Of a stretch of DNA of 23,508 bases, positions 1 through 23,508 are shown one piece after another (positions within the stretch are counted from its first letter, which is position 1; every line of letters begins with the position of its first letter). The stretch lies in IMG/VR virus record IMGVR_UViG_3300022690_001711, positions 1 through 23,508 of that record. One strand, 5' to 3'. This DNA is from a virus. The notes beneath the pieces were generated by a model. That model was not told the DNA's origin. It was given only the letters and a program-made list of their open reading frames with translations, and made no database searches. The translations under genes were made by a program, and so were the position numbers.

Positions 1-425
1 AATTTAGGATCTCTAGTCATTATGGTTCTCCAAAATCCTTTTTCAGTATCAAAAAATACTTTTTTCATTTCTGCCACATGGTATGGTTCCTGAAACTTTA
101 GATTGTCCTCAAAAATATCAGGGTTTAATCCTGCAACTTGGTCTGCATGATTTTTCAAAAAGTGTAAAATATTTGGATGCATGAACTTGTCCCCATATGG
201 TGAATTTTCTATAAATTCATTTGACGATACTACAAATGGTCTTCCTATTGCTGATTCAATATTTTTAGGAATTGATTGTTCTGTAACTCCCCACTCGTTC
301 CCATTAATCTCATCACCTGCAATTAAAAAGTAAGAGTCCTGTTGTCCTTCAATGTCAGGGTCTGGTGTGAATTCTGTATCTAGTGAAGCAGTTAATACCC
401 TAAGCTTTTTTTTTGTGCAAATTTG
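1..425 (-). CDS. C-terminal part of a probable head gene (prohead protease-like?), frameshifted and cut by window edge
   Basis: This frame is open from 425 to the left window edge, so its C-terminus lies outside. It has no ATG near its beginning. After the poly-A run it reads KLRVLTASLDTEFTPDPDIE, then contains GDEINGNEWG and IGRPFVVSS. It is in the -1 frame relative to the 65-codon ORF that starts at 589, and the two frames meet at a run of nine A (406-414). I infer one gene whose product is made by -1 slippage, or one gene with an indel. The N-terminal half carries a motif common in head proteins, and the section around IPKNIESAIGRPFVV recalls prohead proteases that begin by restating a GKP or GRP turn, but I see no certain catalytic residues. 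Being downstream of portal and MuF genes fits a head-maturation role. Confidence 0.55.
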
Positions 426-589
426 TTACGTAAAGAATATGATAATAAGTTAACCTGAGTGAGCTGTGCTTGTTTTACATTTTGAGCCAGATGAGCTCGT
501 GGAGAATTAATACAGATAGCTACTGCTTGATCCTGTTTTTTTCCAGTATCAACAAAATGGCTTACACATTTGGAATTAGCAGATACCAT
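392..589 (-). CDS. N-terminal part of the same head gene, with the CVxxF...DQAVAIC motif
   Basis: This is a 65-codon ORF beginning with ATG at 589. Residues 6-28 contain KCVSHFVDTGKKQDQAVAIC, a short Cys-containing motif often seen at the start of phage head proteins such as prohead-protease or capsid-type ORFs. The family role is recalled from general knowledge and not checked. The ORF ends at TAA (392-394) just after CAA AAA AAA AGC. The -1 frame continues open to the window edge, so the 65-residue product may be only the unshifted form. A TATA-like box lies 20-29 bases before the start codon, and no Shine-Dalgarno is needed if the message is leaderless. Confidence 0.6.
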   Translation of the reverse strand: MVSANSKCVSHFVDTGKKQDQAVAICINSPRAHLAQNVKQAQLTQVNLLSYSLRNKFAQKKSLGY

Positions 590-608
590 GATTGGTAATT
601 ATCACATA

Positions 609-618
609 TTTTAATTAA
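609..618 (-). promoter_or_regulatory. TATA-like box for the gene starting at 589
   Basis: On the minus strand TTAATTAAAA lies 20-29 bases upstream of the ATG at 589. That is the spacing expected for an archaeal TATA box with a leaderless or very short-leader transcript. Confidence 0.45.
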
Positions 619-636
619 GGTTTTGTTTTAGGGTTT

Positions 637-648
637 AATAAAAAAAGA
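637..648 (-). terminator. T-rich terminator after the gene ending at 657
   Basis: On the minus strand the stretch just after the stop codon reads TTTCTTTTTTTA, with seven consecutive T at 639-645. Archaeal transcription commonly ends at such T tracts without a strong hairpin. It sits between a stop codon (657) and the promoter of the next gene. Confidence 0.35.
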
Positions 649-656
649 AATGTGCC

Positions 657-869
657 TCATTTAGAGGCATTTGTTTCCACTTCATGTTGTATTAAGCCCA
701 TGAGGCGCTTCATTCTATTTAGAACCCAGTGATCATCTATGGTGATTTTATAGTACTCATCACTTTCAGGTTTTGAAAGTGTAAATGTACCGTCTGCTGA
801 TTGTACCACCAATTCCATATCAGAATTCAATTCTATTTTTGTTTCTCTGTTTAATCTTTGTATATTCAT
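657..869 (-). CDS. Small protein of unknown function
   Basis: A 70-residue ORF with an ATG start at 869. The sequence is charged, with predicted beta strands in the first half (KIELNSDMELVVQSADG, FTLSKPESDEYYKITIDDHW) and a likely amphipathic helix at the end (LNRMKRLMGLIQHEV). I recognise no family. It sits alone, with a 204-base gene-free gap upstream and a T tract downstream. A strand-rich start plus a C-terminal helix is also seen in the unknown small proteins at 1456 and 15131, but I see no convincing alignment with them. Confidence 0.6.
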   Translation of the reverse strand: MNIQRLNRETKIELNSDMELVVQSADGTFTLSKPESDEYYKITIDDHWVLNRMKRLMGLIQHEVETNASK

Positions 870-927
870 TTTTTACATCACGCTTCCCAACCTTTTGAAT
901 TGGTTATTACTACAGATTGATTACTTT

Positions 928-945
928 TCAGACATGACTGTCTGA
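928..945. repeat. Perfect palindrome TCAGACA-TGAC-TGTCTGA
   Basis: Seven-base inverted arms, TCAGACA and TGTCTGA, are separated by TGAC. They lie in the non-coding gap 870-1073 upstream of the gene starting at 869. This could be an operator for a dimeric regulator or a short RNA hairpin. The rest of the 204-base gap shows no gene I would accept; only 11- and 18-codon ORFs are present on the minus strand. Confidence 0.5.
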
Positions 946-1073
946 ATTGTGTGGTCTGTTAATGAATGGTGTGAAGGGTTCTTTAAAAATTTATGTTTCC
1001 ATGTGTACCAAGTCTAGGACTTGTGTTTTCATTCGCCATGTAAAATCGCAATTATTCTTGGTTAGAGTAGTTA

Positions 1074-1271
1074 TTATAATTTGTCATTTTCATATCTTTC
1101 ATACATCTCTTCTTTACATAGACAACCAACATAATCTTCAGTTCCATCAATTCTTAAGATATGTCTGATTACTCCCACTCCACATGAATTGTCTTGATGT
1201 GCAGGGTGTCCACAAGTTTCACACTGTTGACAGTATTTACCATTGAATGGATCAATACATGATCTACACAT
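1074..1271 (-). CDS. Small Cys-rich zinc-binding protein
   Basis: A 65-residue protein with an ATG start at 1271. Cysteines come in pairs or near-pairs: CRSC (2-5), CQQCETC (15-21), a His at 22/25 region, C30, and CLC (50-52). This pattern indicates one or two structural zinc sites of a treble-clef or ribbon type. No known family is recognised. It lies 14 bases after the stop of the C2H2 protein at 1286-1423, and is probably the last gene of the string that begins at 2070. The plus-strand ORF over the same region is a shadow. Confidence 0.65.
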   Translation of the reverse strand: MCRSCIDPFNGKYCQQCETCGHPAHQDNSCGVGVIRHILRIDGTEDYVGCLCKEEMYERYENDKL

Positions 1272-1285
1272 TATTCTACTTAGCT

Positions 1286-1423
1286 TTAGATGTCATTTTT
1301 TTTATCTGACTTTGGTAAAAGGTCAGCATGATATGATTCATTATGTTGTCGTAAATCATCAAAGGTTTCAAATATAATATTACAAATATTGCATTCGATT
1401 ATCATAATAAAATCATCTGTCAT
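1286..1423 (-). CDS. 45-residue C2H2 zinc-finger protein
   Basis: ATG at 1423, TAA at 1286-1288. Residues 11-32 form a complete classical C2H2 finger: CNIC, twelve residues with the expected hydrophobic positions (F19, L25), then HNESYH. The rest is a short charged tail ending KSDKKNDI. Single C2H2 fingers are common in archaeal viruses and plasmids, where they are thought to bind DNA or protein. It lies 32 bases after the stop of the preceding gene, which also ends with a C2H2 finger. Confidence 0.65.
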   Translation of the reverse strand: MTDDFIMIIECNICNIIFETFDDLRQHNESYHADLLPKSDKKNDI

Positions 1424-1455
1424 TTCTTATTTTTCTTACATTGGTCAACATTGAA

Positions 1456-1704
1456 TTAAGGATGTTGATTAAATCTGTGTTTAGACATTAATTCCCAAGT
1501 ATAACATTTAAAATTACATTTTCTACATTTCATCATTTTGTTTTCCTTTTTATCATCTAATTTTTTCTGTGTCTTTTTTACAGCTTGGGTTATTTGTTCT
1601 AGTTGTTTTAGTTGTGCTATAGGATATTCATTATCATCTGTTAAATCATGTTTTTCGTCAATATCATAAATAAATTCACTATCTGAATATATCTCAAATT
1701 TCAT
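1456..1704 (-). CDS. Protein with LKxLExIxQAVKKTQ helix and C-terminal C2H2 finger
   Basis: An 82-residue protein when started at ATG 1704, whose A is shared with the TAA of the gene upstream (TAATG overlap). An in-frame ATG at 1722 is possible but less likely. A helix, LKQLEQITQAVKKTQKKL, fills the middle, followed by a lysine-rich linker. A C2H2 finger, CRKCNFKCYTWELMSKH then H, ends the protein. The helix closely matches LKDLEAILQAVKKTQNEI in the gene at 15131-15337, so the two may be paralogs with different ends. The function is probably DNA or protein binding; this is inferred. Confidence 0.65.
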   Translation of the reverse strand: MKFEIYSDSEFIYDIDEKHDLTDDNEYPIAQLKQLEQITQAVKKTQKKLDDKKENKMMKCRKCNFKCYTWELMSKHRFNQHP

Positions 1705-1880
1705 TAGTTCTGAGCATACCATATTTTTACATAGTTGTTAGATTTTCCCCATGAAATTATTATGTGTCTATCTAATCTATTATTAATATCCAACCAACGA
1801 AACTTTGCTATCCATTGAGGAATAGGAATAACTATCGTTCCCCGAAAAGTATTGTTAACATTTACAGTATCAAGTTTCAT
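1704..1880 (-). CDS. Small beta-rich protein, AbrB/SpoVT-like regulator candidate
   Basis: 58 residues from ATG 1880, which begins one base after the TAA of the RHH gene. An upstream in-frame start at 1928 would overlap that gene heavily and is less likely. The core FRGTIVIPIPQWIAKFRWLD, followed by a short turn and strands RHIIISWG and YVKIWYAQ, resembles the looped-hinge AbrB pattern (G-x-I-x-IP...A..... GD). The usual GD turn is replaced by LDINNRLD. Its tight linkage to an RHH gene suggests a pair of regulators or an antitoxin-like unit, but no toxin is evident nearby. Confidence 0.6.
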   Translation of the reverse strand: MKLDTVNVNNTFRGTIVIPIPQWIAKFRWLDINNRLDRHIIISWGKSNNYVKIWYAQN

Positions 1881-1881
1881 G

Positions 1882-2070
1882 TTATGATTTTTCCCCTGTA
1901 GTTGCTTTATAATTTTTAAAAACTTCAATCTTAGTTTTTTTAATCCAATCCTCTAGAGCTTCTTCCAATGCATCCCCCAATACTCCTTTTTTAATTCCAT
2001 TTTTTAGTCCTATGGTTTTTCTAAATTCTTCATCCAACTTGTCTGAAATATCAAAAGTTAACTTTGCCAT
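1882..2070 (-). CDS. Ribbon-helix-helix DNA-binding protein
   Basis: 62 residues from ATG 2070. The start AKLTFDISDKLDEEFRK is the typical beta strand plus first helix of MetJ/Arc/CopG proteins. GIKKGVLGDALEEALEDWI gives the turn and second helix. The C-terminal tail is basic. RHH dimers insert the N-terminal strands into the DNA major groove and usually repress their own operon. It is the first gene of a five-gene string with TATA-like box 23-32 bases upstream, which suggests autoregulation. Confidence 0.8.
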   Translation of the reverse strand: MAKLTFDISDKLDEEFRKTIGLKNGIKKGVLGDALEEALEDWIKKTKIEVFKNYKATTGEKS

Positions 2071-2092
2071 GTATAATGTATTAATTTATACC

Positions 2093-2102
2093 CTTATAAA
2101 AA
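2093..2102 (-). promoter_or_regulatory. TATA-like box for the RHH-AbrB string
   Basis: TTTTTATAAG on the minus strand ends 22 bases before the ATG at 2070, the spacing of a leaderless archaeal promoter. The 144-base gap 2071-2214 otherwise holds only a doubtful 28-codon ORF. Confidence 0.5.
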
Positions 2103-2214
2103 TATATGCTTTAATTAATCCGTACCTCTCTGTGTGATAGCTACCAAAGCACTTTTCGTACTCACATTTCATCGAGGCTTCTAAGATTAATAGAAGAAAT
2201 GTATCTAATAAAGT

Positions 2215-2808
2215 TTAAAATTGTCCAAGGTTTGCACCTGTTACTCCATCCAAGTAATAACATCTACAATTAGGATGAGTCTCACTAGGAATTTTAACTC
2301 GTTTTACATCATCTATGGAATACACTGTTCCCTCCAATGGAAGACAGATAATATCATCTACCTTGTTGTCTCGCTGTGTCATGAATATTACTGGGCGTTT
2401 CTTTTGGGAGACTAGGCTGACTATTTGCTCATCATCATTTAGTGCAGTGGTGAGTATCTTGGCAAATGATACAGATAGTCCTCCAGAAATTAGGGCATTA
2501 GTAAAAGCTGAATTAGTTATATTTTTTACATTTGGAACTTTTGGTGGGTTTTTTAATTCTACAAGCTGAACTGATTCAGTTACATCTATAGCTAGTTTTT
2601 TAGATATTCCTGCATCAGTTAAGGCTTTAGTGAATGTATTGGACTGTCTGTCTGATAGTGTGAAATTAGTCCCTGATCCTATTATTCTAATTAATCCCTG
2701 ATTGCCTGATAAATTATTTAACACAAGGGATGCGGTACCCACTGCAAAACCAGAGGATAACAGTGCTGTTATGAAACGCTCATTTTCGGTTTCTACTTTG
2801 GCTGACAT
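2215..2808 (-). CDS. Short MuF-type (SPP1 gp7-like) minor head protein with internal repeats
   Basis: 197 residues, ATG at 2808, five bases after the portal stop. The C-terminal third is the MuF/SPP1 gp7 signature: FMTQRDNKVDDIICLPLEG, a VY strand, an IPSETHPNCRCYYLDG ending (HPNCRC being the hallmark). Proteins of this family attach to the portal and are ejected with or near the DNA. At 197 residues it is shorter than usual; the normal helical N-terminal domain is replaced by three imperfect repeats of about 30 residues, beginning RFITALLSSGF, TFTKALTDAGI and AFTNALISGGL. Its place directly after the portal gene is the standard order. Confidence 0.8.
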   Translation of the reverse strand: MSAKVETENERFITALLSSGFAVGTASLVLNNLSGNQGLIRIIGSGTNFTLSDRQSNTFTKALTDAGISKKLAIDVTESVQLVELKNPPKVPNVKNITNSAFTNALISGGLSVSFAKILTTALNDDEQIVSLVSQKKRPVIFMTQRDNKVDDIICLPLEGTVYSIDDVKRVKIPSETHPNCRCYYLDGVTGANLGQF

Positions 2809-2812
2809 TTAA

Positions 2813-4519
2813 TTACTGTCTGGATAATTTCTTTTTGGATATTTTGTTTTGAATTTCAAGATGCTCCTTTGCTACCTTTAGCACATCTATTTTATTTTGT
2901 TGAATCTCACTCCATTGGTTTCCATGAGTGTGCCAGTTTTTGGCAAGTTCGGGTCTGTTATTATTTCCCCAACTAGATGGAGTGTGCCAGCTATTCCCTC
3001 TATTCCCCCAGGTAGAATGATTCTGTTTCTCCCATGTCTTTCTAGTTGGTGAGGTATCAGTCCCCTGAGTTGGAGAATCCTTCATCATGTCACGCAATCC
3101 ATATCTCTCCATTACTAGCTCCATTGTGGTAAATCCATTATCTACTAGCTGCATCATAATATTCCATTCTTCAGGAGGAATCTCTGTAGCAAAGACTGGC
3201 TTTTCATAGTTTTGTGTTATTTTTATTGGAACTTGATCTATATCTTCAGGCTCTACCATGAATAAGATAGCTAATATCCTATCATAGAACTGGTTCTCTA
3301 GTGTCTTTTCATATCTTTCTTGAGATGGTTTAATCTCATCATTTAGTAATGAATCATTTTCTTCCCTGTTTGCATTTCCTCCCATATTTCCTGTTACGCC
3401 TTTTGACAACTGGAATAATGGAACGTGGTTATACCCAGCAATTCCCTCTATACATGTCCGCTCTATTTCCAATAAAGCTGAAATGTTGCCAGAATTAGTA
3501 GAGCCATTAACTACAGTTACTGAATGTGGTACTGATACGTCAGCGTTTCCAACATTGGCAATATCTGCATTAAAATCCTCAAGGATTGCTTTGGCTTCGG
3601 AATACTTTGATGTTGGAAGATCATGCTGGTAAATGTTTGGTGTCCTCCATGTTCTGTTTGCAGCATTTATCAGGTCTCTTGCGTATATGATTAGTAGTAC
3701 CTGTCCCAAATCATCGATAGCTTGTACTGCTGACACTCCATAAAAGTCCCCAAAGAGTTCCAGGTTTTTTGAATTATTAAAATAGATACAGCGATTAGCA
3801 TCTAATAATGAACCATTTGATGATAGTCCTGTTACTTCTACTCCTACAAGTTCTCCATTATCAAAATTTACTATCGGACGTCTAAGGAGATCTGGCCTGA
3901 TTAATCGTAACGCTACAGGTAAAACATATTGTCCATTTTTATTTCTAGTTTCAGGAAACATTCCAATTGCTGTTCTTCCTTGTTCTCGCTCAAAGAGAAA
4001 CGCATCATACACCAAACTATCCAAATCCAATGTGGTGGCGTACTCATCCATCCATATTTTAATCTCGTCTGGTGACATTTTTTCACCTAACAAGGGAACA
4101 TCAATCTTTTCAGTTTTCCATGTATCAAGATCTTCTTCTCGTATCTCCTGGTTTAATCTGGGAAGTACTGACCTGGTTGATTTTTGTATAGTTAGCTGTT
4201 GTAAAATTTGATTGGCTTTGAGGACAGCCCAATTATTTCTCATTAGTACCCTCCATAATGCTCGCTCTTCTGGGAGAGAAGGATCAACTGATGGATATAT
4301 TGTAAGGTTTTTGAATGGTGCAATTTTCTTTAATGCTTTTGAATCTTTGCTAGTTTCAAGGCCTCGTCTTGTGGTTGGTTTACGCATTCCAGTAGCAGCC
4401 CATGAAGGGATTTGTGCAAATCTTTGTGGACCTGCTTTGAATGCCTTTACATCAAGGTCAAGCTCTAATGCCGGTACAGATCTTGCAAAGGGCTTGACCT
4501 GTTTTTTCTTTTTACCCAC
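2813..4519 (-). CDS. Portal protein
   Basis: 568 residues. The start is GTG at 4519, preceded by a good TATA box 18-29 bases upstream; it gives a very basic beginning, GKKKKQVKPF. The middle has the portal core: a strand-rich part (LVYDAFLFEREQGRTAIGMF, LRLIRPDLLRR, CIYFNN), then LLIIYARDLINAANRTWRTP, and the long helix region IERTCIEGIAGYNHVP...IKPSQERYEKTLENQFYDRIL with acidic PEDID. This matches phage SPP1/HK97-like portal organisation. The last 100 residues are low-complexity, rich in N, W, S, T and H. Twelve such subunits form the DNA entry ring at one capsid vertex and dock the terminase. Neighbours (terminase upstream, MuF downstream) support this strongly. Confidence 0.85.
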   Translation of the reverse strand: MGKKKKQVKPFARSVPALELDLDVKAFKAGPQRFAQIPSWAATGMRKPTTRRGLETSKDSKALKKIAPFKNLTIYPSVDPSLPEERALWRVLMRNNWAVLKANQILQQLTIQKSTRSVLPRLNQEIREEDLDTWKTEKIDVPLLGEKMSPDEIKIWMDEYATTLDLDSLVYDAFLFEREQGRTAIGMFPETRNKNGQYVLPVALRLIRPDLLRRPIVNFDNGELVGVEVTGLSSNGSLLDANRCIYFNNSKNLELFGDFYGVSAVQAIDDLGQVLLIIYARDLINAANRTWRTPNIYQHDLPTSKYSEAKAILEDFNADIANVGNADVSVPHSVTVVNGSTNSGNISALLEIERTCIEGIAGYNHVPLFQLSKGVTGNMGGNANREENDSLLNDEIKPSQERYEKTLENQFYDRILAILFMVEPEDIDQVPIKITQNYEKPVFATEIPPEEWNIMMQLVDNGFTTMELVMERYGLRDMMKDSPTQGTDTSPTRKTWEKQNHSTWGNRGNSWHTPSSWGNNNRPELAKNWHTHGNQWSEIQQNKIDVLKVAKEHLEIQNKISKKKLSRQ

Positions 4520-4536
4520 AAATTATAACATTTAGA

Positions 4537-4548
4537 CTTTATAATAAA
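4537..4548 (-). promoter_or_regulatory. TATA-like box for the portal gene
   Basis: TTTATTATAAAG on the minus strand lies 18-29 bases before the GTG at 4519. This supports that GTG as the real start and suggests the head genes have their own promoter, separate from the terminase genes. Confidence 0.5.
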
Positions 4549-4559
4549 TTTTCATTGTT

Positions 4560-5279
4560 TTAGAAATATCTCTTGCTTTTAAATATATTGTATGTATCCA
4601 TGTTATTTTTAATTTTTGAGCTAGTTTTAGAATCTACAAATAACTCACCTAACAGTTCCTCCTCGTATGATGGATGCTTTGGTGGATCAGGTGTTACGCC
4701 TTTCTGAATTATAAATGGCATAACACCGTGTTGTAGGTGGTGTCTTCCTGCAAAACAGCAAATCATTAATGCCCTAGTCAGATTATCCAACTCATCTCCT
4801 GGTGCATAATATGAGATGGTACCTGATTCTGTGGTATGTTCAGTAAACATCTCCACTTGTGAGATTAGCTTTTTCATGGTATCAGTTGGGTTTGGAGGGA
4901 ACTGTATCTTGTGGTCTTGCTTTAGGGATAACAATAACTGAGTCATTTCTGTCTGGTCCATAACTTTAATTTTTTCAATATCTTCTGGATCTTTGAGATT
5001 TTTCTGGGTGGTGATTGTATGCATGATAAATCCTACTTCATGTTCTATGTTCCTGATTAAGGATTGGCCTATTAACTGATCAGCAAAAGTATCAGTCCAT
5101 TGTATTTTTTTGTGTAACTCTTTGACATCTGTAGGGATTTGGTTTAGGTTATCTCTACTCCATTGTTTTGCCAATCTTACATATGCAGTTTTTTTCTTTT
5201 CATCTAGCTCTATCCCAATCATTCCAAATGCGTTTCTATGTTTGGAATGAGAGAATGCTACGATAGTGTCATTATTCAT
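4560..5279 (-). CDS. Degenerate second copy of the terminase nuclease domain
   Basis: 239 residues from ATG 5279; the longer frame up to a GTG at 5366 overlaps another gene and is rejected. The protein aligns by eye with the terminase nuclease at 5430-5981. NAFGMIGIELDEKKKTAYVRLAKQW matches DAFGAVGLQ...KIYIRHAKQF. MDQTEMTQLLLSLKQDHKIQFP matches VDKPYMIGWLKTEYKKHTIQYP. MKKLISQVEM...SGTISYY matches MAELLNQQNEM...SGHVSYK, then DELDNLTRALMICC matches HDDLFLCKLIGCN. The first catalytic Asp (D10 of the copy upstream) is replaced within FSHSKHR, and the second acidic motif ILENN has no clear counterpart (DQLIGQ). It may be an inactive partner, a regulator or a structural part of the packaging motor. 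A 60-residue C-terminal extension is unique to it. Confidence 0.75.
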   Translation of the reverse strand: MNNDTIVAFSHSKHRNAFGMIGIELDEKKKTAYVRLAKQWSRDNLNQIPTDVKELHKKIQWTDTFADQLIGQSLIRNIEHEVGFIMHTITTQKNLKDPEDIEKIKVMDQTEMTQLLLSLKQDHKIQFPPNPTDTMKKLISQVEMFTEHTTESGTISYYAPGDELDNLTRALMICCFAGRHHLQHGVMPFIIQKGVTPDPPKHPSYEEELLGELFVDSKTSSKIKNNMDTYNIFKSKRYF

Positions 5280-5433
5280 TTTCGTGTTTCCTACAATGTT
5301 GATAAAATACAACATAACCAGATTTTTCAAAAGCATTAGCAATTTTAAGAGAATTCCATAACTCACATTTGATGCAAATTACAATAGCATTACGTGGACA
5401 TGCACAAGGCATTCCATAATTAATTTGATTCAT
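5272..5433 (-). CDS. Small Cys/His protein between the two nuclease copies
   Basis: 53 residues, ATG at 5433 overlapping the TGA of the terminase nuclease (ATGA), and TAA at 5272-5274, eight bases inside the next gene. CAC (10-12), C20 and C23, then HCRKH near the end (46-50) suggest a zinc site. No family is recognised. The overlap on both sides is the main evidence that it is translated, and implies coupling with both nuclease-related genes. Confidence 0.6.
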   Translation of the reverse strand: MNQINYGMPCACPRNAIVICIKCELWNSLKIANAFEKSGYVVFYQHCRKHENE

Positions 5434-5981
5434 TGTTGATTATCCCACCAAATTCTAATCGCATTACATCCAATCAATTTACATAGAAACAAATCATCAT
5501 GTCTTCCTCTTTGTCTCTTATAAGATACATGACCTGATGGAGATGTTATTCCTACCATCTCGTTTTGTTGGTTTAGGAGTTCTGCCATGTCTACAGATTT
5601 GTTTGATGGATATTGGATTGTATGTTTCTTGTATTCTGTTTTAAGCCAGCCTATCATATATGGTTTGTCTACTGCCCATCCTTTGGATCTGTTCTTCTCT
5701 GTGAGATTCCCAGTTGTTGATACATAGGTTATGGGTAAATCTGCAAACGCTTTTGATACGTTCTCATAGTCAAAGTTATTCTCCAGTATCATCATGTCAG
5801 GTTTTACTTTATTTTGTAGGGTAGCAAAATGTTTTACAACTATTCCATATGGTTCATTCCAAAACTGCTTTGCGTGTCTAATGTAGATTTTTCTTTCAGG
5901 CCATGTTCCCTGTAATCCTACTGCACCAAATGCATCTCCACTACGAGCGGGATCGCCTACTAAAATTTTTAATGTCTTCAT
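5430..5981 (-). CDS. Terminase large subunit, nuclease domain (separate polypeptide)
   Basis: 183 residues, ATG at 5981 overlapping the TGA of the HNH gene. It is an RNase H-fold terminase nuclease: VGDPARSGDAFGAVGL gives catalytic D10, MMILENNF gives E67, and GRHDDLFLCKLIGC gives D162/D163. The usual K...W/Y-rich middle (GWAVDKPYMIGWLKTEYKK) is present. In tailed viruses this domain is normally fused after the ATPase and cuts concatemeric DNA at the start and end of packaging. Here it is an independent gene that begins exactly where the nuclease domain would start, while the ATPase is at 7125-8132. The ATPase ends just after its own linker, so the large subunit is split at the domain boundary. 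Confidence 0.85.
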   Translation of the reverse strand: MKTLKILVGDPARSGDAFGAVGLQGTWPERKIYIRHAKQFWNEPYGIVVKHFATLQNKVKPDMMILENNFDYENVSKAFADLPITYVSTTGNLTEKNRSKGWAVDKPYMIGWLKTEYKKHTIQYPSNKSVDMAELLNQQNEMVGITSPSGHVSYKRQRGRHDDLFLCKLIGCNAIRIWWDNQQ

Positions 5982-6478
5982 TTTAGATTATGGGGACAAA
6001 TGTTATTTTTATCCTGTCCTCGTGCTTGATTGCAATTATGACATAAAACTTGAAATCCTTCTGGATAGTTATTTTTTCTCACATATCTATACATCACTGC
6101 TCCATGTAATCCTTTTTTACGGTCTTCAGCACCATTATTGTTAATATGATCAAGAGCTAGAAATTCAATTATATTTTCATTACAGCAAGCACATTTTGGA
6201 ATACCATTTGAATAATGAGTGAACACTTCTATTTTCAATTTTAACTCACGTTTTCTATTTCGTTCTCGTTCTTTTATAACGAATAATGGATTTTTCATTC
6301 TTTTGTGGTGGTTTAATCTATTTTGTTTATTGAGTTGATCACGATGTTCTTCAGCCCACTTTTTACGATAAGTAAGATATTGTTGGTGAGTAACTTTCTT
6401 TTTACAATCTAAACGTGTACAATATTTTTGACGGTTACTATTTCGTTTAAAATCATTACCACATATTTTACAGTTCAT
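5978..6478 (-). CDS. HNH endonuclease, probable free-standing homing-type
   Basis: 166 residues, ATG at 6478. There is an N-terminal zinc ribbon (CKIC at 3-6, C20, C25), a very basic middle (residues 30-85), then the HNH module: CACC (96-99), LALDHINNNGAEDR with H111, and QVLCHNCNQARG (C146, C149) with an N at 148. This arrangement is typical of phage HNH endonucleases with an N-terminal DNA-binding ribbon. It lies between the two halves of the terminase and overlaps the nuclease gene by ATGA. Such enzymes often sit in or beside packaging genes, and their insertion can split a gene. HNH proteins beside terminase can also take part in packaging itself, so a homing origin is an inference. Confidence 0.8.
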   Translation of the reverse strand: MNCKICGNDFKRNSNRQKYCTRLDCKKKVTHQQYLTYRKKWAEEHRDQLNKQNRLNHHKRMKNPLFVIKERERNRKRELKLKIEVFTHYSNGIPKCACCNENIIEFLALDHINNNGAEDRKKGLHGAVMYRYVRKNNYPEGFQVLCHNCNQARGQDKNNICPHNLK

Positions 6479-6488
6479 TTTACTTCCA

Positions 6489-6605
6489 TTATATTCTCAT
6501 TCCACATTCCCTGCATTGAGGTCTGTCCTTTTGCTTCTTTGAATGTGGATCTTTGTTAGATGCAAATTCATTTCCACATGTACAATTATAGACTTTGAGA
6601 GTCAC
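6489..6605 (-). CDS. 38-residue zinc-ribbon protein
   Basis: The start is GTG at 6605, which overlaps the TAG of the preceding coiled-coil gene (TAGTG); TAA is at 6489-6491. It has two knuckles, CTCGN (8-12) and CRECGM (31-36), separated by about 20 mostly polar residues, a minimal zinc ribbon. It is one of several tiny ribbon proteins in the window. Its function is unknown. It sits directly before the HNH gene, with a 10-base gap. Confidence 0.55.
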   Translation of the reverse strand: MTLKVYNCTCGNEFASNKDPHSKKQKDRPQCRECGMRI

Positions 6606-7042
6606 TAGTTCTCAAGTTCTTTGATGTCTTTACCTGTTGCATCTAGAATGATGTTTTTGAGTATGCGTTGAGTAAGTTTGTGATTTTTTTGAATGTCTGT
6701 GCTTGATTCTTCAGAGATTAACCCTTCAAAGTGAATATCACTTGTTGCTCTTTTGATTATTTCATCTACTATCTTTTGGTTTTGTTCTATCTTTTGAGAA
6801 TTTCTTAATTGTAGAAATTCTGCAGTCGGAATAATCTTTGAATTTTGTAATTTGTTCATGACTGTTTCATGTCCTGTCTTTGGAAGTTCCAATATTATTT
6901 CATTTATTATTTTTCCAAGTTCATCTATTTGGGATTTCATGAGTTTAATTACTTCTCGTAATTCTTCATTTTTTGTGTGCAAAAAAGAAATTAGTTTTTG
7001 GTCGTCTGTTTGGTTATTTGTTTTCATGTTATTCTGTAACAT
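6605..7042 (-). CDS. Coiled-coil protein of unknown function in the packaging region
   Basis: 145 residues from ATG 7042 (a second Met at codon 6 is possible). Residues 10-60 (LISFLHTKNEELREVIKLMK then QIDELGKIINEIIL) and 75-105 are strongly helical with heptad-like hydrophobics; the end is LKNIILDATGKDIKELEN. The position between terminase ATPase and nuclease could fit a small-terminase-like DNA-binding or oligomerising subunit, but no helix-turn-helix is visible, so that is a guess. It has a TATA-like box and an adjacent palindrome upstream, so it may be expressed separately from the ATPase. Confidence 0.65.
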   Translation of the reverse strand: MLQNNMKTNNQTDDQKLISFLHTKNEELREVIKLMKSQIDELGKIINEIILELPKTGHETVMNKLQNSKIIPTAEFLQLRNSQKIEQNQKIVDEIIKRATSDIHFEGLISEESSTDIQKNHKLTQRILKNIILDATGKDIKELEN

Positions 7043-7048
7043 ATACCG

Positions 7049-7057
7049 CCTTATATC
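7049..7057 (-). promoter_or_regulatory. TATA-like box for the coiled-coil gene
   Basis: GATATAAGG on the minus strand ends six bases before the window of 7043 and sits 7-15 bases from the ATG if a short count is used; the AT stretch spacing is therefore close to the start. It is weaker support than elsewhere, but the adjacent palindrome (7058-7072) marks this as a control region. Confidence 0.3.
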
Positions 7058-7072
7058 TGTTACATAGTAACA
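7058..7072. promoter_or_regulatory. Operator-like palindrome TGTTAC-ATA-GTAACA
   Basis: A perfect 6-3-6 palindrome directly upstream of the TATA-like ATATAA and the coiled-coil gene. A third half-site, TGTAAC, follows at 7035-7040. It is a likely binding site for a dimeric repressor such as one of the RHH proteins; the binding partner is not known. Confidence 0.45.
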
Positions 7073-7124
7073 TCATGTTCTTTTATCCTATCAATAACTT
7101 TAGAGACTTCATGATGTAATCTAT

Positions 7125-8132
7125 CTATTCCCATTCCACATTTTCTTTTTCTGGCGTATCATCATCTATTTCCCACTCATCCATCCCTTGTTGATCCTGT
7201 ATAGTTATAGTTCCAAATATGCTGTCTCGTCCTGCACTGGCCTTACACATGTATTCTTGTTGTGGGTCTTCAGTACTGCTTGAAATCATTTTATCCACTT
7301 GTGCTTGGGTGTATAGATTACCTATTGCTCGTTCTATTGTATATTCCAAAAATACAAAATCAGCACTCTTTTCAACCCATATTTTATAAAACATCTTTAG
7401 TGGTCCTTTGAAGGTGGATACTAGAAATAAGTCTGCAGCATTAGAACGAATGATAGGCATTACACTGTTAAATACGGGAGTATCATCTACCAATTTCCAT
7501 TTTGCTGATTCATCCATAAAGATACATGCGTATTTAGTATCTCCAGTTATTGCTTCCTCAGATGCTGGGAATGCCTCTATTGTAGTTCCGTTAATAATTG
7601 AGAGTACACTTGATTTAATTCCGTTAGGTACGACACTCTGTATATGAATGAATAACTGCATGAATCGTCTTAGATTTTTGTTTGCTAGTTTGCCATTTAC
7701 GGCTGCGATTATGCCAACTTTAGATCCTACATACCTACTAAAGCAAAAGTGAAAGATTACTCTTAATACAATCTCTGTGAATCCCATCTGTCGTCCTTTT
7801 AGTATATGGAACATGTGCTCTAATCTGTCCCAATCGTCCTGTGTCATAGTATCAGGTTTTGTGACTGCCTGAAATACTGCCTCGATAAACTCTAGTTGGT
7901 ATGGAGTGGGTGGCATCTCCTTTTTTGTTGCTGCATGTACTGGTAAGCCAGATACGTGCATGGTACAGCAAAAATCGTTATAGTATGTGTCATTAGTGAG
8001 ATGTTTTGTATTATCACCACACCAAAAAGGAATGTTTCCCATTTTTTGACATATCTCTTGAGGGGATAGTAGATTGGTATTATCAGTTTTAGGTTTTTGT
8101 TCCAGTTGTGTTAGATGAGTATCAATATTCAT
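7125..8132 (-). CDS. Terminase large subunit, ATPase domain (separate polypeptide)
   Basis: 335 residues from ATG 8132; a TTG at 8144, directly after the upstream TGA, would add four residues. The ATPase features, numbered from the TTG, are a lambda-type Walker A, LKGRQMGFTE (residues 115-124), with Lys early in the loop instead of GKT; Walker B, YACIFMDESAK (205-215), with catalytic Glu; and a coupling motif, LVSTFKGP (241-248). It ends after the linker-like EYMCKASAGRDSIFG with an acidic tail. There is no nuclease domain; that is encoded 1.1 kb downstream. The enzyme drives DNA into the prohead through the portal. A full-length terminase is normally 450-600 residues, so this is a clean half. 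Confidence 0.85.
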   Translation of the reverse strand: MNIDTHLTQLEQKPKTDNTNLLSPQEICQKMGNIPFWCGDNTKHLTNDTYYNDFCCTMHVSGLPVHAATKKEMPPTPYQLEFIEAVFQAVTKPDTMTQDDWDRLEHMFHILKGRQMGFTEIVLRVIFHFCFSRYVGSKVGIIAAVNGKLANKNLRRFMQLFIHIQSVVPNGIKSSVLSIINGTTIEAFPASEEAITGDTKYACIFMDESAKWKLVDDTPVFNSVMPIIRSNAADLFLVSTFKGPLKMFYKIWVEKSADFVFLEYTIERAIGNLYTQAQVDKMISSSTEDPQQEYMCKASAGRDSIFGTITIQDQQGMDEWEIDDDTPEKENVEWE

Positions 8133-8144
8133 GAACTGACACAA

Positions 8145-8474
8145 TCAATTCATTATCTTTCCGTTGTTATCCCTTACTATCGTCAACATAATATCTGGAT
8201 TAAACATGTATTCTTTTCTTATGTGTGAGGGGATTGGATTATCTCTATCCTTCTCTAGTGCGATAATTCTTTGTTCATAATTCATGTTTTTGGTAGTAGT
8301 TGATGATATATTTACAAGAAATCCTATTTTTCCACCTAACTCCATTAGATGTTCGGTGTCCTCTATTGCTTCATTATGTTTAACTTTGAATTTGTGGAAT
8401 CGTTTCCCCAATACGTTTATGATTGTGTTTAAGAGTAATACGTTATGTTCAATGTTAGTTTGTCCTTTTTTCAT
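8145..8474 (-). CDS. Unknown 109-residue protein upstream of terminase; candidate small terminase
   Basis: ATG at 8474 and TGA at 8145-8147, immediately before the terminase ATPase. The protein is helical: HNVLLLNTIINVLGKRFHKF, EDTEHLMELGGKIGFLVNISS, and MNYEQRIIALEKDRD. The C-terminus, PDIMLTIVRDNNGKIMN, is extended. A gene in this place in tailed viruses is often the small terminase subunit, which recognises viral DNA, but I do not see a clear helix-turn-helix, so the role is inferred from position only. Confidence 0.65.
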   Translation of the reverse strand: MKKGQTNIEHNVLLLNTIINVLGKRFHKFKVKHNEAIEDTEHLMELGGKIGFLVNISSTTTKNMNYEQRIIALEKDRDNPIPSHIRKEYMFNPDIMLTIVRDNNGKIMN

Positions 8475-8495
8475 ATAAATAATAGGTACACACGA

Positions 8496-8506
8496 TATTA
8501 TTAAAA
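8496..8506 (-). promoter_or_regulatory. TATA-like box for the packaging genes
   Basis: TTTTAATAATA on the minus strand lies 22-32 bases before the ATG at 8474. It follows the terminator of the upstream operon, so a new transcript for the packaging genes probably starts here. Confidence 0.4.
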
Positions 8507-8535
8507 TGTTATTAAGATTTCTTTAATTTATTAAT

Positions 8536-8549
8536 AAAAAAACTTTTTT
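8536..8549 (-). terminator. A6-G-T7 hairpin/T-tract terminator of the DNA-metabolism operon
   Basis: Just after the TAA at 8551-8553 the minus strand reads CAAAAAAGTTTTTTTATT. The T tract would serve as an archaeal terminator for the operon that runs from about 12647 to 8551. Confidence 0.45.
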
Positions 8550-8550
8550 G

Positions 8551-8985
8551 TTATCCTTTTAGAAATGTATGTAGTTTTTTTGTCCATTCTTCAGATTTGT
8601 ATTCTGATTCCCATATTTTGAGTAGTTTGAATCCTGCTATACGGTATAATTGATCTCGGTGTTGGTCTTTGTTAGATTCCTCGACATGGCCTTTCTTTCC
8701 AAGTTTTCCCATTTTTTTTCCTGGTTTTGGTTCTTCCTCAAATTCTATGATTAATCTGTGTTCAAAATCTAGAATATCAGGACATTTGATTTCATTTCCT
8801 TGTTGTTTTGATTCTTCCCACGACTTTGATTTTGGGGGGTGATGATAACCTATTGCAGTGAATTCTATTGCTGTTTCCCATGATCCTGAATCTACTTTGA
8901 ATTGGTATGGAAGTTTGTTTTGTTTGCAATAATGTATACATTCACGATATATTTTGTGGAGGTTTTCAATATCTACGATTCCCAT
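8551..8985 (-). CDS. PD-(D/E)XK-like endonuclease (Vsr/DUF559-type look) next to methyltransferase
   Basis: 144 residues from ATG 8985, which shares its A with the TAA of the methyltransferase (TAATG) and has GGAG about nine bases upstream; an ATG at 9000 is the alternative. The C-terminal half looks like a Vsr/DUF559 nuclease: CPDILDFEHRLIIEFEEEP (Asp, then acidic residues on a beta strand), then DQHRDQLYRIAGFKLLKIWE, resembling the RD...L...GW.V..IWE pattern of Vsr. The usual E-x-K is E-x-E here, so activity is uncertain. With the methyltransferase it may form a restriction-modification-like pair or act in host-DNA degradation or repair. Confidence 0.65.
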   Translation of the reverse strand: MGIVDIENLHKIYRECIHYCKQNKLPYQFKVDSGSWETAIEFTAIGYHHPPKSKSWEESKQQGNEIKCPDILDFEHRLIIEFEEEPKPGKKMGKLGKKGHVEESNKDQHRDQLYRIAGFKLLKIWESEYKSEEWTKKLHTFLKG

Positions 8986-9515
8986 TATTTCTTTCTCCAT
9001 ACAATAACTCGATACGCATTTCTTGAAGGGTGTTTAGTCTTTCTGCCGTTCTTGAAGAACTTTGGTCTTTTTAGTATGGGGTGGTTCTCAGTGAATAGTT
9101 TGGTTTCTGATTCTATTAGTTGGTGCCATGTTCCCATAGATTGACAGTTTGTAGGAACTATCATGCAAATGTTAATGTTATATTTTTTGTGTTGAGAGTC
9201 AGCACGTTTGATAAATTCTTCGTTTAATGAATGGGGAGGATTGCACCAAACATCTCCTTTAATCCAGTCCTCATGTAATGCATCCGATAAATAATTATCA
9301 CATTGTTTGTTGGAATGTGTAGCTGCTGCATCTAATTCAAATGATAAATCATATTGTTTTGATAATCGTTTGATTAATTCTGGATCTGTTTCATAGCTGT
9401 CCTCATCTGGTTCTGGTATATCGTCAAATGATTTTAATCCTGAATCACATTCTCTACATATTTCTCCTGTATCCGTACGTTTTCCGCAGTGTTTAGTACA
9501 TTGATCTTGAAGCAT
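8985..9515 (-). CDS. DNA N6-adenine methyltransferase (phage Dam family)
   Basis: 176 residues from ATG 9515, two bases after the upstream stop; a GTG at 9575 is in frame but would overlap. An N-terminal Cys cluster (C6, C10, C20, C23) may bind zinc. Then comes the phage Dam pattern: SYETDPELIKRLSKQYDLSF, FELDAAATHSNKQCDNY (the LDAAA at 61-65), and the catalytic DVWCNPPHS (NPPH at 92-95). It transfers a methyl group from S-adenosylmethionine to adenine in DNA, typically protecting viral DNA from host nucleases. It is coupled by TAATG to the nuclease-like gene downstream. Confidence 0.85.
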   Translation of the reverse strand: MLQDQCTKHCGKRTDTGEICRECDSGLKSFDDIPEPDEDSYETDPELIKRLSKQYDLSFELDAAATHSNKQCDNYLSDALHEDWIKGDVWCNPPHSLNEEFIKRADSQHKKYNINICMIVPTNCQSMGTWHQLIESETKLFTENHPILKRPKFFKNGRKTKHPSRNAYRVIVWRKK

Positions 9516-9517
9516 GA

Positions 9518-9715
9518 TTATTTCATTTTCCTTCTTAATTTTGGTAAACGGATTGTTACATCGCACTGAATACACATTTTAACTGATTCTGTATTTTGGG
9601 CATTACAATTTCTACAGAATACTTTTTTTGATTTGTGTTGAGTAGGAATTTTTATTTTTTTAGATAGTACCCTTTGATTCTTTACCGTATAATCAGATGT
9701 CCTAAAGAGACTCAT
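9518..9715 (-). CDS. 65-residue zinc-ribbon protein
   Basis: ATG at 9715 overlaps the previous TGA (ATGA). A basic N-terminal half (residues 11-33, including KNQRVLSKKIKI) precedes a compact ribbon, FCRNCNAQN...VKMCIQCD (C34-C37 and C48-C51). It ends LPKLRRKMK. The basic tails suggest nucleic-acid binding. It lies directly before the methyltransferase, whose own N-terminus is also Cys-rich. Confidence 0.6.
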   Translation of the reverse strand: MSLFRTSDYTVKNQRVLSKKIKIPTQHKSKKVFCRNCNAQNTESVKMCIQCDVTIRLPKLRRKMK

Positions 9716-9945
9716 TCCTCATCTATTACCTCTCGTTCTACGGGTGGTGGAATATTGTCTTCTTTTTGTGGACTAAACATTCCTTTTACTTTAGGTCGAT
9801 TCGTTACTACCTCTTTGTTTTTGTGGCCATTTTCAGCACATCCACAATGATCATGAGCATTTCGAATGTATCCTCTAGATACTAAGGATTCAGATACACA
9901 TGAACCACATTTACCATTATCACAGGCGTTACATGGATGTATCAA
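9712..9945 (-). CDS. 77-residue Cys-rich protein
   Basis: The start is probably TTG at 9945, overlapping the preceding TGA (TTGA). Cysteines are concentrated in the first half: CNACDNGKCGSC (5-16) and HDHCGC (31-36), consistent with one or two zinc sites. The second half is a disordered, Pro- and Glu-rich tail (IPPPVEREVIDEE). The function is unknown. Both ends overlap neighbours. Confidence 0.55.
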   Translation of the reverse strand: MIHPCNACDNGKCGSCVSESLVSRGYIRNAHDHCGCAENGHKNKEVVTNRPKVKGMFSPQKEDNIPPPVEREVIDEE

Positions 9946-10265
9946 TCTAATACCTCATTTTGGGGAGTGGGGGGAGTAGAGAGAGTTTTATTTTTAAAAA
10001 TTTTATTTTTTAATTTATTATTATTATTATTATTATCTTTAATATAGCATAAATAATCTTCACCTTCAATCTTTTGCATTTCCATGAAAAAATGTCTATG
10101 AAAGAACCATTTCTTATGATCTTTCCACCACCACTGAGAAGTGTGAGTAGCATCTAGAACGTCAAATATGTGTAGATTTTGTCCATCTGCTCTTTTTACC
10201 ATGTTAATAATTTCATTTGCTCGTCTGAACTCTTGTACGCTAGCCAAACTCTCTCTACACTCCAC
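9942..10265 (-). CDS. Unknown protein with Trp-rich core and poly-Asn tract
   Basis: 107 residues from GTG 10265, 11 bases inside the previous gene. Residues 1-70 look folded: a helix, VQEFRRANEIINMVKRAD, and an aromatic-rich part, TSQWWWKDHKKWFFHRHFF. It might be a winged-helix or replication-initiator-like fragment; the helix plus Trp/His-rich stretch gives no firm family. Residues 78-83 are six Asn encoded by a TTA/AAT microsatellite, followed by a Lys-rich and a Pro-rich tail. Confidence 0.55.
   Translation of the reverse strand: MECRESLASVQEFRRANEIINMVKRADGQNLHIFDVLDATHTSQWWWKDHKKWFFHRHFFMEMQKIEGEDYLCYIKDNNNNNNKLKNKIFKNKTLSTPPTPQNEVLD
10015..10035. repeat. Trinucleotide microsatellite (TTA)7
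   Basis: Seven tandem TTA units on the plus strand, read as AAT (Asn) codons in the gene at 9942-10265. Length changes here keep the frame and alter the poly-Asn linker. Confidence 0.85.
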
Positions 10266-10425
10266 TCTCTCTTTTTTCTACAATATACTCTACAGGAATA
10301 TTGAATGATTTTGGTACTTTGGTAATCTTATTTGCTATATCTTGTAACTTTTTTGACTGAGCTCTCTGTGAATTTCCATGTAATAGGTTATTCATTGCAC
10401 TCTCAAAAGGAGTTATTGTAGTCAT
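10255..10425 (-). CDS. 56-residue unknown protein
   Basis: ATG at 10425 shares its A with the upstream TAA (TAATG); TAG is at 10255-10257. The protein begins TTITPFESAMNNLLHGNSQR and continues with a probable helix (SQRAQSKKLQDIANKITKV) and a VEYIVEKRESGV end. No family is recognised. The TAATG overlap with its neighbour is the main support. Confidence 0.55.
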   Translation of the reverse strand: MTTITPFESAMNNLLHGNSQRAQSKKLQDIANKITKVPKSFNIPVEYIVEKRESGV

Positions 10426-10607
10426 TATCGCCACCTCTCCTTGTAGATTGAAACTTTACGACCACGATTAGAATTATCAAACACTTTGGTTTTCCCCCAG
10501 TTTACCTTTCTTGGTTCTTTTACTGCGTCAAAATCATCTATACTTTTGATTTCATGGATAAGATTGTCTATAGTACCATGAGCTGCGAGAATTCCATGAA
10601 TAATCAT
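10425..10607 (-). CDS. 60-residue unknown protein
   Basis: The start is ATG 10607, sharing its A with the TAA of the Hjc-like gene (TAATG); a longer frame to 10664 would overlap that gene by 58 bases. It begins IIHGILAAHGTIDNLIHEI, a helical segment, and ends with a very basic stretch, NRGRKVSIYKERWR. It may bind nucleic acid, and the tight coupling suggests it could work with the resolvase. This is inference from context. Confidence 0.5.
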   Translation of the reverse strand: MIIHGILAAHGTIDNLIHEIKSIDDFDAVKEPRKVNWGKTKVFDNSNRGRKVSIYKERWR

Positions 10608-10912
10608 TATAATGCTCTCTCCCATTTTGCATCCTGACGCCAGGTCTTTAATACAATCCAACAAGTAACTTGGTGGAATTTGGCTGCATACTCACATACT
10701 CTATCTTTTTCTTTAGGTGAAATGTACGCCTTTGTTTTAGAATATTTCAGTTGAGCTTCACAGTATCGCCCATCTTGTTCTACCCAGTACACATCCATTA
10801 CTCCCTTGCTTGCAAAGAATCGTTTTGCAATTATTGCCCTTCCTGACTTTAACAAATCATTACAGAATCTACTTTCATAGGAAGCACCTTTACGGTAATT
10901 GAAATTTGGCAT
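10607..10912 (-). CDS. Archaeal Holliday junction resolvase-like nuclease (Hjc family)
   Basis: 101 residues, ATG 10912 overlapping the previous TAA. It matches the Hjc pattern: NYRKGASYESRFCNDLLKSG (Glu13 in the first helix), AIIAKRFFASKGVMDVYWV (S35 and D40), then RYCEAQLKYSK, the PD-(D/E)XK strand with Q54-x-K56 in place of the more usual E-x-K, and the C-terminal AKFHQVTCWIVLKTW. Hjc enzymes are homodimers that cut four-way junctions symmetrically. In a virus this would resolve branched replication or packaging intermediates. The size is slightly short of the usual 120-140 residues. Confidence 0.8.
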   Translation of the reverse strand: MPNFNYRKGASYESRFCNDLLKSGRAIIAKRFFASKGVMDVYWVEQDGRYCEAQLKYSKTKAYISPKEKDRVCEYAAKFHQVTCWIVLKTWRQDAKWERAL

Positions 10913-11178
10913 TATACCCTCCAGGTGTAAGCCATTCTTTTCGAAACCTTACAAAGTCGTTTATTATATCTAGTAATATGTCCAAGTTTTTCTAATTCGT
11001 TAGTTCTAGGTGTTATACTATTAATTGGAATTCCCATGAACTGACTTATCTCTAAATTTGTGGGGAATGTGTTTTTTATGTGTATAATATGATTAATGGT
11101 ATCTAATACTGCTCTTTGTCTTTTACCTAGTTCTTTTTTGATTTGTTGATATGCATCTAAGCTTGTATCCATCATCAT
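10912..11178 (-). CDS. Winged-helix DNA-binding protein
   Basis: 88 residues. The start is ATG 11178, overlapping the preceding TGA (ATGA); two further ATG codons follow at once, so the exact start could be three or six bases later. The core RQRAVLDTINHI, FPTNLEISQFMGIPINSITPR and ELEKLGHITRYNK is a classical helix-turn-helix plus wing, and the end KRMAYTWRV is typical of phage-type winged-helix proteins that sense open-complex or repeat DNA. It lies between SSB and resolvase genes, so a replication role is as likely as transcriptional control. Confidence 0.7.
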   Translation of the reverse strand: MMMDTSLDAYQQIKKELGKRQRAVLDTINHIIHIKNTFPTNLEISQFMGIPINSITPRTNELEKLGHITRYNKRLCKVSKRMAYTWRV

Positions 11179-11633
11179 TTCTTTGCCTTCCTATCCATAA
11201 AGTCAGAATACATCTCTTGGACCATCTCAAAGGTTTGTGCAGTCATTTCATTTACTGTAGCTGTGTGAAATTCTTCTTGAGAGGTTTGCTTGACTACTTT
11301 ACTTTCTATTGTAGAAGTAGAATTAGTTGGTAATTGTGATATTTCATTCAACTTGTAGAATTTACCAAGAGATAGTTGTGGTTCGCCCTTGTAGTCAGTC
11401 CAGTATGCGTTCTCTAATGTGTATGTTTTCCCATCAATTATCTCACCTATATCCTGATTCCATAATGTAAGATTCATGGCACTTGATTCATCTTTGATCA
11501 CTGCAGTTTGTTTCTGCCACTCATCACCTGATTTTGTGGTTCCTGACTTTAGTTCTCCTATAGATATAACAATGAATCTAATATTTCCTTTACCGCGTGT
11601 TTTGGCTTCTTTAATGGATATGAACTCAGTCAT
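11175..11633 (-). CDS. OB-fold single-strand DNA-binding protein (archaeal RPA/SSB-like)
   Basis: 152 residues, ATG at 11633 overlapping the previous TGA (ATGA). Residues 4-95 form an OB fold: ISIKEAKTRGKGNIRFIVIS, IGELKSGTTKSGDEWQKQTA, VIKDESSAMNLTLWNQDIGE, and TYTLENAYWTDYKGEPQLSL, closely resembling archaeal RPA/SSB OB domains. An acidic, likely disordered tail follows. It would coat single-stranded viral DNA during replication or recombination. It sits with the resolvase and a winged-helix protein. Confidence 0.75.
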   Translation of the reverse strand: MTEFISIKEAKTRGKGNIRFIVISIGELKSGTTKSGDEWQKQTAVIKDESSAMNLTLWNQDIGEIIDGKTYTLENAYWTDYKGEPQLSLGKFYKLNEISQLPTNSTSTIESKVVKQTSQEEFHTATVNEMTAQTFEMVQEMYSDFMDRKAKK

Positions 11634-11848
11634 ATTGGAATCTCCATAATTTTTTTAGCATTTTTTTGATGATAGCAATCTAACCCATGAACGTATGCGA
11701 GACATTCACAATACGCGTGTTTAGGGTCGTTTGAAATCTCGCCAACATAAAGTATCTTTTTTCTGTCACTGTCATCTTTATCAAACACATGATACAAGTA
11801 CCCATGATTTGTAGTGGATTTCATTACTACTTGATTGTCTTGAGTCAT
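11630..11848 (-). CDS. SWIM zinc-finger protein
   Basis: 72 residues from ATG 11848, which overlaps the previous TGA (ATGA); a TTG five codons upstream is rejected. The middle and end read HAYCECLAYVHGLDCYHQKN: C-x-C, eight to nine residues, then C-x-H, the SWIM finger pattern. SWIM fingers bind DNA or protein and in Archaea occur in recombination-related partners. The preceding strands (HGYLYHVFDKD, KKILYVGEI) complete a small domain. Its position directly before the SSB gene fits a recombination or replication role. Confidence 0.7.
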   Translation of the reverse strand: MTQDNQVVMKSTTNHGYLYHVFDKDDSDRKKILYVGEISNDPKHAYCECLAYVHGLDCYHQKNAKKIMEIPI

Positions 11849-12162
11849 GATTTTGACTCCCAAATATCACATTCAACAATAATCGAACTATTGTCATCAG
11901 AACCTTTTCTGTTTATGTTAAGTATAACTTCACTGAATCCCATATATTCAATATCACTGAAACTTATTTCTCCTGAAATAAATTCATCTTCAATTGCTTG
12001 TGCTAATTCTTGACAAACTGTATTGATTAATTCTTTTAATGGAGAACATTTTTCCATTCTAACCATTATTCTTTTTGTAGTAACAAATGATAACATCCTA
12101 TACTTTTCGTCTCCAAACTCAACTCCCATTTCCTCTAATTTTTCTGAAAATGTTTTTTTCAT
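11845..12162 (-). CDS. Unknown 105-residue protein
   Basis: ATG at 12162 overlaps the TGA of the preceding gene (ATGA). It shows two helices (SEKLEEMGVEFG, LKELINTVCQELAQAIEDEF), then strands ISFSDIEYMGF and EVILNINRKG and SIIVECDIWES. This alternating alpha-beta pattern suggests a small compact domain. No family is recognised. Confidence 0.6.
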   Translation of the reverse strand: MKKTFSEKLEEMGVEFGDEKYRMLSFVTTKRIMVRMEKCSPLKELINTVCQELAQAIEDEFISGEISFSDIEYMGFSEVILNINRKGSDDNSSIIVECDIWESKS

Positions 12163-12341
12163 GATTGATCCTCCTCAAAATTAAATTCTAAATTACAATC
12201 CAAACATTTCATATGAATTACATTCTTAGCAAACACATCATCTTCATAGTATCTAAAATGTGGCACTCTCAGAACTTGCCCATTTTCCCCATCATCATAA
12301 GTAATAATGAACACCTTTGAGTTTAACAAAGATGTCATCAT
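12159..12341 (-). CDS. 60-residue unknown protein with CxxC
   Basis: ATG at 12341 (a second ATG follows at once) overlaps the TGA of the preceding gene (ATGA). It has strands KVFIITYDDG, GQVLRVPHF and a C-terminal MKCLDCNLEFNFEE, a single CxxC knuckle. A lone CxxC might pair with His residues or another chain to bind a metal. No family is recognised. Confidence 0.6.
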   Translation of the reverse strand: MMTSLLNSKVFIITYDDGENGQVLRVPHFRYYEDDVFAKNVIHMKCLDCNLEFNFEEDQS

Positions 12342-12613
12342 TTCTTTATCCCCTTTTCAATTTTGAGAATCATTTCTTCAGATGATTCTATTTTTGATGA
12401 GGAGAGAAGGAGATCTGGGTACTTTGCGAGGAGATGCAAATTCTCACATATTAAGAGATACCCAAACCTACCCACAACGGATTTATCAATAGAGTAACCT
12501 TTTGCTTTGAGTTCAGTAGCAACTTCTGAACTACTAATGATTCGATTTACAGAATCATTAAACTTTGCAGTTACTTGAATGATAATTCCAGTGTTTTTAT
12601 TATCTGATTTCAG
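12338..12613 (-). CDS. First gene of the DNA-metabolism operon; helical protein with uncertain start
   Basis: The frame is open from a TAG at 12620-12622 down to a TGA at 12338-12340, which overlaps the next start (ATGA). It has no ATG until its last codons; the first plausible start is CTG at 12613, giving 91 residues. The product begins near NTGIIIQVTAKFNDSVNRII, then ELKAKGYSIDKSVVGRFGYL and LHLLAKYPDLLL, and ends in a basic helix. In the frame offset by one base an ATG at 12647 opens 15 codons (ending EASEIR). A +1 frameshift would join the two. Either a non-AUG start, a frameshift, or an indel is implied. Confidence 0.5.
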   Translation of the reverse strand: MKSDNKNTGIIIQVTAKFNDSVNRIISSSEVATELKAKGYSIDKSVVGRFGYLLICENLHLLAKYPDLLLSSSKIESSEEMILKIEKGIKK

Positions 12614-12666
12614 ATGCCTCTACCACCATCATTTTTCGTCTCAACATATTTCTATAAATAATACTA

Positions 12667-12676
12667 ATATTTAAAA
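12667..12676 (-). promoter_or_regulatory. TATA-like box for the DNA-metabolism operon
   Basis: TTTTAAATAT on the minus strand lies 20-29 bases before the ATG at 12647. This supports that ATG as the intended start of the operon's first gene, and so the idea of a frameshift in it. Confidence 0.45.
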
Positions 12677-13055
12677 TATATTATAAATTATATTTTACTA
12701 TAGGTATTAATCATATTGTGTTATAGTAAACTTCTTATTTTAATTGATGAAAGAAAATAATGTTGCGTTAGTCACCTAGAATTATATCTCCGTCAAAATC
12801 GTCTCAACAGCTATTTTGAACACTAACGCAACAGTCAAACTTTAATGATCATTTAGTTAATCTTTTTACTTTTATTAGATCTGATCCACATATTTTGATT
12901 ATTAGTTAATTACATAATTCTAAGTTAATTTGTTATTAATCTAATTTTACGTTTAAAACTAAATTTTATAATATTATGAAATAAAGTAATTAACATAAAA
13001 TTATGATCCTATAACAAAATGCGTGCAAAAATAAATGATATTGGAATTAAAAATT
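12677..13055. other. 379-base AT-rich gene-free region between integrase and DNA-metabolism operon
   Basis: There is no credible ORF on either strand. It holds the nested inverted repeats at 12761-12833 and long runs of A/T. It is downstream of the integrase stop and upstream of the operon promoter. Candidate roles are attachment site, replication origin, or termination/operator region; none is shown. Confidence 0.5.
12761..12833. repeat. Nested inverted repeats beside the integrase gene
   Basis: The outer arms are a perfect 12-base pair: TGTTGCGTTAGT (12761-12772) and ACTAACGCAACA (12822-12833). Inside lies a perfect 7-base pair: TCAAAAT (12793-12799) and ATTTTGA (12813-12819). The outer arms are notably GC-richer than the surroundings. 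This could be an integrase core or arm site, an origin, or a large hairpin. Confidence 0.7.
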
Positions 13056-14252
13056 TTAATTAATATTTTTTAGAATTGATTCTCGAAATTTTGCCAAAGT
13101 TAGCTTCGTCTCTTTTTCAGATTGTAATCTGGCTTCTTTTTCTTCTGTAAGTTTTTCTTCCAAATCACCTACTTTTTTGTTTGCCTCCTCCAACTTGCGA
13201 ATTTTTTCCTTGTTTTTTGCCTGGTCAAAAATTAGTATATATGGTGCTACTTCCTCAAAGAGTTCTAATTTTTCCTCATCTGTTCTTCTCTGGTATGTTT
13301 GAAGATATGCACCATGTCCTACAATTGCATGAACTACATCGCCATCCAAAACTTTTAGGGCTTTGGTGATGAATCGGGCTCTTAGTGAATACAAAGTAAT
13401 CTTGTGTTCTCCTGTTGACTCATATCTCATGTCAAGTTCTAATTTATCAAGTACAAGATTTAGTGAGATTCTAACTGATGCCAGCATGTATGTGGCAAAT
13501 GTCTTGATAGCTTTGATTTTTGCCTTTACCTCTTTTAGATGAGAATATTTATTGAAAAATTCCTGTGGAATTGTTTTTCTTTTGGTCCAAACAAATTCCT
13601 CATCCTCTCTTTCTTTTAATAATCTTGCAATGTATGGTGTGGATTCAACTGATGCAAATATGGTTCTAGAGATTCTTTTCTTTGTTAGATAGTATGGAAT
13701 CTCTATTTTGTATTTTCCATTAATCATTGTGTAATGTTTTTTCTGAGTCCCCATTAGTTCAACTGGTCGCATACCTGCACTTGATTGAGTTAGTGTAAAT
13801 CCCCTGTTTCTCCAGCTTAGTGCAGATATTATTGAAATGAACTCATCTTCTGATGGTGCATACTTTTCCTCCTGGATATATTCAGGCCACTCTAATTCTT
13901 CTTTAATGTCATGAGCTGTGATTTTTATTTTTTTATACCAGAGGTATTTGTTTAGTCTTGAGAATGACTGCTTTACACTACCATGATTGAGATCAAATTT
14001 TTCTGAAAGATGATCAATGAAATCTTGTAGTACTGGAAATGTTTCATCATCTCTTTGATCCTCAGGGAGTGATAGGATATGAATAATGAACTTGTCAGTG
14101 TCTAGCTTGTCATATTCAGAATAAAGAAAATCATCAAATCTAGTTTTAGCTAGAGTGCAAGCACTAATGATACTATCACTCATTTTATCTAGTCTATCAG
14201 TTTTGAATGTGTCCCAAGTTCGTTGTTTTTTTAGAGATAGTTTTTGAGACAT
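13056..14252 (-). CDS. Tyrosine recombinase (integrase) with C-terminal coiled coil
   Basis: 398 residues from ATG 14252, sharing its A with the upstream TAA (TAATG); a GTG at 14285 is the alternative. The catalytic domain has SSAGMRPVEL (first Arg, about R162), YSLRARF (second Arg, about R291), and VGHGAYLQTYQRR with H313 and probable nucleophile Y320. The N-terminal 130 residues form the arm/core-binding part. The last 55 residues (NKEKIRKLEEANKKV through EEKLTEEKEARLQSEKE) are a long coiled coil, which may promote assembly. It resembles integrases of integrated elements in Nitrososphaerota. It would recombine viral and host attachment sites. The HxLR histidine is replaced by Ser, a common variation. 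Confidence 0.85.
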   Translation of the reverse strand: MSQKLSLKKQRTWDTFKTDRLDKMSDSIISACTLAKTRFDDFLYSEYDKLDTDKFIIHILSLPEDQRDDETFPVLQDFIDHLSEKFDLNHGSVKQSFSRLNKYLWYKKIKITAHDIKEELEWPEYIQEEKYAPSEDEFISIISALSWRNRGFTLTQSSAGMRPVELMGTQKKHYTMINGKYKIEIPYYLTKKRISRTIFASVESTPYIARLLKEREDEEFVWTKRKTIPQEFFNKYSHLKEVKAKIKAIKTFATYMLASVRISLNLVLDKLELDMRYESTGEHKITLYSLRARFITKALKVLDGDVVHAIVGHGAYLQTYQRRTDEEKLELFEEVAPYILIFDQAKNKEKIRKLEEANKKVGDLEEKLTEEKEARLQSEKETKLTLAKFRESILKNIN

Positions 14253-14497
14253 TATTTCTTTAGTATTTTTTTGAGGTAACCCCACTCCTCTTTTTTTTGC
14301 TTATTCCACTCATCACTACTAACAAACAATTCTTCACTATCCTCCTTGAACAAATGATCAGCATCTTCGATTAATTCTTGAATCTCATCTAGTTTCTCTT
14401 GATTCTCTAGGATTTGATTTCTTTCTTCGTTTGAAACTTGGATCACAAAACTTGATTTATTCCAATTACTCACGAATCTTTCTTTTGTTATTTTCAT
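14252..14497 (-). CDS. Small acidic helical protein coupled to integrase
   Basis: 81 residues from ATG 14497, about 28 bases after a TATA-like box; a TTG at 14512 is in frame but less likely. It begins KITKERFVSNWNKSSFVIQV and continues with an acidic coiled region, EERNQILENQEKLDEIQELI. It is translationally coupled to the integrase (TAATG). The location is that of a recombination directionality factor or integrase regulator, but it lacks an obvious DNA-binding fold, so this is conjecture. Confidence 0.6.
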   Translation of the reverse strand: MKITKERFVSNWNKSSFVIQVSNEERNQILENQEKLDEIQELIEDADHLFKEDSEELFVSSDEWNKQKKEEWGYLKKILKK

Positions 14498-14516
14498 GCC
14501 TAATCTAAACAATAGT

Positions 14517-14526
14517 TACTTAAAAT
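14517..14526 (-). promoter_or_regulatory. TATA-like box of the integrase operon
   Basis: TTTTAAGTAA on the minus strand lies 20-29 bases before the ATG at 14497. One arm of the inverted repeat 14524-14579 runs into it. Confidence 0.45.
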
Positions 14527-14579
14527 GATAGCTTTTACACTCTCATTTTCTTGTAAATGGATTTGGAAAAGCTGTCATT
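14524..14579. repeat. Inverted repeat overlapping the integrase promoter
   Basis: AATGATAGCTTTT (14524-14536) and AAAAGCTGTCATT (14567-14579) are inverted copies matching at 12 of 13 positions with a 30-base spacer. Because one arm touches the TATA box, a repressor binding both arms could control integrase expression. The gap 14498-14619 holds no gene. Confidence 0.55.
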
Positions 14580-14619
14580 CATGATGTATCTAAAGGAATT
14601 TGTCCCTTTGATTAACTAA

Positions 14620-14826
14620 TTAACTATCTCTACACCCGATCTTTTGCTGTGATGCCTTTGCATTCTTCCATGCGTTTGATAAAGATCTTTTGAGTGTGAT
14701 CAGCCAGTTTGATATGATGTGGGTATAGATCATAATAGTTATCTCCTCTCCACATCCTATACAAATTTTTACATCTAATAAATTAGATATGGGTGCATGA
14801 CAGGACTTGCAACGTTTCATACCCAT
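14620..14826 (-). CDS. Zinc-ribbon protein, last gene of the overlapping chain
   Basis: 68 residues; ATG 14826 shares its A with the previous TAA (TAATG), and an ATG two codons later is also possible. The ribbon is RCKSCHAPI (C6, C9) and ICIGCGEEI (C22, C25). The rest is a hydrophobic helix, IMIYTHIISNWLITLK, which might touch a membrane, and a basic Ser/Lys-rich end. No family is recognised. Confidence 0.6.
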   Translation of the reverse strand: MGMKRCKSCHAPISNLLDVKICIGCGEEITIMIYTHIISNWLITLKRSLSNAWKNAKASQQKIGCRDS

Positions 14827-15134
14827 TATTGATACTTGTCTTTAATTACAGACTTACCATAATCCTCTGCGAAATATGTCAAGAGTTTCATGGATTCATC
14901 ATCAAAGAGAATTTTTAATATTTTCATATCATTAATAGACAAAACACGGTTGAGAAAAGATAATGCTGCACCCTCCAAAACATGTACTATTTTTTGATTT
15001 TTAATTATTTCTAGTCTTAGTTTCTCTGCTTGTTGTGTAGTGTCAAAGTGTGGAGTGTGCACGTAATAATATGTGGTTTTGTTAAATGAATCATAAACTT
15101 CTTTCTCTACTGTGTAATCTGTTTGCTTTGTCAT
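14826..15134 (-). CDS. Unknown 102-residue protein
   Basis: ATG 15134 overlaps the previous TGA (ATGA). The first half is strand-rich with many Tyr and Thr (KTTYYYVHTPHF); then come helices QQAEKLRLEIIKNQKIVHVL, LSFLNRVLS, and MKLLTYFAEDYGKSVIKD. It is one of the larger members of the chain. No family is recognised. Confidence 0.6.
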   Translation of the reverse strand: MTKQTDYTVEKEVYDSFNKTTYYYVHTPHFDTTQQAEKLRLEIIKNQKIVHVLEGAALSFLNRVLSINDMKILKILFDDESMKLLTYFAEDYGKSVIKDKYQ

Positions 15135-15337
15135 TTTTCAACCTTCACATTATTGTAATACTGTCTTGCGTGGATTTCATTTTGTGTCTTTTTTACTGCT
15201 TGGAGTATTGCTTCTAAATCTTTAAGATCTGGATGTAAAACTGCTACGTCATTTTTTCCATTTGGAATCTTACACATGAATCCGTCTCTAGATATACGAA
15301 AATACAATGCTTTTTGATTCCATATTATTTCACTCAT
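15131..15337 (-). CDS. Small protein with LKxLExIxQAVKKTQ motif
   Basis: 68 residues; ATG 15337 overlaps the previous TGA (ATGA). It starts with short strands (KALYFRISRDGFMCKIP) and contains LKDLEAILQAVKKTQNEI, nearly identical to the helix in the C2H2 protein at 1456-1704. Here the zinc finger is replaced by a short basic end. It is probably a virus family with a shared helix and variable ends. Confidence 0.6.
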   Translation of the reverse strand: MSEIIWNQKALYFRISRDGFMCKIPNGKNDVAVLHPDLKDLEAILQAVKKTQNEIHARQYYNNVKVEK

Positions 15338-15546
15338 TTTCTTTTTTCACCCTCTACCTTTGGTTGGATATGTATTGCACAAGATTTTTTCAAATATTTT
15401 ACAGATAGTAATCCATCAGCATCACCCTTGCATACAGCAATCATGTTATCACGAATAGTAACACCGTCAATAGTTATGGAATTATTTGGAGCAGCAGATA
15501 ATTCAATTCCCTCAAAACCAGTTATTTTTCCTAAATCCTCATTCAA
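15334..15546 (-). CDS. Unknown beta-rich 70-residue protein
   Basis: The start is TTG 15546, overlapping the previous TGA (TTGA) and preceded by GGAG from the repeated junction sequence. The protein has strands ITGFEGIELSAAPNNSITID, GVTIRDNMIAVC and GLLSVKYLKKSCAIHIQP, an all-beta look. Both cysteines could be structural. No family is recognised. Confidence 0.6.
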   Translation of the reverse strand: MNEDLGKITGFEGIELSAAPNNSITIDGVTIRDNMIAVCKGDADGLLSVKYLKKSCAIHIQPKVEGEKRK

Positions 15547-15570
15547 TTCTCTTTCTCCATAGAGTGTATT
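15543..15570. repeat. Repeated gene-junction sequence, copy 1
   Basis: On the minus strand the end of one gene and the start of the next read AATACACTCTATGGAGAAAG followed by AGAATTGA. It matches the junction at 16117-16144 at 25 of 28 bases. It supplies GGAG about 8-10 bases before the TTG and ends in the TTGA stop/start overlap. Confidence 0.75.
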
Positions 15571-15758
15571 GTGGTAAAAAGAGGCTCTAATCCTAATAGT
15601 ATTCTTTGTTGTCTTTTTCGGTCAAATTGTTCATGTATTCTTGTGGCAGTAAGTGTTCTATCTTTTCTTGTTACATGATGGCATACACAGCTTGAGGAAG
15701 TTAATAGGACAAAAATAATCATTAATAATATCCAATTTGTTACAAGAAACTCAATCAA
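15543..15758 (-). CDS. Small single-pass membrane protein
   Basis: 71 residues; probable TTG start at 15758, overlapping the previous TGA (TTGA). Residues 4-24 (FLVTNWILLMIIFVLLTSSS) are one clear membrane helix, followed by CVCHH and a very basic cytoplasmic-type stretch, RKDRTLTATRIHEQFDRKRQ. It is the only clear membrane protein in the chain. The CxCHH just after the membrane may bind a metal. It ends with TIHSMEKEN, encoded by the repeated junction. Confidence 0.65.
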   Translation of the reverse strand: MIEFLVTNWILLMIIFVLLTSSSCVCHHVTRKDRTLTATRIHEQFDRKRQQRILLGLEPLFTTIHSMEKEN

Positions 15759-16120
15759 TTCTTAACATTCTCCTGGGACTGTCTTGTTTGAAAAAAACAA
15801 TTTTGACATCTTTTGCATTGTTTAATAGTTGCAAGTATAGTTCCATAAAATTTGATTTCTATAGTGTCAGGTACAACTAATTTTTTATTGTCTACGTGTC
15901 CAAAGAATAGACCATGTTTAACATTTTCCATATTCTGTATTTCTTGAACCGTCTTTATATCAGCATATTTAATTTTTGTATTTCTATCATACCATTCTCT
16001 ACCATATATCCCCAACAGTTTTCGATGCATCATAATTTTTGTATCTTGATGAAGTGGTAATTCCATACATTTGTTGCACATCAATGCAGTAGATCCATGA
16101 CATTTACAAGTGCAACTCAA
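15755..16120 (-). CDS. Protein with zinc knuckles at both ends
   Basis: 121 residues from TTG 16120, overlapping the previous TGA (TTGA); a longer frame to 16189 would run deep into the previous gene. The N-terminus is SCTCKCHGSTALMCNKC (C3, C5, C7, H8, C15, C18) and the C-terminus is QCKRCQNCFF. The middle has helices and strands (YADIKTVQEIQNMENV, DTIEIKFYGTILATI). The two ends may form one composite zinc site or two. The function is unknown. Confidence 0.65.
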   Translation of the reverse strand: MSCTCKCHGSTALMCNKCMELPLHQDTKIMMHRKLLGIYGREWYDRNTKIKYADIKTVQEIQNMENVKHGLFFGHVDNKKLVVPDTIEIKFYGTILATIKQCKRCQNCFFQTRQSQENVKN

Positions 16121-16144
16121 TTTCCTCTCTCCATAGAGTGTATT
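16117..16144. repeat. Repeated gene-junction sequence, copy 2
   Basis: The minus strand reads AATACACTCTATGGAGAGAG followed by GAAATTGA. It is nearly identical to 15543-15570. A weaker third version (TGTATGGAGAAGGAG, then AAAATTGAGTGA) is at the 16368-16390 junction. Confidence 0.75.
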
Positions 16145-16371
16145 TCTTGGGAATTGGAAGTTTCTGAATCTTTTAGCAGACTTAAGCATAATTGGATTTG
16201 ATATTCAAGTACATCGTTGAATGTGTATGATTTACGAATGTACCATCGTTTTTTTAATGCCTTTCTTAGTTTAATTTTCTCATAGACTAATTTTGTTAGT
16301 TTAAGAGATGATTCTATTTCTTCCTCACTGTATAATTCATTTGTAAATTTGAATTGGTATAGTTCACTCAA
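16117..16371 (-). CDS. Unknown 84-residue helical protein
   Basis: The start is TTG 16371, overlapping the previous TGA (TTGA) with GGAG and GGAG-like purines upstream. It begins SELYQFKFTNELYSEEEIE and continues as long basic helices (KLTKLVYEKIKLRKALKKRW, LEYQIQLCLSLLKD). It ends EIHSMERGN, encoded by the junction repeat. No family is recognised. Confidence 0.6.
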   Translation of the reverse strand: MSELYQFKFTNELYSEEEIESSLKLTKLVYEKIKLRKALKKRWYIRKSYTFNDVLEYQIQLCLSLLKDSETSNSQEIHSMERGN

Positions 16372-16574
16372 TTTTCTATCTCCTTCTCCATACATTGCAA
16401 CCATTTAAGATGTGCTTCATCTTGTACTTTACCTTGATCTACTATTATCAAAGCTCTTTTATCTTTAGTCCAGTGTTTTACTTTATAATATAATTCACCA
16501 TCTTTTCTACTTGTGGAAAATTCAACTTGTCCAGCTTCAAAGTAATTGATTTCTGGTGTTCTAATTGTTTTCAT
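16368..16574 (-). CDS. Unknown 68-residue protein
   Basis: The start is ATG 16574, overlapping the TGA of the 31-residue ORF upstream (ATGA); an ATG at 16595 in the same frame is the alternative. Strand-rich: YFEAGQVEFSTSRKDGELYY, KVKHWTKDKRALIIVDQG. It ends with a helix, DEAHLKWLQCMEKEIEN, encoded partly by the junction repeat. No family is recognised. Confidence 0.6.
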   Translation of the reverse strand: MKTIRTPEINYFEAGQVEFSTSRKDGELYYKVKHWTKDKRALIIVDQGKVQDEAHLKWLQCMEKEIEN

Positions 16575-16666
16575 ATCATTCTCATCCTGTACCATTGCTT
16601 TAGAGTGTCGTGTATTAGGTTTGATCCTGAGTGGATTGATTTGGCACTAAACACTTTAGGATTCAA
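16571..16666 (-). CDS. 31-residue peptide linked to both neighbours by overlaps
   Basis: TTG at 16666 overlaps the TGA of the gene before (TTGA), and its own TGA at 16571-16573 overlaps the ATG of the next gene (ATGA). The peptide is NPKVFSAKSIHSG then a helix ending QWYRMRMI. There is no recognisable motif. Without it this would be the only gap in an otherwise unbroken 25-gene chain, which is the reason to accept it; it may serve only to couple translation. Confidence 0.45.
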   Translation of the reverse strand: MNPKVFSAKSIHSGSNLIHDTLKQWYRMRMI

Positions 16667-16812
16667 CAATTCTGAGTCCTCAATCTTGATTCACGCCTAT
16701 TTCTTTTACAATAAATGCATCTATAATTGATATAACATGTATCCCATCCACATATCATTTCCTGATGTTCACATGGTTTATTGATTACCTCATCAGCAAA
16801 AGTTACGGTCAT
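16663..16812 (-). CDS. 49-residue Cys-rich protein
   Basis: ATG 16812 overlaps the previous TGA (ATGA). The zinc ligands are probably C14 and H16, C21, C26, C32 and C35 (PCEH, CGWDTC, CIYC), and a basic end, KRNRRESRLRTQNC. This looks like a small metal-stabilised nucleic-acid-binding protein. No family is recognised. Confidence 0.6.
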   Translation of the reverse strand: MTVTFADEVINKPCEHQEMICGWDTCYINYRCIYCKRNRRESRLRTQNC

Positions 16813-17021
16813 GATTGACACTTACCTCGAGATGTTTTGTATCGCTTAGTCCAAATAGTGGAATTACACCAATAACAACCAAGTACGATTGTTCCATCAA
16901 ATAGTTGATGATTACCACAAGAACAGTGACCACATTCTGAACAAGTCCACCATTTCGCACCTTCTTTACAATAAGGCACATCGCACCAACCAGAACCTAG
17001 TCCTTTGTATTCTTGTTTCAT
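16809..17021 (-). CDS. 70-residue Cys/Trp-rich zinc protein
   Basis: ATG 17021 overlaps the previous TGA (ATGA). Nine cysteines: WCDVPYC (13-19), TCSECGHCSCGNH (27-39) and GCYWC (49-52), consistent with two interleaved zinc sites (B-box or treble-clef-like spacing). The end is basic. No family is recognised. Confidence 0.65.
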   Translation of the reverse strand: MKQEYKGLGSGWCDVPYCKEGAKWWTCSECGHCSCGNHQLFDGTIVLGCYWCNSTIWTKRYKTSRGKCQS

Positions 17022-17170
17022 GCTTGACGTTCTCTCCTTTCGGTTACTTGGCAGTTTTTACAAGTGAGATATTCGACCTGATATTTTGTTTTACCAATAA
17101 TACCACATTTTACACATATTTTCAAACCTCTCTTAACCGTTTGATTATTTTGTTTTGTTTGTGCTGTCAT
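17018..17170 (-). CDS. 50-residue zinc-ribbon protein
   Basis: ATG 17170 overlaps the TGA of the preceding gene (ATGA), and its TGA overlaps the next ATG. A ribbon is formed by ICVKCGIIG (C19, C22) and LTCKNCQV (C37, C40). Both tails are basic and polar (QTKQNNQTVKRG, ERRERQA), suggesting nucleic-acid binding. Confidence 0.6.
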   Translation of the reverse strand: MTAQTKQNNQTVKRGLKICVKCGIIGKTKYQVEYLTCKNCQVTERRERQA

Positions 17171-17277
17171 GATCCCCATGTCCTTTCGAATAAACAATCT
17201 TCACATAATTGCTTATGTTCAAACATTTCTTTAGTTATTTCCTCTCTACATTCTTTACACTCTAATGATTTTGTCAT
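17167..17277 (-). CDS. 36-residue zinc-ribbon peptide
   Basis: ATG 17277 and TGA 17167-17169, both overlapping neighbours (ATGA). The whole protein is one zinc site: LECKECREEI (C7, C10) and LCEDCLFER (C25, C28). It is about the smallest fold that a single zinc can hold together. The function is unknown. Confidence 0.55.
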   Translation of the reverse strand: MTKSLECKECREEITKEMFEHKQLCEDCLFERTWGS

Positions 17278-17504
17278 GCGTTATCTCCTGGTAATTCGTT
17301 AAGTTTGTATTCTTGAAACCATTCTATTTTTTTTATTATTTCCTTAGCAGCATCTATCCAAGTGATTGATAATTCAGCTTGATTGTATTTGTAATTATCT
17401 TTTAGAAATTGTGTTCTATCTTCTTTCCATTCACTGATAAATTTTTGATATATATCTAATTTTTGTTTGTTTTCTTCTGCAAGACGTGTTAATTCATTTG
17501 TCAT
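17274..17504 (-). CDS. Unknown 76-residue helical protein
   Basis: The start is ATG 17504, overlapping the previous TGA (ATGA), not the ATG at 17531. Almost entirely helical: TRLAEENKQKLDIYQKFISE, EDRTQFLKDNYKYNQ, and SITWIDAAKEIIKKIEWFQE. It probably folds as a helical bundle or coiled coil. No family is recognised. Confidence 0.6.
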   Translation of the reverse strand: MTNELTRLAEENKQKLDIYQKFISEWKEDRTQFLKDNYKYNQAELSITWIDAAKEIIKKIEWFQEYKLNELPGDNA

Positions 17505-17722
17505 TGACCTGATACCTCGTCTGTATTGCATTCACAGTCATTATGACAATGCTTATGTTTTCTATGTTTGACACAGATACAAACTCCATTCCATTTTTCA
17601 TCTTCCACTTTACCTTTTTCTTTAACGGTCAAGCCTAAACCTTTGACGTTTGGATGTTCTTTGCCACAAGTCATGCACAAACCCATGTGGTAGTAACTTG
17701 AGGTATGTTCATGTTCAGTCAT
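17501..17722 (-). CDS. 73-residue His/Cys-rich protein
   Basis: ATG 17722 overlaps the TGA of the preceding 32-residue gene (ATGA). Metal-binding residues: HEHTSSYYHMGLCMTCGKEH near the start, and CICVKHRKHKHCHNDCEC near the end. The density of His and Cys suggests more than one zinc, or general metal binding. No family is recognised. Confidence 0.6.
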   Translation of the reverse strand: MTEHEHTSSYYHMGLCMTCGKEHPNVKGLGLTVKEKGKVEDEKWNGVCICVKHRKHKHCHNDCECNTDEVSGQ

Positions 17723-17817
17723 AATCTTTCTCCACATTTAGGACAGAATGGAAATTTAGTGCAATCTTGTGCTATTGCAACATGTAAGTGATTTAGGTTA
17801 CACTTTGTTTTACTCAT
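17719..17817 (-). CDS. 32-residue zinc-ribbon peptide
   Basis: ATG 17817 and TGA 17719-17721, both in ATGA overlaps. It has C6, H10/H12, C19, and a perfect knuckle FCPKCGERL (C25, C28). It is a complete miniature zinc finger and little else. Confidence 0.55.
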   Translation of the reverse strand: MSKTKCNLNHLHVAIAQDCTKFPFCPKCGERL

Positions 17818-18104
17818 TTCTGCACCTCACCTTTGTTTGAATCTGTTAAGATTGACTTTCTTGAAGTATCATAATCAGAAATTAATTTTACCAATTTTTT
17901 ATGAATGTTAGAAAGTTCATTATCCCATTTTGACATATTTGATAAATAGTCACGTATAGTTTCAATATCTTGAATTAAATCCTCAATGAGTTGCTCTTTA
18001 TGTAAATCCTCAGATCTTCCAATAATAGATCTCATATCACTTCGTAAATTTCTAGCTGTATCAGATTCTTCACCAGTTAAACGGATTCTTAGGTGAGTTT
18101 CCAT
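17814..18104 (-). CDS. 96-residue coiled-coil protein
   Basis: ATG 18104 shares its A with the previous TAA (TAATG). The first 25 residues are polar and Arg-rich (ETHLRIRLTGEESDTARNLR); residues 35-85 are long amphipathic helices (EQLIEDLIQDIETIRDYLSN, NELSNIHKKLVKLISDYD). A dimeric or bundle-forming protein is likely. There is no zinc motif, unlike its neighbours. Confidence 0.65.
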   Translation of the reverse strand: METHLRIRLTGEESDTARNLRSDMRSIIGRSEDLHKEQLIEDLIQDIETIRDYLSNMSKWDNELSNIHKKLVKLISDYDTSRKSILTDSNKGEVQK

Positions 18105-18256
18105 TACGCACTACTCCTTGTTTGAAGTGTATTTTCCAAGCAACAATAACAAATTATCATAGTAGGATCAGTACAATTTGAATTAGATGTTAAAGTGTCA
18201 CCACATGGAGACGTATCTTTACAAACAATACAACTATGATAACCACATTCACACAT
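18104..18256 (-). CDS. 50-residue Cys-rich protein with ten cysteines
   Basis: ATG 18256 shares its A with the previous TAA (TAATG), and its own TAA overlaps the next ATG. The cysteines are CEC (2-4), CIVC (9-12), C18, C28, and CYCC (36-39). This suggests two zinc sites or a disulphide-free metal cluster. It is one in five Cys, the highest in the window. No family is recognised. Confidence 0.6.
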   Translation of the reverse strand: MCECGYHSCIVCKDTSPCGDTLTSNSNCTDPTMIICYCCLENTLQTRSSA

Positions 18257-18393
18257 TAGTCATATTCCTCACTATCACAAGTTATTGGTTCATGTGATTC
18301 AAGATCATAAATTGATGGGAAATGACATTTACATGTACATTCTGGTTGATCATTATTACAATATCTACAAGCATTTGAAAAGTAACCCATCAT
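18256..18393 (-). CDS. 45-residue Cys-rich protein
   Basis: ATG 18393 (a second ATG follows) overlaps the TGA of the preceding gene (ATGA); TAA 18256-18258 overlaps the next ATG. ACRYCNNDQPECTCKCH (C9, C12, C19, C21, C23, H24) is the metal-binding part. The acidic end is SHEPITCDSEEYD. It resembles the N-terminus of the 15755-16120 protein (CTCKCH in both). Confidence 0.6.
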   Translation of the reverse strand: MMGYFSNACRYCNNDQPECTCKCHFPSIYDLESHEPITCDSEEYD

Positions 18394-18587
18394 ACTTTAC
18401 CTCCTGAATGATCTGTGAAATTCGGAATAGAATCAAATGATTTTATTATTTCATCTGCAACCTTTTGAGCATCTTTCTTAATGATTTTAGTGTGTGCTGT
18501 TAGTCTAGTGTGTTCTTCTACAAATTTTTTATCCATACAAAGAAAACACTTTTGACATTGCCAATTCTCTATTTCACGTTTATTCAA
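18390..18587 (-). CDS. C2H2-like zinc-finger protein
   Basis: 65 residues from TTG 18587, overlapping the preceding TGA (TTGA); a TTG at 18602 would overlap more. The finger region is WQCQKCFLCMDKKFVEEHTR then LTAH: C-x2-C-x2-C and two His, a C2H2 with an additional Cys. A helix follows (KIIKKDAQKVADEIIKSF). The finger-plus-helix order may point to a regulator. Confidence 0.6.
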   Translation of the reverse strand: MNKREIENWQCQKCFLCMDKKFVEEHTRLTAHTKIIKKDAQKVADEIIKSFDSIPNFTDHSGGKV

Positions 18588-18811
18588 TACTGTTTCCCCC
18601 AATAATCTACTCTGCCTAATTTTTTATCATCATGTGTTGGTTTGAAAGCGTCCATACATTCAATGCATAACCATGCTGGAAAGAATGGACTATCTCGTGT
18701 AATTCTGTATTTTTTCAAAAACATTCCTTGACCATCACATTTGATACATGGATGTTCGCCTCTAGGATTTGCAAACGTTTGACAGTCTTTTACAAGTGTC
18801 TTGCTAGTCAA
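18584..18811 (-). CDS. 75-residue zinc protein
   Basis: The probable start is TTG 18811, eight bases inside the previous gene. The fold is held by HPCIKCDGQGMF (C22, C25, like the DnaJ-type CxxCxGxG knuckle) and WLCIECMDAF (C49, C52). The rest is basic. The CxxCxGxG half-motif is suggestive but a full DnaJ-type finger has four. Confidence 0.6.
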   Translation of the reverse strand: MTSKTLVKDCQTFANPRGEHPCIKCDGQGMFLKKYRITRDSPFFPAWLCIECMDAFKPTHDDKKLGRVDYWGKQY

Positions 18812-18956
18812 GTAAATCAGTCCATCCTCTTTCTAATGCGTGTTTTCTTAATGCAAATCTTGTCTCATCAATCTTATCAAGACAACTTTTCATGTCATCG
18901 AAAGTGTGTCCTGTAGGAATCTTTCCACAAACTAAACACTTTAGATTAACAGTCAT
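18804..18956 (-). CDS. 50-residue zinc-binding protein
   Basis: ATG 18956 overlaps the preceding TGA (ATGA); TAG at 18804-18806. Zinc ligands: CLVCGKIP (C7, C10), H17 and C25, with helices DDMKSCLDKI and RFALRKHALERGW. It looks like a compact treble-clef finger. It is the first of the zinc proteins after the three regulators. Confidence 0.6.
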   Translation of the reverse strand: MTVNLKCLVCGKIPTGHTFDDMKSCLDKIDETRFALRKHALERGWTDLLD

Positions 18957-19357
18957 GTTTCTAACTCGAGAATAATTGCCTTTTGAACATTAATTACTTG
19001 TAGCATATCTTTGATTTTGTGCTCGATTGGTGCTGTTGGATCTCTGGCCTTTAATTTATCATCAAGTGCTGCTATTTGATTTTTAGTGAGTTTGTGTTCT
19101 ATTTTTATCACTGTTTCATATTCGTGCATGAATAAAAATCCCAGATCTGTAACCCTTAATGGTGTTAAAGTTACTAGACCACGTTTGACCAATTTAAACA
19201 CTATATCCTTTGTTTTATTGTATGCCATTTTTGCACGCAATTGGATATTGGTTAGTTTAAAGGTTGATTTGCCTTGATACTCATCCCTGTCTAATTCTGT
19301 AGAGATGGCTTGTAGTATGTCGTATGACATTCTTAGTTTGGACCTTTTTTCAGTCAT
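18953..19357 (-). CDS. Archaeal winged-helix transcriptional regulator
   Basis: 134 residues; ATG 19357 shares its A with the preceding TAA (TAATG). The N-terminal 80 residues match the archaeal winged-helix pattern: KRSKLRMSYDILQAISTELD, TFKLTNIQLRAKMAYNKTKD, FKLVKRGLVTLTPLRVTDLG, then LFMHEYETVIKIE. The C-terminal helix (residues 88-134) could dimerise. The order strand-helix-wing with VTDLGFLF is typical of the PF14947-like (HTH_45) type, as I recall it. It probably controls its own chain. Confidence 0.75.
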   Translation of the reverse strand: MTEKRSKLRMSYDILQAISTELDRDEYQGKSTFKLTNIQLRAKMAYNKTKDIVFKLVKRGLVTLTPLRVTDLGFLFMHEYETVIKIEHKLTKNQIAALDDKLKARDPTAPIEHKIKDMLQVINVQKAIILELET

Positions 19358-19650
19358 TAACTAATCACTCTTAACACTGTTCCAGTATTTTTTAATTCAA
19401 TTGTAAAGTTCTTGCTTTTAATGTAATACAGATATTCAGGATGACCTATACTACCTTCACCGTTTTTTATTGTTACAATATTATTCCATTTTTTTAGATC
19501 TTTGATAAGACGATAAGCTGTAACAGTTGTAATATCTGATTTCTCAGCAATTGTTTCAATGTTTATAGCTGATATTTTACTTTTAGGAAAATGTGATAAT
19601 AATTTTATTCCAGTTGGAGAAAGAATGGCAGAGATGAGAGATTCATTCAT
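19357..19650 (-). CDS. Winged-helix / ArsR-like regulator
   Basis: 97 residues; ATG 19650 shares its A with the preceding TAA (TAATG). Helix-turn-helix: SPTGIKLLSHFP, INIETIAEKSDITTVTAYRL, IKDLKKWNNIVTI, and a wing with SIGHPEYLYYIK. The typical spacing of an ArsR- or TrmB-like winged helix is present. It is the second of three consecutive DNA-binding genes. Confidence 0.7.
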   Translation of the reverse strand: MNESLISAILSPTGIKLLSHFPKSKISAINIETIAEKSDITTVTAYRLIKDLKKWNNIVTIKNGEGSIGHPEYLYYIKSKNFTIELKNTGTVLRVIS

Positions 19651-19793
19651 TACTTTACTACCTTCTTTAGCTGTTCCTCTATTACCCGTGAAAAAGATAT
19701 GGAATAGTCAGCATTTGCTTGCTGTTTTGCCTGAATTATTCTAAGTTTTTTGTTCATGCTGTCTGATAGCACAATTGTTATTCTCTTTGTCAT
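19650..19793 (-). CDS. Ribbon-helix-helix regulator, first gene of the 25-gene chain
   Basis: 47 residues, ATG 19793, TAA overlapping the next ATG (TAATG). TKRITIVLSDSMNKKLRIIQ is the CopG-type strand and first helix; SISFSRVIEEQLKKVVK is the turn and second helix. It is a textbook RHH monomer. It is preceded by a TATA-like box at -19 to -31. It likely represses the chain's promoter. Confidence 0.8.
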   Translation of the reverse strand: MTKRITIVLSDSMNKKLRIIQAKQQANADYSISFSRVIEEQLKKVVK

Positions 19794-19811
19794 ACTATAT
19801 GTAGAAATTAA

Positions 19812-19824
19812 CTTATTTAATAAA
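19812..19824 (-). promoter_or_regulatory. TATA-like box of the 25-gene chain
   Basis: TTTATTAAATAAG on the minus strand sits 19-31 bases before the ATG at 19793. It is the only clear promoter upstream of the chain, and I see no other TATA-like box in a non-coding gap until 14517. Confidence 0.5.
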
Positions 19825-19918
19825 GTTGTTATGAATAATATAATTTGTTAATAAGGAATTAAACAATATATTATATTATTAAGATTTAGAAAAAATATAG
19901 AGTTGACTTGTCAATTTT

Positions 19919-19926
19919 AAAAAAAA
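19919..19926 (-). terminator. T8 terminator after the small membrane-protein genes
   Basis: On the minus strand TTATTTTTTTTAAAATT follows the 26-codon ORF and the two membrane-protein genes. It separates them from the promoter of the chain. The gap 19827-20111 otherwise holds only a 26-codon hydrophobic ORF and one copy of a 16-base repeat. Confidence 0.4.
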
Positions 19927-19938
19927 TAAGGTATTTTT

Positions 19939-20019
19939 TTATGCTGTAGTGCCTATAATTGCTGCAACATCTATTGCCAAGGCGGCAATACTAATTGTGT
20001 ATGGTCCTATATCTGCCAT
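19939..20019 (-). CDS. Possible 26-residue hydrophobic peptide
   Basis: ATG 20019, TAA 19939-19941. The peptide ADIGPYTISIAALAIDVAAI then IGTTA would form one membrane helix. An AT-rich TATA-like stretch (CTTAAATGC, 32-41 bases upstream) and a T8 tract just after it are compatible with a small independent gene. Its size makes it doubtful. Confidence 0.3.
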   Translation of the reverse strand: MADIGPYTISIAALAIDVAAIIGTTA

Positions 20020-20074
20020 GAAAAGTATTATTCATCTCATGCATTTAAGCTATTTTATTTAAGGTACTTTTGAG

Positions 20075-20090
20075 AGTTCACTGAAATATT
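20075..20090. repeat. 16-base repeat AGTTCACTGAAATATT, copy 1
   Basis: Exact copy of 21679-21694 in the same orientation, 1.6 kb apart. Both copies are in non-coding gaps. Confidence 0.7.
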
Positions 20091-20111
20091 CTTTAAAATG
20101 GATTATTTATT

Positions 20112-20252
20112 TTATTTTGTCCATTCATGGCTACATTTAGGACATATTTTAATTTCAAAATTTACTAATTTACGACATTTAGGACATTGATGTTTTGTTA
20201 ATCTCCACAAAAATAACCCACCTGCAATTATTGCCAGTATAGGAAGTACCAT
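20112..20252 (-). CDS. Small membrane protein with double zinc knuckle
   Basis: 46 residues; ATG 20252 shares its A with the preceding TAA (TAATG). Residues 2-17 (VLPILAIIAGGLFLW) are a short membrane helix; the rest is a zinc ribbon, QCPKCRKLV (C23, C26) and ICPKCSHEW (C37, C40). A membrane-anchored ribbon could tether a protein or nucleic acid to the membrane. It is coupled to the membrane protein before it. Confidence 0.6.
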   Translation of the reverse strand: MVLPILAIIAGGLFLWRLTKHQCPKCRKLVNFEIKICPKCSHEWTK

Positions 20253-20461
20253 TATGTTTCTAATAAAACATTAGTTGTTCCTTTGAAAAATTCTTTTAGT
20301 TCAGAAATATCACTTTCTATATTTTCAATTGAAACATGATTTTCTCCTAAACTATACTGAATATCTCCAATAGTACCATAAAGAGCAAACAGCATTCCCA
20401 GTGTAGCTATTACAATAGCAAACAAAGCTGTTGTTACAGCAAAAAGTGCATTCTCAGACAT
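20252..20461 (-). CDS. Small membrane protein with helical tail
   Basis: 69 residues from ATG 20461. Residues 6-30 (LFAVTTALFAIVIATLGMLF) are a membrane helix; the rest, IENIESDISELKEFFKG, is a short coiled coil. Size and layout are like small viral membrane or holin-type proteins, but nothing specific identifies it as such. A TATA-like box is 18-29 bases upstream, and phased repeats lie just beyond it. Confidence 0.65.
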   Translation of the reverse strand: MSENALFAVTTALFAIVIATLGMLFALYGTIGDIQYSLGENHVSIENIESDISELKEFFKGTTNVLLET

Positions 20462-20478
20462 ACATAACTTAGGAAGTC

Positions 20479-20490
20479 AAAAATAATAAA
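20479..20490 (-). promoter_or_regulatory. TATA-like box of the membrane-protein pair
   Basis: TTTATTATTTTT on the minus strand lies 18-29 bases before the ATG at 20461 and directly beside the TACCGTA repeats. Confidence 0.4.
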
Positions 20491-20493
20491 TGT

Positions 20494-20550
20494 TACCGTA
20501 TCTTATAATAGCATACCATATAATACCGTACTTTTTGATAGTATTACGGT
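20494..20550. repeat. Helically phased TACCRTA repeats upstream of the membrane-protein promoter
   Basis: TACCGTA at 20494 and 20524, TACCATA at 20514, and an inverted TTACGGT at 20544. The starts of the three direct copies are 20 and 10 bases apart, so they face the same side of the helix. They begin four bases beyond the TATA box and are a likely binding array for a regulator. Confidence 0.6.
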
Positions 20551-21575
20551 TACTCAATTTCAGGTATACTATCCAATGGCATTTCTTTGATTGTGGTATC
20601 TGTAATTACATTAATCTCTTGTTCTAAATCAATTTTTGCTCTGAATAATTCATCAAGAGATTTTCTTCTTTGTTTCCAATTTTTATTATGAGAATTAATT
20701 TCAGTCGTTAATAATTTATCCAAGTTTGAATAGCAATTTGATATTGTACTTAGTTTTAATGCAAACTGATAACCTGTAATAAATTCATATAATTGACTTT
20801 CTTTTGTATCTCGATTTTCCTGACTATTTTTTTTAGTATGGATTTCAATAAGATTTTTCCTGATTAGTTTTACTAATTCAATTACAATTTTAGGATGAAC
20901 TAAAATCACACCATCCTTAACACCAAAAAATGAATTTGGTATATCTTTTTTTGGTAAAATTGATGATACGATTAAAACATAACGTGTATTGTGCATTTGT
21001 TGATATTTTTTGGCTTTATCTACATGAGTTTTTGTTACCATTGTTTTTTGTTTATTATCATAACAAATTCGTATATCTAAAGGCATATTGTCATAATGTA
21101 CAGTTTGGACAATATCAGCTTCGGATGTACCTCTAGACTGAGTATTAAACTCATCATCTACAAAAGATTCTGAGAGTGTTTCTAATAATTGTATTTCTCC
21201 TATCTCTCCAATTAATTCTGATTGTGTTTTTCTTAATTTATCTCCTGCATCATCCAAGTTTTTTTGTGCTCTTTCAAGTTGTATTTTATCTTGTTTTCTA
21301 TCTAATCGTAATTCATCTATAACTTTTTGATTTGAGTCGGTTATTTCATTAATTGTGTTAGTATTTTCAGATAGTATAGAATCTAACTTTAATGAATTTT
21401 CGTAATTAATTTTTTTTATCTGATCATTTAGTGATTCAATAGTTTGTTGTGATACATCGTTCTCAATATCAAACTTTGCCTGAGCCTCATTCTGCATTAT
21501 TTTTGCAATATCTCCAAATTCTTGTTTTGTTATTTTTTGACCACAATATGGACATAGATCTTGTGTTGAAGACAT
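20550..21575 (-). CDS. Zinc-ribbon, coiled-coil protein with DUF2130-like nuclease region
   Basis: 341 residues from ATG 21575. Residues 8-12 (CPYCGQ) begin a short zinc knuckle. Residues 40-125 form a long coiled coil (QIKKINYENSLKLDSILSEN through ERAQKNLDDAGDKLRKTQSE). Then comes a DUF2130-like region: GEIGEIQLLETLSESFVDDE, GTSEADIVQTVHYDNMPLDI, RICYDNKQKTMVTKTHVDKAKKY (cut here at the key residues), and RYVLIVSSILPKKD. In DUF2130 the conserved E-x-K of a PD-(D/E)XK fold lies where this protein has D-N-K. The end is another helix bundle. It may be a viral relative of a host DNA-end or stress protein; the function is not established. Confidence 0.65.
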   Translation of the reverse strand: MSSTQDLCPYCGQKITKQEFGDIAKIMQNEAQAKFDIENDVSQQTIESLNDQIKKINYENSLKLDSILSENTNTINEITDSNQKVIDELRLDRKQDKIQLERAQKNLDDAGDKLRKTQSELIGEIGEIQLLETLSESFVDDEFNTQSRGTSEADIVQTVHYDNMPLDIRICYDNKQKTMVTKTHVDKAKKYQQMHNTRYVLIVSSILPKKDIPNSFFGVKDGVILVHPKIVIELVKLIRKNLIEIHTKKNSQENRDTKESQLYEFITGYQFALKLSTISNCYSNLDKLLTTEINSHNKNWKQRRKSLDELFRAKIDLEQEINVITDTTIKEMPLDSIPEIE

Positions 21576-21678
21576 TATATTATAATCCGAAGTTTTGCTA
21601 AGATTGGCAATGTCAATAATAATTGGTAATTAAATGATATAAAATGATCCTTGATCGCAAAGGTTAGAGTCTGATCGA

Positions 21679-21694
21679 TAGTTCACTGAAATAT
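21679..21694. repeat. 16-base repeat AGTTCACTGAAATATT, copy 2
   Basis: Second exact copy, in the 154-base gap between the DUF2130-like gene and the 120-residue gene. The gap also has GATCG-containing direct repeats (21654 and 21673 region). Confidence 0.7.
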
Positions 21695-21729
21695 TTACTA
21701 AATAGTTTAATCACTATTTTTCACCATAA

Positions 21730-22092
21730 TCAACCAAACATGTTTAGCTTTCTTTGAACGTTATCATCACTTCTTCTCAAAGATACAGAATCAGGTGAGG
21801 TGTTTTGTACCCTTACAAAAAAATCAAAGGAAGTATCTTTAGAAAGATCCGGTGTTGGTCCTTCTAATACTCTAATGTCGCCCTCTTCAGTTATTCTTTG
21901 TGATACCCCATCTTCTAAAATTCTAAAGAATGGTGGAATGAATGAGTTTACCTGCTCTCTAGTTATTACCCATGGAATAAATGATGCACCAATTAGTATT
22001 ATATCCCCTATACCAGGCTTTAGTGCTACTGGTTTCTCAAAGTTTGAAAGCAGTTTAGGATTTTGTGAGTCTGTGAAAACGCGATAATTCAT
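21730..22092 (-). CDS. Probable virion-associated protein of unknown role
   Basis: 120 residues; ATG 22092 overlaps the TGA of the fibre-like gene (ATGA). It is beta-rich with many Pro and Gly turns (FEKPVALKPGIGDIILIGAS, FIPWVITREQVNSFIPPFF, SFDFFVRVQNTSPDSVSLRR). The pattern of strands with a -VRVQNTSPD- end is that of small virion or tail-associated proteins. Tight coupling to the fibre-like gene suggests a chaperone or tip component. No family is recognised. Confidence 0.6.
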   Translation of the reverse strand: MNYRVFTDSQNPKLLSNFEKPVALKPGIGDIILIGASFIPWVITREQVNSFIPPFFRILEDGVSQRITEEGDIRVLEGPTPDLSKDTSFDFFVRVQNTSPDSVSLRRSDDNVQRKLNMFG

Positions 22093-23508
22093 GTTATTCT
22101 CATTGTTCGTAGTCGTGTAATGTTATTAGCAGTTTGTAAAGTGCCCCCTACTATATCAAAAGATGCATTATTGCCTTGACTGTTATCAGCCGTTAATGTC
22201 ACATCCCCACCATTCACTGTATCTACTATTGCAAACATGTAAAACATTTGAAAGTTGCTACTGGTGTGAGTAAATCTTTGAGATGGTTGAACATTACCAT
22301 CTACAGTGACAAAGAAATCTGTTTGTTTGCCTGAACCACCATTATCTATTTGAATTTCATAAATGAATAATTCTACACCACCTGGAAAAGCTACTACATT
22401 TAGAGTTAAGTCAGAAATTACGAAAACCTGACCATTTGTGATAGTAGGAGTTGTTTCTTGATGTGCAACTGGTCGCCCTATAGTAGTTTTAACTACCTTG
22501 TTTTCAAAGGTCAAATTATCAACTGAATCTGTGGCAAGAATAAGATCTCCACTTCCTGCATTATTTTTAAAAGTAATATCATAACCTGCACCAAGATTTA
22601 CTTGTGCATCTACTCCGTTCAAAGTGAGAGCTGGAATAAGCGTTCCACTTGTCATAACATTTAATTCTACAAATCCTTTTTCGTTACCATCCACAATTTG
22701 TTTTTGATTTACGTTTATAGAGCCATAAGTCACATTCTCAGCAACAACAGCATCATTTTCTCCAATCATTGACAGAGTAAATATGTCTGTATCTGCTGTT
22801 TGAGTTGTTTGTGTGAAATTTGAATTAATAAGAACGGCTGCACCTCTGTCCAACTGAGTTATATTTAGATTTCCTGTTTGTCCTATATCTCCATTATGGT
22901 TTAGACCCCATACTTCAGTAAGATGATTTCTTATTCTAACTAATTGTCTGTTTTCAATATCTGTTCCACCTTCTCTTTGAATGCGAATGTCGTAAAGAGG
23001 TGTAGTACCAGTATCATTATCTGCTCTAACTAGTATCCTCTCATTATAAACTATAAACCCTGGGTTCTCTGATGTTGGTGCTTTTTGACTAATATTTAAT
23101 TCTACTCCAAACTGTCCTAGAATTAATTTGGTTTGCATGTTATCTGTATTAAAATGGATTTCCCCAACGAGATCCCCTGTTGCTTTTACAAAATTTAGTG
23201 TGTCAAGTGTTGATTCATCTATACTCCAATTTTGAAATGTTTCAGTTCCTACCTCAGATATGTCATTTCCTTTAAGATTTACACCAGAGGTATCAACTTG
23301 AAATTTAACTACCTCACCAGCTTCCTCATTTATTATTTGAAAGAGTGGTCTAGTTTGAAAAAAGCTAGTCTCTGCTTCTATGTTAATTTTGAATATAGGT
23401 TCTGTTCCAGTATCAGCAGCATCCGCAGTAACATGCAAAGAAAAACTTTGATCATCACCTTCAACACCAACAGAAAATTCAGGAGTAAAGATTCCAGCAG
23501 AACGATTA
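22089..23508 (-). CDS. Large beta-rich tail-fibre or virion surface protein, 5' end outside window
   Basis: The frame is open to the right edge; the TTG at 23438 is not the start. At least 472 codons are present. The sequence is rich in T, N, G, V and short strands, with repeated fibre-like units: GLNHNGDIGQTGNLNI, LGAGYDITFKNNAGSGDLIL, TFENKVVKTTIGRP. The C-terminal 130 residues form a distinct domain (FVISDLTLNVVAFPGGVELF, YEIQIDNGGSGKQTDFFVTV, TADNSQGNNASFDIVGG) that looks like a jelly-roll or receptor-binding tip. No membrane segments. I infer a tail fibre or adhesin, encoded before the small coupled gene at 21730. Confidence 0.7.
   Translation of the reverse strand, partial: NRSAGIFTPEFSVGVEGDDQSFSLHVTADAADTGTEPIFKINIEAETSFFQTRPLFQIINEEAGEVVKFQVDTSGVNLKGNDISEVGTETFQNWSIDESTLDTLNFVKATGDLVGEIHFNTDNMQTKLILGQFGVELNISQKAPTSENPGFIVYNERILVRADNDTGTTPLYDIRIQREGGTDIENRQLVRIRNHLTEVWGLNHNGDIGQTGNLNITQLDRGAAVLINSNFTQTTQTADTDIFTLSMIGENDAVVAENVTYGSINVNQKQIVDGNEKGFVELNVMTSGTLIPALTLNGVDAQVNLGAGYDITFKNNAGSGDLILATDSVDNLTFENKVVKTTIGRPVAHQETTPTITNGQVFVISDLTLNVVAFPGGVELFIYEIQIDNGGSGKQTDFFVTVDGNVQPSQRFTHTSSNFQMFYMFAIVDTVNGGDVTLTADNSQGNNASFDIVGGTLQTANNITRLRTMRIT

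Follow-up and report, generated by a model that had tools for sequence, protein, structure and literature searches.

In a window of 23,508 nt (the whole stretch of viral DNA analyzed here, W; IMG/VR record IMGVR_UViG_3300022690_001711), we found a chain of 25 overlapping small genes on the minus strand, on which the joints and borders of the chain described below also lie. Are these tiny ORFs real genes, and what accounts for the short sequences that recur at their borders in related viruses? TerL of the window matches Terminase_6N above the cut-off, which places it among the head-tailed viruses (Caudoviricetes), and its best match in the phage collection is a weak one (23.6%, E 6e-9), to the Nitrososphaera provirus Nvie-Pro1 (FR725450). 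We are probably dealing with a tailed virus of archaea, and its host may be a Nitrososphaerota archaeon. Unlike the window, Nvie-Pro1 has no comparable small-gene chain annotated. Searches with the integrase, as a single and as an aligned query, returned no relative in host genome contigs and no phage record, and no phage record was found with the portal or with TerL of L014. The integrase is the only recombinase identified near the chain; a guess that positions 10912-10607 encode an Hjc resolvase of archaeal type was not supported. For comparison we used four related viruses (G1, G2, G3, and L014), of which G1 is the closest, and two further sequences (L003 and L063).

Anatomy and coding status of the chain

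The sequence-only reading had described an unbroken chain from 19793 to 14620 in which overlaps of 1, 4, or 8 bases leave no intergenic base. This description holds exactly: the ORFs tile 100% of the 5,174 nt (14620..19793), and an overlap is present at each of the 24 joints (4 nt at 18 of them, 1 nt at 5, and 8 nt at 1). For genes 11, 12, 14, 16, 18, 19, and 20, the start of the longest ORF was shifted inward to the overlapping ATGA/TTGA. Such density is unusual, as had been proposed, with both controls falling far below the observed tiling: in 60 dinucleotide shuffles, coverage stayed at or below 46%, no more than 2 such overlaps arose, and the longest series of touching ORFs had 3 members, and the opposite strand reached 58% coverage with 2 overlaps of this kind. 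A Shine-Dalgarno-like match is present at 20 of the 24 chain starts, compared to a background of 13 to 14%. The chain may be translationally coupled.

The chain is rich in miniature proteins of zinc type. Nineteen of the 25 proteins have 76 aa or fewer, and 12 of these 19 carry CxxC with further Cys/His, so that the earlier wording that "most" small genes carry zinc sites is fair. Over the whole chain the count is 13 of 25, whereas only 2 of 25 opposite-strand ORFs have such sites (Fisher p=0.0015). CxxC pairs number 23 in the chain, versus 6.3 expected by residue shuffling (maximum of 15 in 2000). Our tabulation of CxxC sites places eleven micro-proteins of 32 to 75 aa among genes 4 to 16 (16663..18956). 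Cysteine makes up 4.6% of residues in the micro-protein cluster, compared to 0.4 to 0.6% in the large genes of G1 and G2, and the small CxxC genes (13 of 25) sit apart from the virion genes.

Three regulators, one RHH and two winged-helix proteins, had been suggested to head the chain. This part of the claim is plausible but not proven. Gene 1 (47 aa; 19650..19793) is RHH-like, has no convincing Pfam match, and is 45% identical to its counterpart in G1, which likewise stands first in its chain. Gene 2 (97 aa; 19357..19650) resembles HTH_11 (Pfam E=3.5e-5, one bit below the cut-off). Gene 3 (134 aa; 18953..19357) is winged-helix-like (HTH_45, E=0.002) and 44 to 47% identical in G1 with a dN/dS of 0.20; as a single-protein query it found no viral relative, and its AF2 model has a pLDDT of 45.

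Where homologues exist, the genes are under purifying selection, with dN/dS of 0.12 to 0.47 for genes 3, 17, 18, and 23. Gene 17 (16571..16666) has only 31 aa and is 76% identical at the amino acid level in G2 (dN/dS 0.40); gene 18 (68 aa; 16368..16574) is 55 to 76% identical (dN/dS 0.12 to 0.40); and gene 23 (68 aa; 15131..15337) is 84% identical at the amino acid level in G2. Gene 18 is the only chain gene present in all four main relatives. Its AF2 model reaches a pLDDT of 73, with low confidence in the tail encoded by the joint; searched against PDB and BFVD, the model matched no fold significantly. These data support the view that the chain is real and coding, that its density is unusual, and that it abounds in miniature proteins of zinc type.

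Conserved elements border the chain on both sides. The left border (19878..20120; 87% identity to L003 1880-2144) is an operon leader with a repeated ATATTTCAGT..CAAAAG element, seen again at G1 15844 and 23430, and TTAAATA-like boxes; it also contains a 26-aa ORF (20019-19939). At the right border, upstream of the integrase, lies a 60-nt element with an inverted repeat (14520..14579) that is 92% identical in G1 and G2. An Rfam search gave no match.

Gene replacement among related viruses

Although two relatives have cores ∼85 to 90% identical, the relatives carry other genes in place of nearly all those of the chain. Between the window and G1, the core is 85 to 94% identical at the nucleotide level, and DNA-level matches within the 5.2-kb chain are confined to gene 18, the borders, and the joints. 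The relatives do not show the stop codons or frameshifts that would have spoken against the ORFs: genes are unbroken, mostly replaced by other small genes, many of which overlap again. Conservation of zinc ligands was visible only in the few homologous pairs (CxxC...H...H in a G1/G3 pair; CxxC...CxxC in a G1/G2 pair). The module is carried on different virion backbones, and its location also varies: beside the integrase (W and G1), before TerL (G2 and L014), or between TerL and portal (G3).

Recurring joints and their order

The strongest feature of the chain, which the sequence-only reading had missed, is that joint sequences recur and do so in a largely collinear order. A joint comprises 20 to 35 nt: the in-frame tail of the upstream gene, a Shine-Dalgarno sequence, and the overlapping stop/start. 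Only about half of the window's joints fall into recurring families. Joint A (GAGGTATCAGGTCAATGA; 17501..17518) recurs over 29 nt at 93% in G1 (18213-18241) and at G2 36630, joint B (ACCGAAAGGAGAGAACGTCAAGCATGA; 17018..17044) at G1 18411, G2 37683, and L014 1011, and joint B' (CTCGAGGTAAGTGTCAATCATGA; 16809..16831) at L014 1123 (score 19). Joint C is present in two copies that are 89% identical, the first (AATACACTCTATGGAGAGAGGAAATTGA; 16117..16144) recurring at G1 19675, G2 39670, and G3 7631 and the second (AATACACTCTATGGAGAAAGAGAATTGA) lying at 15543..15570. Joint D (GACAGTCCCAGGAGAATGTTAAGAATTGA; 15755..15783) has two copies in G1 and two in G2, and joint F (CCAACCAAAGGTAGAGGGTGAAAAAAGAAAATGA; 15334..15367) belongs to a family with G1 20471, G2 40831, and L014 2712. 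Joint E (AATGTATGGAGAAGGAGATAGAAAATTGA; 16368..16396) is found in G1, G2, and L014 and is followed by a different, unrelated gene in each of these viruses and in the window. In L063, a joint that is a hybrid of C and E precedes a TerL of 623 aa. Across 2.9 million viral contigs scanned, only members of this small group had these sequences at genuine gene joints, and nearly all further matches to patterns C, D, and E across IMG/VR were chance matches inside coding sequence.

Quantification revealed 23 non-homologous joint pairs scoring at least 16, compared to ∼0.3 in column shuffles, which keep the Shine-Dalgarno/start consensus. The same test gave 0 pairs at offsets of at least 40 nt upstream or at least 45 nt downstream, and 0 pairs in HF2, T4, SPO1, and lambda; the positive control, TM4 (NC_003387), was detected. 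Late modules of the same viruses also gave 0 recurring pairs, placing the joints among non-structural genes only.

The recurring joints are largely collinear (B-E-C-D-F), and gene content and gene number between them differ. The observed collinear score was reached by 0 of 500 permutations of joint order for G1-G2, 1 for G2-G3, 2 for W-G2, and 11 for G1-L014; collinearity was weak for W-G1 (39 of 500), W-L014 (48), G2-L014 (50), and G1-G3 (246). The collinear signal is aided by the clustering of joint C and joint D copies, and the pairwise tests are not independent. Some gene calls in the relatives, which were made for this analysis, are wrong (e.g., G2 39159).

Two footprints mark the joints. 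In G2, gene 18 lacks the joint-E tail, and joint E returns ∼530 nt downstream, past extra genes, an insertion beside a joint. In the window, gene 20 (121 aa; 15755..16120) contains a joint remnant, joint G (AAATACAGAATATGGAAAATGTTAAACATGG; 15912..15942), that resembles the gene joints at G1 19889 and G2 39821, and this gene is a probable fusion of two former genes.

Proposed exchange at joints and competing explanations

How might these features be explained together? The reading we favor, with somewhat better than even confidence, is an operon of translationally coupled accessory micro-genes that occupy exchangeable slots and are swapped at conserved joints. The polycistronic operon would be coupled by termination-reinitiation. 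Because each joint of ∼20 to 35 nt holds the last codons (an expendable in-frame tail), the Shine-Dalgarno sequence, and the overlapping stop/start, and recurs between unrelated genes, a crossover between two joint copies would swap the intervening gene without disturbing either reading frame, the signal for termination-reinitiation, or expression of the operon. Recombination at joints is thus a proposed mechanism of exchange. The zinc-type proteins may be adaptors or inhibitors directed at the host's transcription, translation, or defense, and the chain genes may be under selection for rapid turnover. A stronger version, which we hold only tentatively, is that the joints are dedicated adaptor sites, ordered couplings of recombination and translation through which single micro-genes are exchanged between different virion backbones.

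The nearest known things to the joints are the start-associated sequences (SAS) of cluster K mycobacteriophages and the "boundary sequences" proposed for the mosaicism of lambdoid phages. The latter, as cited in PMC3029335, resemble the joints as conserved short border sequences that could guide homologous recombination, and the joints do place the same short sequence beside non-homologous genes in related genomes. Boundary sequences, however, were proposed for the borders of modules and were reported as unidentifiable at most mosaic borders, whereas joints lie where many individual tiny genes meet.

Like the joints, SAS are short conserved sequences that include a Shine-Dalgarno and are repeated where small, unrelated non-structural genes begin (PMC3203893). 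The joints could accordingly be regulatory sequences of this kind, kept for recognition by ribosome, RNA, or protein at initiation, with gene turnover occurring by other means and joints copied or re-evolved with each gene; they may, in other words, persist by selection on translation alone. The joints sit exactly at starts, directly upstream of different gene families and with the Shine-Dalgarno included; SAS too are linked to genes of different families (PMC3203893), and those of TM4 yield the same signal in the joint test. We nevertheless regard this explanation as unlikely, if the most serious of the rivals. SAS have one 13-bp consensus, GGGATAGGAGCCC, plus ESAS inverted repeats (PMC3203893), whereas the joints fall into several discrete families (A to G) of ∼20 to 35 nt that differ from SAS and from each other. 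Joints lie inside the upstream coding tail, with an overlapping stop/start, and their similarity continues into coding sequence for up to ∼20 nt beyond the upstream side of the Shine-Dalgarno. Moreover, their collinear order across virus backbones and the insertion and fusion footprints are not predicted by a purely functional motif.

An ordinary dense early operon, with joint likeness arising from the Shine-Dalgarno/start consensus and a few local duplications, is disfavored and improbable. Some chain genes are indeed adjacent duplicates (G2 39821/40048), and haloviruses of the HF1/HF2 group, HF2 itself included, are tailed archaeal viruses, as ours probably is, and have dense, often overlapping small genes and many CxxC micro-proteins, with small CxxC genes in early-transcribed regions (PMC7230728), so that this part of the locus is of a known kind. 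By that analogy the chain may be expressed early, and it is plausible, as suggested earlier, that its products act against host functions. HF2, however, has neither recurring joints nor an unbroken 25-gene chain, and the consensus-keeping shuffles, the other phages tested, and the late genes all fail to produce the signal. We also judge it very improbable that same-slot genes are orthologues diverged past recognition beside conserved joints: the slots do share the same order, but core proteins of the window and G1 are 87 to 96% identical, retained chain genes are still 44 to 84% identical between viruses, and matching slots differ in the presence of Cys sites and in gene number (from E to C, one gene in W, G2, and G3 and two in G1 and L014). 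It is scarcely credible that many of the tiniest ORFs are non-coding. The codon-usage signal is weak in Cys-rich ORFs (of the six frames, the true one scores best for 13 of 25 ORFs), but against this stand the full tiling, overlaps of 1 or 4 nt at 23 of the 24 joints, the frequency of Shine-Dalgarno matches, and a dN/dS that stays under 0.5 even in an ORF of 31 aa.

In this chain, recurring boundary sequences are legible at many single-gene borders, largely ordered and with footprints of insertion and fusion, and the array adjoins a core ∼90% identical between viruses. Such a natural array allows the boundary model to be put to a direct test with population data. If the joints were dedicated adaptor sites, genes would be shuttled with homology supplied by a standard junction, not by the genes themselves or an integrase. 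The chain also offers a compact catalogue of fast-changing micro-proteins that are candidates for anti-host or anti-defense functions, and if our guess at the host holds, these candidates concern viruses of ecologically important archaea.

A gapless chain of small genes

The sequence-only reading had described 25 small genes overlapping from 19793 to 14620 with no intergenic base, and our analysis bore this out. The 25 minus-strand ORFs (genes 1 to 25, numbered from 19793) leave zero bases uncovered and overlap at all 24 joints, by 4 nt in 18, 1 nt in 5, and 8 nt in 1. Across 60 dinucleotide shuffles, coverage was at most 46%, with no more than two 1- or 4-nt overlaps and never more than three touching ORFs in a row. 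Shine-Dalgarno-like matches occurred at 20/24 chain starts versus 13 to 14% of other positions; the gene caller used favours such matches, and the overlaps leave it little choice of start within the chain. Zinc-type CxxC sites, also anticipated from sequence, were present in 13 of the 25 proteins, with 23 CxxC pairs compared to 6.3 after residue shuffling. The distinctive feature is the CxxC spacing; overall Cys content is uninformative, with ORFs of the opposite strand equally Cys-rich (4.4%). Chain genes with available homologues are under purifying selection, with dN/dS values of 0.12 to 0.47: 0.20 for gene 3, 0.12 to 0.40 for gene 18, 0.40 for gene 17 (31 aa), 0.47 for gene 23, and 0.25 for a C2H2-type gene compared between two relatives. 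Just upstream of the chain, a 26-codon ORF (19939-20019, minus strand) encodes the hydrophobic peptide MADIGPYTISIAALAIDVAAIIGTTA; the copy in the relative G1 differs at one residue.

The virus and its relatives

The 23.5-kb window (33% GC) encodes the terminase large subunit TerL (Terminase_6N, above the Pfam cut-off), a Dam methylase and a DUF2130 protein (both from the Pfam search), an integrase-like protein (Phage_integrase, E 0.003, below the cut-off) and, from its position, a probable portal protein. It is part of a tailed virus genome. Since the best match of TerL in a phage collection was the Nitrososphaera provirus Nvie-Pro1 (just 23.6% identity), the host is likely an ammonia-oxidising archaeon; integrase searches of genome contigs found no host genome. 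TerL is apparently in pieces at 4560-8144, comprising an N-terminal part (8144-7125), a Cys/His-rich HNH-like ORF with no Pfam match (6478-5978), a C-terminal-like part (5981-5430) and another similar ORF (5366-4560). Corresponding pieces are present in G1 and G3, and the arrangement may represent a split terminase that carries an endonuclease insertion.

Among the IMG/VR relatives, G1 (L003, also L012/L013; IMGVR_UViG_3300023222_000452; 44.3 kb) and G2 (L004, also L010/L011; 3300026541_000038; 49.1 kb) have exact direct repeats at their ends (144 and 117 bp, respectively) and are therefore probably complete genomes of ∼44 and 49 kb. The others are G3 (L006, 11.7 kb), L014 (9.4 kb), and L063 (9.6 kb), the last picked up through its joint pattern. 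TerL and portal belong to one lineage in the window, G1, and G3; in L014 and L063, TerL is ∼624 aa long. G2 has virion genes different from those of the window and an integrase 85% identical.

The core DNA of the window and G1 is 85 to 94% identical, but two conserved borders (20120-19878 and 14579-14520) enclose a chain that differs almost entirely. In its place G1 again has a dense same-strand row of small ORFs, with the RHH-like gene first and gene 3 included; this row has more gaps than the chain of the window. The module adjoins the integrase in the window and G1, precedes TerL in G2 and L014, and lies between TerL and portal in G3.

Upstream of the integrase, a 60-nt element with an inverted repeat (AGCTTTTAC...GTAAAAGCT) is 92% identical in three viruses (window 14520-14579; G1 23464-23525; G2 27059-27119) and is a candidate attachment or regulatory site. 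An element that recurs ahead of gene blocks, ATATTTCAGT....CAAAAG (window 20089 and 21677-21702; G1 15844 and 23430), has TTAAATA-like boxes after it at two of these sites and is a candidate viral promoter/operator.

Recurring joints between unrelated genes

What is conserved between unrelated chain genes is the joint, ∼20 to 35 nt made up of the upstream ORF's last codons, a Shine-Dalgarno sequence, and the overlapping stop/start. Because the joint holds those last codons, unrelated proteins share the same C-terminal tails (..IHSMEKEN, ..SQENVKN, and ..MEKEIEN). We aligned 81 joints (-32 to +4) from five viruses by start codon, excluded pairs with homologous neighbouring genes (BLASTP E<0.01), and shuffled each column across joints, which retains the Shine-Dalgarno and start consensus. 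Fifteen of the 3,187 remaining pairs scored at least 18, versus 0.02 expected; with six viruses, 23 pairs reached at least 16, versus 0.3. The signal was gone at least 40 nt upstream or at least 45 nt downstream of the joints, and none was seen in 53 overlapping joints that these viruses have in their virion and replication genes.

The same test gave no signal in HF2, SPO1, T4, or lambda. As a positive control, it did detect mycobacteriophage TM4, from the known case of start-associated sequences (SAS) at gene starts in cluster K (PMC3203893). The main rival explanation draws on this likeness: the joints may be kept by selection on translation, in an SAS-like role, which is compatible with recombination at joints. 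A hybrid joint was observed at L063:660-720, where AATACACTCTATGGAGAA (family C) runs into GGAGATAGAAAATG (family E).

The order of joint families across viruses was largely constant (A-B-B'-E-C-G-D-F). When the joint order of one genome was permuted 500 times, the observed collinear score was reached 0 times for G1-G2, 1 for G2-G3, 2 for window-G2, and 11 for G1-L014, and more often for window-G3 (26), window-G1 (39), window-L014 (48), G2-L014 (50), and G1-G3 (246); these tests are mutually dependent, and clustered C and D copies raise the scores. The identity and number of genes between the same joints differ: from E to C there is one gene in the window (84 aa), G2 (99), and G3 (76) and two in G1 (63 and 44) and L014 (32 and 50). 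In G2, gene 18 lacks the joint-coded tail, extra genes come next, and the joint-E sequence appears again ∼530 nt downstream. Within gene 20 of the window lies a former joint (15942-15912) that has lost its Shine-Dalgarno and its stop, and gene 20 thus seems to be a fusion of two former genes. The joint-coded tail of gene 18 was modeled by AF2 with low confidence (pLDDT ∼49 across the last residues), as would be expected if the tail were expendable. Separately, one chain gene is tandemly duplicated in G2 (39821-40494, reverse-complement coordinates of the 49,129-base record, L010/L016; copies 76% identical in amino acids), the second copy being fused to a new N-terminal part of 72 residues.

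Proposed gene exchange and possible function

The best account of these data is a translationally coupled accessory operon in which recombination at joints, as we infer it, would exchange genes one or two at a time; a crossover within a joint would leave the two reading frames and the signal for reinitiation intact. Short boundary sequences have been proposed in lambdoid phages, but most mosaic borders are said to lack any that can be identified (PMC3029335). Small CxxC genes in dense chains are already known in archaeal tailed viruses; a limited literature search found no case of several joint families arrayed in order at the borders of single genes and shared by viruses whose virion backbones differ. 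Family searches gave no confident protein family for the small zinc proteins. In HF1/HF2-group haloviruses, small CxxC proteins are encoded outside the virion module, in early-transcribed regions (PMC7230728). By analogy, the small zinc proteins of the chain are probably early proteins that act on host regulation or defence.
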